A DNA stretch of 64,000 nt from Gemmatimonadota bacterium (GCA_009692205.1 SHZR01000003.1:1-64000), one strand, 5' to 3'; positions 1 to 64,000 are shown, counted from the first letter of the stretch. Numbers and translations: made by a program. The notes: a model not told the origin generated them from the letters alone.

Positions 1-148
1 AGCTGCCCGCCTGGTTCGCTGATTACAACGCCGTGGCGCCGCACTCGGCGCTCGGCTATCAGTCCCCTCACCAGTACCGCACCACCCTGCTCTTGGCAGG
101 TCCCAAGTCTTAGCCTGAACTGCCTCTCGAAACGGGGTACAGAGCACA
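1..148 (+). mobile_element. IS3-family insertion sequence, 3' end only
   Basis: The window opens inside an insertion sequence. A transposase C-terminus ends at 113. The following 30-odd bases look like an IS3-type terminal repeat, finishing ...GAGCACA around 146-148 with the CA-3' end usual for IS3 elements. Immediately beyond, sequence homologous to a TonB receptor resumes on the opposite strand, so the element appears to have inserted into that gene. The other end and the target duplication lie outside the window, so the exact boundary is an estimate. Confidence 0.6.
3..113 (+). CDS. IS3-family transposase OrfB (integrase core), C-terminal fragment
   Basis: This is the last 36 codons of a transposase; the start lies before the window. 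The peptide contains WFADYN, then PHSALGY and SPHQYR, the conserved C-terminal segment of the rve/DDE integrase domain in IS3-family OrfB proteins, which catalyse strand transfer of the element. It ends at TAG 111-113. The frame is too short for detailed classification within IS3. It lies opposite to and directly against the broken TonB receptor gene. Confidence 0.75.
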   Translation: MPAWFADYNAVAPHSALGYQSPHQYRTTLLLAGPKS

Positions 149-1529
149 GGCGGTTCCCGCCGAACTGCAGGCGCGCGTCGCCGGTGGCCCCATCGGGCAG
201 CAGCGACCGGACACGCACGAAGCCACGTGGGATCAGCGTGTTGGCAGTCAGCTCGCGGCTCGAGAACGAGATCCCGAGCCTGGCCTCGTTCTCCACCGAG
301 CCACGCGTCGAGCGCAGCGAAACGAGAGTCTGGTGGTCCCGTGAGACGGCGCTCGAGCGTGACTCGAACAGGGCGACGATCTGGTCGCCTACCCCGTTGT
401 GCGGGCTCTCGAAGGTGCTGTAGCTGTGACGCACCGTCAGTCGATGCGCCTCGCCGATCATCCAATCCAATCGTGCGAACAGCGTGTTCGCCACCGGGCG
501 GCGGCTGAACACGCCGACCTGAGGTTGGGCGCCGAGTCCGTAAGTCGTCTGGAGAATGTCGAGCATGCGAGCAAGGGAGTCAGCAGCCACTTGCGCCTCG
601 ATTTCATCACGCGCCGTCCGGAGGTCCGCAATGGCGAGCGGTTCGCTCGAGTCCTGTCGGTCGGCCGCGACGAAGAAGTGAAGCCTACCCGGGACGATGG
701 GTCCACCGACGCTACCGCCCCACTGGAACAGGTCGAGCTGCCTCAGCTCCCTCCCACGGCCCACGTAGTCCTTTGCGGCCCCGAGATGCTCGTTCCGGTA
801 GAACGTGAAGATCGATCCGTGCAGCTCATTCGTTCCCGACCGAGTCGCTGCTCAAACGGTTCCACCCCCGGACCGCGCCTCGGTGACATCGTAGGAGTTG
901 GTCACGACCTCGAACTCGCGCGCCGCCTCCATCGAGAGCGTATAAGGGCCTCGTCCCAGCTCCCCGCCCCGGAGCATGTTACGCGACTGCAGTCCGTCGA
1001 TCTGGATGTTGGTCGAGGTGGTTCGGTGATCGCCCAGGGAAAACTCGGCACCCATGGTCGGTGCCAGCCCGGCCAGGTCGGTGAAGTTGCGGTTGAGCGC
1101 GGGAAGGGCCCGCAGGGACGCTCCCCCGATCCGCGTGTTGACCGGCGCCCCGCCCCGGGCGTCGCCGGCGCCAACCACCACGATGGCTCCCAGGTCCACG
1201 GAAGCCGGTGCGAGGTCGAAATCGAGCGTCATCCGCGTGCCCATGGCGAACTCCAGTCCCGTGCGAGTCTCGGTTCGCAGGCCGATTCGTTCCACCGAGA
1301 CCGTGTAGGGGCCTCCGAGCGGAAGCTGGTTGAACGCGCCCTGGCCCGAGGACGACGTCAGCATGCGGGCCACGAAACCGGTGGACTCGTTCCGCAACGT
1401 GACGACCGCTCCGGACACGGGGGCGCTCTCCGAGGCCGCCCTCACCACCAGGGAGGTGCCGGTGCCTTGGGCCGTGAGCGGGGCCGCCAGCCCCCAGAAC
1501 AGGAATGCAATTGCGAGGCGAGTAAGCAC
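147..1529 (-). pseudogene. TonB-dependent receptor with N-terminal carboxypeptidase-like domain, disrupted by a stop codon and an IS
   Basis: From ATG 1529 the first 225 codons encode a signal peptide (AFLFWGLAAPLTAQ), a carboxypeptidase-regulatory-like beta-sandwich (about residues 25-105) and a plug region up to SGGGTV. A TGA at 852-854 then interrupts the frame. The same frame stays open for a further 235 codons (SGTNELHGS, GGSVGGPIVPG, FFVAADR), exactly as expected after a plug in this receptor family. Homology ends at about 147, where an IS3 end begins, so the rest of the barrel is missing. The protein would have been an outer-membrane receptor. It lies 39 bp downstream of the LVIVD gene and probably shared its transcript. 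The TGA sits where homologues usually have Asn. Confidence 0.8.
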
Positions 1530-1568
1530 GGACGGTCCCAGTGCGGAGGAGGTCTGCGGCCTGCGGGC

Positions 1569-3587
1569 CTAGCTGCGCGCCAGCTCCCGCAGAGCGGTCG
1601 CCAGCACCCGCACTTTGTTGGCGTCCCTCGAGCGGCCTGTCTCTGCGTCGAGCTCGGACGCGAGCAGGGAGAGCGCCTCGCCCCGTGCGGTGCCGCCTGC
1701 GCGCTCGGCGACCCGGAGTTCCTCGCGCACGGCCCCGATGCGCGCCGAGGCGAGCGAGCCCTCGCGCTCGAGCTGATCGAGGTAGGCGCGCGCCAGCGCG
1801 AAGCTCGAGGGCCACACGTACATCGGCTGCGTCTGGGGGTTCAGGTGGTCGAGGTGGACGCTGTTCGCGGCGTCGATCTCGTTCTGGGTCAGGAGCGCGT
1901 TCGGCACGAGCTCGAGGATGTCGAGGCCACGCGCGATCTCGGAGCTCACGATGAGCCCGTTGTACCAGTACACGGACCACGAGCCGGCCATGCGTGGCTG
2001 GTCGGCACTGATCGGCCCGCGGTCGTAGAACGCGATCTCGACGGGGTTCGATGGGTCGGTCCAGTCGAACACCGAGATGCCGCCCTGATACCAGGACTGC
2101 ACCATGATGTCACGGCCTGGGATCGGGAGCATCGATCCGTTGTGCGCGACGCAGTTCTCGGTCGAAAGCTGCACCACCGGCAGCTTGTAGTAACCGCGGA
2201 AGCGCAGCTGACGATCCTCGATCGAGAAGAGCGCATTGGCTCCCCATTCCCTGGGGTCGGTCGCGCGGCATTTCGGGCCGCCACCGCCGCCCCACTCGTC
2301 CGTGAAGAGGACCTTCGTGCCGTCGTTGTTGAACGTGGCGGAGTGCCAGTAGGAGAAGTTCTCGTCCGAGACCGCCGTGATGCGCTGCGGATTTACAGGA
2401 TCACTGACGTCGAGGAGGAATCCGTACCCTTCGCACGCGCCGCCTGCGAGCCCGATGGCCGAGTAGACCGTGATGTCGTGGCACTGCGTGGGGCCGGGGG
2501 CGGGCCCGCCCCGCTCTGCGGCCCTCACGGCTTGTCTGCGCGCGACGAGCTCGGGCGCCGAGGCTCGCAGGTTGGCACTGTCCGCGGCCGTGGGCGCTCC
2601 CGATCCGCCGCGCGCGGACACGAGGCTGTCGAGCCAGAACTGCGCCAGCTCGTCGGAGAGCTGCGCGATCTGGCCGTCGAGCTCGACGACGAAAAGACCC
2701 TGAGCCAGCAAGCCCGCCAACTGCAGGTCCATCTCCGCGCGGTCATCCGGAGCCAGCCCATGGCTCGGGGGATCGACCAGATCTGTGAAGATCCGCGGCG
2801 AGCTGACGATCGCGGCGCGCTCGGGGTCTGCGAGCGGCACGCGGATCACTTCGATGCGGAACAGCGCGCTGTTGGGGTCCTCGGTGAGTGGAGCGCCCGA
2901 GCAGCCGGGTAGCTCTTCCGCGGCGCGCACCGGCGCTGAGCCCGACACGTAGATGTAGATGTTGGCGGGATCGCTAGGATCTTCCACGAGCGAGTGGGTG
3001 TGCGATCCCCGGCAGGTCTGGACGTTCGCGATGTAGCGTGGGTTGCGCACGTCGGTGATGTCGAAGATGCGGATTCCGCGAATCCGTTCGGGGCTCACCC
3101 GGTCGCGCACGCCCCCGGTCCCGCAGTCTAGGCGCGCACCAAAGTCCTCTCCGGACACGAAGAGCAGGTTCCGGTAGGTCGACACGTCGCTCTGCGACGC
3201 CGGGCAGTGGTAGGCGCTGGCCAGCGTCGGCCTGGACGGCTCTGATATGTCCCAGACCTGGAACCCGCTGAAGCTGCCCTGGAAGACCAGGTCGCCCGCG
3301 AACGCGAGATCCGAGTTGATGCCCCCGACGAAGTCGCTCGACGGCGGAGTCTTCGAGACGACGCGCAGGTTCCACGCCGCTTCCTCGGCGTCGAAGACGC
3401 CCGGGGCCAGCGCGACGCGAGGATCGGGATTGGGGGCCGACGCCAGTGCCTCCGTCCGCAGTCGAACACCAGCACCGTCGGCACCTGCGGCTGAGCCGGT
3501 CGTTGCCCCCGAGGACGCGCATGCGCTCGCGAAGAGCGTAAAGGCCAACGCGGTGATCGAGCGGAGTCGCGGTGTCGAGCCGGTCAT
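1569..3587 (-). CDS. LVIVD repeat-containing lipoprotein
   Basis: A 672-residue exported protein, probably a lipoprotein (hydrophobic stretch ending FASAC near residue 23). The body has repeated beta-propeller-like units such as FQVWDISEPSRP, IRIFDITDVRNPRY, FLLDVSDPVNPQ and ISVFDWTDPSNPVE, characteristic of LVIVD proteins. These are extracytoplasmic propellers of unknown biochemical function that are frequent in Gemmatimonadota. A helical tail follows residue ~590. The ATG overlaps the stop of the DUF305 gene by 4 nt, so the two are translationally coupled; the broken TonB gene follows. No catalytic residues are evident, and a binding or scaffold role is inference. Confidence 0.85.
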   Translation of the reverse strand: MTGSTPRLRSITALAFTLFASACASSGATTGSAAGADGAGVRLRTEALASAPNPDPRVALAPGVFDAEEAAWNLRVVSKTPPSSDFVGGINSDLAFAGDLVFQGSFSGFQVWDISEPSRPTLASAYHCPASQSDVSTYRNLLFVSGEDFGARLDCGTGGVRDRVSPERIRGIRIFDITDVRNPRYIANVQTCRGSHTHSLVEDPSDPANIYIYVSGSAPVRAAEELPGCSGAPLTEDPNSALFRIEVIRVPLADPERAAIVSSPRIFTDLVDPPSHGLAPDDRAEMDLQLAGLLAQGLFVVELDGQIAQLSDELAQFWLDSLVSARGGSGAPTAADSANLRASAPELVARRQAVRAAERGGPAPGPTQCHDITVYSAIGLAGGACEGYGFLLDVSDPVNPQRITAVSDENFSYWHSATFNNDGTKVLFTDEWGGGGGPKCRATDPREWGANALFSIEDRQLRFRGYYKLPVVQLSTENCVAHNGSMLPIPGRDIMVQSWYQGGISVFDWTDPSNPVEIAFYDRGPISADQPRMAGSWSVYWYNGLIVSSEIARGLDILELVPNALLTQNEIDAANSVHLDHLNPQTQPMYVWPSSFALARAYLDQLEREGSLASARIGAVREELRVAERAGGTARGEALSLLASELDAETGRSRDANKVRVLATALRELARS

Positions 3588-4252
3588 CGTGAGGCTCCTG
3601 GCGGCATTCCCGCGAGCATCTGTTCCATGCGGGCGATCTCTGTGGTCTGATCTACGTGGATGTCGGAAGCCAACTTGAAGGTTGCCGGATCCTGGATCGC
3701 GCCGTCGGTGGCGATCAGGTCCTGGACCATCGCGATGGCGCCACGATGGTGCTGGATCATGGAAGTCATGAAGAGTCGATCGAAGTCGAGGCCCCTCACA
3801 TTCGCGAGCTCGGCGAGCTGCGCCGGAGTGAGCATCCCGGGGAGGTGCCCCGCGTGCCCGCTCATCGACGGCGCCGAGGGCACCGCCTGGTCACGATCCC
3901 TCAGCCAGAGCTGCATCCATGCGATTTCGTCGCGCTGCGCGCTGATGATGCGGGCCGAGAGCGTCGTGACTGCGGTGCTCGCCGCACGATCCGGAGCGAG
4001 AGCGGCCATCTCGATGGCCTGGGCGTGGTGGGCGATCATGCCCGACACGAACTCCACGTCGGCTGCGCTGAAGCGCATGCGCGCGCTGTCGGTCCGGGCG
4101 AGGTAGAGCGCCTCGAGCTCGGCGGGGTCGGCGCGCTCGGGGGCTGCGGCTTCGGGCCGTCGGGTCGAGGCGCCCGCGCACCCGGACGCCATCCATGCGA
4201 GCAGGAGGGCGCAGCCCAGGGGGGACCGGGCGCTGCGGGATGAGGAGGCCAT
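3584..4252 (-). CDS. DUF305 family lipoprotein
   Basis: A 222-residue protein with a lipoprotein-like signal (ASGCAG). It carries two ferritin-like-fold repeats typical of DUF305: EFVSGMIAHHAQAIEMA near residue 68 and MTSMIQHHRGAIAMV near residue 162. The paired HH motifs are thought in this family to bind metal ions, and members often occur with copper or other metal-handling genes; the exact role is unknown. It is the first gene of a leftward operon with the LVIVD protein (4-nt overlap). Its promoter must lie in the 135-bp divergent region shared with the TetR gene, where a perfect palindrome is present. Confidence 0.88.
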   Translation of the reverse strand: MASSSRSARSPLGCALLLAWMASGCAGASTRRPEAAAPERADPAELEALYLARTDSARMRFSAADVEFVSGMIAHHAQAIEMAALAPDRAASTAVTTLSARIISAQRDEIAWMQLWLRDRDQAVPSAPSMSGHAGHLPGMLTPAQLAELANVRGLDFDRLFMTSMIQHHRGAIAMVQDLIATDGAIQDPATFKLASDIHVDQTTEIARMEQMLAGMPPGASR

Positions 4253-4337
4253 CGACGACGCTAGAGGCGCGGCCTTGCGAGGGCAAGCCGAGGCAGGCGG
4301 AGTGCCCTTGACGGCCGTCCCGATCCGCAGAAGTTAC

Positions 4338-4347
4338 TGACCGGTCA
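4338..4347. promoter_or_regulatory. Probable TetR operator palindrome
   Basis: TGACCGGTCA is a perfect 10-bp palindrome, embedded in the wider near-symmetric TTACTGACCGGTCATTCA, 41 bp upstream of the TetR start and 86 bp upstream of the divergent DUF305 gene. TGACCGGTCA-type sites are common for AcrR/TetR autorepressors of efflux operons. Control of both directions is possible but not shown. Confidence 0.6.
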
Positions 4348-4387
4348 TTCATTAATCGTAGAGCCTACCATCAAGAGCCAACCTGCC

Positions 4388-5023
4388 GTGGTGCACGGAC
4401 CCCGCTGGCGCCGGAGGCCTAGCGAGCGGCCCAGCGAGATCCTGCAGGCGGCGCTCGAGGTATTCGCCGAGCAGGGGCTCGCGAGGGCGCGTGTCGAGGA
4501 CATCGCGAAGCGGGCCGGCGTGTCGAAGGGCACGGTGTATCTCTACTTCACCGGAAAGGAGGATCTCTTTCGGGAAGCCCTCCGGGACCGTGTGGCTCGC
4601 ACGCTGGAGGGGCTGTCTGCGGCGGCCTCGCAGGGCGACCCCGCGGAGCGTCTCGAACGCTTCATCGATGCATATTGGCTGCAACTCAGGCGGCCATCCT
4701 TCGGCGCGATGTATGTGCTGCTCCTGGCCGAGCTGCCGCAGTTTCCGGAGCTCAGCCGCTTCTACGCCGAAGAGGTGTCGGGCAAGGTGGTTCAGCTGTC
4801 CGCAGCGATCATCCGCGAGGGATCGGAGAGCGGTCAGTTCCGCGAGATCGATCCTCTGGTGGCGTCTCGCATGATGGTGAGCCTCCTCGTCCAGCACGCC
4901 ATCTGGACGAGCCGGCCCGAGCTCTTCCCCCACCTTGGCACCCGAGACAGCGCGGACATCGTGACCGAGATCAAGCAGTTCACGCTGAGCGCGCTCGTCT
5001 GCGCGTCTGGACGGGCGGCATGA
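4388..5023 (+). CDS. TetR/AcrR family transcriptional regulator
   Basis: A 211-residue repressor. The N-terminal helix-turn-helix is clear (ILQAALEVFAEQG, VEDIAKRAGVSKGTVYLYF, then KEDLFREAL); the rest is a variable ligand-binding helical domain. The start is GTG 4388, the first plausible codon ahead of the DNA-binding domain. Its stop overlaps the ATG of the TolC-like gene by 4 nt, so it is co-expressed with the efflux system it most likely represses. The palindrome at 4338 is the candidate operator. The inducer cannot be predicted from sequence. Confidence 0.92.
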   Translation: MVHGPRWRRRPSERPSEILQAALEVFAEQGLARARVEDIAKRAGVSKGTVYLYFTGKEDLFREALRDRVARTLEGLSAAASQGDPAERLERFIDAYWLQLRRPSFGAMYVLLLAELPQFPELSRFYAEEVSGKVVQLSAAIIREGSESGQFREIDPLVASRMMVSLLVQHAIWTSRPELFPHLGTRDSADIVTEIKQFTLSALVCASGRAA

Positions 5024-6390
5024 CCTGCTCGTGCTGCCTGACATCGACGGGCCTTCGGCGCGCTGCAGCCGCGGCGCTCTGGCTCCTGCTGCCGGCTTCC
5101 CTGTATGGCCAGGATACCGAGGTCTATCGCTTGAGTTTGGGAGACGCCGCACGGCTCGCCGGCCAGCGCGGCACGTCCGTGCTCGAGGCACGCGCGCGCG
5201 CCGACGGAGCTGAGGCGCGGGCACGCCAGACCACCGCCGACCTCCTGCCGAGTCTGGACGCGGACATCGCCACCGGCGGCCGGACGTTCAACACCGCTTC
5301 CTTCGGACTCGACTTTCCGACACCGGCGGGGCAGGCTCCCTTCTTCAATCCGAATGGGGAAGTGGTCGGGCCGGTGAACAGCGCCGACATCCGGGCCAGC
5401 GCGGAGGTCCCGTTGCTCGACCTGGCGGCGTTGGGCCGCAGGCGCAGCGCACGCGCGAGCGCGGAGGCGGCGAGGCTCGCAGAGCGGTCCGCGGCGAGCG
5501 GAGCCGCGAGCGCCGCGGCGAGGGCCTACGTGGCCACGTTGAGGGGCCGGGCGGAAGTGTCGGCGCGCGAGGCGGATCTCGAGCTCGCCGAGGAGCTGCT
5601 CGAGGTGGCGCGTGGCCTGCTGGACGCCGGGGTCGCCGTGGCGATCGACGTCACGCGTGCCGAGTCTCAGGTGGCGACGATCCGCTTGCAGCTACTCGCG
5701 GCGCGCCACCGCGCCGACGTGTCCGAGCTCGGGCTCCGGCGCTCGCTCAGGATCCCCCGGGATGCGGAGCTCGAGCTGACCGACGCGCTCGAGGCGCTCC
5801 CGGTCGGGGACGTCCCCGACGAGGAGGAGGCCGTCGTGCGGGCCCTGGCCAGCCGAAGCGACCTGGACATGGCCGAGGGCTATCGCGTGGCCGCCGAGCA
5901 GACGCTCTCCGCCACACAGGCTGGACGCTGGCCTCGCGTAGTGGCCAGGGTCGACGACGGACTCTACGGCAAACGCTTCGGGAACATGCTGAACACCTAC
6001 ACCTGGAGCCTTCGCCTCAGTCTGCCGCTGTTCGATGGCTTCGGGCGGTCCGGGCGCCTCGCGGAGCAGCGCGCGCGAACGCGTGAGCTGGACTACCAGA
6101 TCGAGGCGCTCCTGGAGGACATCGGCTTCCAGGTCCGCCAGGCGGTCCTGAACCTCTCCGCCGCGCAGGAGCAGGCCGCGGCCGCGGGGGAGCGCCAGCG
6201 CCTCGCCCAGCTCGAGGTAGACCAGGAGGAGGAGCGGGTGCGGGCGGGGGTGGCGGGCACGGGCGACGTGGTGCGCGCGGCGATGCGACTGAACGAGGCT
6301 CGCACGGCGCGCTTGGACGCGCTGGCGGCCGTGCACGCGTCACGCGTCACGCTCGCCGAGGTCACGGGTGCCATCGGCGAACTCCCATGA
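5020..6390 (+). CDS. TolC-family outer membrane efflux channel
   Basis: A 456-residue outer-membrane factor forming the exit duct of a tripartite efflux pump. The N-terminus has a signal peptide (LWLLLPASLYGQ). The body has the two-fold repeated helical architecture of the family, with long Ala/Arg/Glu-rich heptads (SLGDAARLAGQRG, ELAEELLEVARGLLDAGVA, AAQEQAAAAGERQRLAQLE) and beta segments (WSLRLSLPLFDGFGR) at the expected positions. The ATG at 5020 overlaps the TetR stop, which favours it over upstream in-frame codons. It is followed by EmrA- and EmrB-like genes, completing a pump operon. Confidence 0.9.
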   Translation: MTCSCCLTSTGLRRAAAAALWLLLPASLYGQDTEVYRLSLGDAARLAGQRGTSVLEARARADGAEARARQTTADLLPSLDADIATGGRTFNTASFGLDFPTPAGQAPFFNPNGEVVGPVNSADIRASAEVPLLDLAALGRRRSARASAEAARLAERSAASGAASAAARAYVATLRGRAEVSAREADLELAEELLEVARGLLDAGVAVAIDVTRAESQVATIRLQLLAARHRADVSELGLRRSLRIPRDAELELTDALEALPVGDVPDEEEAVVRALASRSDLDMAEGYRVAAEQTLSATQAGRWPRVVARVDDGLYGKRFGNMLNTYTWSLRLSLPLFDGFGRSGRLAEQRARTRELDYQIEALLEDIGFQVRQAVLNLSAAQEQAAAAGERQRLAQLEVDQEEERVRAGVAGTGDVVRAAMRLNEARTARLDALAAVHASRVTLAEVTGAIGELP

Positions 6391-6433
6391 CGGACACGAA
6401 CAATCCATCGAGGTCTTTGTGAGCGAAGGCGAT

Positions 6434-7519
6434 ATGACACGAGAGCAAGAGACCGGCCCGCCGGGCCCCCGTCCGGGTGCCGTGCGCCGTGTGGCTGGGG
6501 TGGTGGTCCTGGGGGTGGCGGTCGTGGCGGGCTCGGTCTGGGGGGTGAACAGCTGGCGGCATGCGCGCACGCACGTGTCCAGCGACAACGCCCAGGTGGA
6601 CGCGCACATCGTGCCCGTGTTGGCGAAGGTCGGCGGCTACGTCGCAGAGGTCCACGTGGACGAGAACCAGACCGTGCACCGCGGCGATGCCGTGGTCGTG
6701 ATCGACGACGCCGAGCTCCAGGTGCGGCTCGCCGAGGCGGAGGCGGACCTCGCCGGCGCGCGCGCCGCGGTGGGCTCGGACGGCGTACAGGGACAGGTCG
6801 AGGCCGAAGTCAGCGTGATGCGTGCTCGCCGCGAAGCCGTGGAAGCGCGCCTCGCCTCGGCTCGGGCGCATCGTGACCGGGCGCAGCAGGATCTCGCTCG
6901 GATCGAGGAGCTCGCCTCGAAGCAGATCGCGTCCGGCCAGCAGCTGGACGCGGCTCGCGCGGCGGCCGCGGCCGCCGCGGCCGATGTCATCGCCGTCGAG
7001 CGCGAGGGCGCGGCGGCGCGAGCGGCGGAGGGTTCGGCTGGAGCCGCGACCCGCGCCGCCGAGGCGAGGCTGGCCCGGGCGGAAGCGACGGTCGAGAGGG
7101 CTCGTTTGGATCTCTCGTACGCACAGGTGATGGCTCCGGTCTCGGGAGTGGTCTCGCGCATGTCCGTGGAGGTCGGCCAGCTGGTGCAGCCCGGCCAGCC
7201 CCTCGGAGCCGTGGTGGCCGATTCGGCCGTCTGGATTACGGCCAACCTGAAGGAGACCGAGACCGTGGGGGTGCACGAGGGCCAGGAGGTCGCCATCGAC
7301 GTCGACGGTTATCCGGGGTGTGAGGCGCGGGGCACGCTGGTGAGCGTGAGCCCGGCGACCGGATCCAAGTTCGCGCTCCTGCCTCCCGACAACGCCACGG
7401 GCAACTTCACGAAGGTCATCCAGCGTGTTCCGGTGCGGATCGCCGTCGTCGAGGATTGCGGTGCGGATAGGCCGCTCAGGCCAGGCATGTCGGTGGTAGT
7501 CCACATCGACGTGAGCTGA
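6434..7519 (+). CDS. EmrA/HlyD-family periplasmic adaptor (membrane fusion protein)
   Basis: A 361-residue adaptor linking an inner-membrane MFS pump to the TolC channel. There is one N-terminal membrane helix (VAGVVVLGVAVVAGSVWG), then the lipoyl half-motif SSDNAQVDAHIVPVLAKVGGYV, a long Ala/Arg-rich coiled-coil hairpin (about residues 95-210), the second lipoyl half (VMAPVSGVVSRM) and a beta-barrel domain. The DNAQVDAHI signature is typical of EmrA. ATG 6434 is preferred: the upstream in-frame start would add 22 residues overlapping the TolC gene with no membrane helix. It sits 22 bp before the EmrB-like gene. Confidence 0.9.
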   Translation: MTREQETGPPGPRPGAVRRVAGVVVLGVAVVAGSVWGVNSWRHARTHVSSDNAQVDAHIVPVLAKVGGYVAEVHVDENQTVHRGDAVVVIDDAELQVRLAEAEADLAGARAAVGSDGVQGQVEAEVSVMRARREAVEARLASARAHRDRAQQDLARIEELASKQIASGQQLDAARAAAAAAAADVIAVEREGAAARAAEGSAGAATRAAEARLARAEATVERARLDLSYAQVMAPVSGVVSRMSVEVGQLVQPGQPLGAVVADSAVWITANLKETETVGVHEGQEVAIDVDGYPGCEARGTLVSVSPATGSKFALLPPDNATGNFTKVIQRVPVRIAVVEDCGADRPLRPGMSVVVHIDVS

Positions 7520-7541
7520 GTACCGGGCTGGCTGGATTCCG

Positions 7542-9125
7542 GTGAGCGCCGCGACACGCGAGGAACTCCTGTACCGGCATCGCTACATCATCGCCATGGC
7601 GGTCGCCTTGGCGTCCATGATGCAGGTGATCGACTCCTCCATCGTCAATGTCGCCATCCCTCACATGATGGGAAATCTCGGCGCGACGGTGGAGGAAGTG
7701 TCCTGGGTCTCGACTGGATACATCATTGCGGCAGCCTGTGTCATTCCCCTCACGGGATGGCTCGCGGGGTTCTTCGGCCGCAAGCGCTACTTCGTCGGCT
7801 CGATCCTCCTCTTCACGGCCGCCTCCCTCCTGTGCGGAATGTCGAGGAGCCTGCAGGCCCTCGTGCTGTGGCGGATCGTGCAGGGGATCGGGGGTGGAGC
7901 GCTGATCGCCACGTCGCAGGCAATCCTGTGGGAGGCGTTCCCGCGAGAGGAGAGAGGAACGGGCATGGCGTTCTTCGGGGTGGCGGTGATGGTCGGCCCC
8001 ACCCTCGGTCCGACGCTCGGAGGGTGGTTGACCGACCAGTACTCCTGGCCGTGGATCTTCTTCATCAACCTTCCCGTCGGTGCGGTGGCCGTGGCCATGA
8101 TCATGGCCTACGTGCATGACAACCCGGACCAGAAGCGGACGAAGAGCGTCGACGGCATCGGCATCGCGCTGCTCGTCCTCGCGATCTCTTCGGCGCAGCT
8201 CATGCTCGAGCGCGGTGAGCGGCTCGATTGGTTCGACTCACCGCTCGTCGTCGGGCTCGCCCTCGTGGCGGTGGTGTCGGCGGTCCTCCTCGTCGTCCAC
8301 GAGTTGAGGGTGGACGAGCCCGCGGTCAACCTGCGGCTCCTCAAGCAGCCTCAGTTCACCGCCGGGTCGATGATGGGCATCGTCCTGGGCGCCGGTCTGT
8401 TCGGCTCCGTGTTCATCCTGCCGGTATTTTTGCAGGGTATGCTGCGGATGACCGCGTGGCAGACCGGCCTGATCATCCTTCCCGGAGCGATCGCTTCCGC
8501 GTTCTCCATGGGACTCGTCGGACGCCTGAGCGCCGTGATCGACAACCGACTCCTCATCGTCGTGGGCTCGGTGCTCTTCGGGGCGGGGATGTGGCAACTC
8601 TCCACCATCACGTCTCTCACGGGGGCGGACGACTTCTTCTGGCCCTTGATCTGGAGAGGACTCGGGCTCGGGCTGATCTTCGTGCCGCTCAATAACCTCA
8701 CCCTGATGCAGATCGAGACCGCCGACCTCTCGCAGGCCACCGGGCTCAACAACTTTTTCAGGCAGCTCGGCGGCTCCTTCAGCATCGCGGGGATGGCCTC
8801 GTTGCTGACCCGCTTCGTGGGCGAGGAGCGCGGAATCCTGGCTTCGCAGCTGTCGGCATACTCGCCAGTGGTGCGGGAGCGGATGGCCATGCTCACGCAG
8901 GGCATGATGTCGCGAGGCATGGATCCACAGTCCGCCACTCTGGCCGCCATGCGCGCCATCGACGGACAGATCCTGGTCCAGGCCAACGTCCTGGCGTTCG
9001 AGAAGATCTACCTGATGAGCGGGATGCTGCTCCTGGTATCGCTGCCGCTGCTCCTGCTGTTCAAGCAGGGCCTGCCCCTCTCCCGGGAGCGCGGCCCCCG
9101 GCCCGCCGCGGCCCACGCGGAGTAG
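7542..9125 (+). CDS. EmrB/QacA-type MFS drug:H+ antiporter (DHA2, 14 TM)
   Basis: A 527-residue inner-membrane transporter with 14 predicted helices. Motifs of the DHA2 family are visible: MQVIDSSIVNVAIP in TM1, GWLAGFFGRKRYF (motif A) and WRIVQGIGGGALIATSQA (motif B). It starts at GTG 7542 with GGTG-rich context 22 bp after the adaptor gene. With the adaptor and the TolC-like channel it forms an EmrAB-TolC type tripartite pump for hydrophobic compounds, presumably controlled by the TetR protein encoded first in the operon. The substrate is unknown. Confidence 0.93.
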   Translation: MSAATREELLYRHRYIIAMAVALASMMQVIDSSIVNVAIPHMMGNLGATVEEVSWVSTGYIIAAACVIPLTGWLAGFFGRKRYFVGSILLFTAASLLCGMSRSLQALVLWRIVQGIGGGALIATSQAILWEAFPREERGTGMAFFGVAVMVGPTLGPTLGGWLTDQYSWPWIFFINLPVGAVAVAMIMAYVHDNPDQKRTKSVDGIGIALLVLAISSAQLMLERGERLDWFDSPLVVGLALVAVVSAVLLVVHELRVDEPAVNLRLLKQPQFTAGSMMGIVLGAGLFGSVFILPVFLQGMLRMTAWQTGLIILPGAIASAFSMGLVGRLSAVIDNRLLIVVGSVLFGAGMWQLSTITSLTGADDFFWPLIWRGLGLGLIFVPLNNLTLMQIETADLSQATGLNNFFRQLGGSFSIAGMASLLTRFVGEERGILASQLSAYSPVVRERMAMLTQGMMSRGMDPQSATLAAMRAIDGQILVQANVLAFEKIYLMSGMLLLVSLPLLLLFKQGLPLSRERGPRPAAAHAE

Positions 9126-9284
9126 GGCGCCGGCGAGAGTAGCGGGCTGTGGCAGTCCGCCCGACGGCGGGACGAGCTTGCCTCCGCGGATGGTACGAAG
9201 AACCGGGGCGGCCGCGCCGATGCCGGCGCAGCGCGCGGTCCGTGGATTGCGCCGCTCGACACCCGGACGGCACGGTGCACCGGA

Positions 9285-9692
9285 CTAAGACGGATGCGGA
9301 GCGCGCTGAGCAGCACGCCTAGGGCTGAACGACCCGGCGTCGGCGGCGCGCTCCAGCACGACACGCATGCGGTGGGCGGGGCCGACCACGTCTGCCGCGA
9401 TGTGTGGGCGGAGTGTGTCGCCCGCCGTGCGCTGGAAGAGTTCCAGCCAGCGGTCGAAGTGCGCGGGTGAGATGCCGGGTACTCGGGCGTGGGTCTCCGC
9501 CGGATTGCCGCTGAAGCGACCAGTCGCGAGGAGGATGCTCGACCAGAAGTCGCACATCTTCTCCAGGTGAGGCGCCCACCGGCCCTCGAGCCGGGCCTCG
9601 AAGACCGGTCCCAGAAGCTCGTCCTCCCGCACGCGCTCGTAGAACGCGAAGACGAGATCGCGGATCTCTTGCTCCGTGATGCGAGGTAGCAC
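9285..9692 (-). CDS. Group III truncated haemoglobin
   Basis: A 135-residue globin of the 2-over-2 type. Diagnostic segments are ITEQEIRDLVFAFYERV (Tyr at the B-helix region), PHLEKMCDFWSSILL and the proximal-His segment THARVPGISPAHFDRW, matching group III truncated globins, which bind O2 or NO with haem. The start is set at GTG 9692, because GAGAGGGT lies just upstream and the homologous sequence begins there; longer in-frame extensions have no globin similarity. It is divergent from a cytochrome c/PQQ dehydrogenase pair. A role in O2 or NO handling is family knowledge only. Confidence 0.88.
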   Translation of the reverse strand: MLPRITEQEIRDLVFAFYERVREDELLGPVFEARLEGRWAPHLEKMCDFWSSILLATGRFSGNPAETHARVPGISPAHFDRWLELFQRTAGDTLRPHIAADVVGPAHRMRVVLERAADAGSFSPRRAAQRAPHPS

Positions 9693-9810
9693 ACACCCTC
9701 TCAGGCTCCGAGCTGACGATGGCCCGTAATATGTCGCAACGATCGACCCTTGCGTCCTCCCTTCCGCCGAACGGAACTTCCGCGTCCCCGCTGCTGCCCC
9801 GAGAGATGCC

Positions 9811-10599
9811 ATGCACCCACTCCTCCGGACCTTCCTCCTTCGGCTCTGCGCGGTCACGCTGCCGCTCGCCCTTCCGGCGGGTGCGGCCGGCCAGAACATG
9901 GCCGACCACCAGTACTCGACCGCCGACATCGAGGCGGGCGCGCGCGTCTATGTCGCTGACTGCGCTCTCTGCCACGGCGCGAACGGCGACGGGGTCGACG
10001 GCGTCAACCTGCGGATCGGCCGCTTCCGCACCGTCCGCTCGGACGACGATCTCCGCCGCGTCGTCACGACGGGTATCGGGGGCTCGCGCATGCCGAGCTT
10101 CGACCTGGGCACCGGCGAGCTCGACGGGATCGTGGCGTACATCCGAGCGGGCTTCGACCCGAGCGGCGTCGCGGTGAAGGTCGGCGACCCGGCGCGTGGC
10201 CAGGCGATCTTCGAGAGCGAAGGGCGCTGCGTCGGATGTCACAGAGTGAATGGGGTGGGCGGACGGCGCCTCGCCCCCGACCTCGGTGAGATCGGCGTCA
10301 CGCGCACCGCGGCCGCCCTCCAGCGCACCATCCTCGATCCGAGCACCGCACTGCTCCCGATCAACCGGCCGATCCGCGCGGTCACGCGCAATGGCGAGAC
10401 GGTCCGCGGGCGGCGGCTGAACGAGGACACCTACACGGTGCAGCTGATCGACGCCGAGGGCGGGCTCCGGTCGCTCGTGAAGGCCGAGCTCGCCGAGTAC
10501 GAGGTGAGCCTGACTCCGACCATGCGGCCCACGACGCTCTCGGCCGACCAGGTCGCGGACGTGATCGGATACCTCCTTTCCCTGAGGGGCCTCCCATGA
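9811..10599 (+). CDS. Dihaem c-type cytochrome, periplasmic
   Basis: A 262-residue secreted protein with a signal peptide (VTLPLALPAGAAGQ). It has two covalent haem motifs, CALCH near residue 51 and CVGCH near residue 139, with candidate distal Met ligands (SRMPSFD in the first domain). This is an electron carrier. It overlaps the next gene, a PQQ dehydrogenase, by 4 nt (ATGA), so it is very likely that enzyme's electron acceptor. Analogous cytochrome/quinoprotein pairs oxidise alcohols or sugars in the periplasm and pass electrons to a terminal oxidase. Confidence 0.9.
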   Translation: MHPLLRTFLLRLCAVTLPLALPAGAAGQNMADHQYSTADIEAGARVYVADCALCHGANGDGVDGVNLRIGRFRTVRSDDDLRRVVTTGIGGSRMPSFDLGTGELDGIVAYIRAGFDPSGVAVKVGDPARGQAIFESEGRCVGCHRVNGVGGRRLAPDLGEIGVTRTAAALQRTILDPSTALLPINRPIRAVTRNGETVRGRRLNEDTYTVQLIDAEGGLRSLVKAELAEYEVSLTPTMRPTTLSADQVADVIGYLLSLRGLP

Positions 10600-12245
10600 A
10601 GACCCTACGCGCGGTGCTGCTGGTGGGGGTGTTCGCGCTGGGGTCTGACCACCTCGCTGCCCAGGTGACGTACGAGCGCATCCTCGGCGCGGCGACTGAG
10701 CCCGAGAACTGGCTCACCTACAACGGCGGCTACTCGAGCCAGCGCTACAGCGCGCTCGACGAGATCACGCCAGGCAACGTGGACGACCTCGAGCTCGAGT
10801 GGATGTTGCCGAACCAGGTGTTCGGAGCCTGGCAGTCGAACCCGATCGTGATCGACGGCATCATGTACATCACGCAGCGGCCGAACGACGTCATGGCGGT
10901 CGACGCGGCAACGGGTCGGGTGTTCTGGCTCTACCGTCACACCAACGCCGAGAACGCGCGCGTGTGCTGCGGCGCGAACAACCGGGGCGTAGCGATCCAT
11001 GGCGACCGCGTGTTCATGGGCACGTTGGACGCCCACTTGATCGCGCTCGACGCCATCACGGGCAGGGCGCTCTGGAAGGTCGAGGTCGGCGACGTGAACC
11101 GCGCCTACTCGATCACGATGGCGCCCCTGGTCATCAAGGACAGAGTGATCGTCGGGGTCGGCGGCGGTGAGTACGGCATTCGCGGCTTCGTGGCTGCGTA
11201 CGACGTCGAAACCGGCGCGGAGGTGTGGCGTTTCTACACGATCCCCGGACCGGGCGAGCCTGGGCACGACAGCTGGGAAGGCGACGACTGGGAGCACGGC
11301 GGCGCCCCCGTGTGGGTCACCGGCTCGTACGATCCCGAGCTCAACCTGACTTACTGGGGCGTGGGAAACCCGGGGCCCGACTGGAACGCCGCGCAGCGCC
11401 CCGGCGACAACCTGTACTCGGACGCGGTCGTAGCGCTGAACGCCGATACCGGCGAGTTGGTGTGGCACTTCCAGTTCACCCCGAACGACGGCTACGACTA
11501 CGACTCGGTGCAGGTGCCGGTGCTCGCCGACATCGACTGGAACGGCGCGCGTCGCAGGGTCATGATGTGGGCCAACCGGAACGGCTACTTCTACGTGCTG
11601 GATCGCGCCACCGGGGAGTTCCTGTCGGGGTCGCCGTTCGTGCGCGTGAATTGGTCGAGCGGTCTCGACGCGAACGGGCGGCCGATTCCCACGCCGCAGC
11701 CTGCCGGCATGCCGACCTACCCGGGCAATCAGGGCGGCACGAACTGGTACCCGCCGTCGTTCAGCCCGCGCACCGGCCTCTTCTACTTCTCCGCGTGGGA
11801 GGACTACGCGACGACTTACCGGCCGGAGGAGTCGGAGTACATCCCGGGCCGCGCGTTCCTCGGCGGAGGCTTCGACGTGCTGACTCCCGTGCCGGGCGCC
11901 CCGACCGTCGGCATCGGGCGGACCTCGCAGATCAACAACTGGACGGATGCCGTCGGACACGGGTCTCTGATCGCCATGGACCCCCGCACCAGTCAGCCGC
12001 GGTGGAAGTTCGAGCAGTTCGACGTGAGCGACAGCGGCATGCTCACGACCGCCTCGGACCTGCTGTTCACGGGCGGACGCGAGGGCTACCTCCACGCGCT
12101 CGACGCGCGCACGGGCGAGGAGCTCTGGAAGGCGAGTCTAGGCGGACAGATCGTGATGGCGCCGGTCACCTACGAGGTGAACGGGCGTCAGTACATCGCG
12201 GTGATCTCGGGCAACTCGCTCGTCACGTTCGGACTGCCGGAGTAA
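10596..12245 (+). CDS. PQQ-dependent alcohol dehydrogenase-type quinoprotein
   Basis: A 549-residue periplasmic quinoprotein with a signal peptide and an eight-bladed propeller. Seen directly: the adjacent Cys124-Cys125 pair in RVCCGANN that forms the disulfide over PQQ; tryptophan-docking repeats (DAITGRALWKVE, DTGELVWHFQ, DARTGEELWKAS); Glu192 and Asn258 at the metal-site positions; and Asp301 in NDGYDYDS as the likely catalytic base. Asp303, two residues on, is the extra acidic ligand associated with lanthanide-using XoxF/PedH enzymes. There is no fused cytochrome domain; the upstream coupled gene supplies one. The substrate is not predictable. Confidence 0.9.
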   Translation: MKTLRAVLLVGVFALGSDHLAAQVTYERILGAATEPENWLTYNGGYSSQRYSALDEITPGNVDDLELEWMLPNQVFGAWQSNPIVIDGIMYITQRPNDVMAVDAATGRVFWLYRHTNAENARVCCGANNRGVAIHGDRVFMGTLDAHLIALDAITGRALWKVEVGDVNRAYSITMAPLVIKDRVIVGVGGGEYGIRGFVAAYDVETGAEVWRFYTIPGPGEPGHDSWEGDDWEHGGAPVWVTGSYDPELNLTYWGVGNPGPDWNAAQRPGDNLYSDAVVALNADTGELVWHFQFTPNDGYDYDSVQVPVLADIDWNGARRRVMMWANRNGYFYVLDRATGEFLSGSPFVRVNWSSGLDANGRPIPTPQPAGMPTYPGNQGGTNWYPPSFSPRTGLFYFSAWEDYATTYRPEESEYIPGRAFLGGGFDVLTPVPGAPTVGIGRTSQINNWTDAVGHGSLIAMDPRTSQPRWKFEQFDVSDSGMLTTASDLLFTGGREGYLHALDARTGEELWKASLGGQIVMAPVTYEVNGRQYIAVISGNSLVTFGLPE

Positions 12246-12259
12246 GAAACGGTCGGCGG

Positions 12260-12616
12260 TCAGGCGCCTAGTTGGAGTTCGCGAGCTGCGCTCGCGAGCC
12301 GGCGGTCGAGCGACCATAGCGGCGCGCTCCCGAGCGCCGCGGCTGCCAGCAGGTGCACGTCGATATAGCCCAGCCCGCGCCCCATGAGGCGTCGCGCCTC
12401 GAGGAATGCGAGGACCTCGTCATCTGTCGCGACGGCAGACATGGGCAGCGTGCGCAGCAGCTCCAAAATCGTCGCGCGAATCCCGAGGTTGCCGCACGCC
12501 AGTTCGCCCACGACGAAGGGGTGGCAGAGGACTGCCGCCGACTCCAAGAGCCCGACGAGTCGTCCGTTGCCGCGTCGGAAGTGGTCGATCCAGACCGACG
12601 TGTCGACGAGAATCAA
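12260..12616 (-). CDS. VapC-type PIN-domain ribonuclease toxin
   Basis: A 118-residue PIN domain. The acidic active-site residues appear as ILVDTSVWIDHF (first Asp), GELACG (Glu), and GYIDVHLLAAA with LWSLDRRL (C-terminal Asps). Family members cleave tRNA or rRNA and are held inactive by a cognate antitoxin. Its start codon overlaps the antitoxin stop by 4 nt (ATGA), the standard antitoxin-first arrangement. Confidence 0.9.
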   Translation of the reverse strand: MILVDTSVWIDHFRRGNGRLVGLLESAAVLCHPFVVGELACGNLGIRATILELLRTLPMSAVATDDEVLAFLEARRLMGRGLGYIDVHLLAAAALGSAPLWSLDRRLASAARELQLGA

Positions 12617-12819
12617 GCCGGCTGGCGAGAGGCGGACCGCCTGCGAGGGACGTCAGCGAGCTTGGGCTGCGTGCCACCGAGCGCCGCCAGTCGACGCGCG
12701 CTCTCCCGGGCGATCAACGCCTCGAGTCCGGCGCGGACGAGCGCCGTCTTCTCCTCGATGGACGTGAGTCTCCGCGCTTCGGCGAGCAGCGCATCATCGA
12801 TATGCAGGGTCGTTTTCAT
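12613..12819 (-). CDS. VapB-type antitoxin (ribbon-helix-helix-like)
   Basis: A 68-residue antitoxin starting MKTTLHIDDALLAEA, the usual N-terminus of VapB proteins of the DUF2191 kind, followed by a helical region and a basic, disordered tail (VPRRRSASRQ) that would wrap the toxin. ATG 12819 is chosen because the strand begins there and the inverted repeat spans it; the upstream in-frame ATG would place the operator inside the gene. It overlaps vapC by 4 nt. Confidence 0.85.
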   Translation of the reverse strand: MKTTLHIDDALLAEARRLTSIEEKTALVRAGLEALIARESARRLAALGGTQPKLADVPRRRSASRQPA

Positions 12820-12849
12820 ATGTACGAGTATGGCCAGGTGGTACATATG
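12817..12849 (-). promoter_or_regulatory. VapBC autoregulatory operator
   Basis: CATATGTAC at 12817-12825 and GTACATATG at 12841-12849 form a perfect 9-bp inverted repeat with a 15-bp spacer. The left arm contains the antitoxin start codon. This position and symmetry fit binding by the antitoxin dimers or the VapBC complex. Confidence 0.7.
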
Positions 12850-12862
12850 AAACAAGGCAGCC

Positions 12863-14272
12863 TCAGTCGAGCGCGGGCGGCGTGCCGAACTGCTCCACTG
12901 CGGTGCCGAGGACGCGCTCCGCCGCGAGGGCGACGCCGAGTAGCGCTTCGTCCTGGCCTCCGCGACCGACGAGCTGGAGCCCCACGGGCATGGCGCTGTC
13001 GTCGAGCCCCGCCGGGATGCTGATCGCGGTGAGTCCGAGCACGCTGACCGGGTAATTGGGTCTCAGGATCGCGCGGTTGGCCTGCCCGTAGCGCCCGAGG
13101 TCCGTGAGCTCGGAGACCGGAGGCGCGGTGATGATGTTGGTAGGAAGCGCGAGGACGTCCGCCCGCTCGAAGAGCGTCGGCGCTTCAGCGACGAGCCGGC
13201 GGTGCCTCGCGACCGCCTCGAGGTAGGCCGGATCGTCCAAGGCGAGGGCATGCGCGAGCCGCTCGCGGATGATCGGATTGAGGATTTCGCTCCAGCCGGG
13301 TAGCTCGCGCTCGATGAACGCGCGGAGCTCGGGGCCCGTGATCGGGCGCTGACCGAGCGCGACCTCGAAGCCGTCGTCGAGCAAGTTGCCCTCGACTTCG
13401 AGGAGAACCGCGCCCTGAGCCTCCAGGTCCGCGAGCGCCACGTCGAGCGCCTCCTTGATGTCGGGCTGGCACTCTTCCCAGATGTCGCACCGGGGGACCG
13501 CGATGCGCGTGCCGCGGAGGCGGGTGCGGCCCAGCTGCTCGAGGAGCGCGGCGGGATCTCCCCACGCGGGATCGACGGAGCCGAAGAACCACGCGTAGTC
13601 CTCGACCGTGCGCGCGAGGGCGCCGACGGTGTCTAGCGTGCTGCTGAGTGGCACCACGCCGTCGGTCGGCCACCGGCCCTGGCTCGTGCGCTGGCCGACG
13701 TTCCCGTTGAACCCCGCCGGAATACGAATCGAGCCCCCCGTATCCGACCCGAGCGCGAGCAGGGCGGAACCCTCCCAGAGGCTCACGCCCGCGCCTGCCG
13801 AGGATCCGCCCGGGATCCTGTGCGTGTCGGCATCCCAGGGATTCCACGGCGTGTCCCAGTGCGGGTTGATGCCCACCCCGCCGAAGGCAAGCTCGACGGT
13901 GTGCGTCTTTCCCACGATGCACCCACCCGCAGCGCGCACGCGCGCGACGAGCCAGGCATCCCGCGACCAGCGCTCCGGAAGCTGGCGGGGCGTGCCCGCG
14001 AACGTCGGCAGGCCGTCGACGCCGTAGAGGTCCTTCACCGAGACGGGGACGCCGGCGAGCGGACCCTGCGGTCGACCTGCCGCCAAGTTGCGATCGATCT
14101 CGCGGGCCGCGGCGAGCGCGCCCTCGCCATCGAAGAACTTGTACGCGCGGAGGCGGTCGCCGAAGCGCTCGTGGCGCGCGAGCGCGGCCTGCATCACCTC
14201 CGTGGCGGAGATGCGGCGCTCGCGAAGCGCCGTGGCCAGGGCGGCCAGTGAGAGGCCGAGCGGGTCGCTCAC
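12863..14272 (-). CDS. Amidase signature family hydrolase
   Basis: A 469-residue amidase-signature enzyme. The Ser-cisSer-Lys triad is visible: Lys in PVSVKDLYG, cis-Ser in PGGSSAGAG and nucleophile Ser in SDTGGSIRIPAGF. The start is taken as GTG 14272, which overlaps the YajQ stop and is followed directly by SDPLGLSLAALATALRE, where homologues begin. Members hydrolyse amides, or serve as GatA in the glutamyl-tRNA amidotransferase; with no GatB or GatC nearby, a catabolic or uncharacterised amidase is more likely. It is the last gene of the TerC-led operon. Confidence 0.9.
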   Translation of the reverse strand: MSDPLGLSLAALATALRERRISATEVMQAALARHERFGDRLRAYKFFDGEGALAAAREIDRNLAAGRPQGPLAGVPVSVKDLYGVDGLPTFAGTPRQLPERWSRDAWLVARVRAAGGCIVGKTHTVELAFGGVGINPHWDTPWNPWDADTHRIPGGSSAGAGVSLWEGSALLALGSDTGGSIRIPAGFNGNVGQRTSQGRWPTDGVVPLSSTLDTVGALARTVEDYAWFFGSVDPAWGDPAALLEQLGRTRLRGTRIAVPRCDIWEECQPDIKEALDVALADLEAQGAVLLEVEGNLLDDGFEVALGQRPITGPELRAFIERELPGWSEILNPIIRERLAHALALDDPAYLEAVARHRRLVAEAPTLFERADVLALPTNIITAPPVSELTDLGRYGQANRAILRPNYPVSVLGLTAISIPAGLDDSAMPVGLQLVGRGGQDEALLGVALAAERVLGTAVEQFGTPPALD

Positions 14273-14769
14273 CGGTAGTTGCCGAACTTGAGCTCGACGC
14301 CGTAATCGCGCGCCCTCAGGAAGGCGATGACCTCCTGGAGTTCGTCGCGCGAGGGGGAGGTGGCGCGGAGCTCCTCGCCCTGGATCTGAACCTGCACCTT
14401 CTTGAAGCCGCCTTCCTTGATCTCCCTCACGATCTTCTTGGCCGTCTCTTGGTCGATGCCGTTCTTGAGCCCGAGCGTCTGGCGGGCACGACCCAGTCCG
14501 CCGACCTCCATCTTGCCTTCGTCGATGTTCTTCAGCGGAACCTGACGGCGGCTGAGCTTCTCTCGCACAATGCCCAAGAGCTGCTTGAGTCGGAATTCGT
14601 CGTCGGCATCGAGTTTGATCGCGAGAGCCGCGCGGTCCAGCTCGATGGTGCACTTCGTGCCCTTGAAGTCGTAGCGCGTCTGCGACTCTTTGATCGCCTG
14701 GTTGACGGCGTTGTCGACCTCTTGGAGGTCGACGCCGGTCGAGATGTCGAAAGACTCTTTCGCCGCCAT
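14269..14769 (-). CDS. yajQ: YajQ family nucleotide-binding protein (DUF520)
   Basis: A 166-residue protein, the normal length for YajQ. Conserved segments are FDISTGVDLQEVDNAVNQA, TRYDFKGTK, KLDADDEFRLKQL, GIDQETAKKIVREIKE and KKVQVQIQGEELR. The fold has two ferredoxin-like domains. A homologue in Xanthomonas binds cyclic di-GMP and acts as a transcription co-regulator; a nucleotide- or RNA-binding role elsewhere is suspected. It lies between the anchor protein gene (66-bp gap) and the amidase (overlap). Confidence 0.95.
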   Translation of the reverse strand: MAAKESFDISTGVDLQEVDNAVNQAIKESQTRYDFKGTKCTIELDRAALAIKLDADDEFRLKQLLGIVREKLSRRQVPLKNIDEGKMEVGGLGRARQTLGLKNGIDQETAKKIVREIKEGGFKKVQVQIQGEELRATSPSRDELQEVIAFLRARDYGVELKFGNYR

Positions 14770-14835
14770 GGTGGTGGGCCTCCGGTGGTGGAAGGGCCTA
14801 AGGTAAGGTGCAGGAGTAGGGCAGCGGCAGGCACC

Positions 14836-15471
14836 CTAGAACTCCGCCCGGAACGCCCCCGGCTCGGGCGTCTCGCGGATCTCCCGCTCGACGGCGGGCG
14901 CGTCCTCGCGGAACTCGGTCGATCCGCTGAAGAAGCCCGCGGCGTGCAGCGTCACGGTCACGGTGTCCGTGCCCTCGTTCAGCCAGTACCAGCCGTGGAT
15001 TCCGGGGAAGGGCGCGAGGTAGCTGCCGTGGCGGAAGAGCGTCTGCTCGACGACCTCGAAGAACTCGGCGGTGCCGGCCGGGGCGCCGTCGGCCTCGCTG
15101 TGCATCTCGGAGCGGACCCAGCCGCTCGCGGTCCACGAGTAGATCATCGCCCGACCCGTCTCGAGCCGGTACTTGTACTCGACGAACCCGCCGGGCTCGA
15201 GCGCGAACGTCCGCGTGTCCGTGCGGTAGCTGCTCCCGTGGGCGATGAGCCCGTCTTCGCGCGCGGGGATCTCGCCGCCAGGAGGACCGGACAGGACGAC
15301 CAGGCCGAGCGCGTCACCCGTGCCGAGCGGATCAATGTCGTACTCGGCAGGCAGCACGACCGTGACGAGCACGATGCCGGCCACGGCGAGCGCCGCGAGC
15401 GTCGAGATCACGAGCTTCGCCTTCGACGGAGCGGGTGGCAGGGGCCTCTCCGACGCGGCGGGCGCGCTCAC
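14836..15471 (-). CDS. Membrane-anchored extracytoplasmic protein encoded next to HupE
   Basis: A 211-residue protein with a short cytoplasmic N-terminus, one membrane helix (LAALAVAGIVLVTVVLP) and a soluble extracytoplasmic domain rich in aromatic residues (VEYKYRLE, MIYSWTASGWV, HGWYWLNEG, TVTVTLHAAGFF). It resembles the uncharacterised 'transmembrane anchor' proteins found next to HupE/UreJ genes. The start is GTG 15471, only 7 bp after the HupE stop, so they are co-translated. The conserved adjacency suggests a partner of the HupE transporter; no enzymatic motif is seen. Confidence 0.75.
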   Translation of the reverse strand: MSAPAASERPLPPAPSKAKLVISTLAALAVAGIVLVTVVLPAEYDIDPLGTGDALGLVVLSGPPGGEIPAREDGLIAHGSSYRTDTRTFALEPGGFVEYKYRLETGRAMIYSWTASGWVRSEMHSEADGAPAGTAEFFEVVEQTLFRHGSYLAPFPGIHGWYWLNEGTDTVTVTLHAAGFFSGSTEFREDAPAVEREIRETPEPGAFRAEF

Positions 15472-15478
15472 GAGCGCC

Positions 15479-16174
15479 TCACGGGGCGCTCACGAGATAC
15501 CCGACGAGCTGGTACCCCATGAGCGTGAAGCCGCCTGCCATCAGGAGCGTGTTGGCGACGTGGGCGTGCCGAAGGAAGCCTTCTCGGGTGCGCCAGTAGG
15601 CGAGCGCGATGAGGACTCCGGTGAGCGCGAACATCTGCCCGAGCTCCACGCCGACGTTGAAGCTCAGCATGTTGGTGAGGAGGCCGTCGTCGGAGAGCGT
15701 GTACTCCTGCAGCGTGGTCGCTAAGCCGAATCCGTGGAAGAGCCCGAACCCGAGCACCGCGAGACGCGTGTTCGGCTGGAATCCGAGGAAGCGGCGGAAG
15801 CCGTCCATATTGTCGAAGGCCTTGTAGACGACGGAGAGCCCGATGATCGCGTCGATCAAGAACGGGTTCGCCCGAACTCCCCACATCACTCCGGCCAGAA
15901 GCGTGACGCTGTGGCCAAGGGTGAAGAGGCTTACGTAGAGAACGACGTCCCGCAGGCGGTAGAGGAAGAAGAGCACGCCGACGAGGAACAGCAGGTGGTC
16001 GTAGCCGGTGAACATGTGCTTCGCGCCGAGATACAGGAACGGCCCGATCGCAGGACCACGGTTCGAGAGGAAGAACGCGGCGTCGCCCTGCGCCACCCCG
16101 TGCGCGGCGAGCGGCTCCGCGAGGAACGCCACGCCCAGCCCGAGGAGGCCGAGGATGCGGCCGCGTGCGCGCAT
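15479..16174 (-). CDS. HupE/UreJ family membrane protein
   Basis: A 231-residue integral membrane protein with about seven hydrophobic helices. Motifs expected for HupE/UreJ are present: KHMFTGYDHLLFLVGVLFFL, FTLGHSVTLL, HGFGLAT and NVGVELGQM. The conserved His/Asp in TGYDH and TLGHS are metal-ligand candidates. Characterised HupE/UreJ proteins are Ni2+ or Co2+ permeases. Here the gene shares one base (TGATG) with the terC stop and lies under a Mn2+-type riboswitch, so manganese or another divalent ion is a reasonable alternative substrate. Confidence 0.88.
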   Translation of the reverse strand: MRARGRILGLLGLGVAFLAEPLAAHGVAQGDAAFFLSNRGPAIGPFLYLGAKHMFTGYDHLLFLVGVLFFLYRLRDVVLYVSLFTLGHSVTLLAGVMWGVRANPFLIDAIIGLSVVYKAFDNMDGFRRFLGFQPNTRLAVLGFGLFHGFGLATTLQEYTLSDDGLLTNMLSFNVGVELGQMFALTGVLIALAYWRTREGFLRHAHVANTLLMAGGFTLMGYQLVGYLVSAP

Positions 16175-17136
16175 CAGTCTCCCGACGACTCGTCCGCCGA
16201 GGCGCCCGTCACCTTCTGCTGCGGGAACAGGAGCGACGCGGCGACGGAGAGGCTGAGGATGCCCGCCACGATTCCCAGAGACGCGCCGATCGGAACTTCG
16301 ATGTGGAAGTATGTGATCAGCATCTTCACGCCCACGAACGAGAGCACGACGGCAAGCCCGAGCTTCAAGTAGTGGAACTTGTCGATCACGCCGGCCAGGA
16401 GGAAATACATCGAGCGTAGGCCGAGGATCGCGAAGACATTGGAGGTGAAGACCAGGAAGGGATCGCGGGTAACGGCGAAGATGGCCGGGATCGAGTCGAT
16501 GGCGAACACGAGGTCCGTGGTCTCGACCATCACCAGCACCACGAACAGCGGGGTGGCAAGCCGGCGGTGCCGCGTGCCCCAGAACGCGTGGGTGAAGAAG
16601 CGCTGGCCGTCGTAGTTCGGCGCGAGGGGCACGACCTTGCGGATGAGCTTGAGGACCGGGTTGTGCTCCGGATGGACCTCGAGATCATCGGACCTCGCCA
16701 TCTTGATGCCGGTGAAGATGAGGAACGCGCCGAACACGTAGATGATCCAGTGGAACCGCTCGATGAGCAGCCATCCGGCTGCGATCATCCCGCCGCGCAT
16801 GAACAGCGCGCCGAAGATCCCCCAGAAGAGCACGCGGTGCTGAAACGCCGCGGGGACCTTGAAGTATTTGAAGATCAGGATGAAGACGAAGATGTTGTCG
16901 ACGGAGAGCGCGAGCTCGATCAGGTAGCCCGCCGTGAACTCGAGTCCCGCTTGCGGACCGCGCGCGTAGAAGATCCACGCATTGAAGGCCGCGGCGACCA
17001 AGACCACCACGAGACACCAACGGGCGGCTTCCTTGACCGTAGTGACGCGGGAATGGCGGTTCAGGACCCCGAGGTCGATGGCCAGCATGCCAAGGATGAG
17101 GCAAGAGAATCCCACCCAGAGCCACAGTTGGGTCAT
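16174..17136 (-). CDS. TerC/Alx family membrane protein, probable manganese exporter
   Basis: A 320-residue protein with about nine membrane helices. TerC hallmarks are ELALSVDNIFVFILIFKYF and ETTDLVFAIDSIPAIFAV; the Asp residues in SVDN and AIDS are the conserved transport-site acids. Alx/TerC proteins export Mn2+, directly or to load exoenzymes. ATG 17136 lies 30 bp after the poly-U tract of a riboswitch-controlled terminator. It heads an operon with HupE/UreJ, the anchor protein, YajQ and the amidase, and is probably switched on by excess manganese. Confidence 0.93.
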   Translation of the reverse strand: MTQLWLWVGFSCLILGMLAIDLGVLNRHSRVTTVKEAARWCLVVVLVAAAFNAWIFYARGPQAGLEFTAGYLIELALSVDNIFVFILIFKYFKVPAAFQHRVLFWGIFGALFMRGGMIAAGWLLIERFHWIIYVFGAFLIFTGIKMARSDDLEVHPEHNPVLKLIRKVVPLAPNYDGQRFFTHAFWGTRHRRLATPLFVVLVMVETTDLVFAIDSIPAIFAVTRDPFLVFTSNVFAILGLRSMYFLLAGVIDKFHYLKLGLAVVLSFVGVKMLITYFHIEVPIGASLGIVAGILSLSVAASLLFPQQKVTGASADESSGD

Positions 17137-17166
17137 GTCGCGCTTCTTCCTGGAGCGGTGACGACA

Positions 17167-17216
17167 AAAAAAGCGAGACCCCCGCCCGGAGCATGGCTCC
17201 AGGCGAAGGTCTCGCC
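17167..17216 (-). terminator. Riboswitch-controlled intrinsic terminator upstream of terC
   Basis: On the minus strand GCGAGACC (17216-17209) pairs with GGTCTCGC (17181-17174) and is followed by seven Us (17173-17167). A second inner stem (GGAGC/GCTCC) extends the hairpin. GCGAGACC belongs to the aptamer's conserved 3' block, so ligand binding and terminator formation exclude each other. Confidence 0.85.
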
Positions 17217-17341
17217 ATGACGAGCGGGGCCGTTCTGCGGCGCCCCTCTGATCCCGTCCGGACCGTGCGTCCCGCGGCCTCAGCCGCGTAACACAGTGTT
17301 GACGATCCGGACACCGAACTGCGTTCGGTAGGCTACTCCCC
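17201..17341 (-). promoter_or_regulatory. yybP-ykoY (Mn2+) riboswitch aptamer
   Basis: Read leftward from 17341 the leader begins GGGGAGTAGCC, continues with ATCGTCAACAC at about 17308-17298 inside a branched structure with G+C-rich stems (GCGGCTGAGGCCGC), and closes with GGCGAGACCTTCGCC at about 17218-17204. These are the three conserved sequence blocks of the yybP-ykoY aptamer. Known members bind Mn2+ and commonly precede TerC/Alx, MntP or P-type ATPase genes, as here. The distal conserved block also forms one arm of a terminator, giving a clear on-switch mechanism. Confidence 0.85.
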
Positions 17342-17444
17342 TTCTGCTTCGAACCTGGCGCGCGGGCGGAGTGCCGTCAATGATGCGGGGCAGCGAACGC
17401 GAAGGAGCGGTCCCAGCCTACGGCCCTTGGCCTCGGAGTATGTG

Positions 17445-18764
17445 ATGTCCGACGAGCGGAAACGCATGCCGCTGCACAAGAAGATCCTGTTGGGACTCGT
17501 CGTCGGCGCGGGCGCCGGACTCCTCGTCAACGCAGGGCTCGGGCCCGCGGATGCTCGCGCGATTTGGGTCATGCGCAACGTCACGGAGCCGGTCGGCCAG
17601 GTCTTCCTCAGGCTGCTGCTGATGGTGGTCGTGCCGCTCGTGTTCTCCTCACTCGTCGTGGGCGTGGCGGGCATCGGCAACATCCGTCAGCTGGGCAGGG
17701 TGGGCTTCAAGTGTCTCGCCTACACGGTCGTCCTGTCGGCGATCTCGGTGGCGGTGGGGCTCACGGTCGTGAACGTCATCCGACCGGGTGAGCGTATCTC
17801 GCCCGAGACCGCGGCGGCGATCGAGGCGCGCTACGGCAGCGACGCGGCCGCGCGAGTCCAAGCGGCCGCCCCGCCCGCCACCGTGAGCGTCGGCACCCGC
17901 ATCGTGGAGACGCTCATCCCGTCCAATCCCATCGCGGCGGTCGCGGCCGCGACGCCCAACCTGCTGCACCTCATGTTCTTCGGGCTCGTGCTGGGCATCG
18001 CGACGACCCTGGTGCCGCCGTCGACCGCGGCGCCGTTCCTGGGCTTTCTCGAGGGGCTCTATGCGGTGTCCGCGAAGATCATCGACGGCGTGATGGGCAT
18101 CGCGCCGTACGCGGTCGCCTGCTTGCTCTTCACGAGCATGGCGAGCTTCGGGCTCGACTTGCTCGGGGCACTCGCGTGGTACGTCGCAACGGTGCTGCTC
18201 GCACTCGCGATCCACATGTTCGGCGTATACTCGCTCGCGGTCGCCCTGCTGGCGAGGATCTCGCCGGTCGAGTTCTTCCGCCGCATCAGGACGGCGATGC
18301 TCACGGCGTTCTCGACGTCTTCGTCCGCGGCCACGCTCTCCACGGCGCTACGGGTCTCAGAGGAGAACCTGAAGATTCCGCGTGAGATCAATTCGTTCGT
18401 GCTGACCGTGGGCGCGACCGCGAACCAGAACGGGACGGCGCTCTACGAAGGCGTGACGGTGATCTTCCTCGCGCAGGTCGCAGGAGTCGACCTCTCGCTG
18501 GGTGGGCAGCTCGGCGTGGCGTACCTCGCGATCCTGGGCGGCATCGGGACGGCGGGCGTGCCCTCGGGATCGATCCCGTTCGTGATTCTGATCCTGATCT
18601 CGATCGGCGTCGACCCGTCGTTGATCGCGATCATCATTGGCGTCGATCGCATTCTCGACATGTGCCGCACGACGCTCAACGTCACGGGTGACATCGCGGC
18701 CGCCGCATATGTCGCTCGGTCCGAGGGGTATCCGCTGCTAGAAGAGGGCGAGGCTGCGGCGTAG
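17445..18764 (+). CDS. SDF-family dicarboxylate/amino acid:cation symporter
   Basis: A 439-residue GltPh-type transporter. Seen: hydrophobic helices throughout, the serine-rich hairpin STSSSAATLSTALR, the unwound TM7 segment GATANQNGTALYEG, re-entrant loop 2 (GGIGTAGVPSG) and TM8 (IIGVDRILDMCRTTLNVTGD) whose Asp/Arg/Thr/Asn residues bind substrate and cation. ATG 17445 is used because GGAG lies 6 nt upstream. It is divergent from terC. A second family member is encoded at 21.9-23.2 kb; the RILDMCRTTLNV segment looks more like the acidic or neutral amino-acid branch than DctA. Confidence 0.92.
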   Translation: MSDERKRMPLHKKILLGLVVGAGAGLLVNAGLGPADARAIWVMRNVTEPVGQVFLRLLLMVVVPLVFSSLVVGVAGIGNIRQLGRVGFKCLAYTVVLSAISVAVGLTVVNVIRPGERISPETAAAIEARYGSDAAARVQAAAPPATVSVGTRIVETLIPSNPIAAVAAATPNLLHLMFFGLVLGIATTLVPPSTAAPFLGFLEGLYAVSAKIIDGVMGIAPYAVACLLFTSMASFGLDLLGALAWYVATVLLALAIHMFGVYSLAVALLARISPVEFFRRIRTAMLTAFSTSSSAATLSTALRVSEENLKIPREINSFVLTVGATANQNGTALYEGVTVIFLAQVAGVDLSLGGQLGVAYLAILGGIGTAGVPSGSIPFVILILISIGVDPSLIAIIIGVDRILDMCRTTLNVTGDIAAAAYVARSEGYPLLEEGEAAA

Positions 18765-18794
18765 TTCAGAACGTCACGCTCATGACCTGCGGCA

Positions 18795-19373
18795 TCACAC
18801 GCTGCTTCGGCCATGATAGTAGGACGACTCTCCATAGACTTGGAGGTCCCGCTTCGTCAGCTCGAGGCGTAGCGCGAAGGCGTAGTCCTCGGAATTCTTG
18901 TCGACCGTGATGGGGGCTTCTTCCCCGTAGGTCACCGCGATGCATGACTGGGAGTTGATGTCCGAGACGACCTGATCCAGAAGTTCCTTGATCGCGTCGG
19001 CCGCTTTGATGATCAGCAGGGTGCCGTCGGTGCCCACTTCGAGGGTCCCGGAGCGTGTATAGTTCCCCAGGTAGGCCACGGACATCCACCAAGGCCGTAT
19101 CCTCTGGTGCCTCAAGGCCATGCGAGCAAAACCATCGGCGGGCTCCGCCGTGGGTACGCCCTCGCTCGAGTAGCGTGCGGCCGTGGTGAGAAAGCCCGAG
19201 GTCATCGCTTCGGCGAGAAAGGTGAAGTCATGCGGGACCTCGTGTTCGTCAGGGTGTCCGTAGCGCTTACAGAAGTACTTGCGGGTGCCCTTCTCGTATC
19301 GAAACAGGACCTCCTCGAACGGATACTCGATGAAGAGGTCGCCGGTCTGGAACGCTGAGAGTGGTATTCCCAT
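18795..19373 (-). CDS. Hypothetical protein in the DUF4160/DUF2442/HD cluster
   Basis: A 192-residue soluble protein without signal peptide or membrane helix; I do not recognise the family. It mixes beta-rich segments (LFIEYPFEEVLFRYEKGTR, TLEVGTDGTLLIIKAADA) with a helix (AIKELLDQVVSDIN) and a C-terminal strand region (DYAFALRLELTKRDLQVYG). The ATG lies 3 bp after the stop of the HD gene, so the two are co-transcribed. As the last member of a four-gene leftward cluster it may work with the HD protein, but no function can be assigned. Confidence 0.6.
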   Translation of the reverse strand: MGIPLSAFQTGDLFIEYPFEEVLFRYEKGTRKYFCKRYGHPDEHEVPHDFTFLAEAMTSGFLTTAARYSSEGVPTAEPADGFARMALRHQRIRPWWMSVAYLGNYTRSGTLEVGTDGTLLIIKAADAIKELLDQVVSDINSQSCIAVTYGEEAPITVDKNSEDYAFALRLELTKRDLQVYGESSYYHGRSSV

Positions 19374-19376
19374 GAT

Positions 19377-19688
19377 TCACTCCGATGGGAGGCTGCCGCC
19401 ACCCAGCTCCGTCCAAGCCCTCCGGTAGCGTTCTAGGCGCTCGTGGTCCTGGTGTTGGGGATTGATCCCGCCATCCTCGACCACGTCGTGCAGCACAGCC
19501 GCCCACTTCTCGTGCTCGGTGGTCATGCGCAGCATGACCCGGAGTGCGTGCAGGATGTAGGGCTCTCCGCCCTTGTCCTTCTGTCCGCGATGGGCCTCGA
19601 GGGCCAGCAGGATGGCGTCTTCTAGGCTAGGCATCGCGGCGTTGACCAACTTCTTCCTCGCGTCAGCGGACACTCGCGGCCATGGCAT
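19377..19688 (-). CDS. Short HD-domain protein, (p)ppGpp-hydrolase-like, C-terminally truncated
   Basis: A 103-residue protein beginning like a small RelA/SpoT-type HD hydrolase: AILLALEAHRGQKDKGGEPYI gives the first metal-binding His and AAVLHDVVED the HD pair. Such enzymes are normally about 150-200 residues and carry a further conserved Asp in a downstream helix. Here the protein ends about 35 residues after VVED, in an unrelated-looking, charged tail. It is therefore either a minimal or non-catalytic version or a decayed one. It lies 13 bp after the DUF2442 gene and 3 bp before the next gene. Confidence 0.65.
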   Translation of the reverse strand: MPWPRVSADARKKLVNAAMPSLEDAILLALEAHRGQKDKGGEPYILHALRVMLRMTTEHEKWAAVLHDVVEDGGINPQHQDHERLERYRRAWTELGGGSLPSE

Positions 19689-19701
19689 CGTGGGCGACGG
19701 C

Positions 19702-20160
19702 TCAGGTCCCCGAAGGGGATTTCACGCTCCCCGACGACTTCGCGGACCGCCGCGGCCGCCCACCCTTCAGTCCATTGAGTCGGGACGCGCGCGCCTTCGC
19801 TGGGCTCCTCACCTGACCCATTAGTCGTGGCGCCCATTCCCTGAGGTTCAGAGACTCTACGACGAGTCCGGTGAGTGATGCGTGGACATCCAGCTCATCC
19901 CAATGAAGCCCATCGCCGCTCGGCGAAATCTCGACACGGCCTAGGTCCGCGGCCGCTGCTCCCTCCAATCCGGCCACTCGTTCCGGCGGAAAACAGAAGG
20001 TGAACCCACTGCACAGTTCCACGACGACGAGTCCCCTTCGAACATCGTACGTCACGGCTTGGGCGCGTGGCTCAATTCTGTCCGCCTCCCGAGACTCACG
20101 AATCGCCGCTTCATTCTGACGCTCGAACTCCGCGTCGTCGCGACGTGCTCCCTTAGCCAT
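19702..20160 (-). CDS. DUF2442 domain protein (putative antitoxin partner of DUF4160)
   Basis: A 152-residue protein. The central part, AVTYDVRRGLVVVELCSGFTFCFPPERV followed by AADLGRVEISPSGDGLHWDELDVHASLTGL, matches the DUF2442 pattern; the C-terminus is basic (RLNGLKGGRPRRS). DUF2442 genes often follow DUF4160 genes and the pair is predicted to be a toxin-antitoxin module. ATG 20160 (MAKGARRDD) overlaps the DUF4160 stop by 8 nt and is preferred over an upstream in-frame start. Confidence 0.8.
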   Translation of the reverse strand: MAKGARRDDAEFERQNEAAIRESREADRIEPRAQAVTYDVRRGLVVVELCSGFTFCFPPERVAGLEGAAAADLGRVEISPSGDGLHWDELDVHASLTGLVVESLNLREWAPRLMGQVRSPAKARASRLNGLKGGRPRRSAKSSGSVKSPSGT

Positions 20161-20404
20161 GAATCCGCCTCCATTCCTCGAGGAAACGGCGCTGGTACGC
20201 CTGAACAATCCGAAGTGCTTCTCGCGCATCCGCGGCGCCCATATGATGGTTCAGCCACAGGGTCGGCATCGTCTTCTCACCCCCGAGGCGGACGACCACT
20301 TCACCACCGCCGATGCACTCCACGTGAACGTGCGGTGGCTGGTGTTCCCGCGGTGGTGCGTACACGTACACACGGAAGCCAGCCTCGTCGTGCACCCTGA
20401 CCAT
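20153..20404 (-). CDS. DUF4160 domain protein (putative toxin-like partner)
   Basis: An 83-residue protein with the DUF4160 signature: FRVYVYAPPREHQPPHVHVE, then GEVVVRLGG and a helical C-terminus (AREALRIVQAYQRRFLEEW). The biochemical function is unknown. It is the first gene of a leftward cluster with DUF2442, HD and unknown genes. A near-palindromic operator lies 9 bp upstream, the arrangement expected for an autoregulated module. Confidence 0.85.
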   Translation of the reverse strand: MVRVHDEAGFRVYVYAPPREHQPPHVHVECIGGGEVVVRLGGEKTMPTLWLNHHMGAADAREALRIVQAYQRRFLEEWRRIHG

Positions 20405-20412
20405 GCGTTAAT

Positions 20413-20432
20413 GTAACCTATCGATGGGTTAC
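20413..20432. promoter_or_regulatory. Near-perfect palindrome upstream of the DUF4160 gene
   Basis: GTAACCTATCGATGGGTTAC is a 20-bp inverted repeat with one mismatched pair, starting 9 bp upstream of the DUF4160 start. It is a likely operator for a regulator encoded in, or acting on, this cluster. Confidence 0.5.
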
Positions 20433-20470
20433 GTCCACCTCGAACAATCCAAGGGCAGTCACCCCCGCGC

Positions 20471-20518
20471 CGAATGGCCCCGCCCAAACCGCAGGCTTCG
20501 CGGGGGCGGGGCCATTCG
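20471..20518 (-). terminator. Strong stem-loop after the lipoprotein gene
   Basis: CGAATGGCCCCGCCC (20471-20485) and GGGCGGGGCCATTCG (20504-20518) form a perfect 15-bp stem with an 18-nt loop, 44 bp after the stop of the lipoprotein gene. There is no U-tract, so it may act as a factor-assisted terminator or 3' stabiliser and insulate the downstream DUF4160 cluster. Confidence 0.6.
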
Positions 20519-20561
20519 TGTGGACCTCCGACGTATCAGCTGAAGGGGACTTCCTCGCGCC

Positions 20562-21770
20562 TCACGACGCGCATGAGATCACCAGCTCATCGTGGTCCGA
20601 GCCGCCGGGGCCGACGTGCAAGGTCGCGCGCATGCTCCCGCTCGCGAGATCCTTCACGGGGAGGATCACCTGGAGCTGCAGTGCCGCCACCAGGGTCACC
20701 TGATCGGTTACCACGCTTCTGTCGTGCTCCATGACCCGCGCAGTGAGCGTGTCGCCGCCGACCGCGCCCGTCAGTGGGTTCACCGGGATGAGCTGGAGCT
20801 GCCCGCGGGCGTGGAATCGGCTGATGAAATTGCCGCTCCCTGAAACGACGACCTGTTGGCTGAAATCGATGGGCCCAGTCACCCTCAGGTAGTCGTAAGG
20901 GCTCCGGACACAGAACGGCTTCGGGATGGTCTGATTGAAGTTGAGCACGAACTCCCGTTTCGCGACGCTGCGCTCGCCCTGCACGTCACCGGCAAACCGA
21001 AGGATCATGGCCCGGCCGTCGTTGGCGATGGGCACGGGCGCCGTGGCCGTGGAGGGGCCGCCGGTCAGGGTCTTGAGTGCGGCGGGCAGGAGATTGTAGA
21101 TCGAGGGATTGATCGTCCTGTAGGTGGGCGTGGGCGTGATCAGTCCGGTCGGCGCCGGGGCCGCTCCCAACACGCCGGACCGCACCATGTCGACGGTCAC
21201 GAGCTGTTTCGCGAGCTCCCAGGACAGCACCTCGTGGGCGTTGGTACCCTGGACCTGCACCTCGAAGTGGCCATTGGCGATGGTCCAATCGCCCGCCGAG
21301 AAGAGGCGCAGATGGAAGCGCACCGGGCCGTAGTCGCCACACTCGAGCTGGATCGCGCTTCCGGTCCAACCCGAGGGCGTCGCGTAACCGGTCTGGTTCG
21401 CGCCCATCGCTTCCTTCCACGTGCAGTTGAAGGGCGCAACCGCCGGGAAACCGTACGCGGTGCGGTTGCCGTCCAGCATCATGAGGGCGGCCCGGACCGA
21501 ACGGATGTCGACGTCCGGAAACACCAGGTTCATCGGGTCGGAAGGGGGTCCGCCCAGGGCCGTGCCCGTATAGGGCCAGAACTCGAGGGAGGAGCTGCCG
21601 CCCGATACGTTCACCAACGGGGACGGAGCGGGATCGGTTAGGGATGCCAGCGCCATGTCGGGCTGGACACTGAGGGCGGCCCCTGGGGCGGTGGGTTCTG
21701 TGAGGTCGCATGCAGCCGTCTGGAGGAGGCTGGCTACGAGGAGTCCGCGGAGGATTGTGGATGTGTCCAT
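20562..21770 (-). CDS. Hypothetical secreted lipoprotein
   Basis: A 402-residue protein with a lipoprotein signal (LLVASLLQTAAC, Cys 21). The mature part is mostly beta-strand with no recognisable catalytic motif: an N-terminal SSLEFWPYTGT region, a middle domain with WTGSAIQLECGDYGPVRFHLRLF, and a C-terminal HVGPGGSDHDELVISC. I do not recognise the family. It appears to be a single-gene unit on the minus strand, ending before a strong stem-loop. Confidence 0.7.
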   Translation of the reverse strand: MDTSTILRGLLVASLLQTAACDLTEPTAPGAALSVQPDMALASLTDPAPSPLVNVSGGSSSLEFWPYTGTALGGPPSDPMNLVFPDVDIRSVRAALMMLDGNRTAYGFPAVAPFNCTWKEAMGANQTGYATPSGWTGSAIQLECGDYGPVRFHLRLFSAGDWTIANGHFEVQVQGTNAHEVLSWELAKQLVTVDMVRSGVLGAAPAPTGLITPTPTYRTINPSIYNLLPAALKTLTGGPSTATAPVPIANDGRAMILRFAGDVQGERSVAKREFVLNFNQTIPKPFCVRSPYDYLRVTGPIDFSQQVVVSGSGNFISRFHARGQLQLIPVNPLTGAVGGDTLTARVMEHDRSVVTDQVTLVAALQLQVILPVKDLASGSMRATLHVGPGGSDHDELVISCAS

Positions 21771-21888
21771 GATTCGCTCCGAAATCGAGTGATGCCTGCC
21801 GCCCGGTGGTGGGGAGCAGCGCGAATCATAGATACGGGGATAGCCCTACCTGGCTCGATACGTCACAGGACGTAGGCGCGCTGGCAGC

Positions 21889-23163
21889 TTACGTAGACTC
21901 ACCGTTCAACACGCGCTTCATCTGCTCGACGTCGAGTGCGCCCTCCCAGCGGGCCACGACGACCGTCGCCACGCCGTTGCCGATGAGGTTCGTGATCGAC
22001 CGCGCCTCCGACATGAAGCGGTCGACGCCGACGAGCAGCGCGAGGCCCGCGACCGGCACAGCCGGGAACGCGGCCAACGTGGCGGCGAGCGTGACGAACC
22101 CGCCGCCGGTGATGGCGGCGCTTCCCTTCGAGGTGAGGACCGCGAGGAGGAGCAGGCCGACCTGATCCGTGAGGGTCATCGGAATGTTGGTCGCCTGCGC
22201 GATGAAGATGGCGGCCATGGTCATGTAAATCGACGTGCCGTCCAGGTTGAACGAGTAGCCGGTCGGAATGACGAGGCCGACCACCGGTCTCGAGCATCCG
22301 AGGCGCTCGAGCTTCGTCATCATCTGCGGCAGCACCGCCTCGGACGACGACGTGCCGAGCGTGATGAAGATCTCCTCCCGGATGTACTTGAGGAACTTCA
22401 GGATGCTGAAGCCCGCGATTCGGCAGACCGCGCCGAGCACGACGAGAACGAAGAATGCGCAAGTGATATAGACGCCGGCCATGAGCTGGCCGAGCTGCAC
22501 CAGGGTGCCGATGCCGTACTGGCCGATCGTAAACGCCATGGCTCCGAACGCGCCGATCGGTGCAACCCGCATGATGATGTGGATCATGCGGAAGAGCGCG
22601 TGGGAGAATTGGTCGATGACCCCCAAGAGATGGCGACCGGGCTCCCCGAGCTGGAGCAGCGCGACGCCGAAGATCACGGAGAAGAACAGCACCTGCAGGA
22701 TGTTGCCCTCGGCGAACGCCCCCACGATGGTGGCCGGTATGATGTTCAGCAGGAACTGGACCGCGCTCAGGCTCTCCGCAGTGGTGGCGTAGGCCGCCAC
22801 GGCGCCCGCGTCGAGCGTCGCCGGATCGGCGTTGATGCCCTCTCCCGGCTTCAGAACGTTCACGACCACCAAGCCGATGATGAGGGCGAGGGTCGAGATC
22901 ACCTCGAAGTAGATCAGCGCCTTCACGCCGATGCGGCCGACCGCTTTGAGGTCGCCGATCTTCGCGATGCCCGCCACGACGACGGAGAAGATGATCGGCG
23001 CGATCATCATGCGGACGAGCTTGATGAAGCCGTCGCCGAGTGGCCGCATCGCGGCGCCCGTCTCTGGCCAGAAGTTCCCGAGCACCACTCCCACCACGAT
23101 GGCGAACAGGACCTGGACGTACAGGACCTTGTAAAGTGGACTTTTGCGCGCGGCCGCCGTCAT
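21889..23163 (-). CDS. dctA: DctA-like C4-dicarboxylate:cation symporter
   Basis: A 424-residue SDF-family transporter. DctA-typical segments are [57 protein letters not shown] (serine-rich hairpin), [16 protein letters not shown] (TM7) and [21 protein letters not shown] (TM8). ATG 23163 follows a strong GAAGGGGGGG ribosome-binding site; the in-frame extension upstream would overlap the divergent gene. It is transcribed divergently from a D-tartrate dehydratase gene, 94 bp apart, which suggests uptake of tartrate or related C4 acids. Confidence 0.92.
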
Positions 23164-23257
23164 ATTGCCCCCCCTTCGTTGCTGATCGGACGTGCATACT
23201 ACGGTCGAGGCACCGCGGGTCACAATCCCACCGCCGGAAGCCCGAGGCATCCCGCCC

Positions 23258-24427
23258 ATGAGCGTCCGCGTCGTCGAGATCCGGGAAGCCACCAAACCGA
23301 TCTCGTCCGCGATCCGGAACGCCTACATCGATTTCACTAAAATGACGGTGAGCCTCGTCGCCGTCGTGACCGACGCCGTACGGGACGGGCAGCGCGTCGT
23401 CGGCTACGGGTTCAACTCGAACGGCCGCTACGGTCAGGGCGGACTCATCCGCGAGCGCTTCGCGCCGCGGCTGCTCGGCGCGGATCCGGCGACCCTCCTC
23501 GACGAGGCCGGCGACAACCTCGATCCGGATCGCGTCTGGCAGGCGATGATGACCAACGAAAAGCCCGGCGGCCACGGAGAGCGGTCGGTGGCTGTCGGGA
23601 CGATCGACATGGCCGTTTGGGACGCCGTGGCCAAGATCGCGGGGAAGCCGCTGTTTCGCCTCCTGGCCGAGAGACACGGCGTCGTGGCGGAGCCGCGCGT
23701 TTTCGTCTACGCAGCCGGTGGCTACTACTACCCGAATAAGGATCTGGATGCGTTGCGGGCCGAGATGCGCAGCTACCTCGACCGCGGGTACACGGTGGTG
23801 AAGATGAAGATCGGCGGCGCGTCGATGGAGGACGATCAACGCCGGATCGAGGCGGTGCTCGACGAAATCGGCGACGATGCGCGGCTGGCCGTGGACGCCA
23901 ACGGCCGCTTCGATCTCGATACGGCCATCGCGTACGCGAAGCTCCTGCTGCGGTATCCGCTCTTTTGGTACGAGGAGGCCGGGGATCCACTCGACTACGG
24001 GCTGCAGGCCGCTTTGGCGGAGCACTATCCGGCCCCGATGGCCACGGGGGAGAACCTCTTCAGCCATCAGGATGCTCGCAACTTGCTGCGCTACGGAGGC
24101 ATGCGGGCGGATCGCGACTGGCTGCAATTTGACTGCGCGCTGTCGTACGGGCTGTGCGAGTATCAGCGGACCTTGGCGGTCCTCGAGTCGGCAGGCTGGT
24201 CGGCGCGCCGCTGCATCCCTCACGGTGGGCACCAGATGTCGCTGAACATCGCGGCTGGGCTGGGCCTGGGCGGCAACGAGAGCTATCCTGACCTCTTCCA
24301 GCCGTACGGAGGGTTTCCGGACGATGTGCGGGTGGAGGACGGCCATATCCGCATGCCGGACCTGCCGGGGATCGGCTTCGAAGGGAAGGCAGACCTGATA
24401 CGCGTGATGCGCGAGCTCGCCACATGA
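23258..24427 (+). CDS. tarD: D(-)-tartrate dehydratase (enolase superfamily)
   Basis: A 389-residue enolase-superfamily enzyme. It shares long conserved runs with characterised D-tartrate dehydratase: [53 protein letters not shown], the base motif VVKMKIGGA (KxK), the metal ligands in [17 protein letters not shown] and MATGENLFS, and [16 protein letters not shown] carrying the catalytic His. It dehydrates D-tartrate to oxaloacetate. The ATG at 23258 ([14 protein letters not shown]) matches homologues. It overlaps the Ldh gene by 4 nt and is divergent from dctA. Confidence 0.93.
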
Positions 24428-25500
24428 CACCGCTGCCTGAAGTCGCCGAGCCGCCGCGTGCGGCCTACGCCGTCGACGCCCTCCGCGGCTTCGCCGCGGC
24501 GCTCTTCAGAAAGGCCGGGCTCGACGGGGACAAGCCCGAGGTGAGCGCCGAGGTGCTCGTCGAAGCCGACATTATGGGACACACGACCCATGGGCTGGCG
24601 CTCCTGCCCCGCTATCTCCAGGAGATCGGCAGTGGGTCCATGGCCGCGACCGGCGACCCCACCACCGTGTCCGACCGCGGCGCGTGCGTGTGCTGGGACG
24701 GTCGACGGCTGCCGGGCGTCTGGCTGACCGCCAAGGCGGTCGATCTCGCGATCGAGCGCGTCGAGCAGTTTGGAACGGTCTCCGTTGCGATCGGCAATAG
24801 CCACCACCTCGGTTGCCTCGCCGCCTATCTCCCGCGGGCGACCGACAGGGGCTTCCTGGCCATCGTGTCGAGCTCGGATCCGTCGCAGCGGACCGTGGCG
24901 CCGTTCGGAGGCCGTCAGCCGCTGTTCACCCCCAACCCGATCGCGGTCGGTATCCCGACCGGGGACGACCCGCTGCTGATCGACGTCAGCGCGTCGATCA
25001 CCACGAACAACATGGGCGCCCGGATGGTTCGCGAGGGGCGACGGTTCCCGGGTGTGTGGGCGCTCGACGCGGCGGGAGATCCAACGGACGATCCTAAGGT
25101 GCTGACCGAAGGCGGCTCCATTCTGCCGGCCGGCGGAGTGGATCACGGGCACAAGGGTTACGCATGGGCGCTCATCGTCGAAGCCCTCACTCAGGGCCTC
25201 GCCGGATTCGGACGGGCGGACGACCCCAAGGGGTGGGGCGCATGCGCGTTCGTGCAGGTGATCGATCCGGCGGCCTTCGGCGGCGGGGACGCGTTCCTCC
25301 GCCAGACGTCGTGGCTGGCCGAGGCGTGCCGGAACTCGCCTCCCCGTCCGGGCGTCGAACGGGTGCGGGTCCCCGGCGAGAGCGCGCTCGCGAGGAGGCG
25401 GGATGCGCTCGCGCGCGGCGTGGCGCCGTATCCTGGCGTCATCGACGCGCTCCGCCCGTCTGCCGAGCGTTTGGGTGTACTCATGCCGGGGACGCTCTGA
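24424..25500 (+). CDS. Ldh-family (malate/L-lactate/ureidoglycolate-type) NAD(P)-dependent oxidoreductase
   Basis: A 358-residue member of the malate/L-lactate dehydrogenase family, distinct from classical Rossmann LDH. Seen: ADIMGHTTHGLALLPRYL (catalytic His region), AIGNSHHLGCLAAYLPRA, PFGGRQPLFTPNPIAVGIPT and GVDHGHKGYAWALIVEALTQGL. These enzymes reduce or oxidise 2-hydroxy/2-keto acids. Coupled to tarD by a 4-nt overlap, it may interconvert malate and the oxaloacetate made from tartrate, or act on another hydroxy acid taken up by the same route. Confidence 0.9.
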   Translation: MTPLPEVAEPPRAAYAVDALRGFAAALFRKAGLDGDKPEVSAEVLVEADIMGHTTHGLALLPRYLQEIGSGSMAATGDPTTVSDRGACVCWDGRRLPGVWLTAKAVDLAIERVEQFGTVSVAIGNSHHLGCLAAYLPRATDRGFLAIVSSSDPSQRTVAPFGGRQPLFTPNPIAVGIPTGDDPLLIDVSASITTNNMGARMVREGRRFPGVWALDAAGDPTDDPKVLTEGGSILPAGGVDHGHKGYAWALIVEALTQGLAGFGRADDPKGWGACAFVQVIDPAAFGGGDAFLRQTSWLAEACRNSPPRPGVERVRVPGESALARRRDALARGVAPYPGVIDALRPSAERLGVLMPGTL

Positions 25501-26219
25501 TGCGGGCCGAGACCTTGATGTTCGACCAGGTGCACCTGGGCGTGCCGGATCCCGAGGCGGGGGCGCGCTGGTACGTGGAGTCGCTGGGCGCCAAGCCCGG
25601 AGATCATCCCGACCGTGTCATGTTCGGGAAGACTCGCATCATCTTCCTGAAGAACGAGGCGCCCAACCCGAGCCTCGGCTCCGCCATCGATCATTTCGCG
25701 CTGTCGTTCGCCGACCTGGGCGCCGCGATGAAGGACATCGCGAAATCGGGGATGAAGGTCACCTCCCCCGTCAGCGAAGAGCCCGGGCTCGGCAAGGTCG
25801 CCTTCGTCGAGGATCCGTGGGGCGCGAGGATCCAGCTCGTCGAAGACCGCGAGACCGTCGGCTTCCATCACGTGCACCTACAACTGCCCGATCCAGTGCT
25901 TGCGACCACCTGGTACCTCGAGCGGTTCGGCGGAGCACCCGGCCGCTACAAAGGTCGACTCCATGGCATCGACTACGGCGGCGTATGGCTGTTCATCGAG
26001 CGCGGCGCCGGCGTACCGAGCCCCGGCCACACCATCGATCACATCGGGTGGCGGATGCCGGACCTGTTGGCGAAGGTGGCCGAGCTGAAGGCGAAGGGCC
26101 TGCGTTTCGCCACCGAGCCGAAGCCGGGACCGCCGGGCCCGCAGGCGCCGGCGTGGATGTCGTTCACGGACGACCCCTGGGGCGTCAAGATCGAGCTGCT
26201 GCAGCGACGCGGCGAGTAG
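25500..26219 (+). CDS. VOC superfamily protein with two glyoxalase-like domains
   Basis: A 239-residue protein with two tandem vicinal-oxygen-chelate modules: FDQVHLGVPDPEAGARWYVESLG with VAFVEDPWGARIQLVED, then GFHHVHLQLPDPVLATTWYLERFG with MSFTDDPWGVKIELLQ. The His and Glu-type positions of each module could bind a divalent metal, as in glyoxalases and extradiol dioxygenases. The ATG shares a base with the preceding TGA (TGATG). It is the last gene of the tarD operon; its substrate is unknown. Confidence 0.88.
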   Translation: MRAETLMFDQVHLGVPDPEAGARWYVESLGAKPGDHPDRVMFGKTRIIFLKNEAPNPSLGSAIDHFALSFADLGAAMKDIAKSGMKVTSPVSEEPGLGKVAFVEDPWGARIQLVEDRETVGFHHVHLQLPDPVLATTWYLERFGGAPGRYKGRLHGIDYGGVWLFIERGAGVPSPGHTIDHIGWRMPDLLAKVAELKAKGLRFATEPKPGPPGPQAPAWMSFTDDPWGVKIELLQRRGE

Positions 26220-26430
26220 AACCCGCGGGGCCGGGGCGCCGCGCGTGACGCTGTGGTTGGCAGCCTTTCCGATGTAGGAGATTTCCCTACAGGCGGATCA
26301 GGGTTTTCCCTTCTCGTCCTTCCGCGACGCGCGCTACATGATGGGAGTTGTGGCTCGGCCCCTGTCATCCGCGGTGGCGAGGAGAGAATCCATGAAGTAG
26401 ATCGGCGCTTACCTTGCGGGACTCACCCTA

Positions 26431-27252
26431 GTGCTCGTAGTCCGGGCGCCCCTCGAGGCGCAGAACGAGGTGTGGAGCGAGGCGGGCCGTGTGGACTGGT
26501 CCGAGTTCCGCATCGCGAATGTCGTTCCCCACGGCCAGCCGCTGATTCCCTATTCCGAGGGCTGGTTCACAAATCCCGATGGTACGAAGACCGCGAGCTT
26601 CTCGTACTTCAACCTGAACACCGAAGAGGCGTTCGACATCCCGCTCGGCCCCGACAACTTCATCGAGCCTCGGGAGCTCGACGGGCGCCAACCGACACAC
26701 TTTCTTCCAGCGTCGTCCGAGAGCGGCCGTAACCGCAGGCACGAGAGCACGTTCACCGTTACGGTGCCGGGAGATTTCGAGGGTCAGGTGGTCTGGACGC
26801 TCCGGGCGCAGGGCATCAGCGCGTCGGGACCGTCGCTCTTTGGATCCACCGCGCACGACATGTTCGACGCCGAGACCGCCTCGAGCGCTCCCGTCGCGCC
26901 CATGATGCGGATCGCCGACAGCCAGCCCGCACGGGGTCGGAACGGCCCGACGGCGGGGCCCGTGACGGTTCGTGTGGGCGAGTCGCTCCCGCTCGAGTTG
27001 TGGCTGGACCTGCTCGGCCGAGAGAAGAGCATTGTCAACTGGTATCACCACCAGGGGCCGGGCAAGGTGACCTTCGCCCATGACAGGTGCGACGTGACCC
27101 CTGACGAAGGAGAAGCCGTCCTCGGCACTCTGGCGACGTTCAGCGAGCCGGGGGAGTACGTGCTTCGCGCTACAGCGATCGAAACGAGGGCCGCGCTGGT
27201 GCAGCACTGCTGCTGGACCAACGGATACTTGTATGTCACGGTCACCCCGTGA
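26431..27252 (+). CDS. Secreted hypothetical protein with a nonsense codon in its signal peptide
   Basis: The open frame from GTG 26431 gives 273 residues. The natural start is almost certainly ATG 26392, preceded by GGAGAGA: it reads Met-Lys, then TAG (26398-26400), then a typical signal sequence (IGAYLAGLTLVLVVRAPLEAQ) in the same frame. The stop at codon 3 should abolish secretion unless translation restarts at 26431. The mature domain (DWSEFRIANVVPHGQ, FSYFNLNTEEAFDIPLG, STFTVTVPGDFEGQVVWTL, CCWTNGYLYV) is a beta-rich protein I do not recognise. Its stop overlaps the next gene by 4 nt. Confidence 0.6.
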   Translation: MLVVRAPLEAQNEVWSEAGRVDWSEFRIANVVPHGQPLIPYSEGWFTNPDGTKTASFSYFNLNTEEAFDIPLGPDNFIEPRELDGRQPTHFLPASSESGRNRRHESTFTVTVPGDFEGQVVWTLRAQGISASGPSLFGSTAHDMFDAETASSAPVAPMMRIADSQPARGRNGPTAGPVTVRVGESLPLELWLDLLGREKSIVNWYHHQGPGKVTFAHDRCDVTPDEGEAVLGTLATFSEPGEYVLRATAIETRAALVQHCCWTNGYLYVTVTP

Positions 27253-28693
27253 GGCAGGACCTTGTCCGCCACTTCTCTTGGGGGAGGATTCGGCAAATCA
27301 AGAGTCGCCAGTGCGTCTTACGGCCGACACGTGGAATCGCGGGCCCGTGGGCGCTCGCCGCCGTCGCCCTGCTGGGTCTAGCCGGACGAGGCACCGCCCA
27401 GTCGACCGGTGAGGGCTCCGCAGTCACTTTCGCCCGAGACGTGGCGCCCATTCTGCAGGCGAGTTGTCAGGAGTGCCACAATCCGCAGGGAATCGGGCCG
27501 ATGTCCCTGATTACCTACGAAGAGGTCCGTCGTTATGTGCCGCGGATCAGACAAAAGATCGTGACGCGGGAGATGCCGCCCTGGCACCTGAAAGGTCGTG
27601 ACGCGGGAGATGCCGCCCTGGCACCTGGACCGGAACGTCGGAATCCAAGGAGTTCAAGAACGACGTGTCGCTGACGGACGCGGAGATCGAGACGATCGTC
27701 CAATGGGCGGACGCAGGAGCGCCGCTCGGAAACCCGGCGGATCTGCCTCCGGAGATCGAGTGGCCGTCCGGAGCGGGCTGGCGGCTGGAGGAGATCCTCG
27801 GCCGTCCGCCGGATCTCATCATCCCGTCCACCGCATTCACGATTCCCTCCGCCGGACCCGACCAGTGGCCGACGCCGACCGTCGAGATCGAGGGGCTGGA
27901 TCGCCCGCGGTGGGTGATGGCCAACGAGACCAAGCCCTCGTATCCACTCGGGCGTAAGGTGACTCACCACGCGAACTCGGCCCTCATTCGCCCCGGCGAA
28001 GACGGCGAGGGGGAGGGCGGCGGGCTCTCGAACTTCGGCATCGGGAAGCCGTACGACATCTATCCGCCGAACACGGGCATGCTGATGCAGCCCGGAGACA
28101 AGCTCTCGTGGAACCTCCACTACTACCCGATCGGCGAAGAGGTACCGAACGACGTCCTCGAAGTCGGAGTGTGGTTCTATCCGGAAAACGAGCCGCCGCG
28201 GTTTTCCACGGTAGGGGACCAGAACTTCAGCACCTACCGCTCCGACGATCAGGAGATGGTCATTCCGCCGCACTCGCGGCAGAGCACCCAGGGAATCCAC
28301 GTGCTGCAGCAGCCCGCGCGAATCCACAGCTTCCGCGTGCACGAGCATCTCTTGGGCACGGGACAGTCGCTCGAAGCGATCTACCCGGACGGTCGGGTCG
28401 AGATTCTCGGCAAGGCGGGATGGCATCCGTCCTGGCACATCACGTACCTCTACGAGGACGACGTGGCCCCGCTCCTTCCGAAAGGCACGGTTCTTCTCAT
28501 CACGGCGTGGTACGACAACACGGCGAATAACCCATGGAATCCCGCCCCTGACCAGTGGGTGATGCATGGGCGGCGCACGGGCGATGAGATGTCCCACATG
28601 TGGATCGGGATCAGCTACTTCGACGACGAGCAGTTCGAGTACCTGGTCGCCGAGAGGGAGCGGGTGCTTGCCGCTGCAGAAGCCGGCGGTTGA
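27249..28693 (+). pseudogene. c-type cytochrome fused to a copper monooxygenase-like domain, frameshifted
   Basis: Two open pieces (27249-27674 and 27665-28693) are parts of one gene. The first holds a signal region and a haem motif in ASCQECHNPQGIGPMS; the second starts mid-domain at VSLTDAEIETIVQWADAGAP. Between them a 37-bp tandem duplication and one additional base shift the frame twice. The C-terminal part has THHANSAL, LHYYP, HEHLLGTG, HPSWH and TGDEMSHMW, a His/Met pattern reminiscent of ascorbate-dependent type II copper monooxygenases (PHM-like). As it stands no full-length protein can be made. It overlaps the preceding gene's stop by 4 nt. Confidence 0.75.
27554..27627 (+). repeat. 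37-bp tandem duplication
   Basis: Copies at 27554-27590 and 27591-27627 differ by one base (A/G at the fifth position). Each copy encodes KIVTREMPPWHL (second copy KVV...). Because 37 is not a multiple of three, the duplication breaks the host gene's frame. Confidence 0.95.
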
Positions 28694-28703
28694 GTAAGAA
28701 GTA

Positions 28704-28742
28704 ACGTCCGGCCCCTCGGCGATGGCCGAAGGGGCCGGACGT
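28704..28742 (+). terminator. Stem-loop terminator after the cytochrome/monooxygenase gene
   Basis: ACGTCCGGCCCC at the left and GGGGCCGGACGT at the right form a long G+C-rich stem extended by CTCGG/CCGAAG, 10 bp after the stop codon at 28691-28693. It separates this gene from the NHL gene. Confidence 0.6.
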
Positions 28743-28805
28743 CCCGTTCGCCTGACCTGCCGACGTGGCCCATATTCCCGCCCGGGCCTCACCAGGAGAA
28801 CGAAC

Positions 28806-30017
28806 ATGAAGCGCTCGACTCGTATGTGGATTGCGTCGATATCCCTCGTGGCCGCCGGCGCAGCGTGTGGGGGAGCCGCTGAGAGCGACGCAGCTTCGGC
28901 CAGCGGGATGTTGGCGGGCTCGGACGGGATCCCGACGTACGAAGCCGTAGCCTGGCCGCAGATGCCCAACGACTGGGTTCTTGGACTGGCATCCGGCATC
29001 GCTGTCGACGCGCAGGATCACATCTGGATCATCCATCGCCCGCGCACCGTGCCGGAGCCGGAACTGAAGGACCGGGCCGCGCCGGCCGTGCTGGAGTTCG
29101 ACGCCGACGGGAACTACATCCAGGGTTGGGGTGGGCCGGAGTACGTCACCTCGACGCAATTCGAGTGGTTCGATACCGAGCACGGAATCAATGTGGACAG
29201 CCAGGGCAACGTCTGGCTTTCCGGTAGCGGCAACGGGGACGACCAGATCCTCAAGTTCACGCGTGATGGGCAGTTCATCATGCAGATCGGAAAGAGGGAG
29301 GCGAGCCAGGGCAATACGGACACGCAAAACGTGAACCGAGGGGCCGACATCTACGTGCATGCCGCAACGAACGAGGTGTTCGTCGCCGACGGGTACGGGA
29401 ACCGGCGCATCATCGTGTTCGACGCGACCACGGGAGCGTTCAAGCGGATGTGGGGCGCCTACGGCAATCCGCCCACGGATCCCACCCCGGACGAAGCGGA
29501 GTTCGATCCGAAGCACTTCAACCTGGTGCACGGAGTCAGGATCTCGAGGGATGGCCTCGTCTACGTCTCCGACCGGCAGGGAATGCGCCTGCAGGTGTTC
29601 ACGACGGACGGTGAGTTTCTGTTCGAGAAGCCCATGGGCCGTTACCCCGATCCGGATCCCGTCGAAATGGCCTCACGGGCCAACGACACGTCCTTCGGCG
29701 TGCCGACCACGGAGCTCATGGAGGCTACCGCGGGAGCCCACCAGTCCGTCAGCAGAACGGCATTCTCTCCGGATCCGGAGCAACGCTGGCTCTACGTGAT
29801 CGAGAGGAGTGCGCACAGGTTGGTCGTGTTGGACCGTGCGACGCTGAGGGAGCTTACCCGCTTCGGGCAGCACGGCGACGAAATCGGGGAGATGTACGTC
29901 GTGCACGACATGACGGCGGACTCCCAGGGCAACCTCTACACGGTGGAGGTCATTCCCATCGGAGGCACCCGGAAGCGAACCCAGAAGTGGGTGCTGACCG
30001 GGGTGGCGCCCATGTAA
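28806..30017 (+). CDS. NHL-repeat six-bladed propeller lipoprotein, peptidylglycine alpha-amidating lyase (PAL)-like
   Basis: A 403-residue exported protein; the signal ends at AAGAACGG (lipoprotein-like Cys). NHL blades are visible: GIAVDAQDHIWII, GINVDSQGNVWLSG, VADGYGNRRIIVFD, HGVRISRDGLVYVSDRQGMRLQVF and HDMTADSQGNLYTVEV. The three His residues preceding blades (EHGI, VHGV, VHDM) and the DGYxNxR segment correspond to Zn ligands and an active-site region of PAL, the lyase half of peptide-amidating enzyme. ATG 28806 starts the lipoprotein signal. Enzymatic activity is inference; many bacterial NHL proteins have unknown roles. It follows a PHM-like gene. Confidence 0.82.
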   Translation: MKRSTRMWIASISLVAAGAACGGAAESDAASASGMLAGSDGIPTYEAVAWPQMPNDWVLGLASGIAVDAQDHIWIIHRPRTVPEPELKDRAAPAVLEFDADGNYIQGWGGPEYVTSTQFEWFDTEHGINVDSQGNVWLSGSGNGDDQILKFTRDGQFIMQIGKREASQGNTDTQNVNRGADIYVHAATNEVFVADGYGNRRIIVFDATTGAFKRMWGAYGNPPTDPTPDEAEFDPKHFNLVHGVRISRDGLVYVSDRQGMRLQVFTTDGEFLFEKPMGRYPDPDPVEMASRANDTSFGVPTTELMEATAGAHQSVSRTAFSPDPEQRWLYVIERSAHRLVVLDRATLRELTRFGQHGDEIGEMYVVHDMTADSQGNLYTVEVIPIGGTRKRTQKWVLTGVAPM

Positions 30018-30637
30018 CACGCCGTCGAGGACGACGAGGTGGAAGTGGGTCGGAACGGCTTCGAAGTCTTCTCGAGGAACGGGATCGGGATGCACCCCTG
30101 TCGCTCAGGCGCTGTCGTGAGCGGGTCGTCGATCTGACTCACGTCCCGTAGGGACCCACCGTACTCGTCGGCACCGTCCCACGCCGGATAGGCCCAGCGG
30201 ATCTTGTCCCCGGCCTGCGTTCCCTGGAGATAGAGCTCCCTGCGCCGCTCCTCCCAGAACGTGGCCTGCTGCTCGGCGGGCGTCATCGCCGTCCAGGTCG
30301 CCAACAAGATCGTCGGCAGCGGGAACGCGGCCGCACCGCCCGTGCCGGTCGTGTTGATGGTCGCGGCCATCCCCGTGGTGGTCGTCCGCAGCTGATTGAG
30401 GATGGCCAGGGTCTGCGTGGGGTCCACCTCGGCGATCATGAGGCGTGCCTCGCGCCACGTGGCGAAGGGGATGGGCGACGTGCGTGCGGGGTACTTTGTC
30501 TGCCTCCGCATGAAGGTCACGCCTCGTCCGTCCAGGTCCGTACCGGACGTCGAGACCGTGATTCTCACTCTCGGATCCAATACGCCCCCGGCCGCGCCCT
30601 GGAGGGGCGTCCCGTTCGGCGCGATGCGCAGGTTCGT
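30018..30637 (-). pseudogene. SusD/RagB-like lipoprotein, C-terminal remnant
   Basis: Read in the same frame as the SusC remnant, directly after its TAG. This piece contains VTFMRRQTKYPARTS, IPFATWREARLMIAEV, TFWEERRRELYLQGTQAGDKIRW and GCIPIPFLE, the conserved C-terminal part of SusD-like nutrient-binding lipoproteins, which sit over SusC channels. The signal peptide and N-terminal TPR half are missing. The natural stop is lost too: the frame runs on antisense into the NHL gene to 29936. It is the 3' product of a deletion joining susC and susD. Confidence 0.75.
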
Positions 30638-31501
30638 CTAGTCCCGGTGGCGAAACGCCCCCTTTCCCGTCTGGGTATCGAAGAGCCTGTTCCGGCGCCG
30701 CGAGGGGTTGGCGTCGTACGTCGCGTTCAATTGGAAGTTTGCCGTGACCAGAGAGGCGTCGATGTACGCGTTCGCCTCGTCATACATGTTGTATTGCAGC
30801 AGATCACTCTCGGCCTGACACTCGGTGGGGCCGGGTGAGGGATCGGTCGGGCACGTCCACTGGGTGCCCAGTCGTCCTGCCGGGTTCGACAAGAAGTTGA
30901 CCCCCTGCCGGATCGAGGCGGTGAACTCCGGAGGTCCCTGTTGGCCCCTGCGGGTGATGATCTGGATGATGCCGGACGCCGCATCGCTTCCGTATAGGGT
31001 GCCCGCCGCCGCTCCGTGGATGATCTCGACCCTCTCGATCTCCTCGGGGCCGAAGTCGTCGAGCACGTTCACGCTGCGGCCGTACCCGACCGGGGGGCCC
31101 GCGGCCACGTCCGCGTTGACGCGGATCCCGTCGACGTAGACGAGCGGCTGCGTGCGCGCGAGGTCGAAGCTGCCGGCTGCCCGGAGCGTGAGGGGGGAGC
31201 CCGTGCCCAGATTACCGCTCAGGCGCGCGAAGCGGAGTCCGGGTACCCTCGCGCTTAGCAGGTCCTGGAAGGTGGTGATGGCGACAGCCTGGACGACGTC
31301 GCCGACAGGGACCGTGGTCACCGCGTTGCCGACCGCGCGCCGCGCCGTGGCGTGCGGTAATCCCGTGGCGACGATCTCGTCGAGCCATCGGTCGGACGCG
31401 AGGTCGAAGACCCGCCCGGCGATCGAGCCGGTACTCGTCTGTGCCCCGAGGATGGTTGGTATGAGAAGCAGCGCGGGCGCGAACGCTAACGCGGCCCGCA
31501 T
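30638..31501 (-). pseudogene. SusC-like TonB-dependent receptor, N-terminal remnant
   Basis: From ATG 31501 the 287 codons encode a signal peptide (LLLIPTILGAQ), a stub of the carboxypeptidase-like domain (STGSIAGRVFDLASDR), a sudden jump to the post-domain segment LDEIVATGLPHATARRAVGNA, then a good SusC plug: GLRFARLSGNLGTGS, PLVYVDGIRVN, IERVEIIHGAAAGTLYGSDAASG, IIQIITRRGQQG. It stops at TAG 30638-30640 early in the barrel. About 70 codons are missing internally and most of the barrel is gone. The start lies 9 bp upstream of the penicillin acylase stop, on the same strand. Confidence 0.75.
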
Positions 31502-31509
31502 GAGGTATG

Positions 31510-33837
31510 TCAGCCTCCCGGTCGGAGCGTCAGCCGGTGCGCGGCGCCCCCCTCGACCGCCCCCCTCGTGAACAACATCGGGGAGTACTGCCCATTCGCG
31601 AGGTTCTCGCGGAGGTTGTCGTAGAACGGGCTCCCCGGCTGGCCGGACTGCCCGGGCGAGTTGCTCCAGACGGAGTTGTCGAGGTTCGAGAGATCGATGA
31701 TGCGCCGGAAGTTCGCGCCGGTGGCGTTGACGGTCTCGAACCCTCCCGGGCGCTCGACCGTCGGTAGGTCGAACGCCGCGACGAACATGTGCGGGAGCGG
31801 GCTCGCGTGGACCCTTCCATAGCGCCACTGCGCCCGATCGGCGCCGAACTCGCTCGTGAGGCGCTCCATCGCGCCGCGGAGTCCCGCCACGGCGAGCGAG
31901 CGTCGCTCGGGCAAAGGCGTGGCGGTGTCGCGCGCCCGCGCGTCGACTTCGTCCGCCCATCGCACGTACAGCGCGCCTGCGGTGCTCTCTTGGGTGAGCA
32001 CCTTGTCCCACCCCGCAATCGTCGCGCGGGCCCACTCCACGTCAGGGTCGCCGGACGACCATCCCTCGAACGCGGGCATGTCGCGCTCCGCTTGGAGCGA
32101 GTAGGAGTCGTGCTGTATGCGCTCGTGGTCTTGGACGGAGAGCTTCTCGCCCGTGCCGAGGAGCTGATGAATGCGGGCGATGCGTGACGTCTCCACGCCG
32201 CGAGTCGAGTGATAGAAGATGGGTCGACCCGTGTAGCCGGGAGGCTGCGTGGTGTTGTTGTTGGCGGTCGCGATGTAGCCGCGCTCCGGGTTGTACTCGC
32301 GCGGGAGGTCGCTGCGGAAGCCCTTCCACTCGTACTCGCCGGTGCCGGGAACCGGAAGCCGACCGTTCCAGCCGTCGCGATCCGGGGCGAGTCCCGTCAC
32401 CTGGAGGGCGATGTTTCCGTCGGTGCTCCCGCAGATGAGGTTGTGCGTGGGGACCTTCCAGTACATCGCGCGGTCGAAGAAGTCCGAGCAACTCGTCGCC
32501 TGCGCCAGCTTGAAGCTGCCCAGGAACGCGCCCGTTCCCGGGTACTGCACGGCCGACTGCACGGCATACGCACGGCGGTTCTCGAGGTCCTCGAAGAACA
32601 CCGGCCCGTGGCGGCTGAACTTGAGTTGGACCGTGCGCGGCGCCTCGCCCTTCACCTGGATCTCCTCCTGCATCACGCGGAGCGGCTCCCAGCCGTCCCG
32701 CCACCGCACCAGCGTGTCGTCGGTCGGGTGCATCTCCTCGACGAACACATCGACCATGTCTGTGCCGGCGAACGTGAAGCCCCACGCCATGGTCTCGTTG
32801 TGGCCCGCGTTGATGCCGATGAACGGCGGCTCGCTCCCGCCCATCACGTTCCAGCCGGGGGCGACGAGATGGCTGAAGTAGCGAAGCGCCGGCATCTCGA
32901 TGCGCCGGTGCGGGTCGTTGGCGAGGATCGGGATGCCGCTCGGCGTGCGCGAGCCGCTCATGACCCAGTTGTTGCTCCCCTCGGTGGTGACCGGCGGTGA
33001 CGTGAGCTGCGCCGTGCGCACCCCGGGCGCGAGGCCCCGGTATGCCTCGATGACCTCGAGCTGCGGCAGCTCGCCCGGCTCGAACGGATCTCCGTCGCCG
33101 AGGCGGGCGGCATCGAGCACCTGCTGCGTGATGAGACTCACGTCGAGCCCTTCGGGCACGACCAGGTCGTCCCAAGGGTCGGGCGCTGCGCGGCTGTTGG
33201 CCTCCGCCGCACCCAGCCGCGCGACGTTCATCGCGAGCTGTAGCTCGTTGATCGCGTTGCCGCGGGTGCTCGAAAGCGCGAGCTGGGCCCAACGCAGGAC
33301 GACGGTCTCGGCGGTCCACGGGTCGGGCACGATGCCCGTGAGCTGGAACTCGACCGGGAGGTTGTCGCGGTTCTGCTCGACGAACGCGTTGATGCCGTTC
33401 GCGTACGCGGTGAAGATGCGGTGTGCGTCCGGGTGGTAGCTCGTCCACTCGGAGTCGTCCCAGGGCCCGCGGTACGTCATGAGACGCGTCCGCGCATCAT
33501 AGGGGAACGCCTCCGGTCCGAAGACCTCGGCGAGGCGTCCCTCGTGCCAACGCCGCCACATCTCCAGCTGCCAGAGGCGGTCCTGCGCCACCACGTAGCC
33601 CTGCGCGAAGAACAGATCCTCGTCGTTGTCCGCATAGATGTGCGGGATGCCCCACTCATCGCGGATGACTTCGACCGGCGCTTTCAGTCCGGGCACATCG
33701 AGGTCTCCCTCGATCGTAGCGAGGGCGCGGGTCGCGAGTTCCTCCATGGAGGACGCAGGGGCCCTGGACGGGGTGTCGCAGGCCGCGGTGACCAGCGTGA
33801 CGGCGACGAAGGTGAGCAAGCTTTGCTTCGAGCGCAT
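31510..33837 (-). CDS. Penicillin acylase family (Ntn hydrolase) lipoprotein
   Basis: A 775-residue precursor with a lipoprotein-like signal (VAVTLVTAAC). The alpha-chain region contains APVEVIRDEWGIPHIYADNDEDLFFAQGY; the autocleavage site and N-terminal nucleophile Ser lie in TTEGSNNWVMSGSRT; the beta chain follows with PHRRIEMPALRYFSHL. Such enzymes hydrolyse N-acyl bonds of beta-lactams, acyl-homoserine lactones or other amides after self-processing in the periplasm. ATG 33837 is the start nearest the signal peptide. It is transcribed with, or 138 bp downstream of, a TetR gene. The substrate is unknown. Confidence 0.92.
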   Translation of the reverse strand: MRSKQSLLTFVAVTLVTAACDTPSRAPASSMEELATRALATIEGDLDVPGLKAPVEVIRDEWGIPHIYADNDEDLFFAQGYVVAQDRLWQLEMWRRWHEGRLAEVFGPEAFPYDARTRLMTYRGPWDDSEWTSYHPDAHRIFTAYANGINAFVEQNRDNLPVEFQLTGIVPDPWTAETVVLRWAQLALSSTRGNAINELQLAMNVARLGAAEANSRAAPDPWDDLVVPEGLDVSLITQQVLDAARLGDGDPFEPGELPQLEVIEAYRGLAPGVRTAQLTSPPVTTEGSNNWVMSGSRTPSGIPILANDPHRRIEMPALRYFSHLVAPGWNVMGGSEPPFIGINAGHNETMAWGFTFAGTDMVDVFVEEMHPTDDTLVRWRDGWEPLRVMQEEIQVKGEAPRTVQLKFSRHGPVFFEDLENRRAYAVQSAVQYPGTGAFLGSFKLAQATSCSDFFDRAMYWKVPTHNLICGSTDGNIALQVTGLAPDRDGWNGRLPVPGTGEYEWKGFRSDLPREYNPERGYIATANNNTTQPPGYTGRPIFYHSTRGVETSRIARIHQLLGTGEKLSVQDHERIQHDSYSLQAERDMPAFEGWSSGDPDVEWARATIAGWDKVLTQESTAGALYVRWADEVDARARDTATPLPERRSLAVAGLRGAMERLTSEFGADRAQWRYGRVHASPLPHMFVAAFDLPTVERPGGFETVNATGANFRRIIDLSNLDNSVWSNSPGQSGQPGSPFYDNLRENLANGQYSPMLFTRGAVEGGAAHRLTLRPGG

Positions 33838-33975
33838 GGGGCCTCTCGGTTGGACGCAACACGGACTGCTGCCCGTCAGACTGCCGGCTGGGACCGATGA
33901 CGTCAAATCTGAATGGGTATCGGTCCCCCTTTCAAAACGCGAAATCCGCGACAACCGACTGCGGCTGCACCATCC

Positions 33976-34584
33976 TCAGGCCGGCGCGCCCAGGACGCTT
34001 CGTCGACCGGCTGCCGCCTGGAAGTAGAAGTCGAGCATCGCGGTCAGGGGCGCGGGACTCCCCCGCAAACGACTGCGTAGGGCGGCACCCTCCCAGCAGT
34101 CCACGAGCAGGCTCGCCATGCGCCTCGAGTCGGAATCGGCGGGAATGTCGCCCCTCCTCCGGGCTTCCTCCAGGCAAACCGAGACCTGATTCACGATCTC
34201 GGAAAAGCACTCCTCGATCTTGCGCCGGAACACCTCGCTCACGCCTGACATCTCCTGGCCGAGTCCGCCGAGGAGGCATCCCATGTAGCCTTCCTTCTCG
34301 TAGCTCTCCTGCGTCATCTCGAAGAAACTGCGCACGCGGTCGAGAGGGGCACGTGCCTGATCCGAGAGGCAGACCCCAAGGCCCTCATGTACCCCCCGCA
34401 TGTACTGGTCGATGACCTGGAGGGCGAAGTCCTCCTTGTCCTTGAAATGATGGTAGAAGGAACCCTTCGGAATGCCGGTGGCTGCGAGCACCGCCTGGAC
34501 GCCCATGTCGTGGTAGCCGCGCGCCAAGAGCATTGCCCACCCGACGTCGAGCAAGCGCTGCTTGGTCGAATGGGCCGGCTGCAC
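33976..34584 (-). CDS. TetR family transcriptional regulator
   Basis: A 202-residue regulator with an N-terminal helix-turn-helix (RLLDVGWAMLLARGYHDMGVQ, then TGIPKGSFYHHFKDKEDFALQV) and a C-terminal domain containing GCLLGGLGQEMSG, as in NemR/AcuR-like regulators that sense electrophiles. Cys residues are present in YMGCLLGG, CFSEIV, VCLEE and DCWEG. It begins at GTG 34584, immediately after the cupin gene's natural stop. The perfect 28-bp palindrome at 35002-35029, upstream of the cupin gene, is its probable operator. Confidence 0.9.
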   Translation of the reverse strand: MQPAHSTKQRLLDVGWAMLLARGYHDMGVQAVLAATGIPKGSFYHHFKDKEDFALQVIDQYMRGVHEGLGVCLSDQARAPLDRVRSFFEMTQESYEKEGYMGCLLGGLGQEMSGVSEVFRRKIEECFSEIVNQVSVCLEEARRRGDIPADSDSRRMASLLVDCWEGAALRSRLRGSPAPLTAMLDFYFQAAAGRRSVLGAPA

Positions 34585-34971
34585 TCAGCCCCTCACCTTC
34601 TCGATCATGTGGTCGATGACGTGGCTGTGCTCGACTTGGGGACTGAACATGATGATCTCCGCGTCGGCCTCGACCTTCACGTTGTGCCCCGCCGGCCAGT
34701 AGAACAGGTCATCCGCCTTCACCGTCTCCCGCACGCCGTTCGCGTCTGTGGTCGTGAGCTGGCCGCGCAGGACGAAGCCCCAGTGAGGTCACTGGCAGAG
34801 GTCGCCATCGAGTCCCTGGAAGAGCGGGGTCGTATCGACGCCCGCCGAAAGCGAGAAGTACTCGCCGCTGATCTTACCCAATCCGGTCGCGTCTCCGAAG
34901 TCCGTTCGCTGACGAATCACGGCACCCGGAATCTCCATCTTGACGTCCACGTCGCTCTTCGCAATCCGCAT
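34585..34971 (-). pseudogene. Small cupin protein with an in-frame UGA at a conserved Cys position
   Basis: ATG 34971 opens a 128-codon frame ending at TGA 34587. Codon 61 (34791-34789) is TGA. Before it lies MRIAKSDVDVKMEIPGAV...GDLCQ; after it PHWGFVLRGQLTTT, DDLFYWPAGHNVKVEADAEIIMFSP and VIDHMIEKVRG. Homologous small cupins read CQCPHWGxVLxG here, so UGA replaces Cys. The remainder of the frame is intact. It may be a recent nonsense mutation, a sequencing error or, less likely, selenocysteine. It is co-directional with, and abuts, the TetR gene. Confidence 0.7.
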
Positions 34972-35001
34972 GGTCCAACTCCTCGGTTTGGCTGAGTCAG
35001 G

Positions 35002-35029
35002 TCCGACTAGACCGATCGGTCTAGTCGGA
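35002..35029. promoter_or_regulatory. Perfect 28-bp palindrome, probable TetR operator
   Basis: The half-site TCCGACTAGACCGA is followed by its exact reverse complement, giving 28 bp of perfect symmetry 31 bp upstream of the cupin start. The core CTAGACCGATCGGTCTAG resembles TetR/NemR-type operators. The zinc-ribbon gene begins 128 bp away on the other side. Confidence 0.8.
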
Positions 35030-35157
35030 TGCTACGGTCCGGCCGAGGGATGTGCAAGCCCGGTCGCGGCGCCGTTGTTCCTGGCCCGGGATCGCGCCGC
35101 TCGCCTACCTTTCCGTCGTATCCGACCCAGACGCCACGCCATGGCAGCCCTCGTCCA

Positions 35158-35883
35158 TTGAACTGTCCCAATTGCTCCGCGCCGATGGACCGGCTCGCGA
35201 TGGATGGGATCTACGGCTCGGACATCGAGCTCGACCTGTGCTTTTCGTGCCATGTCATGTGGCTCGACCACCGGGAGAGCATCCAGCTCTCGCCCAAGGG
35301 CACGCTGGACCTCTTCCACGTCCTGCACGACCACCGAGACGACTCGCGGCATGCGCTCGGTACGAAGCTCACCTGCCAGCGCTGCATGCGTCAGCTCGTG
35401 CTCAACCGTGACATCGGCAAGGGAGGACGCTTCTCCTACTACGCGTGCCCGGGGAAGCATGGCCGCCTGACCCCGTTCTCCGAGTTCCTCAAGGAGAAGC
35501 AGTTCATTCGGGAGCTCAGCCAGGCGGAGCAGGCTCGCGTGCGTGCCGAGCTGAAGCACGTGCAGTGCTCGAGCTGCGGGGCGCCGGTCGACCTGATGCA
35601 GTCCTTCCAGTGCGGACACTGCGGCTCGCCGATCGCGGTGCTGGACGCCGACGCGGTCGAGAAGACGCTGCAGGACTTGCAGCAAGCCGACGAGCGCCGC
35701 GGCGCCGGCGACCCGGTGGCCAAGGAGGCGCGGGCCCGCGCGCTCGCGGCGATGGAGTCGCTCAAGACGCGTCCCGACAAGATGTGGGAACGAGGGCCGA
35801 TCCGCGGTAAGCCGGCGGGCGGGGAGCTGGGCGTCGACCTCCTGTCCGCGTCGATCGGCGTCCTGCTCAGCAAACTCTGGTGA
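35158..35883 (+). CDS. Zinc-ribbon protein (zf-TFIIB type)
   Basis: A 241-residue cytoplasmic protein with several Cys-pair metal sites: CPNCSAPM, then DIELDLCFSCHVMWLD (the LDxCxxCxxxWLD zf-TFIIB signature), CQRCM, CSSCG and CGHCGS. The middle and C-terminal parts are helical and basic. TTG 35158 is proposed as the start because NCPNCSAPM begins there, as in homologues; an upstream in-frame start would add a low-complexity, unconserved extension. It overlaps the next gene by 4 nt. The function of this family is unknown. Confidence 0.7.
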   Translation: MNCPNCSAPMDRLAMDGIYGSDIELDLCFSCHVMWLDHRESIQLSPKGTLDLFHVLHDHRDDSRHALGTKLTCQRCMRQLVLNRDIGKGGRFSYYACPGKHGRLTPFSEFLKEKQFIRELSQAEQARVRAELKHVQCSSCGAPVDLMQSFQCGHCGSPIAVLDADAVEKTLQDLQQADERRGAGDPVAKEARARALAAMESLKTRPDKMWERGPIRGKPAGGELGVDLLSASIGVLLSKLW

Positions 35884-36461
35884 GCGAGGTCGATCGCGCC
35901 GAGGAGATGGCGGCCTCGGTCGAGCGCGCGGGGCGTGCCCACGGCCTCGCGCCCGAGGCGGTCGAGTTCGTCGGCCGGGCCTATGCGCTCGGAATGGAGC
36001 CGCGCCGCGGTGCCCTCGATGAGCACAATCCCGCGTATCTCCACCCGGGGCGGTGCATCCTGATCCTCCTGCAGGACGTGGGACCGCTTCCTGCGGCGGT
36101 GCTCGCGGCTGCGGCGGTGCACGAGTCCGAGGAAGCGCGGTTCCGCACTCCGCCTGCGGATGTGCGCGAGGCGCTCGGACGCGAAGTGGCCGACCTGGTC
36201 GAGTCGATCCCGCTCCCCGGCGACGAGCAGCTGGCGGCGCTGCTCGTGACGCTCGACGAGGGTGCGCGGCTCGCCGCCCTGGCCGAGCGACTCGACCACC
36301 TCCGTCACGCGCACCTGCGCGAAGACCCTGCGTGGTGGCGCGCCCTCCGTGAGGAGACACGAGCGGCTTGGGCTCCCGTCGCGGAGCGTACGCATCCGCG
36401 GCTCGCCGACCGCTACCGAGCCTGGCTGCGGGCGATGGACCGGCGACTCGCGGGGGAGTAG
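35880..36461 (+). CDS. HD-fold protein distantly related to RelA/SpoT hydrolase domains
   Basis: A 193-residue helical protein. HNPAYLHPGRCILILLQDVG and PAAVLAAAAVHESEEARF resemble the helices holding the first His and the HD/HE pair of RelA/SpoT-type HD domains, with HE in place of HD and DLVESIP afterwards. Because the canonical HD is altered, hydrolase activity is uncertain. It begins at GTG 35880, overlapping the zinc-ribbon stop, so the two are likely co-translated. Confidence 0.65.
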   Translation: MSEVDRAEEMAASVERAGRAHGLAPEAVEFVGRAYALGMEPRRGALDEHNPAYLHPGRCILILLQDVGPLPAAVLAAAAVHESEEARFRTPPADVREALGREVADLVESIPLPGDEQLAALLVTLDEGARLAALAERLDHLRHAHLREDPAWWRALREETRAAWAPVAERTHPRLADRYRAWLRAMDRRLAGE

Positions 36462-36558
36462 CGCGTCACGTCGTCTCCTCCGGCGGCTTGTGGCGTCGGA
36501 AGGCCGTGGAACGCTGCCATGGGAATCCCTCCTTGCGATAGCCCCGACCGGAGGTCAT

Positions 36559-36574
36559 ATCAGTGGCCACTGAT
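36559..36574. promoter_or_regulatory. Palindromic operator upstream of the ArsR gene
   Basis: ATCAGTGGCCACTGAT is a perfect 16-bp palindrome centred about 32 bp upstream of the proposed ArsR ATG. It is a likely autoregulatory site. It overlaps an alternative GTG start at 36563, which argues against that start. Confidence 0.7.
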
Positions 36575-36598
36575 GTAACCCCCCGATCCGAGAACCCC

Positions 36599-36970
36599 AT
36601 GCTCATCACCGACGCCGGCCGCTCGGTCGAGCTGAAAGCCAAGTTGTTCCGCGGCCTCGCCGAGGCGTCCCGCCTAGGGATCCTCGAGGCGCTGCGCGAC
36701 GGCCCGCGGACCGTCTCAGAGATCGTCTCGATGACGGGCCTGACGCAGCCCAACGCGTCGAATCACCTGGCGTGCCTGCTGGGCTGCGGTCTGGTGGCGC
36801 GTGAGCCGCTCGGACGCTTCGCCCTCTACCGACTCGCGGACGAGCGAGTCGGCTCCCTGCTCTCGCTGGCCGACGAGGTTCTCTCGGAGGTCGCTCGGGG
36901 TGTGTACGTGTGCCCACGGTACGAAACCGACGACCGCGAGCATCCGGTCGCAGCCCGGAGGGGCAGATGA
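36599..36970 (+). CDS. ArsR/SmtB family metalloregulator, CmtR-like
   Basis: A 123-residue winged-helix repressor. The helix-turn-helix is SEIVSMTGLTQPNASNHLACLLGCG, followed by the wing (PLGRFALYRLAD). Cys59 and Cys63 in ACLLGCG plus Cys105 in VYVCPRY match the Cys57/Cys61/Cys102 ligand set of the Cd(II)/Pb(II) sensor CmtR. ATG 36599 is preferred over GTG 36563 because the operator palindrome overlaps the latter. Its TGA overlaps the ATG of the TonB receptor by 4 nt, so the receptor is under its control. The true inducing metal is inferred only. Confidence 0.82.
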   Translation: MLITDAGRSVELKAKLFRGLAEASRLGILEALRDGPRTVSEIVSMTGLTQPNASNHLACLLGCGLVAREPLGRFALYRLADERVGSLLSLADEVLSEVARGVYVCPRYETDDREHPVAARRGR

Positions 36971-39168
36971 ACTGGCGGGCTCACGCCGCTCGCACAGCCG
37001 TGCGCGCACGCACGACGGGCCGGGGGCTGGTTCGTTGGTTGGTCGTCCTGGGCGCCCTCGCCGCCGCCGCCCAGCCCTCGCAGGCCCAGGTCTCCCGCGC
37101 GACCGTGCGCGCCGAAAGCGAGGGAGAGCCGGTCGTGGGCGCCGAGGTCGCGAGCGGCGCGGTGCGCGTGCTCACGGATGCACGGGGCGAGGGGATCCTG
37201 GTACTGCCCGCGGGCGATCACGAAGTCCGCATCACGATGTTGGGTTATGCCGAGGCAGAGCTTCGACTCGAGCTTGCCGCGGGCTCCGACACCACGGTCG
37301 TGGTGCGCCTCGAGGTCGAGGCGATAGAGACCGACGAGATCCTCGTGCTCTCCACGCGTACGGAGCGCCGTATCGACGACGTGCCGCTCAGGGTCGAGGT
37401 CGTCACTAGGGAGGAGGTGGAGGAGAAGCTCCTCATGACGCCCGGCGACATCGCCATGCTGCTGAACGAGACCGCCGGGCTCCGCGTGCAGCCGACCGCG
37501 CCCTCGCTCGGGGGCGCGAGCGTGCGCATCCAGGGGCTCCGCGGGCGCTACACGCAGATCCTCTCCGACGGACTCCCGCTCTACGGGGGACAGGCTGGAG
37601 CGCTCGGTCCGCTTCAGATCCCTCCGATGGATCTCGGTCAGGTGGAGGTCATCAAGGGCGCGGCGTCCGCGCTCTACGGATCGACCGCGCTCGGCGGCGT
37701 GGTGAATCTCATCTCGCGGCGGCCCGCGCGGGCGCGGGAGATGCTCGTCAACCAGACGACGCTCGGTGGGACCGACGCCGTGCTCTGGCTGGCCGACGAG
37801 CCCAGCGAGCGGTGGGGTTACTCACTGCTCTCGAGCGTACACCGTCAGGGGCAGTCCGACGTGGACGACGACGGCTGGGCGGACGTGCCGGGCTTCCGAC
37901 GCGTGGTGCTGCGACCGAGGCTGGTCCGGAACGACGGGCGCGGAGGCTCGCTCTTCGTGACGGTCGGCGGGATGGCGGAGGACCGCGAGGGCGGCACACT
38001 CTCCGGCCGCACGACGCCTGCCGGCACGTCGTTCCACGAAGAGCTCGAGACGAGGCGATTGGACGTGGGCGTCGTGAGTCGGTGGCTGCTGTCGGGATCA
38101 CGACTGCTGACGCTCCGCGGCTCCGCGATGGGCCAGCGTCACCGTCACGCATTCGGCACCACGATCGAGCGCGACACGCACGCGACCGTGTTCGCCGAGG
38201 CGGCGCTCGCCGGCGAGAGCGGCGCACACTCCTGGGTGGTCGGGGCGGTCGTACAGCACGAACGGTACGACGGGAAGGACGTGCCGACGTTCAACCTCGG
38301 ATACACCGTGCCGGCGCTCTTCGCCCAGGACGAGGTGACGCCGGTCGAATGGCTGACGGTGTCGGGCAGCGCCCGGTTCGACTCGCACAGCGAGTACGGT
38401 GCGTTCGTGAACCCGCGGCTCTCCGTCCTCGTGCGCCCTGGTGAGTGGGTGATGCGTGGATCCGTCGGGACGGGCTACTTCGCGCCGTCTCCGTTCAACG
38501 ACGAGACCGAGGCCGTGGGGCTCGGGCGACTCGATCCCTACGGTGACCTCGACGCCGAGCGGGCGCTCAGCGGCATGTTCGACGTGGGGCACGCCCTGGG
38601 GCCGCTCGAGCTCAACGCCACCCTCTTCGCCTCCGAGATCGACGACGCGCTCGTGGTGAACGAGGACGGGAGCGGCCGTCTCGCGTTGGCGAACGCTCCC
38701 GGTCCGGTCCGCACCTGGGGCACCGAGCTGCTCGCGCGGTTCGAGCAGGGGCCCATCCATCTCAACGCGACGCACGTGCTGACTCGCTCCACCGAGTCCG
38801 TCCCCCTCGCAGCCGGCCGGCGCGAGGTCCCGCTCACGCCTCGCCACACGGTCGGGGTGGTCGGTGCGTGGGAGGACGAGGAGTGGGGCCGGGTGGGGGT
38901 GGAGCTGTACTACACGGGGCGTCAGACTCTCGACCAGAATCCCTATCGGACGCGCTCGGAGCCCTACTTCGTCGTCGGTTTCCTCGTCGAGCGGCGGATC
39001 GGCCGTGCGCGCTTCTTCCTGAACGCCGAGAACCTGCTCGATACTCGGCAGACCGGGTACGATCGGCTGGTGCTGCCCGCGCAGACTCCTGAGGGCAGGT
39101 GGATCACCGACGTGTGGGCGCCGCTCGACGGGCGCGCGTTCAACGGAGGGGTGCGGGTGGAGTGGTGA
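36967..39168 (+). CDS. TonB-dependent receptor, metal-regulated
   Basis: A 733-residue outer-membrane receptor: a signal peptide (LGALAAAAQPSQAQ), a carboxypeptidase-like N-terminal domain (VVGAEVASGAVRVLTDARGEG), a TonB-box region (TDEILVLSTRTERRIDDVP), a plug (VRIQGLRGRYTQILSDGLPLYG, VEVIKGAASALYGSTALGGVVNLI) and a 22-strand barrel ending in VRVEW with the terminal aromatic residue. It resembles BtuB/FepA-like ligand-gated channels. Start ATG 36967 overlaps the ArsR stop. Regulation by a CmtR-like sensor suggests transport of a metal or metal chelate. Confidence 0.9.
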   Translation: MNWRAHAARTAVRARTTGRGLVRWLVVLGALAAAAQPSQAQVSRATVRAESEGEPVVGAEVASGAVRVLTDARGEGILVLPAGDHEVRITMLGYAEAELRLELAAGSDTTVVVRLEVEAIETDEILVLSTRTERRIDDVPLRVEVVTREEVEEKLLMTPGDIAMLLNETAGLRVQPTAPSLGGASVRIQGLRGRYTQILSDGLPLYGGQAGALGPLQIPPMDLGQVEVIKGAASALYGSTALGGVVNLISRRPARAREMLVNQTTLGGTDAVLWLADEPSERWGYSLLSSVHRQGQSDVDDDGWADVPGFRRVVLRPRLVRNDGRGGSLFVTVGGMAEDREGGTLSGRTTPAGTSFHEELETRRLDVGVVSRWLLSGSRLLTLRGSAMGQRHRHAFGTTIERDTHATVFAEAALAGESGAHSWVVGAVVQHERYDGKDVPTFNLGYTVPALFAQDEVTPVEWLTVSGSARFDSHSEYGAFVNPRLSVLVRPGEWVMRGSVGTGYFAPSPFNDETEAVGLGRLDPYGDLDAERALSGMFDVGHALGPLELNATLFASEIDDALVVNEDGSGRLALANAPGPVRTWGTELLARFEQGPIHLNATHVLTRSTESVPLAAGRREVPLTPRHTVGVVGAWEDEEWGRVGVELYYTGRQTLDQNPYRTRSEPYFVVGFLVERRIGRARFFLNAENLLDTRQTGYDRLVLPAQTPEGRWITDVWAPLDGRAFNGGVRVEW

Positions 39169-39196
39169 GGTGCGGGGGGATGAGAGCCTACGGAGA

Positions 39197-39601
39197 TCAT
39201 GGAACTGTGGTCACTCGATCGAGAGCCCTGAAATCGGCATCGAATGTGGCGACTAACCCAGGCGGATGACGCCGGGCGACCGTTACGATCGCCGCATCCA
39301 CGAGGCTGAGCGGCGATCGCTGCTCGACGCGGAGCGTCTCAAGGGCCGCAGTGAAGATTGCGGAGCAGGGCACGAACTGAAGCTCACGCGCTCGTAACAA
39401 CGAATCCGCCACGCTCACCGCCGTCCCGAGATCCGTGCGTAGCCGGAGCACGGTGATGACTTCGAGGGCGACGTACTCGAGCAGGAGCCCCGTGCCCCAC
39501 TCCCCAGCCAGGAGTCGGTCCATGACGCGAACGGCCTCGTCGTGGTGGACATCCTGCTCATTGTGGAACGCGATGAGGAAGCTCGAGTCGAGGACGATCA
39601 C
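39197..39601 (-). CDS. PIN-domain toxin (VapC-like)
   Basis: A 134-residue PIN domain: MIVLDSSFLIAFHNEQD (first Asp), LLEYVALEVIT (Glu) and SLVDAAIVTVARRH with TFDADFRALD (C-terminal acids). It is a probable endoribonuclease toxin, preceded 11 bp upstream by its antitoxin gene. The length is normal for the family. Confidence 0.85.
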   Translation of the reverse strand: MIVLDSSFLIAFHNEQDVHHDEAVRVMDRLLAGEWGTGLLLEYVALEVITVLRLRTDLGTAVSVADSLLRARELQFVPCSAIFTAALETLRVEQRSPLSLVDAAIVTVARRHPPGLVATFDADFRALDRVTTVP

Positions 39602-39612
39602 CCCGGTGTCCG

Positions 39613-39846
39613 TCAGACGCCGTAGACCACGGCGTCTACATTCTCGCTCAGGCGCTCATTTCCGGTCGGATAGGGCCGGGGCCGAAGGTCTCGGAGGCTC
39701 ACGGTCCGCTGGGCGGGGCCCGGCGTAGCGACATACGCGAGGATGGCCTCGTTGACGGCTTCACCCATGGTCTTTCCGGACAGAGCCGCGCGCGCCTTGA
39801 TCTCCCGGTAGGCAGCCTCGTCGAGATTTCGGATCGTGGTATCCAT
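39613..39846 (-). CDS. Ribbon-helix-helix antitoxin (FitA-like)
   Basis: A 77-residue antitoxin starting MDTTIRNLDEAAYREIKARAALSGKTMGEAV, the beta-helix-helix pattern of FitA/Arc-type DNA-binding antitoxins, with a C-terminal toxin-binding tail. Direct repeats ATGTGTGC at 39845-39852 and 39863-39870 lie at and just upstream of the start codon and may be operator half-sites. It pairs with the PIN gene downstream. Confidence 0.82.
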   Translation of the reverse strand: MDTTIRNLDEAAYREIKARAALSGKTMGEAVNEAILAYVATPGPAQRTVSLRDLRPRPYPTGNERLSENVDAVVYGV

Positions 39847-40005
39847 GTGTGCATTGTCACAGATGTGTGCGTAGCGGTCAAGCCAGTATGGATCCCGTGC
39901 GGCGCTCTGGACCATCAGGCTGGACGCGAGCGTCGGCGCATTGCCAAGTCACTGAGATCGGCGCATCGTGGCCGGGATCGACGAAGAATGAACCGAGGCC
40001 GATCG

Positions 40006-41460
40006 ATGACCACTCGCTGGACACTGTGCGGAGGAATCGCGCGGCTCGGCGTCGCGCTGACGACCCTCGCGGGCGCCGCCTCGACGAGCGCGGCCCAGAG
40101 CCCAACGCCGACGCTCGACGGCCCCGTCATGGGCGGCGAGCGCGGCCAGCCCTTCGGCGGCTGGACGCCGGACGCCGTCCCGACCGGCTACGTCGAGGAA
40201 GAGTGGTTCCTCTCCGGCACCGCGACGTCGTACGCCAAGTCGGGCATGTGGACGACGGACGGCCGTTGGGCGGTGGTGCCTGACGCCACGGAGCCCTATG
40301 CGGTCCGGCTGCTGGTCCGCCGTCCGATCGACGGGGCGCGATTCAACGGGATGATCGTCGTCGAGTGGTTGAACGTCACCGCGAATGCCGAAGGAGCGGC
40401 CGACTACTCCCAGATGGCGGAGGAGTTGATTCGCGAGGGCTACGCGTGGATCGGCGTGGGGGTGCAGGCCGTGGGCGTGCACGCGCCTGGGACGGGGCTG
40501 AAAGCATGGGATCCTGTTCGCTACGGTCCGCTGAATCACCCCGAGGATCGATTCTCCTACGACGTCTTCACGCAGTCGGCGCGCGCCGTGCGCGAGCCCG
40601 CATCCCACGCGAGGCTGTTGGGCGGCCTGACTCCCGAGGTCGTCATCGCGACGGGGCGCTCCCAGTCGGCGTTCCGTCTCGTGACCTACATCAACGCGAT
40701 CCACCCGAGGGATCGCCTGTTCGATGCGTACTTCGTCCACAGCCGGGGGGCGAACGCGGCGGGGCTCACTGCGGAGGCGATGGGCAGAGACGCGACCGAT
40801 CCCGTTCCGGTCGGAGCGTGGATCCGCTCGGATATCGACGTGCCGGTCTTCGATCTACAGACCGAGGGGGACATGGTCACGTTGGGCGCGCATCGGACCC
40901 GTCAGCCCGCGAACGAGCGTTACCGCCGATGGGAGATCGCCGGCGGGGCGCACACGGAGATCCCGCGGTGGGTGGTCGAGGTACCGCCCGCACTCTCGAT
41001 GGGGCCGGGCTGCGCGAATCCGGTGAACGCGGCGCCGCACCACGCCTTCGTGAAGGCCGGGCTCCATGCGCTGGCCGCCTGGATTCGGACAGGCACGGCT
41101 CCCCGCCAGTCTCCGGAAATCGAGCTGGTCGCGTCGGAGTCAGACCCGATCGCGCGCGACGAGTACGGCAACGCACGGGGGGGCGTGCGCATCCCCGAGT
41201 TGGAAGCTCCGACCGCGACCCTGGACGGGGCGCGGAACTCTGTCGCGTCCGCCACGCCGGGCGCGCAGAACTTCTGCTTTCTCTACGGGAACACGAAGGC
41301 TTTCGATACGGCGGAGGTTCGTCGACTCTACCCGACGCACGCGGCGTTCGTGGATCGATTCGTCGCCGCGGTGGACGCGCTGGAGCGCGATGGGTATCTA
41401 CTCGCGCCCGAGGCGGAGGAGGCCCGCCGGGCGGTGGGGGAGTCTACGATCGGTAGGTGA
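40006..41460 (+). CDS. Alpha/beta hydrolase domain protein (abhydrolase_10 type), secreted
   Basis: A 484-residue protein with a signal peptide ending TSAAQ. The nucleophile elbow is ATGRSQSAFRL, with FNGMIVVEWLNVT before it and YRRWEIAGGAHTEIPR carrying a candidate catalytic His; this matches the uncharacterised 'alpha/beta hydrolase domain' family. The start is ATG 40006 (GAGG 9 nt upstream); ATG 39988 is an alternative. A longer, distant relative is encoded at 60.2-62.1 kb. The substrate is unknown, probably an ester in the periplasm or outside the cell. Confidence 0.82.
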   Translation: MTTRWTLCGGIARLGVALTTLAGAASTSAAQSPTPTLDGPVMGGERGQPFGGWTPDAVPTGYVEEEWFLSGTATSYAKSGMWTTDGRWAVVPDATEPYAVRLLVRRPIDGARFNGMIVVEWLNVTANAEGAADYSQMAEELIREGYAWIGVGVQAVGVHAPGTGLKAWDPVRYGPLNHPEDRFSYDVFTQSARAVREPASHARLLGGLTPEVVIATGRSQSAFRLVTYINAIHPRDRLFDAYFVHSRGANAAGLTAEAMGRDATDPVPVGAWIRSDIDVPVFDLQTEGDMVTLGAHRTRQPANERYRRWEIAGGAHTEIPRWVVEVPPALSMGPGCANPVNAAPHHAFVKAGLHALAAWIRTGTAPRQSPEIELVASESDPIARDEYGNARGGVRIPELEAPTATLDGARNSVASATPGAQNFCFLYGNTKAFDTAEVRRLYPTHAAFVDRFVAAVDALERDGYLLAPEAEEARRAVGESTIGR

Positions 41461-41478
41461 GCCCTCGGCAGGACCGGT

Positions 41479-41688
41479 TCAGCCCGTCCGGTTCCACATC
41501 TGCCCGAGCTGATGGCCCGCCGCGAAGACCGCGAGGTCGAGGATCGCGTTGGGGATGACCTCGGGACCGGTCGTGTCGAAGAACTCCTTGCCCTCCTCGG
41601 AGCGCTCCACGTACTGCTCCACGAGCTCGTAGGCGACCGCAGCGGCGATGGACCAACGCAGCGGAATGTTCACCAGGCCGAGCGCCAA
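41479..41688 (-). CDS. Small membrane-associated hypothetical protein, possibly 5'-truncated
   Basis: A 69-residue frame from TTG 41688 with two hydrophobic stretches (IPLRWSIAAAVAYELVEQY and AILDLAVFAAGHQLGQM) around a charged loop (RSEEGKEFFDTTGPEVIP). The coding pattern continues upstream in frame to about 41742 (NRTVADPWTAVHFGTG) with no start codon, then meets TAG. The protein may therefore have lost its true N-terminus. I do not recognise the family; the HFGTG...YELVEQY arrangement is reminiscent of small VanZ-like membrane proteins. It is convergent with the hydrolase gene. Confidence 0.4.
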   Translation of the reverse strand: MALGLVNIPLRWSIAAAVAYELVEQYVERSEEGKEFFDTTGPEVIPNAILDLAVFAAGHQLGQMWNRTG

Positions 41689-41955
41689 ACCAGTCCCAAA
41701 GTGGACCGCGGTCCAGGGGTCCGCGACCGTGCGGTTCTGCTAGGGCTTCGAAGTGGCGACGATCTTCACGACTGAAGATCGCGAGGCGAGTGCGGCGGCT
41801 GAAGTCCCGCGCGGGCGGGGTTCCGCCCGTGGTGAGCCTGCCGCCGGTCGCGCTTCACGTTCTGGCGAGCGGTGCGGGCCCGCCATACGTTCACGCCTGC
41901 ACACCGAACGGCCGTGAATTCCGGCCGTCGCTCGGCCCCACCAAGGAGACACTCA

Positions 41956-42639
41956 ATGAAGAAGTCAGTACGGGCGCTGCTCATCGCTCTGCCCCTCGCC
42001 CTGCCCGCCGCCGCGACGGCGCAGGCTGTGACGACCGCCACCTACATCACCAGGGAGCAGATCCAGCACGTCAATCGGCTGCCCGGCACGGACCGCCAGA
42101 TCATCAGCCAGAACATCGGTGACCTGAACCTCGCGGTAGGAATCATCCACCGCGGGTGCACCCCCACCGGTACGCCGACGTGTCCGGCGCCGGCCGGCCG
42201 TGGCGGTGGCGGCGGGGGCGCACAACCCGCGGGCGGCGGTCGCGCGGCGGGCGGCGGCGGAGGCGGCGGCGCAGCGGTGACCGGGCCCTGCGGCGTGACG
42301 ACTGGGACGTCGAGCGCTGCGGGCGGCATCGCCCATGATGGCCAGACGGAGACCTACATCATCACCTCCGGGTCGGGCACGCTCGTGACAGGCGGACAGA
42401 TCCTGAACGGCAATCGCTCGAATCCAGGCGGCGGCATCCTCAACGGTCCGTCGTGCAGCGGCGACATCACCGGTACGGTCGTGAGCCGAGTGGTCTACGA
42501 GGGTGATGTCATCATCATCCCCGCGACGGTGCCGCACGGATGGTCGAACATCCCCGACCACGTGGATTACCTGAGCGTACGCCCCGATCCTAAGCGCTTG
42601 ATCACGGATTACAGGAACCCGGCGATCGTAATCAACTAG
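41956..42639 (+). CDS. Secreted cupin-domain protein with a glycine-rich insert
   Basis: A 227-residue protein with a signal peptide (LLIALPLALPAAATAQ). An N-terminal helix-strand region (TYITREQIQHVNRLPGTDRQII) is followed by a Gly/Ala-rich linker (about residues 75-110) and a cupin barrel: HDGQTETYIITSGSGTLVTGG (metal-binding His/Glu) and GDVIIIPATVPHGWSNI (second His). AAGGAG sits 8 nt before ATG 41956. It could be a periplasmic binding protein or a dioxygenase-like enzyme. It stands alone, ending in a symmetric terminator. Confidence 0.85.
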   Translation: MKKSVRALLIALPLALPAAATAQAVTTATYITREQIQHVNRLPGTDRQIISQNIGDLNLAVGIIHRGCTPTGTPTCPAPAGRGGGGGGAQPAGGGRAAGGGGGGGAAVTGPCGVTTGTSSAAGGIAHDGQTETYIITSGSGTLVTGGQILNGNRSNPGGGILNGPSCSGDITGTVVSRVVYEGDVIIIPATVPHGWSNIPDHVDYLSVRPDPKRLITDYRNPAIVIN

Positions 42640-42656
42640 ACGATGCCGTAGGGGAG

Positions 42657-42690
42657 AGCGCCCTCCCGGGATCAGTCCCGCGAGGGCGCT
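42657..42690. terminator. Bidirectional terminator between the cupin and BatC genes
   Basis: AGCGCCCTC (42657-42665) pairs with GAGGGCGCT (42682-42690), with an inner CGGG/CCCG stem. It lies between the convergent cupin gene (stop 42639) and batC gene (stop 42695) and could serve both. Confidence 0.65.
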
Positions 42691-42694
42691 TCGA

Positions 42695-43510
42695 TTACCA
42701 CCTACCGCCGGGATAGGCCTGGCCCGACCACCAGGCCACGTCCGGCCGGTGCGACCAGAGAACCCCTCGCAGGAGCAGCTCCGGCTCGTCGTTCAGCCCG
42801 ATGAGGAGCCCAAGCGCATCGGCCCGCGTCAGCGTACCTGGATCCTGGGTGGCCCAAGCCTCTCGCGCGCCTTGGAGGGGTCCGGAGCGTTCTCCCTGGT
42901 TGTCCGCCGCGCGCGGATCCTCGGGCTCGGCGCCCGACTCCGCCGGCGAGTCCTGGGAGCGGGCGAGTTCGGGGTTGTTCATCGCGATCTCGTCCTCGCT
43001 CTCGCCGCTGCTCTGCTTTCCCGTGTCCTCACCGGGAGGGACCATCGCGTCGAGCCTCCGCTGTGCGACCGCGAGATTCCAGCGCGCGTTCTCGTCCGTC
43101 GGGTCGAGTCGCAGCGCGAGTCGATTCACCGCGACCGCCTCGTCGAGGACCGCCCGGATGGAGTCCTCCAGCATCAGGCCCCCGAGCCGCGTGATCAGGT
43201 GATATCCCAGGTTGTAGAGACTGCGTTGGCGCGTCGCCGGGTCTTCGGCGGCCTCCGCAGCGCTCCGCAGCACGGCGGACGCGGAGTCCGGGTCGAGTCC
43301 CATGAGGGCGGTGCCGAGGTTGTACGCGACGGCGGGATCCGCTGAGAGGGGGGCATAGGTCGCTGCCGCCGTCTCGGGATCGCCCGCATGGAAGGCGCGA
43401 TTGCCGCGCTCCACGCTCGCTCGGTCCTCGAGTGCGAGGACGCCGACGACGAGGGCGGTGGCCAGGAGCACGAGACCGGCGCGCCGGGCTGTCCGTTTGC
43501 GGGGCGTCAT
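42695..43510 (-). CDS. TPR protein, BatC-like
   Basis: A 271-residue protein with an N-terminal membrane helix (LVLLATALVVGVLAL) followed by tetratricopeptide-like helices (SVERGNRAFHAGDPETAAATY, VAYNLGTALMGLDPDSASAVL, DENARWNLAVAQRRLDAM) and an acidic, Ser-rich C-terminal region. It corresponds to BatC in Bat (aerotolerance) clusters. Its ATG (43510) overlaps the vWA gene stop by 4 nt. It presumably scaffolds the BatA/BatB complex in the periplasm. Confidence 0.82.
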   Translation of the reverse strand: MTPRKRTARRAGLVLLATALVVGVLALEDRASVERGNRAFHAGDPETAAATYAPLSADPAVAYNLGTALMGLDPDSASAVLRSAAEAAEDPATRQRSLYNLGYHLITRLGGLMLEDSIRAVLDEAVAVNRLALRLDPTDENARWNLAVAQRRLDAMVPPGEDTGKQSSGESEDEIAMNNPELARSQDSPAESGAEPEDPRAADNQGERSGPLQGAREAWATQDPGTLTRADALGLLIGLNDEPELLLRGVLWSHRPDVAWWSGQAYPGGRW

Positions 43511-44571
43511 GCCACCCTGCGCGCGCGCAGCGCGGGCAAGCGGGGCCACGTCGCGTCCAGTAGGCTCTCCATGAACACGAGCAGGAGGGCCGCGAGGCCG
43601 AGAACGAACGGAAGGTCGTAGCGTGTCCAGGCAGGCCGGGTGTCACCCTCTGGCGCAACGGTCGATGCGGGCGGAGCGACGAGGGCCGCGTGGAGTGCGC
43701 GCAGGTCGGCATCCGCGTTTGCGTACCGGCCGCCCGCGCGGTCGGCGACGTCGCGCAGGAGCGCCTCGCGCATCCGCGAGATGGCGCGCGCACCGGACTC
43801 CGTGGTGACCGGGCCGCCGAGCTGGTAGGTGCCCGCGGGGAGGCTCATCCCCGCGCCCCGGTCGGTTCCGACCCCAATGGCGTGAATCTCGACGCCGGCT
43901 GCGTGGGCCGAGTCCACCGCCGCAATGACGACCGCCTCCGACTCCCCGTTGTCGCCATCCCCGATCAGCACGATGCGGCTCCGGCCCTCGCGAACCGTGG
44001 AGTCCCTCGACGACTCGAGGAGCGCCACGGCCTCCAAGATCGCGACGGATACCAGGGTGCCAGGATCGTACGCGCTCGACATCGTCGGGGTGACGCCGTC
44101 GAGCATGAACGCCAAGGCCGCGTGGTCGAGCGTCGGCGGTGCGAGCGGGTAGCTCGTGCCTGCGAAGATGAGGAGTCCGACCTCCTGTCCTTCGACCTCG
44201 GCGAGCAGTTCTCGCGCGACTTCGACCGAGCGCGCGAGCCGTGTGGGCTGCACGTCGGTGGCCTGCATGGAGGCGGACACGTCGAGCGCGAGGATGAGGC
44301 GGTCGACCGGTGGCGGCTCGGGTGCGGGTAGCTCGACCCACCTTGGTGCGGCCGCGGCCACCGCGAGGGAGAGCCCCGAGAGCCCGAGGAGCAGCGCGCG
44401 CCCCAAGCGGAGCCCTGAGAGGTCGGACCTGGAGAGCCGCGCGAGCGCGCGTCGCCCGCCCAAGAACTCGGCGAGCTTCCTGCGGCGCCGGCCGTGGCTC
44501 CCAATGCCCAGGAGAATGAGCGCGGTGAGCGCACCTCCGAGCCAGAGCAGGGACGGATCGCCGAAGGTCAA
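43507..44571 (-). CDS. von Willebrand factor A domain membrane protein, BatB-like
   Basis: A 354-residue protein with an N-terminal helix, a second helix (LLLGLSGLSLAVAAAAP), a vWA domain with an intact MIDAS (LALDVSASMQATDV, IGDGDNGES) and a C-terminal helix (LPFVLGLAALLLVF). This TM-vWA-TM layout is that of BatA/BatB proteins encoded with MoxR ATPases. The domain binds Mg2+ and protein partners. It overlaps both neighbours by 4 nt. Confidence 0.88.
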   Translation of the reverse strand: MTFGDPSLLWLGGALTALILLGIGSHGRRRRKLAEFLGGRRALARLSRSDLSGLRLGRALLLGLSGLSLAVAAAAPRWVELPAPEPPPVDRLILALDVSASMQATDVQPTRLARSVEVARELLAEVEGQEVGLLIFAGTSYPLAPPTLDHAALAFMLDGVTPTMSSAYDPGTLVSVAILEAVALLESSRDSTVREGRSRIVLIGDGDNGESEAVVIAAVDSAHAAGVEIHAIGVGTDRGAGMSLPAGTYQLGGPVTTESGARAISRMREALLRDVADRAGGRYANADADLRALHAALVAPPASTVAPEGDTRPAWTRYDLPFVLGLAALLLVFMESLLDATWPRLPALRARRVA

Positions 44572-45554
44572 TGGACGATCCCCCAGCGGGAGCCGCGGAG
44601 CAGACCTTCGAAGGCGAGTAGAACGAGGGCGAGCATGAAGAACCAGGCGGCGAGCGGCTGCCGCAATTCCTCTTCTGTGATGCGTGGCCTCGGTGCCTCG
44701 ATGCGGTCGATCTCGGCGTAGATCGAATCGAGGGCCTCCGGGCTGGACGCTCGGAAGTACCGCCCGCCCGTGATGCCTGAGAGGCGTTGCAGCACGGTCT
44801 CGCGCTCGTCGCCGAACCGCTCCTGAAGGATCTGAGCGGCGGGCCCGACGGTAGCGTTCTCGGGCGCGAGAATGCTGATGGCGTGGATCCGGATGCCGAG
44901 CGCCTCAGCCGCGCGCGCCGTGACGAGCGGGGGGGTCTCGGCTCCGTTGTGAGCTCCGTCGGTGAGCAGCACGATCACGCGCGGCTCGCGCTCGGACTCG
45001 AGTAGGCGGTCGATCGCAGCGAGCACCGCCCCGGAGATGTCCGTGCCGTCCCGCACGAGCTGTGTCTCCAGCGACGCCACTCCGTGCACCACCAGGTCCA
45101 TGTCCGTCGTAGGAGGCACGCGCGTGAGCGCGTCGCTGCCGAAGCCGATCAGGCTCAGCTCGTCATGCACCCGGCGGCGTGCGAAGCGAACGCCCGCGTC
45201 CCTCGCGACATCGATACGGCTCCGCCGCTCGCCCATGTCCTCCGCGAGCATCGAGCTCGAGAGGTCGAGCACGAGGGCCATCCCGTGGCCTTCGAGCACG
45301 GTATCGCGCGTGAGGTCGACGCGCTCGGGGCCGGCGACCGCCGCGACCATCACTGCGAGCGCCATGCCTGTCAGGAGGCGCGGCGCGAGCAGCACGACGG
45401 CCGCGCGAGCATCCGCGCCCAGGGCCCGCCGACCCGGAGCGCCTCCGCGCGTGTAGAGTACGCCGCGCCCTACACGCGGCCAGACGAGCAGCGCCCAGAG
45501 GGGCAGGAGCGCCAGGAGGTAGAGATAGTCGGGGCGCGCGAACTCGATCCGCAT
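44568..45554 (-). CDS. von Willebrand factor A domain membrane protein, BatA-like
   Basis: A 328-residue protein starting MRIEFARPDYLYLLALLPLWALLVW, the usual BatA N-terminus. It has a second helix, a vWA domain with MIDAS residues in LVLDLSSSMLAEDM and LTDGAHNG, and a final helix (LAAWFFMLALVLLAF). The ATG at 45554 shares a base with the preceding stop (TGATG). It acts with BatB and the MoxR ATPase; the physiological role in this lineage is unknown (stress tolerance or assembly of envelope enzymes in others). Confidence 0.88.
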   Translation of the reverse strand: MRIEFARPDYLYLLALLPLWALLVWPRVGRGVLYTRGGAPGRRALGADARAAVVLLAPRLLTGMALAVMVAAVAGPERVDLTRDTVLEGHGMALVLDLSSSMLAEDMGERRSRIDVARDAGVRFARRRVHDELSLIGFGSDALTRVPPTTDMDLVVHGVASLETQLVRDGTDISGAVLAAIDRLLESEREPRVIVLLTDGAHNGAETPPLVTARAAEALGIRIHAISILAPENATVGPAAQILQERFGDERETVLQRLSGITGGRYFRASSPEALDSIYAEIDRIEAPRPRITEEELRQPLAAWFFMLALVLLAFEGLLRGSRWGIVH

Positions 45555-46561
45555 CAGGCTTCGGGGACTCCGCGGATCCAGTCGCGCACGGCAGTCCAGT
45601 CCGCCTCGGCGGCCGTCGGCGCGGGCCTGTGTCCGCCGAACTTCACGCGCTCGGCTGCCCAGATGGCTGGCCGCAGCTTCTCGACCGGCGCGGCGCCCCA
45701 TCGCCCCTCGATGCGGCCGACGAGCTCCGTGCTCGTGAGCGCGCGTCGCCACTCCGGCTCCTCGATCTCGGAGAGGCGGCGCAGAACGCCCGTGGTGGCA
45801 TCGTAGAACTCATCGACGCGGCCGTTGTCGTGCCAGCCGCGTGCGAGCAGGTCGTCGAGCTCGCGGAGTGCCTCCTCGCGCGGACTCGACCCGAGGCCGA
45901 GCGCGGCCGCGCCCAGCGCCGTCCGGCGGCTGACCACGAACATGCCGACGAGGAGGAGCGTGGCGGCCAAGGTGACACCGAGGGCGGCAAGGAGCCAAAC
46001 ACTCCACTCACCGCCGAGTACGTCGGCCGGGGGCCGCGGATCGATCGATGCCTCCTGTCCCTGCATCTCGGAGGGCACGAGGATGAGCGCACCCCCGATC
46101 TCGAGCAGCGTCCGCTGCAGGGCGGTGCGTTCGGTCTCACCGACTCCCGCGAGCTCGCTCGCAGGCCGCGGACCCGGTTGCTCGCCCGCGGCGGCTGGGC
46201 GCGACCAGACCTCGAGCCAGGGCAACTGGACGCCGCCGTTCAGGAAGCCCATGACCGGGTAGGTCGCTTGGACGTCGATCGAGTCGGCGGGCCCCGGGGC
46301 GGCGGTCCAATGTCCGGGACCGCCGCTGAAGGCGTGCTCGTCCGGGATCAACGTGTCGGGCAGGAAGGTGACGCGGTCCGGTGCGAGCCGGAGGCTCAGG
46401 TAGAGCTCGAATACCGTACCGAACTCCGGCTCGCGCGGCTCGTTGGTGAACGCGACCAGGCGGATGGGCGGAGCTTCCTGAAAGACGACCTCCGCCGCGG
46501 CGGGCGAGGCCACGAGGAAAGAGCCAGCGACGAGCGGCCAGAGTCGCGCGAGACGCCTCAC
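45554..46561 (-). CDS. DUF4381-like membrane protein of the MoxR/vWA operon
   Basis: A 335-residue protein: a signal peptide, a beta-rich extracytoplasmic domain (VVFQEAPPIRLVAFTN to LPWLEVWSRPA), a membrane helix (VWLLAALGVTLAATLLLVGMFVV) and a cytoplasmic helical tail with LDDLLARGWHDNGRVDEFYDATTGVLRR and TSTELVGRIEGRW. The tail resembles DUF4381 proteins, which occupy this position in Bat-type operons. It overlaps the DUF58 gene by 4 nt. Confidence 0.75.
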   Translation of the reverse strand: MRRLARLWPLVAGSFLVASPAAAEVVFQEAPPIRLVAFTNEPREPEFGTVFELYLSLRLAPDRVTFLPDTLIPDEHAFSGGPGHWTAAPGPADSIDVQATYPVMGFLNGGVQLPWLEVWSRPAAAGEQPGPRPASELAGVGETERTALQRTLLEIGGALILVPSEMQGQEASIDPRPPADVLGGEWSVWLLAALGVTLAATLLLVGMFVVSRRTALGAAALGLGSSPREEALRELDDLLARGWHDNGRVDEFYDATTGVLRRLSEIEEPEWRRALTSTELVGRIEGRWGAAPVEKLRPAIWAAERVKFGGHRPAPTAAEADWTAVRDWIRGVPEA

Positions 46562-47499
46562 CGCGGGGCGCCCCGGCGACGGAAGAAGGCCGACAGCACC
46601 GCGAGAGGATCGTTCGCCGTGTCGATGTCCACCAACTCGGCTCCGACTTCCCCGAGGACCGCCGCGGTGTCCGCCTGCGCGCGGAGCACGCTGTGGCGGT
46701 AGTGCTCGCGCACCTTCTTGTGTCCCGCGTTGAGCATCACCCTGCGCCCGGTCTCGGGATCGGTCATCTCGACCCAGCCGACATCGGGAAGCTCGAGCGT
46801 GGCCCCGGAGATGAGCCGGATCGCGATCAGATCATTTCCGCGCGAGAGCTTGATGAGAGTGTCGCGGAACGGTGTGGCCGGACCGGCCTGGATGAAGTCG
46901 CTGATGACGAACACCGTGGCCCGCCCGGAACGTCTCCGGCCCAGCCGCTCGAGCGCGGTGCTGAGGTCGGTGCCTCGGCTGCGCGGGGCGTGCCCCACCA
47001 GATCGGCCAGCAGGCGGATGACATGCCGGCGTCCCGAGTTCGGCTCGATGTGGTGCTCGACGTGGTCGCTCACCAGCAGGAGTGCGATACGGTCGTTGTT
47101 GCGCGCCGCGGCGAACGCCAGAGCGGCGGCGATCTCCGCCGAGACCTCCGACGGGCTCTTCTCTCCGGGGCCGAACCTACCCGAGCCCGATACGTCCACG
47201 ACGAGCACCACGAGCAAGTCGCGCTCCTCGACGAACTGCCGCACGTAGGGCGCGCCGCGCCGCGCGGTCACCTTCCAGTCGATCGCGCGCACGTCGTCGC
47301 CGTACTGGTAGTTGCGAACGTGCGAGAACTCGAGTCCGCGCCCGTGGAAGACGGAGGCATATCCGCCGCTGTAGAGCGTGTCGACGAGCCCGCGGGTGCG
47401 CAGCTCGAGCCGGCGGACCTCGAGGAGCGCCTCCGTGGAGGGCTCCTCGGTGGGGCGCCGAAACAGCCGGAGCGCCTGGCTCCACAGGCCGATCAGCAT
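46558..47499 (-). CDS. DUF58 family protein
   Basis: A 313-residue soluble protein. The DUF58 hallmark GRGLEFSHVRNYQYGDDVRAIDWKVTAR is followed by a degenerate vWA fold (LVVLVVDVSGSGRFG, TVFVISDF). DUF58 proteins are always encoded near MoxR ATPases and are thought to mediate complex formation. It lies 14 bp after the moxR gene and overlaps the next gene by 4 nt. Confidence 0.92.
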   Translation of the reverse strand: MLIGLWSQALRLFRRPTEEPSTEALLEVRRLELRTRGLVDTLYSGGYASVFHGRGLEFSHVRNYQYGDDVRAIDWKVTARRGAPYVRQFVEERDLLVVLVVDVSGSGRFGPGEKSPSEVSAEIAAALAFAAARNNDRIALLLVSDHVEHHIEPNSGRRHVIRLLADLVGHAPRSRGTDLSTALERLGRRRSGRATVFVISDFIQAGPATPFRDTLIKLSRGNDLIAIRLISGATLELPDVGWVEMTDPETGRRVMLNAGHKKVREHYRHSVLRAQADTAAVLGEVGAELVDIDTANDPLAVLSAFFRRRGAPR

Positions 47500-47513
47500 C
47501 GCGCGGCCGTCTA

Positions 47514-48518
47514 CTAAGGAGACGGTACCGTGGCCAGGAGCCGGTCGATCAGCTGATCGGAGTCGATTCCCTTGGCGTCGGCCTCATACGTCGTGCGCAA
47601 ACGGTGGCGGAGCACCGGGTACGCGACCCCCTTCACGTCATCGGGGAGCACGAAATCCCTCCCCTCGAGGTAGGCGCGCGCGCGGGCCGCGCGCGTGAGG
47701 AAGATCGTCGCGCGCGGCGAGGTGCCGAACTCGAGCAGCTTCGCGAACTCCGGCAGACCCGCTTCCGCGGGCTCACGCGTCGCGAACACCAGGTTCACGA
47801 TGTAGTCCTGGATCTTACGATCCACGCTCACGCCATCGAGTTCGCTGCGTGCCTCGAGAATCGCCCCGGCGCTCGCCCTGCCTTCGGCCGGCACGACGTC
47901 ATCGGCGGGGCGCGCGCCATCGGGCCTGGAGGGTGCGAGCGCGACTTGCTCGAGGATCCGCTGCTCCTCTGTCCGGTTCGGGTATTCGATGCGGAGCTTC
48001 ATCATGAAGCGATCGAGCTGCGCCTCCGCGAGCGGATACGTGCCCTGCTGCTCGATCGGGTTCTGCGTGGCGAGCACGAGGAACGGCGACGGCAGCGGGT
48101 ACGTGGTCCCGTCGATCGTCACCTGCTCCTCTTCCATCGCCTCGAGCAGCGCGGACTGCACCTTGGGCGGCGCGCGGTTGACCTCGTCCGCGAGCAGAAT
48201 GTTGGTGAACACCGGTCCCTTGAAGACCCGGAACTCGCCGGTTCCCTGATGATAGACCGGGATGCCGACCACGTCCCCCGGCAGCAGGTCCGGGGTGAAT
48301 TGGATGCGCCGGAACGTGATGTGCAGCGCGTCGGCGAGTGAGCGCACGAGCAGGGTCTTGGCCAGGCCAGGCAGCCCCTCGAGGAGGACGTGGCCGCCGG
48401 TGAGGAGCGCGACCAGCAACCCCTGGATCGTGGCGTCCTGCCCGACGACCCGGCGGTGGATCGATTCCTCAACCTGCTTCAGCAGGCTGTGGCCCGCAGT
48501 CATGGTATCTGTCGGCAT
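47514..48518 (-). CDS. MoxR-family AAA+ ATPase
   Basis: A 334-residue ATPase with Walker A (LEGLPGLAKTLLVR), Walker B (NILLADEVNRAPPKVQSALLEAM), sensor 1 (LVLATQNPIEQQGTYPLAEAQLDRF) and a C-terminal lid (TSPRATIFLTRAARARAYLEGR). It is the first gene of a six-gene operon with DUF58, DUF4381-like, BatA, BatB and BatC. MoxR proteins use ATP to remodel vWA-bound client proteins, often inserting metals or maturing enzymes. Confidence 0.93.
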   Translation of the reverse strand: MPTDTMTAGHSLLKQVEESIHRRVVGQDATIQGLLVALLTGGHVLLEGLPGLAKTLLVRSLADALHITFRRIQFTPDLLPGDVVGIPVYHQGTGEFRVFKGPVFTNILLADEVNRAPPKVQSALLEAMEEEQVTIDGTTYPLPSPFLVLATQNPIEQQGTYPLAEAQLDRFMMKLRIEYPNRTEEQRILEQVALAPSRPDGARPADDVVPAEGRASAGAILEARSELDGVSVDRKIQDYIVNLVFATREPAEAGLPEFAKLLEFGTSPRATIFLTRAARARAYLEGRDFVLPDDVKGVAYPVLRHRLRTTYEADAKGIDSDQLIDRLLATVPSP

Positions 48519-48576
48519 AGATCCTTAAGGTTATCAGGGGGCGGGGACACAGCGGAAGGGCAGACGACGCCCCGAT

Positions 48577-50010
48577 CTATTGGGTCTCCGCGGTCCAGCG
48601 GCTCCTGAGCCCGTCGCGGTCGACGGGCCGGCCCCGCAGGTAGACCGACGAGATGCTCCGCGTGTTGCGAATGCCCTCGAGCGGGTTGGCGTCGAGCACG
48701 ACGAAGTCGGCGCTCTTGCCGGCGGCGAGCGTGCCCATGTCCGTGAGGCCCAGCCGCTCGGCGGGCCGGCTGGTGGCCGCGACGATGGCCTGCATGGGGG
48801 TCATGCCGAGCCGCACGAAGATCTCGAGCTCGCGGTGGCCCGTGTAGCCGAAGAAGTGATCGGGTACCGCGCCCGCATCGGTTCCGAGCACGACGTCCAC
48901 GCCCGCTGAGAGCAGGTGGCCGAACGACTCGCGCAGTGCCTGCTCACCGCCGCCGGCCCCGCCGTCGCCACCACCACCCGTCGGCCGCGCGTCGAACGCC
49001 TCTCCCAGCCGCGCGACCACGGACGGTCTGACGGCCTCCTGGAGGAACGGGTCATCTGCCACCCGCTCGCGACGGAGTTCCCCGAGCCCGAGGTTCGGGA
49101 CGAGGTAGGCACCGGCCTCGCGGATGCGCAGGGCGAGCGCCTCGTCCAGTGATGGTCCGAGCCGCCCGTGCAGGAAGCCGGTCACGCCGGCGTCGAGCAG
49201 GCCCGGCATGTCGTCGGTGCTCTGCTGGTGGACGACCACCGAGAGGCCGTTCGCGCGCGCCTCGGAGATCACCGCGCGGTAGAGCTCCGGGGCGAGCTTC
49301 TGCTGCGTGCCGCCGCGATCGTCGACCCAGATCTTCACGAAGGGGATGCCCTTGGCAGCCACCTCACGCACGGCGGCGCGCGCGTCGTCCTCGGTGGCGA
49401 TCCCGCGCAGGACGGTCATGCCGGTGCGCTCGGCCACCGTGACCGTGTGCACCAGGAACTGGTTGTTCGGTCCCTGTCCCGGAGGCGCCATGCCGGCGGC
49501 GAACACGAAGCGCGCGCCGCCGACTTCGCCAGCCTCCTGTGAGGCCTCGAGCGCGAGGGCGAAATCGTCCGGATCGCTTCCGGCCGAGAAGACCGCGCCG
49601 AAGCCGTAGTAAGCGTACCGCTCCAGGTTCTCGATCATGTTCTCGCGCGTGTAGCTGTCGGCGCCCCACGCGGTATAGCCCTCGTAGCCGAGGTGAGCGT
49701 GCGCATCGATCAGCGCGGGAATCACCGTCTTGCCGGTCAGGTCGACGGTGGTGACACCGGCGGGTGCGTCGACCGCCCCCGCGTTGCCGACCTCGACGAT
49801 GCGATCTCCCTCGACGAGCATCGCGCCCGACTCGATGACGTTGCCGTCGCCGAGGATGAGGCGGGCGCCCTGGTAGAGGACGGCGTCCGCGCTCGCCGGG
49901 CCAGAGTTGGACGGTGCGCACGCCGTGACGAGCGCAGTGGTGAGCACGATCGCGACGCGAGCGCACATGCCCGTGAACCGCGCGCCCGAGTGATGCTCAG
50001 GGGTTCTCAT
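48577..50010 (-). CDS. Metal-dependent amidohydrolase, secreted lipoprotein
   Basis: A 477-residue amidohydrolase-superfamily protein with a lipoprotein signal (TTALVTACAP). Metal and catalytic residues: ALIDAHAHLGYEG (HxH), FVKIWVDD (bridging Lys), VVHQQS (His), GFLHGRLG (His) and VLGTDAGAVPDH (Asp). Subunit sandwich strands flank the barrel (ADAVLYQGARLILGDG; GKSADFVVLDANPLEGI). Family members hydrolyse dipeptides (prolidase-like) or cyclic amides. ATG 50010 was chosen; 49968 is an alternative. It is a single gene upstream of and codirectional with the moxR operon. Confidence 0.9.
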   Translation of the reverse strand: MRTPEHHSGARFTGMCARVAIVLTTALVTACAPSNSGPASADAVLYQGARLILGDGNVIESGAMLVEGDRIVEVGNAGAVDAPAGVTTVDLTGKTVIPALIDAHAHLGYEGYTAWGADSYTRENMIENLERYAYYGFGAVFSAGSDPDDFALALEASQEAGEVGGARFVFAAGMAPPGQGPNNQFLVHTVTVAERTGMTVLRGIATEDDARAAVREVAAKGIPFVKIWVDDRGGTQQKLAPELYRAVISEARANGLSVVVHQQSTDDMPGLLDAGVTGFLHGRLGPSLDEALALRIREAGAYLVPNLGLGELRRERVADDPFLQEAVRPSVVARLGEAFDARPTGGGGDGGAGGGEQALRESFGHLLSAGVDVVLGTDAGAVPDHFFGYTGHRELEIFVRLGMTPMQAIVAATSRPAERLGLTDMGTLAAGKSADFVVLDANPLEGIRNTRSISSVYLRGRPVDRDGLRSRWTAETQ

Positions 50011-50090
50011 CCGCTCCTCTCCGTCGCCATCTGACCTTCGTGGGATCTCGGTCAGAGTACGGCGGCCTGTCGCGTTCGGCCACCGACGGG

Positions 50091-50804
50091 CTACGGCGCG
50101 AGCGCTTCGCGCTTGGGGCCGAATGCCAACCTCGACCCCAGGAACGTCAGGGCGATCACCACCGCGACGACGAAGAAGCCGAGCAGCAGCTCTCTCGCCA
50201 GCGCGTTGATGCGCTCGGCCCAGATGCCGCTCGCGAGCGCGAGCGCGCTCGCTCCGACGATCGATCCGAAGCCGGTGGCGGAGATGATCGACGTGCGCGA
50301 GAGCCCGAGGAGGCGTCCGACCACCGAGCCCATGAGCGCGCCGGTTCCGTTGAAGGGAACGGCGATGAAGATCGCGAGCCCGATCCAGGCGGCGCGGTGC
50401 ATCCACGGATTGCGGTTCAGGATGCGAGAGCCTGACTCCCGTGCCGCGGCGAGGCGCTTGCCGGCGCCGGGCAGGCCGTCGAGGAGATGGATCCCGCCCA
50501 TCATGATGCACGCCGTGGCGAGGTCGATGTAGACGACGAGCGCGGCAAGGCCCCAGTGGCCGACGGGTGCCTGCTCCACCGCGCCCGCGAGGATCACGAG
50601 CTTGCCGCCGCCCACGAACGTGCCCGCCGCCAAACTCGCGACGAACCCGGCTGCAGCTGGGCTCATGAAGAGCCCTACGGCGACGAGGATGAGCGCGAAG
50701 CCGACGAGGGGTGCCACGACGAGCGTCCATCGCGACGCGGGCGAGAGCGGCGCGAGGGCCTCGCCTTCGATGTCGATGGGGGTGTCGGTGGTTGGCGTCG
50801 CCAT
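50091..50804 (-). CDS. Small multidrug export (PF06695-like) membrane protein
   Basis: A 237-residue membrane protein with about six helices (TLVVAPLVGFALILVAVGLFM, GHWGLAALVVYIDLATACIMMGG, WIGLAIFIAVPFNGTGALMGSVVGRLLGL, LLLGFFVVAVVIALTFLG). The PFNGTGALMGSVVGRLLGLS segment matches the 'putative small multi-drug export' family. The start is ATG 50804; an upstream in-frame codon would add a basic extension. No substrate is known. It follows, on the minus strand, a permease remnant. Confidence 0.75.
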   Translation of the reverse strand: MATPTTDTPIDIEGEALAPLSPASRWTLVVAPLVGFALILVAVGLFMSPAAAGFVASLAAGTFVGGGKLVILAGAVEQAPVGHWGLAALVVYIDLATACIMMGGIHLLDGLPGAGKRLAAARESGSRILNRNPWMHRAAWIGLAIFIAVPFNGTGALMGSVVGRLLGLSRTSIISATGFGSIVGASALALASGIWAERINALARELLLGFFVVAVVIALTFLGSRLAFGPKREALAP

Positions 50805-50894
50805 TCGATGGGAAGATGAGGGCAGCCAGGTTCTGCGGACCACACGTGTACCAGCGCGGCCGCCGGCGGGTCCCGCAGGGTCGGGAACGAATGC

Positions 50895-51122
50895 TCAGCG
50901 TCCGGAGACGACGAAGCCCTCGAGAGCCGCCGCGAGCTGGAGCGCGAGCGGTGCGCCCCACACGAGCGGGATCGCCAGGATGAGCAGGGGCGCCATCCCC
51001 GGCCCGGTCGCCGAGACCATCTCCTCGACACCATAAGGCCCCGAAGAGACGAGCACGAAGACGACGAGGAAGATCGTGCCGACCGAGAGACGTGTCGTCT
51101 TGAGGGGGAGGCCTTCCCTCAC
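50895..51122 (-). pseudogene. APC-family amino acid permease, N-terminal remnant
   Basis: Seventy-five codons from GTG 51122: LSVGTIFLVVFVLVSSGPYGVEEMV then GPGMAPLLILAIPLVWGAPLAL. This is the first two helices of an amino-acid permease (SSGPxGxEE motif in TM1). The sequence then degenerates and stops at 50895, so about 85% of the protein is gone. Its GTG overlaps the stop of an aldehyde dehydrogenase tail (51119-51160), suggesting an ancestral dehydrogenase-permease operon. Confidence 0.75.
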
Positions 51123-51160
51123 GCTACCTGCACCATCTTCGTGTTCACGAATTCGAGGAT
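51119..51160 (-). repeat. Aldehyde dehydrogenase C-terminal tail, copy A
   Basis: Fourteen in-frame codons encode ILEFVNTKMVQVA and a TGA stop, identical in protein to the end of the intact dehydrogenase at 52479-52520. The DNA differs at third positions (GAA/GAG, GTA/GTG, GCG/GCA) and in the stop codon. It is most simply the 3' end of a lost paralogue. Confidence 0.85.
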
Positions 51161-51558
51161 GCGGGAATTGGCTCGAAGCCCTGCTCGGCGAAGTGCGGGT
51201 CGAACGTGAACACTCGCCGGATGCGGGCCTTTCGCATCACGTGGAAGCTCACGCAGTCGACGAGGCTGAGGTCCCGTCGGCCTGACGCGAGGAGCGCGGC
51301 CTGCGCGGTTCGGTGCTCCGCCTCGCCGATCCACTCGGTGCCCAGGACGGGAAGGAGGCGGTCGGAGAAATCACGCACGGCCGCGATCCCGAGGCGCCGT
51401 TGGACCAGCGCGCAGGTCTCTACGAGGACGTAGCTGCTCGTAACCAGACGATCCTCCGAGGGGAGGAGTTCGAGCCAAGCCGCCGCCGCCGGTGCGTGGA
51501 AGCGATCGTCGCCGTCGAGCAATGCGTAGAGCGCGGACGTGTCGACGAAGGCGGTCAC
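51145..51558 (-). CDS. PIN-domain toxin (VapC-like)
   Basis: A 137-residue PIN protein: TAFVDTSALYALLDGDDRF (first Asp), SSYVLVETCALVQRR (Glu), DLSLVDCVSFHVMRKA and TFDPHF (C-terminal acids). GTG 51558 overlaps the antitoxin stop. The last codons (ASSNS and stop) are read out of frame through the aldehyde dehydrogenase tail copy A, so the natural C-terminus of the toxin was replaced or fixed by recombination at that junction. The catalytic core is complete. Confidence 0.85.
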   Translation of the reverse strand: MTAFVDTSALYALLDGDDRFHAPAAAAWLELLPSEDRLVTSSYVLVETCALVQRRLGIAAVRDFSDRLLPVLGTEWIGEAEHRTAQAALLASGRRDLSLVDCVSFHVMRKARIRRVFTFDPHFAEQGFEPIPASSNS

Positions 51559-51806
51559 GAGCCGAAGACATCGGCCAAGTTCTCGTCGTGGCGCTCCGCC
51601 ACATCCGACCGCCCCGAGTGGTACCGACCGACGACGCCGAGCGCCTCCCTGACGCGGTCGGGCACGTCGTCGTGGTGCGGCACGCGACTCATCCCCTCCT
51701 CTACGCAGCGGCGCACGGCCTCTGCAACCGAGATGCCCTGCCGGAGCGCCCACCGCCGGAGGGTGCGGTGCTGCTCCTCGGTGAACTGAATCTGGGCTCG
51801 AATCAT
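51555..51806 (-). CDS. Ribbon-helix-helix antitoxin
   Basis: An 83-residue antitoxin starting MIRAQIQFTEEQHRTLRRWALRQGISVAEAVRRCVEEG, a clear ribbon-helix-helix DNA-binding domain, with a C-terminal tail for toxin binding. Its start codon lies within a perfect inverted repeat (51804-51837), the expected autoregulatory operator, and its stop overlaps the vapC start by 4 nt. Confidence 0.87.
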   Translation of the reverse strand: MIRAQIQFTEEQHRTLRRWALRQGISVAEAVRRCVEEGMSRVPHHDDVPDRVREALGVVGRYHSGRSDVAERHDENLADVFGS

Positions 51807-51837
51807 GATGGCATGATAGGGCCATCATGCCATCATG
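51804..51837 (-). promoter_or_regulatory. Operator of the VapBC pair
   Basis: CATGATGGCATGAT (51804-51817) and ATCATGCCATCATG (51824-51837) form a perfect 14-bp inverted repeat with a 6-bp spacer. Each arm itself contains two ATGATGG-like half-sites, suggesting cooperative binding of ribbon-helix-helix dimers. The antitoxin ATG is inside the left arm. Confidence 0.8.
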
Positions 51838-51843
51838 ACAAGG

Positions 51844-51867
51844 CTACGCCACCTGGACCATCTTCGT
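51844..51867 (-). repeat. Aldehyde dehydrogenase C-terminal tail, copy B
   Basis: Eight in-frame codons encode TKMVQVA and TAG, matching the ends of copies A and C in protein but using GTC and GCG where the intact gene has GTG and GCA. It lies 6 bp from the VapBC operator and directly after a truncated FAD oxidoreductase piece. Confidence 0.65.
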
Positions 51868-52081
51868 TGGTTCCGATCGCGTCGACCGCGTCCTGACCGA
51901 GCGGCACCGAATCGACACCGTAGAACGTCGACGGTTGATGGAGCCGGACGTAGGAATACGCGTCGATCCAGTGCCCACCGAGGGCATGGCGGCGATCCAC
52001 CAGGGTGACGGTCGCGTTCGAGTGCGTGAGGAGCGCGTCCGTGAACGCCATCCCGGCCGCGCCGGCCCCGACGACGAGATA
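51868..52081 (-). pseudogene. FAD/NAD(P)-dependent oxidoreductase, N-terminal remnant
   Basis: In one frame this reads YLVVGAGAAGMAFTDALL, a Rossmann dinucleotide-binding motif (GxGxxG), then TVTLVDRRHALGGHW and YVRLHQPSTFYGVDSVPLG, as at the start of flavin monooxygenase-like proteins. An in-frame TGA lies just upstream of TDRYLVV, so the start is lost, and the sequence ends after about 70 residues at the dehydrogenase tail copy B. It is a fragment without function. Confidence 0.7.
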
Positions 52082-52082
52082 T

Positions 52083-52353
52083 CTGTCTCAATCTCCACGG
52101 CACGAGAGTCTGCCGGCACGATGACCGATGCAAGAGGGATAGGGCATTCGCCCTTCGCGTGCGCCAGCGGCTCCAGGCGCATCTCCACCGCGTCCCAGTC
52201 GAGGGTGCGACCCCTGCGCCGGGCGATACCGAGCACATCCGCCCGGTCCTGGGGCCGGTCCGCAAACGCCTTCAGCACCACCAGATCCTCCGCGGAACAA
52301 ATCCTCATTGCTACGCAGCGTTCCAGTTGCGCTCGCTCGCTCGGTGATCCCAT
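52083..52353 (-). pseudogene. Nucleotidyltransferase (AbiEii-like), C-terminal remnant
   Basis: From ATG 52353: ICSAEDLVVLKAFADRPQDRADVLGIARRRGRTLDWD and then MRLEPLA. This is the typical C-terminal segment of AbiEii/minimal nucleotidyltransferase proteins (EDLxxxKAFxxRPQDxxDxxxI). The catalytic N-terminal half (GGxAL, DxD) is absent. The piece merges into the FAD oxidoreductase fragment, so two unrelated gene remnants are fused here. Confidence 0.7.
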
Positions 52354-52478
52354 GGGCCGAGAGCTACCGCGATCAGCTTTCCCCCTCCACCACTGCGCTT
52401 GCCCGCCCGTACAGCATGAGCCAACTCACAGAGCAAGCCCATGGCTGGCTGGGCACGGCGCTTCGGGCCGACCGCCAG

Positions 52479-53873
52479 CTATGCCACCTGCACCATCTTC
52501 GTGTTCACGAACTCGAGGATGCCGTGCCGGCCGAGCTCGCGCCCGTAGCCGCTGTCCATGATGCCGCCGAACGGAAGGCGCGGATCCGACCGCACGAGCG
52601 CGTTCACGAAGCAGCAGCCGGCGTTCAGCTCCTCGCGGGCAATGCGCTCGCCCTCCTGGACGTCCGCGGTGAAGACCGCGGCGCCGAGCCCGAACGACGT
52701 GTCGTTGGCGACGCGGATCGCGGCGGCGCGGTCGCGTACCGCAAGGATCGACGCGACCGGGCCGAACAGCTCCTCGCGGTACGCGGGCATGCCCCGGCGC
52801 ACCTCGTCCAGGACGGTCGTCGGGTAGTACCAGCCGGGCCCTTCGGGCACTTCGCCGCCCAACAGGCAGCGCGCGCCTCTCGCCACGCTGCTCGCGACTT
52901 GCACGTGCAGGGCGGCGCGCAGATCCTCGCGGGCTAGCGGTCCGACTTCGGTTGCCTCGTCGAGCGGGTTGCCGACGCGCGTCCGGCGCATGCGCTCCAC
53001 CACGGCTTCGGTGAACGCCTTCCGGAGCGGCTCCACGACGATGAGGCGCTTGGCGGCGATGCAGCTCTGGCCGGAGTTGGAGAGCCGGCTGCGCACGCAC
53101 TGCGCGGCGGCGTGCTCCACGTCCGCATCCTCGAGGATCAGATAGGGATCGCTTCCCCCCAGCTCGAGCACGGTCTTCTTGATGTACGCTCCGGCCTGTT
53201 TCGCCACCGCCTTCCCAGCCCTCACGCTGCCGGTGAGCGTGACGCCCCGGACGCGCCGGTTGCGAATCGCAGCCCCCGCTTGGGCATTCGTCAGGAAGAC
53301 GCTCTGGAAGCACCCCTCGGGGAGTCCGGCCTCGCGGAACAGCTGCTCGAGTCGGAGCGCGCAACCGGGAACGTTCGGCGCGTGCTTGAGCAGGACGGTG
53401 TTTCCGGCCATGAGCGCGGGCGCGGCGAACCGGAACACCTGCCAGTAGGGGTAATTCCACGGCATGATCGCGAAGAGCGGGCCGAGCGGCCGGTATGCGA
53501 CGTAGCTCGAGCGCGCGTCGGTCGCGGTGACCTCGTCGGCCAGCATGGCCTCGGCCTCTTCCGCGTAGAAGTCGCTGGCCCAGGCACACTTCTCCACCTC
53601 CGGTCGACCGGAGGCGACGGGCTTGCCCATCTCCTCGGCGATGAGCCGCGCGTGGTCGGCGGTCCCAGAGCGCAGGATGGCCGCAGCGGAGCGCAACACC
53701 GCGCCGCGCTCGGCGAACGAGGTGCGCCTCCAAGAGCGGAACGCGTGTTCGGAGCGCTCGAGCGCCGCGCCCAACTCCTTGGAGCTCAGCGTGGGGAAGC
53801 TGCGCAGCTCCTCCCCGCTGTGGGGGTCGATTGCGGCGTATCTTGACGGGTTGGTCACAACAGCGATCGGCAC
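52479..53873 (-). CDS. NAD(P)-dependent aldehyde dehydrogenase, succinate-semialdehyde dehydrogenase-like
   Basis: A 464-residue aldehyde dehydrogenase. Active-site elements: MPWNYPYWQVFRF (substrate tunnel Asn), GVTLTGSVRAGKAVA (cofactor loop), VLELGGSDPYLIL (general base Glu), NSGQSCIAAKRLIV (nucleophile Cys) and EELFGPVASILAV. The overall pattern is that of GabD/SSADH-like enzymes. The start is set at GTG 53873 (VPIAVVTNPSRYAAIDP); it overlaps the preceding small gene. Its last 13 residues are repeated at two nearby sites, which points to past paralogues. Confidence 0.9.
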   Translation of the reverse strand: MPIAVVTNPSRYAAIDPHSGEELRSFPTLSSKELGAALERSEHAFRSWRRTSFAERGAVLRSAAAILRSGTADHARLIAEEMGKPVASGRPEVEKCAWASDFYAEEAEAMLADEVTATDARSSYVAYRPLGPLFAIMPWNYPYWQVFRFAAPALMAGNTVLLKHAPNVPGCALRLEQLFREAGLPEGCFQSVFLTNAQAGAAIRNRRVRGVTLTGSVRAGKAVAKQAGAYIKKTVLELGGSDPYLILEDADVEHAAAQCVRSRLSNSGQSCIAAKRLIVVEPLRKAFTEAVVERMRRTRVGNPLDEATEVGPLAREDLRAALHVQVASSVARGARCLLGGEVPEGPGWYYPTTVLDEVRRGMPAYREELFGPVASILAVRDRAAAIRVANDTSFGLGAAVFTADVQEGERIAREELNAGCCFVNALVRSDPRLPFGGIMDSGYGRELGRHGILEFVNTKMVQVA

Positions 53874-54175
53874 GGATCGGACCGTCCCTCTCTGCGGTCC
53901 AGCCTCTCGGCGTCGGTCTCGATCAGCGTGCCCCTCTCGGCGGGTGGCCAACCGAACCAGGCCCTGAGCGCGTGATAGGCGGGCGAGTGGGGCAGCGTGT
54001 ACCGATCGAATACGTCCCGCCACTGGCGGAAGAGGTCGAAGGTCCGCCGCTCGGGCACGATCCCGAAATCCCAAGCTGCGCAGATGCGCTGGACGTAGTC
54101 CGCGCGATCCGCCGGGTCGGTGAGCTCCTCCGGGAGGTCCTCGCGGTCGGGATACACGCTATGGTCGATGTACAG
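53855..54175 (-). CDS. Small hypothetical protein downstream of the AbiEii-type gene, probable CTG start
   Basis: A soluble, acidic protein of about 106 residues with Trp-rich helices (YVQRICAAWDFGIV, FDLFRQWRDVFDRY, YHALRAWFGWPPAERG). I do not recognise it. AGGAGG (54186-54181) precedes CTG 54175 at ideal spacing (YIDHSVYPDRED follows); GTG 54157 is the alternative start without a good ribosome-binding site. It lies 9 bp after the AbiEii-type gene, in the same frame as that gene, and overlaps the dehydrogenase start by 19 bp, so it may be a partner of the nucleotidyltransferase. Confidence 0.5.
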   Translation of the reverse strand: MYIDHSVYPDREDLPEELTDPADRADYVQRICAAWDFGIVPERRTFDLFRQWRDVFDRYTLPHSPAYHALRAWFGWPPAERGTLIETDAERLDRREGRSDPCRSLL

Positions 54176-54184
54176 AGGCGCCTC

Positions 54185-54886
54185 CTATTCGGTGGGACGC
54201 TCGGGGACATCCAACAGGGTTCGACGAATCCACTCCCGAGCGCTGCTTGCCGCGGCTCGTTCCTCTGGCGCCTGGATTGAATCCAAGGGTCTCCGCTGCT
54301 CGATCCCCTCGAGATGGCGCAGGGCCTGCGCCCTAGCCAAGCTGAGGTCGACGCCGGGGTTCTTCCCGGCCCACCACTGCCAGCACTGGGCCACGGACGC
54401 GATGCCGCGCACGATCACCTCGCGAATGTCCATGAAGTCACGGGGCGCGCCCCTCTGCACGAGGGCGTTCATCTTGCTGCCCACATTGTCCGCCAGGCTC
54501 TCCACGAGTACCGGACTCCAACGGCTGTCCATCGGAGGCTCTAGCTCGACCGATCGCAGGGCGACTTGGAAGCTGAAGACCTTACGGTCTCGCTGCGAGA
54601 GCTCGAACGAGACCGTCTCGCCCCATTCCCGCTGCGACAGGCTCAGGTCGAAGCGAGCGGCCACCTCGCCAATCACCTGGCGGAGGCAGGCCATCGTCCG
54701 CTCGGACTTTCCGGTTCGCCACCATGCATCCAGATCATTCGTGGTCCGATAGTCAGCGTACTGACTCAGCGCGAAGTACCCGCCGAGGACCAACTCGCCC
54801 GCTTCTGGGAAGCCCGTGAGCGCGTTCAGGATCTCCGTCGCCAGCGACTCGGTGAGTCTCGTGGGGTCATCACCCTCACGACGCAT
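54185..54886 (-). CDS. AbiEii-like nucleotidyltransferase
   Basis: A 233-residue protein. LVLGGYFALSQYADYRTTNDLDAWW carries the GG and the DxD-like acidic residues of the minimal nucleotidyltransferase fold (AbiEii/DUF1814), and KMNALVQRGAPRDFMDIREVIVRG matches its C-terminal segment (K...R..RDxxDI). Characterised AbiEii proteins are toxins that modify tRNA with nucleotides; the usual AbiEi antitoxin is not found adjacent. GGAGAGGA lies before ATG 54886. A small unknown gene follows within 9 bp. Confidence 0.75.
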   Translation of the reverse strand: MRREGDDPTRLTESLATEILNALTGFPEAGELVLGGYFALSQYADYRTTNDLDAWWRTGKSERTMACLRQVIGEVAARFDLSLSQREWGETVSFELSQRDRKVFSFQVALRSVELEPPMDSRWSPVLVESLADNVGSKMNALVQRGAPRDFMDIREVIVRGIASVAQCWQWWAGKNPGVDLSLARAQALRHLEGIEQRRPLDSIQAPEERAAASSAREWIRRTLLDVPERPTE

Positions 54887-54992
54887 GGAGTCCTCTCCTT
54901 CGGCCGGGGGACGTGAACCGCCAGGGCGAACAAAAGAAAGAAAGATAGAAGGCCAGAACGCCGTGCGGGAACCGCGGAGGAGGCCAAGCGCG

Positions 54993-55736
54993 TCAGTCGT
55001 GCGCGCGAAGGGCGAGCCTCGGGTCCACGCGCCTGAGCACGTCGGTGAGCGTTGCAAGGAGCGATTCAGCCACCCAGGCGGGGAAACGCCCACCCCGGCC
55101 GACGTGGCGTTGATTGATTTCGATCTCGATGCCGAGGTACCGCGATGCGCTCAGGTCACGGCGCATCGCGGTGGGGAGGCCGTCGGTGTTTCCCCGGTAC
55201 GGGTCGTTCCGTCGCACGACGCGAGAGGGCAGCGCGGCAGCCAGCGCGCGCGACCACGATGCGACGAGCTCGCGCTCGCCGGCGCGCGCAGGGTCGTAGA
55301 GGAGCGCCACGTCCGGCTTCCGCACGACGCCGTTCAGCACCGGCGTGAACGAGTGGATGCCCAAGTGGAGCACACGCCCGCGCTCGCGAAGCCCGGCGGC
55401 AATGGCGGACCGCACGGCGTCCCAGTGCGGACGGTGCCAGCGTTCGAGCAGCGCGAGTCGCTCTGCGCGCGGAAGCGGCCGAGTCATGTCGGAGAACACG
55501 CGTGGATTGTGGGGCGAGCGGTTGAGATCGACGAGCAGGCGCGTGACCGTGGAGGGGACGAGCGGCGCGCCGAGCGCCGAGGCGAGCCGCTCGGCGAGAT
55601 CCAGCGTGCCGGGGTCCCACCCCCGATGGGAGTCGAGCAGCGCCTTCCTCCCGCGAAAGAGCGAGCGATGCTCCGCCGGGACGTCGTTGCCGCCGTGCTC
55701 CGAGGTGACGAGCACGGCCCATGCGCCCGCGTCCAT
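54993..55736 (-). CDS. N-formylglutamate amidohydrolase family protein
   Basis: A 247-residue hydrolase. VLVTSEHGGNDVPAEHR and DSHRGWDPGTLDLAERLA give the conserved metal-binding His/Glu/Asp residues; LLVDLNRSPHNP and LHLGIHSFTPV are further family motifs. Characterised relatives release formate or an N-acyl group from glutamate. ATG 55736 shares one base with the GCS2 stop (TGATG), so it is translationally coupled. As the last gene of an amidoligase operon it probably hydrolyses or proofreads an amide product of the ligases. Confidence 0.88.
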   Translation of the reverse strand: MDAGAWAVLVTSEHGGNDVPAEHRSLFRGRKALLDSHRGWDPGTLDLAERLASALGAPLVPSTVTRLLVDLNRSPHNPRVFSDMTRPLPRAERLALLERWHRPHWDAVRSAIAAGLRERGRVLHLGIHSFTPVLNGVVRKPDVALLYDPARAGERELVASWSRALAAALPSRVVRRNDPYRGNTDGLPTAMRRDLSASRYLGIEIEINQRHVGRGGRFPAWVAESLLATLTDVLRRVDPRLALRAHD

Positions 55737-57009
55737 CAGGCGGCGTCGCCCTCGAGCGGCACGTCCTCCGCGATACACCGGCAGAGTAACTCCGCGACGC
55801 GCCGGAGGTCGTCTCGGTCCGGGTCGGGGCCTGCCACCGCGAGCATCCTGCGCGCGAGAGGTCCCTGGTCGAGGATGGTCTGAAGGGCCGCGGTCCACTC
55901 CCGATCGGGGTCGTTGGGGGGATGGGCATCGAGCAGGCGTGCCCACAGCTCCCCGAGCGGCGCCGAGTCCTTGCGGATGCCCAGCACGGAGAGGAGCCCC
56001 CGCTCCTCCACCACCGCGCGCTCGCCGTCGAGGACGGCTCGGTCGAGGACGCGCGCGAGCACGTCGGTGGGCGGGTCCTTCGCGAGGTTGCGTTCGGCGA
56101 GGCGGCCGTCCGTGAGCGCGCGAACCAGGCCCACGATCGCGCTCACGACCGAGAGGTCCGCGGTCGGACACTCCTGCGCGTCGATGACGCGGATCTCGAT
56201 CGCGCCCCGGCCGAACCGCGCAATCGCCCCGCGCGCATTCGCCCACTCCTCGCGCAGGACACCCTCGGGGTCGAGCGGCGCGAGGTCCTCGTAGATGCGT
56301 CCGAGGATCTCGCGCTCGTACTGCGCGCGGCTGAACACGGGCTCGGGCACGACTAGCCCGGCGACGCTCGGCACACGCGCGGAGTTGCGCCGGTAGGCCA
56401 TCAGCCGCCCATCGAGCGCGGGCCCGGCGGCGCCGTCCTGGAACGGCGAGGAAGCGGCGAGCGCGGGAATGAGCGGGAGGACGATGCGAATCGCCGCGTG
56501 CAGGCGGCCAAACTCCTCGTCGTTCGCGAACGGCAGGTTCAGGTGCGTGCTCTGGAGGTTCGCCCACCCGTGTCCGGAGCATCCGAAGATCCGGTCGAAC
56601 GTGCGGTAGATCTCCGTGTTCTCGTGTGGCCAGAGCTTCGTCTCGGTGAGCGGGCCCATCCACGGATGCATCGCGCCCGGCATGAGGCGCGCGCCGAGTC
56701 GCGCGAGCGCCGGGTCCGCGACCCGCAGGCTCTCGTGGAAGCGACGCGCGAGCCCGGCGAGGGAAGGGGCGGGCCGACTCGTCTTGAGCTCGAGCACGTG
56801 CAGCGTGAGCTCGTTGGACCACGTGATGTCGCCCAGCTCGATGTCTGCGGCCGGCTCACCCGCCACCGTCTCGAGTAGCTCGTCGCATACCGGCTTCACG
56901 TCGAGCGTGCCCGCGTCGACGAGCATCAGTTCGATCTCGACCCCGTACGCCTCGAAGAGGCCGAGGCGCCTCGTCGGATCGATGGTCGAGGGCCTCGCGG
57001 CCTCGTTCG

Positions 57010-57013
<4 letters not shown>
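55736..57013 (-). CDS. GCS2-family carboxylate-amine ligase (glutamate-cysteine ligase fold)
   Basis: A 425-residue glutamine-synthetase-fold ligase. Metal- and ATP-binding segments: LFEAYGVEIELMLVD (ExE), SNELTLHVLELKTSRP, LMPGAMHPWMGP, LQSTHLNLPFANDEEFGRLH, AYRRNSARVPS and AIEIRVIDAQECPTAD. It joins an amine to a carboxylate using ATP, like YbdK or plant-type glutamate-cysteine ligase. The ATG overlaps the ATP-grasp stop by 4 nt. With no glutathione synthetase nearby and a RimK-type partner, a novel amide or small peptide is a likely product. Confidence 0.9.
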
Positions 57014-58469
<1,456 letters not shown>

Positions 58470-58473
<4 letters not shown>

Positions 58474-59204
58474 CCGACCTCGACCTTCGGCTCGATCACG
58501 AGCAGGTTCGCGTCGTACGACAGCACGCCGAGCATGATCGCGCCGAGCAGCCGGATCACGCCCACGCGGTAGACCGAGCCACCGGCTCCGGGAATCGGGT
58601 TGTCGTGATACGGATCGGCCACCAGAACCGAATCGGTGGTCGGGTCGTATCCGTGAACGACCACGAAGTGGCCGGTGGGAAATCCGCGGATCGAGTCGTA
58701 CGCGGAGCGCCCGCTCGAGTCGTAGGTCTCGCGGGCGCATCCATAGAGGTACGTGACCGAGAGGCCGGTCATGATCGGTAGCCCCCGGAAGAGCGTGCGC
58801 CGTATGAGGTCGGGCGTGAGCTCCTCGAAGTGGATGGCACCGCCGGCCTCGAGATACTCGAGGTGCGCGACGGTGGCCGACCGAAGGCGTGCGGACGGCT
58901 TCACCTCCGCCTGCGCCCGCAGCCGCTCCTCGAGCCGAAGCTCGGCGCCATCGAACCAGGTGGGGTCGAAGAGCTTGAGGTTGTACGTGTAGATGGCGGC
59001 GCGGTACCCCCGCTCGAGCGCGTGCAGGCCGAGGTAGGGTGCCAGGGTGCCGCCTGTACCGAGGCGCGTGACTTCGGCGACGACGTCGTCGAGCGGGGCC
59101 GGATCCTGAAAGAATCGGTAGACCGCATGCAGGCACGCCGGGCCGCACGTCTCATCCGTGGGCTGCGGCTGGATGGCGAGCGTGAGCTCGGTATGCGAGT
59201 GCAT
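58470..59204 (-). CDS. C39-like (papain-fold) cysteine peptidase
   Basis: A 244-residue protein without a signal peptide. The nucleophile is Cys in QPTDETCGPACLHAVYRFF, the catalytic His is in GHFVVVHGYDP and the third residue is Asp in VLVADPYHDNP: the C39-type triad seen in bacteriocin-leader peptidases, here as a stand-alone domain. It is the first gene of the four-gene amidoligase operon, so it may cleave or transfer a peptide or amide substrate made by the downstream ligases. The promoter must lie in the 234-bp divergent region upstream. Confidence 0.82.
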
Positions 59205-59438
59205 GGATCTCGGGTGTCTCCGGGGCCGAGAAGTCTAGCGAAGTCGCGGGGGATCGCGGAGCCCGGCGGGTCGCGGGGCCGTCCCGCCGCGCCGCCACCG
59301 CTACCCCTCGCCCGCCCGCCTCTCCGCGTGAGGAACTAACCCCCGCGGAAGCCCTGCGTGACGACCCCATTTGTCGCTACTATTTTCTTCCCTAGTGCCA
59401 CACCCTGGAACCGAATTGGACAAGGACAAGCGCAAGCG

Positions 59439-60089
59439 ATGAAGCGTTTCCATACCGTACTCCCGACACTCGCTCTCCTAAGCATACTCGCCGCGTGCGG
59501 CGGGCAGGACGCGCCCATGGACGACATGGACATGGACGAAACCCCCGCAGTCGAAGCACAGCCGACGGCCAGCGGGGGCGAACTGGCCTGCTACCTCGCC
59601 GGCGCGACCCCCGAGGAGGCTCGTGCGCGGGTGAGCCCGCACACCAGCCTGGCCTTCAACATCGGCGCGACGCGGGCGCTCCTCTGCTACGGCGCGCCTT
59701 CGGCGCGGGGTCGGGAGATCATGGGCGGGCTTGTGCCGTACGGCGCGCCGTGGCGGATCGGCGCCGACGAGCCCACCACTCTCCACCTGAGCGGCCGGGC
59801 CAACGTAGGCGGCCACGCTCTCGAGGCCGGTAGCTACTCCCTCTACGCGATTCCGGGTGAGGACGGGTGGCAGTTCTTCATCAACTCGAACTGGCAGCGC
59901 TGGGGCATTGAGATCGATGCCGCGGTACGCTCGACCGAGATCGCAAGCTTCACCGTAGTCCCCCAACCGCTTCCGGAGATGGTCGAGACGCTCACCTACA
60001 CCTGGGAGGAGGCCGCGGGCGGCGACCCCGGTGGCGAGCTCATCCTCCAGTGGGAGCGGACGGTGCTGCTGATCCCGATGGAGAGCTGA
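59439..60089 (+). CDS. DUF2911 domain lipoprotein
   Basis: A 216-residue lipoprotein (LLSILAACGG, Cys 21) with a Met/Asp-rich linker (MDDMDMDETP) and a DUF2911 domain: SPHTSLAFNIGATRALLCYGAPSARGREI, PYGAPWRIGADEPTTLHLS, LEAGSYSLYAIPGEDGWQFFINSNWQRWG. The domain function is unknown; it is common in Bacteroidota and Gemmatimonadota envelopes. ATG 59439 begins the lipoprotein signal. It is a monocistronic gene ending in a strong terminator. Confidence 0.88.
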   Translation: MKRFHTVLPTLALLSILAACGGQDAPMDDMDMDETPAVEAQPTASGGELACYLAGATPEEARARVSPHTSLAFNIGATRALLCYGAPSARGREIMGGLVPYGAPWRIGADEPTTLHLSGRANVGGHALEAGSYSLYAIPGEDGWQFFINSNWQRWGIEIDAAVRSTEIASFTVVPQPLPEMVETLTYTWEEAAGGDPGGELILQWERTVLLIPMES

Positions 60090-60115
60090 CGCTCGGTCCG
60101 CGTCGGCTTACTGCT

Positions 60116-60155
60116 CGAAACGCCGCCCGGGGCCTTGGCCCCGAGCGGCGTTTCG
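60116..60155. terminator. Bidirectional terminator
   Basis: CGAAACGCCGC (60116-60126) pairs with GCGGCGTTTCG (60145-60155), with an inner CGGGGCC/GGCCCCG stem. It lies between the convergent DUF2911 gene (stop 60089) and hydrolase gene (stop 60182). A short T-rich stretch follows on the plus side. Confidence 0.75.
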
Positions 60156-60181
60156 CATTTCTGGCACCGATCGAAATGGCG

Positions 60182-62116
60182 CTACCGCCGGATCGAACTC
60201 CCCTCCGCCTCGTCGATGATCTCGTCGGCATCCGCCGGCAGGAGGAGCCGGTCCCGCACCAGCGCGGTCGCCGCGCTCGCCACTGCGCGCACATAGGCCG
60301 CGTGGTCGGCGTAACGCTCTTCGAGCGACAGCCGCGGATCCCCGCTCGCCATCCTCTCGGCTCGCGTCGCGGCGAACGGAATGAAGGATCCTCCGCCCGC
60401 GCATTGAGCGCCCTCGGCGAATCCTTCGCGCCGGAGGTTCCAGCCGGTATACGTGCCGATGGGGGCGACGAGGTTCGGATGCCGAACGCCGTGGATCATG
60501 TTGCCGTCGGCATCCACCTTGCCGACGAGCACCGCGTATGCCTCTCCCTCCGTCGGCGGAATGCTGTCGTGGTTGAGAACGTGGAGGGAATTCACGCTAC
60601 CCGTATACGTCACGCCCGGGATCGATGGAAAGCCCGTCTCCATGGGACCGACGAGACTGCCGATCGCTACGGCCGGGAACCAACTCAGCGGCGGTGCGCG
60701 ATCGTCCGCAACCCATTCGTACAGGGCTATGGTGATCGCCGTGCGGATTTCCCTGAGCGGAAGGGGGTTGTTCGCGTTCTGGCAGAACCCGGCGCGAGGC
60801 GTCCCCGCGAACACGCCGGCACCACCGCCGTGCTGCACACCCGCGACCAGGTAGACTCTCACGTTGTTGGGCTGAGTGATGTCCTGGCCGCGCGGGTTCG
60901 TGACGACGAGCGAGGAACGACCCTGCCAGAGCTCCGCCTCACCGTCGGTGTGCACGATCTTCGGGCACGTGGCGGAGCGCGTGCACCGCTCGAGTAGGCC
61001 GTCTGCCTTCCCGCTCAAGGGGTCCGTCAGGAAGGCGTACGAGAACGGGAACTGATCGCCCGGATAGAGGTGGTCCTCGTGCTGCTTCTGCCAGCGACCC
61101 GGTTGGCTGAACTGGTAGTTGGTGAACGTCTTGCGCGAGCCCGCGATGTCGGGGTGCATGCCGTCGAAGACGATCCGGCCGCCCACGTCCTCATTGAAGC
61201 CGAGGTACAGCATATCCCGCAACATGCGCCCGCTCTGCGAGACTCCGAGCGAGAGCGCCACGCTCGGGAGTCCCGCGAAGGCGAGCGGGTTCGCGTTACC
61301 CTGCGCGTCCGCGGTCTCGTAGCGCAGGAATGAGATGGCGTCCCGCACGGCCGCGAAGCCGAGCCCCATCACGATCGGGTCCTTCGCCTGGTAGATGAAC
61401 TCGTAGATCGCGCCGCCATCGAATGCTGCAGGGCGCTGGATCTCGATCTCGTTCTCGCTCGCGTATCGCCACCACAGGTCGGTGGGAATGGACCGTGGGC
61501 CCGACTGCTGCGCGCGCACGGTGAGGTGGGCTCTCGACGGATCCAGGGACGCGGCGGGGTAGGTGAGCTGCGCCCGCGAGACGCGCTCCTGGTCGTTGAA
61601 GATGAACTCCTCGTAGGCATTCCCGACGATCGGTGAGCCGTCGGCGTGCCGCGCCACGGGCAGGAACGGCACGATGTTCCTGTCGGTCGGGGCGAGGTCG
61701 CCCTGCCAGCCTACACGCACGAGTGCGAACCCGCGTTCCAGCAGTGTAGGCTCGTCGCCGCTCGCGCCTCCCCGGTTCGCGACCGTGTGGTAGATCGCGC
61801 GGTTCCAGCCCCGCATGTCGATCGGTCGGTAGATCTCGACCGTCGTGCTGTACTCGACCTTGCCTCGCGCATTTCGAGGCGCGTCCGCGAGGTTGACGAT
61901 GTCCTGGTGGTGGGGGTCGGCGGGGTCCACCTCGCCGTATGCGATCCCGCGCAGCCGCTCGTATTGCCCGACGGAGCCGAAGCGCTCCCCGTCGAGCGCC
62001 GGAGACTCCACGACATGGACGTCGAAGCGGGTGATCTGCGCGTCCGCGTCCAAGGCGAGGAGCCCGCAAGCGAAGACGATCCCTACGCCTGCGATCACCC
62101 GTCTGGTTTTGGACAT
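60182..62116 (-). CDS. Alpha/beta hydrolase domain protein (abhydrolase_10), secreted
   Basis: A 644-residue secreted protein with a signal peptide (GIVFACGLLALDADAQ). The N-terminal beta domain (ITRFDVHVVESPALDG, VEYSTTVEIYRPIDM) leads to an alpha/beta hydrolase domain with nucleophile elbow LGVSQSGRMLRDMLYLGFNED and VFDGMHPDIAGSR; a candidate His is in LVAGVQHGGGAG. It is a longer relative of the protein at 40.0-41.5 kb. Substrate unknown. It is divergent from a Phd/VapC module. Confidence 0.83.
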   Translation of the reverse strand: MSKTRRVIAGVGIVFACGLLALDADAQITRFDVHVVESPALDGERFGSVGQYERLRGIAYGEVDPADPHHQDIVNLADAPRNARGKVEYSTTVEIYRPIDMRGWNRAIYHTVANRGGASGDEPTLLERGFALVRVGWQGDLAPTDRNIVPFLPVARHADGSPIVGNAYEEFIFNDQERVSRAQLTYPAASLDPSRAHLTVRAQQSGPRSIPTDLWWRYASENEIEIQRPAAFDGGAIYEFIYQAKDPIVMGLGFAAVRDAISFLRYETADAQGNANPLAFAGLPSVALSLGVSQSGRMLRDMLYLGFNEDVGGRIVFDGMHPDIAGSRKTFTNYQFSQPGRWQKQHEDHLYPGDQFPFSYAFLTDPLSGKADGLLERCTRSATCPKIVHTDGEAELWQGRSSLVVTNPRGQDITQPNNVRVYLVAGVQHGGGAGVFAGTPRAGFCQNANNPLPLREIRTAITIALYEWVADDRAPPLSWFPAVAIGSLVGPMETGFPSIPGVTYTGSVNSLHVLNHDSIPPTEGEAYAVLVGKVDADGNMIHGVRHPNLVAPIGTYTGWNLRREGFAEGAQCAGGGSFIPFAATRAERMASGDPRLSLEERYADHAAYVRAVASAATALVRDRLLLPADADEIIDEAEGSSIRR

Positions 62117-62239
62117 GCCGCCCCCCTGGTCTTACGTCGGAGTCTCGACTCGCTCGGCACGGTACCTACGCCGTGGGCGTCAGGCAACCGCGCGGGGCGC
62201 GACTGCGCAGGAGACGAACGAGTATCGTCGTCGATGAGT

Positions 62240-62263
62240 TGACTAAGTCTATTAGTCTAGTCA
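62240..62263. promoter_or_regulatory. Operator of the Phd/VapC module
   Basis: Overlapping inverted repeats lie 10 bp before the antitoxin ATG: GACTAA/TTAGTC (62241-62246 and 62252-62257) nested with TGACTA/TAGTCA (62240-62245 and 62258-62263). This fits Phd-family autoregulation. Confidence 0.65.
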
Positions 62264-62272
62264 TCCTGTGCC

Positions 62273-62506
62273 ATGCCCAAGACCGTCAACATCCACGAGG
62301 CCAAGACCCATCTCTCGCGACTGATCCGCCGGGTTCAGTCGGGGGAAGAGATCGTCATCGCGCGCGGTGGAAAGCCCGTCGCGCGGCTCGTCGGCGTCGA
62401 GCCCACGACGACGCGCGCGCTTGGCCGGGATCGGGATCGGTTCACGGTCCCGGATGACTTCAACGAGCCCCTGGAGCCGAGCATCCTGGCGGAGTTCGAG
62501 AGGTGA
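62273..62506 (+). CDS. Phd/YefM-family antitoxin
   Basis: A 77-residue antitoxin. TVNIHEAKTHLSRLIRRVQSGEEIVIARGGKPVARLV is the classic Phd N-terminal DNA-binding fold; the acidic C-terminus (FNEPLEPSILAEFE) would bind the toxin. Its stop overlaps the toxin start by 4 nt, and an operator-like repeat lies just upstream. Confidence 0.93.
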   Translation: MPKTVNIHEAKTHLSRLIRRVQSGEEIVIARGGKPVARLVGVEPTTTRALGRDRDRFTVPDDFNEPLEPSILAEFER

Positions 62507-62895
62507 GGGTCCTCCTCGACACGCACGTGTGGCTCTGGATGCAGGCGGAACCGGAGAAGCTTGGACCTCAGGCCCGGGCACTCATCGAGGACGTCGGCAA
62601 TGAGCTGCTCCTTTCGGCGGCCTCCGTGTGGGAGATCGCGATCAAGGTCGGAGTCGGCAAGCTCGCGCTGCCCGAGCCGGTATCCACCTACGTTTCCTCG
62701 AGAATGCAGTCCAGCGGGGTGTCGGCGCTCGTCGTGAGTCACGCCCACGTCGCGGGTGTGGCCGACCTCCCGCGGCACCACCGAGACCCGTTCGACCGTC
62801 TGTTGGTAGCGCAGGCGATGAGCGAAGGCGTGCCGATCCTCAGCTCGGACGCGCAGTTCGACGCGTACGACTCCGAGCGGATCTCCGCTTCCTAG
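62503..62895 (+). CDS. PIN-domain toxin (VapC-like), paired with a Phd antitoxin
   Basis: A 130-residue PIN protein: RVLLDTHVWLWM (first Asp), SAASVWEIAIKVGVGKLAL (Glu; the YKVGLGKL-like motif of this subgroup), DPFDRLLVAQAM and LSSDAQFDAY (C-terminal acids). It starts at GTG 62503, overlapping the antitoxin. It is a predicted ribonuclease. Confidence 0.92.
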   Translation: MRVLLDTHVWLWMQAEPEKLGPQARALIEDVGNELLLSAASVWEIAIKVGVGKLALPEPVSTYVSSRMQSSGVSALVVSHAHVAGVADLPRHHRDPFDRLLVAQAMSEGVPILSSDAQFDAYDSERISAS

Positions 62896-62902
62896 CGTCG
62901 CG

Positions 62903-63373
62903 CTAGGTTCGGTACTGCGCGTCGATCGCCGTCCGGATGTCGTCGAGCGATCTGCCTTGCTCGGTCATCTCGTAGGCGAGAATCGCCTCGTCCATGCAGA
63001 CGTCGCAGCCCGCCGCGTGGTCGTCCTTGAAGCAATCGAGCAGCGAGTAGTGCGTGAACGTCTCGCGGCAGAGGCAATAGCAGTAGAGGCCGTCGAGAAC
63101 GGACACGATCTCGGCCGCCATGGTGTAGGTCTCGGCGACCTGCGGCGTCGAGGCGTAACGTGTGGCCGGCATCACGTGCGAGGCGTGCGCGTCGATGCGG
63201 GGCGTCGGGTGATGGCTCGCCTCCTGCCCGCCCCTCTGTGTGACAATGGCCAGAACGAGGAGTGCCGCGACCAGGCTCCCGCCCATGATATAGAACGGTG
63301 CCCGGTTCCTGCCCCCGGCCTGCCGCACCGGCCCGCTGGTTCGCTCGTCCCGCCTGCGTGCCGCACGGCTCAT
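62903..63373 (-). CDS. PCYCGC-motif family membrane-anchored protein
   Basis: A 156-residue protein with one N-terminal membrane helix (FYIMGGSLVAALLVLAIV) and an extracytoplasmic domain containing LYCYCLCRETFTHYSLLDCF and GCDVCMDEAILAYEM. The clustered Cys residues match the PCYCGC family (here YCYCLC), which may bind metal or undergo thiol chemistry in the envelope. Function unknown. It is convergent with the PIN toxin gene, 7 bp apart. Confidence 0.8.
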   Translation of the reverse strand: MSRAARRRDERTSGPVRQAGGRNRAPFYIMGGSLVAALLVLAIVTQRGGQEASHHPTPRIDAHASHVMPATRYASTPQVAETYTMAAEIVSVLDGLYCYCLCRETFTHYSLLDCFKDDHAAGCDVCMDEAILAYEMTEQGRSLDDIRTAIDAQYRT

Positions 63374-63430
63374 CGCTCAGTCTCCTTCGGGTCGTATCGT
63401 CGGTGTCATTAGCATAAGCGGGGCGAAGCC

Positions 63431-64000
63431 TCAGTGCACGTGTACGGCGCCCGAGGCGGCGGGCCGACTCATCTCGGTCATCGAGTCTAGGACGCCATAG
63501 CTCCCCATGCGCATGGGGTTGCCGCCGAAGAACAGCCGCGCGCCGAGCGAGACTGCCCAGAAGGACGTGCCGCCGAACAGGTCCGTCGCGACGATGCTGC
63601 CCTGCGCCCCGCGCACTTGGTGGTGCTGCACCTCCACAAACGGACGGACGCTCCACGGGTTGGGCGTCAGCTCGAAGGCGTACGCCGCCGTGGCGATCAG
63701 CCACCGGGTCGAGCCGACCGCGTCGGTGTCGTGATCGTAGCGGAAGAAGTCGTCCGTGCTCGCGGGGCCGTTCCTCGCATACTCCGGTCTCTCGGCGTAC
63801 TCCACGCGCGCGTAGGGCTGGTGGCCGCCGCGGTTGTAGCGCGCCTCGGCGAGGAGGCTGAAGAAGTCGGAGTGATCCGTGAGGAAGCTGCGTGAGGCTT
63901 CCGCGAGCGTGTAGAGCTGCCCGCCGCCGAGGGGCGCGGAGCGCGCGACAGCCGCGTTGACGAGGCGCGTCGTCTCCTCGACGGTGGTGTGGGCGAACTC
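63431..64000 (-). CDS. Outer-membrane beta-barrel-like protein, C-terminal part
   Basis: The last 189 codons of a gene that starts beyond the window. Alternating strand patterns with aromatic girdle residues are seen (FFSLLAEARYNRGGHQPYARVEYAERP, STRWLIATAAYAFEL, VRPFVEVQHHQVRG, TSFWAVSLGARLFFGG), suggesting a porin-like outer-membrane barrel. The C-terminus is HVH, not the usual aromatic. I cannot name the family from this part. It probably lies upstream of, and is co-transcribed with, the PCYCGC gene (57-bp gap). Confidence 0.6.
   Translation of the reverse strand, partial: EFAHTTVEETTRLVNAAVARSAPLGGGQLYTLAEASRSFLTDHSDFFSLLAEARYNRGGHQPYARVEYAERPEYARNGPASTDDFFRYDHDTDAVGSTRWLIATAAYAFELTPNPWSVRPFVEVQHHQVRGAQGSIVATDLFGGTSFWAVSLGARLFFGGNPMRMGSYGVLDSMTEMSRPAASGAVHVH

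Follow-up and report, generated by a model that had tools for sequence, protein, structure and literature searches.

Does a HupE/UreJ-like permease encoded behind a manganese riboswitch and a terC gene belong to a HupE branch with a role in manganese, as the original prediction suggested? The locus lies on the minus strand of a 64,000-nt stretch of an uncultured Gemmatimonadota bacterium (GCA_009692205.1 SHZR01000003.1:1-64000), hereafter the window. Our best explanation, with a probability of about 0.78, is that a Mn2+ transcriptional ON-riboswitch of the yybP-ykoY class governs a terC-hupE-anchor operon. The features of the locus are:

17204-17346, minus strand: predicted yybP-ykoY (Mn2+) riboswitch aptamer, a four-way junction with P1.1 (GAAGG/CCUUC), P1.2 (GCC/GGC), P2, P3 and P4; 92.3 bits with model R1 (see below)
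17331-17340, minus strand: conserved L1 block GGGGAGUAGC, with GGGAGUAG invariant across 19 leaders
17297-17304, minus strand: conserved L3 block CGUCAACA, whose last A is the counterpart of the Mn-sensing adenosine (A48 in X. oryzae; role, PMC6754395)
17208-17215, minus strand: GCGAGACC block, on the 3' side of the junction in the aptamer and also within the terminator 5' arm
17166-17216, minus strand: intrinsic terminator, with a 21-bp stem (17216-17172), a 3-nt loop and then U7; its 5' arm takes in the 3' strand of P1.2 and that of P1.1
16174-17136, minus strand: terC/alx family membrane protein of 320 aa, predicted Mn2+ exporter (PF03741, TIGR03718, identity with E. coli Alx)
15479-16174, minus strand: hupE-like membrane permease of 231 aa (PF13795, HupE_UreJ_2), in TGATG overlap with terC
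16100-16102, minus strand: His25 codon of hupE; cleavage of the predicted signal peptide, presumed at A24|H25, would leave this His at the mature N-terminus; the residue is kept through a 79-row alignment
14836-15471, minus strand: anchor protein of 211 aa, with a TM helix (17-44) and a GOLD/p24-like beta-sandwich (81-181), presumably periplasmic; without a Pfam family

The three conserved yybP-ykoY blocks named in the original prediction are all present (GGGGAGUAGC at 17340-17331, CGUCAACA at 17304-17297, GCGAGACC at 17215-17208), and the last of them indeed forms part of a hairpin arm followed by U7, inside the terminator stem. The covariance-model search that it proposed gave a match to the aptamer (RF00080, E 0.0018), but the 19.7 bits of this focused search are below the gathering score of 45, an annotation cut-off and no biochemical feature, and the aptamer is therefore uncalled at the default threshold; the Rfam scan of the entire 64-kb window at the gathering threshold reported no family. 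Matches to rnk_pseudo, sodF and BASRCI414 (E 3.7-6.3) were regarded as chance. Folded alone, the aptamer sequence adopted the yybP-ykoY four-way junction (-72.0 kcal/mol, z -4.2), and the terminator hairpin reached -42.4 kcal/mol (z -8.5). The metal-site blocks L1 (GGGGAGUAG) and L3 (CGUCAA.A), including the sensing adenosine, are present in the aptamer.

The terC genes of the same order were gathered by protein search, and the same motif was found approximately 200-250 bases 5' of most of the closest terC relatives. In the alignment of 19 homologous leaders, GGGAGUAG was invariant, and CGUCAA and GCGAGACC were mostly invariant or nearly so. Two-sided changes occurred at 19 of the 27 pairs compared to 6.2 in shuffles, 96.1% of the cells were paired in the consensus structure (85.6% in shuffles) and none of the 500 shuffles matched the observed value on any of five measures; these counts rest on related sequences and on a structure derived from the same sequences, and the external check against E. 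coli was therefore decisive. The covariation signal was lost when the partner was shifted by one base, and P1.1 itself covaries (GAAGG/CCUUC to CGUGG/CCACG, AGUGG/CCACU and GAGAG/CUUUC). Model R1, built from the 19 homologous leaders without any E. coli sequence, was compared with 10 kb of E. coli K-12 and matched directly 5' of alx (37.4 bits, E 8e-8) and directly 5' of mntP (35.2 bits, E 3e-7), both of them annotated Mn2+ exporters with known riboswitches. Judged on sequence and covariation, the segment 17346-17204 is almost certainly a Mn2+-class yybP-ykoY aptamer, and the riboswitch and TerC together would be a sound addition to the known class. A plain terminator or attenuator hairpin resembling a riboswitch by chance would agree with the RF00080 score under the curated threshold, but it is contradicted by the covariation of the 19 leaders and by the R1 matches at E. 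coli alx and mntP, and is extremely improbable.

The ligand is assigned here by homology and relatives of the HupE protein occur in Ni/Co clusters, both of which would favour an aptamer sensing another divalent metal (Cd2+, Ni2+ or Co2+), in keeping with the HupE context elsewhere. Against this, L1, L3 and the Mn-sensing adenosine are all conserved, most of the riboswitch relatives stand before terC or htpX without HupE, and no Ni/Co riboswitch family was listed in the Rfam searches of the window and the leader; a ligand other than Mn2+ is accordingly improbable.

At -106.9 kcal/mol, the minimum-energy fold of the full leader was the terminator state, which keeps P2-P4 but gives up P1.1 and P1.2; the fold forced into the aptamer came to -89.8 kcal/mol. 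Both P1.1 and P1.2 contribute their 3' strands to the terminator 5' arm (GGCGAGACCUUCGCC...), and this overlap is retained in most of the 19 homologous leaders. In L. lactis, P1.1 is stabilised by Mn2+ and the overlapping terminator is prevented (PMC11087558, PMC6754395); in X. oryzae, A48 is the Mn-contacting adenosine (PMC6754395). The original prediction had held that read-through in the Mn2+-bound state can be read directly from the DNA: the exclusion between P1.1 and the terminator is visible in the mutually exclusive folds, whereas Mn2+ as the ligand, and read-through as the response to it, are inferred by homology from the L. lactis precedent and the shared anatomy. At low Mn2+, P1.1 and P1.2 would fail to hold, their 3' strand GGCGAGACCUUC would enter the 21-bp terminator and transcription would stop before terC; at high Mn2+, the L1-L3 site would bind Mn2+, stabilising P1.1, the terminator would not form and the operon would be transcribed.

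TerC was named as an expected target of the switch, and it proved to be of a known and ordinary target class. The protein matched PF03741 (184.5 bits) and TIGR03718 (R_switched_Alx, 409 bits, curated cut-off 246.4), and is 49% identical to E. coli Alx. TerC proteins export Mn (PMC13274385; precedents are Alx and V. parahaemolyticus TerC), and in B. subtilis they help to metalate exported enzymes (PMC10550928). By homology, the TerC/Alx protein of the window would export Mn2+, and the riboswitch very probably turns on a Mn exporter gene at high Mn. The genome contains three TerC genes and one Nramp-family gene.

The presence of this riboswitch class was surveyed with R1 in Gemmatimonadota, where it was found in 77 of 395 genomes (90 survey loci, L146-L235, 88 of them oriented). 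The first recognised gene after the riboswitch was htpX, encoding a M48 membrane protease, in 46 of the 88 oriented loci (17 of these htpX-terC); in 28 it was terC, and seven had a Band 7/SPFH lipoprotein-like gene in that position. In B. subtilis, HtpX and a TerC protein co-purify (PMC10550928), and the literature search found no paper tying htpX to a Mn riboswitch; this association may be more novel than the terC-hupE-anchor finding. The riboswitches of L083, L085, L087, L156, L163 and others scored below the Rfam gathering score or were unreported even at E 0.1, and standard annotation would therefore miss them. Many Mn riboswitches of Gemmatimonadota thus tend to escape the Rfam default, and a part of the Mn regulon stays hidden in an abundant and mostly uncultured phylum. 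An aptamer-like leader before terC in L104 (2444-2557, minus strand) has CGUCAAUCC as its L3 and is without the Mn2+-contacting adenosine; it is possibly a variant in specificity or a decayed copy.

The hupE gene was predicted to be coupled to terC, and in the window the two genes do overlap by one base (TGATG). Gene order and tight spacing are the same in an independent congener genome (G112, locus L002), where the terC overlap is absent and the likely hupE start lies approximately 4 bases past the terC stop. The terC, hupE and anchor genes are under purifying selection (dN/dS 0.10-0.21 between the two genomes, at about 82% nucleotide identity). From the operon anatomy in these two genomes, Mn-dependent co-expression of HupE and the anchor is likely. 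No promoter was recognised at the locus. The next gene on the same strand, of the YajQ family (14269-14769), was treated as separate from the operon.

Other genes were noted around the locus. A gene for a SDF family sodium:dicarboxylate symporter (17427-18764) diverges from the riboswitch, in the same arrangement as in G112, and in E. coli, too, a gene for a sodium symporter (sstT) comes after alx; a shared alx-sstT neighbourhood was suspected and rejected, as the SDF gene gave no alignment with the part of E. coli sstT that was compared. An ORF at 18795-19373 matches the Tis1 immunity protein (PF24154), with DUF2442 and DUF4160 genes nearby on the same strand (19702-20404), and a PIN-domain toxin-like gene (12260-12855) is preceded on its strand by a small ORF, perhaps the matching antitoxin.

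The HupE/UreJ designation of the second gene product held for HupE_UreJ_2 (PF13795, 180.7 bits, gathering 24.5) and failed for the classical HupE_UreJ family, to which no match was reported (Pfam, NCBIfam). Directly after the predicted signal peptide stands a conserved His (..A|HG, cleavage judged by eye); this residue, His25, would be the mature N-terminus. Approximately 20 residues separate His25 from the PF13795 domain, a fused Ang beta-sandwich is absent, and the predicted model (pLDDT 86.7) is all-helical; no trustworthy match to this model was found among PDB structures (best Foldseek E 0.46; best VIA-align Z 8.2, a helical protein), nor did the sequence search of solved structures find a relative of HupE or of the anchor. 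The anchor was described in the original prediction as a conserved membrane-anchored protein, in agreement with its predicted TM helix and with the residues invariant in the alignment of its homologues (E98, K100, H124, H159). It has no Pfam or NCBIfam match; its predicted model (pLDDT 90.7) consists of the TM helix and a beta-sandwich, and residues 81-181 resemble the TMED1 GOLD domain (Z 11.2, rmsd 1.9 over 94 residues), a likeness in fold only.

The scan of species-representative genomes gave 80 related HupE loci in Gemmatimonadota, Acidobacteriota and Pseudomonadota. A homologue of the anchor gene is near hupE in 79 of the 80, usually directly downstream, and the exception (L009) ends soon after hupE. 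TerC adjoins the pair in only one locus, that of the congener, and R1 detected no credible Mn riboswitch at the related loci besides it. No riboswitch of any kind was found in the 74 loci scanned with Rfam at the gathering threshold, a scan that is not very sensitive given the Rfam scores of Gemmatimonadota members; some loci (e.g. L013, L014) have little upstream DNA, which makes the absence there weak. The pair often adjoins metal-efflux genes of the Czc/Ncc/Nre type: the nearest upstream neighbour matches ACR_tran in 10 of 72 loci, clustering placed CzcA/CusA-type RND pumps beside the pair in 15 loci, DUF6488 is the downstream neighbour in 7 of 65, and on plasmids the pair adjoins ncc genes, metal-sensing repressors, MFS and chromate genes. 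In Sphingobium sp. ba1, a HupE/UreJ gene in a RND/NreB cluster is the most Ni-induced gene of the strain (PMC5557971); going by its description, this gene is a presumed orthologue of the hupE of the window. A literature search for HupE together with yybP-ykoY yielded a single review, on cobalt.

Fifteen polar residues of HupE are more than 97% conserved (H25, K52, H53, D59, H60, H88, D108, K118, N122, H147, N168, N173, E177, Q180, N208), and no change at the conserved polar residues was found in the two Mn-controlled copies (79-row alignment). All 15 being kept, there is no clear sign of altered metal specificity, and metal choice is unreadable from the conserved residues of HupE alone. Six positions are common to the two Mn-controlled copies and rare elsewhere; the only possible ligands among them are H205 and E20, and E20 lies in the signal peptide. 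The window and L002 copies came out as sisters in the HupE tree, beside the remaining Gemmatimonadota copies, a position that fits a relocated resident gene pair rather than a recent import.

These observations bear on two alternatives. In other Gemmatimonadota, close homologues of the pair have diverse gene neighbours, most of them unconnected with metals, which would suit a passenger set behind terC by rearrangement, with a function unlinked to Mn; this is doubtful, as gene order and tight spacing have been kept at about 82% nucleotide identity and dN/dS is low in all three genes. The second alternative, unlikely to a similar degree, is that HupE and the anchor themselves form a Mn transport or handling system, with Mn as the true substrate of the HupE branch. 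In its favour, two genomes hold the pair in a compact operon, under purifying selection, together with a Mn riboswitch and a homologue of a Mn exporter; also in its favour is the search for NiFe hydrogenase and urease, neither of which was matched in the 97.9% complete genome although the controls were detected, so the classical Ni use of HupE is missing in this genome (in the search for Ni-SOD no control was matched). Against it, a pair with identical conserved polar residues adjoins Ni/Co/Cd/Zn genes elsewhere, 79 of the 80 related loci are without a detected Mn riboswitch or TerC, the gene most induced by Ni in Sphingobium sp. ba1 is HupE/UreJ-like (PMC5557971), and domains fused to PF13795 bind Cu and Ni, one of them being slightly destabilised by Mn (PMC12537917).

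We prefer to see in the pair a permease for divalent metals, of Ni/Co type or broad in specificity, whose co-induction under Mn excess would serve to rebalance envelope metals; we give this reading about an even chance, and it is the least certain step of the explanation. HupE and the anchor would constitute an old membrane module of two genes for metal handling: the permease, of PF13795, has a His at its predicted mature N-terminus, and its partner is a beta-sandwich tethered to the membrane. Among the loci searched, only this genus would have placed the module under Mn2+ control. With 79 of 80 loci lacking TerC and the Mn riboswitch, the operon present in two genomes only and the polar residues unchanged, Mn control of the pair thus looks like lineage-specific recruitment. 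The suggestion of a manganese role for this HupE branch was not upheld: the Mn riboswitch and TerC stand beside the pair in 1 of the 80 related loci, and we found no evidence for a Mn-specific branch. Since close relatives carry the pair without the riboswitch, nature here allows the same transporter to be compared under two modes of control. Should Mn prove to be the metal on which HupE and the anchor act, a function would be assigned to a widespread module of two genes, of which the anchor gene is still without a family model.

Compared to the transcriptional ON yybP-ykoY riboswitch of L. lactis (RF00080; PMC11087558, PMC6754395), the window shares the four-way junction, the L1/L3 metal-site blocks, the P1.1 3' strand common to the terminator and, by homology, read-through as the outcome of Mn binding, and differs in a long P3 insert and a divergent P4; the Gemmatimonadota members tested score under the Rfam cut-off. 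The E. coli alx leader is matched by R1, whereas the window leader has a clear intrinsic terminator sharing a strand with the aptamer, and its locus has hupE and the anchor gene behind terC. PF13795 proteins with an N-terminal His and fused beta-sandwich 'anglerase' domains (Ang-1/Ang-2) that bind Cu and Ni have been described, with Mn slightly destabilising one of the domains (PMC12537917). The HupE of the window shares with them the PF13795 membrane domain and the His right after the predicted signal peptide, but it has no fused periplasmic domain; a beta-sandwich is predicted instead in the separate, membrane-anchored product of the adjacent gene. A more speculative reading, which we regard as rather unlikely, is that HupE and the anchor form a split anglerase, in which a tethered GOLD-like domain would pass metal to or from a permease with a bare N-terminal His. 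The metal would be set by context, and in this genus the pair would join TerC in an envelope circuit for manganese that Mn2+ induces, which would make this a HupE under riboswitch control. A second PF13795 gene of the same genome (L237, G000:C22:12345-12794) has a long N-terminal extracytoplasmic part with a His after the signal peptide (QA|HEIPAD) and resembles the fused anglerase architecture. The pair of HupE/UreJ and 'transmembrane anchor protein' genes is also found in Ncc/Czc/Nre-type metal-resistance clusters on Pseudomonadota plasmids, with the same order and approximately 60% HupE identity; there it adjoins RND efflux, metal-sensing repressor and MFS genes, whereas in the window it stands with a Mn riboswitch and TerC.
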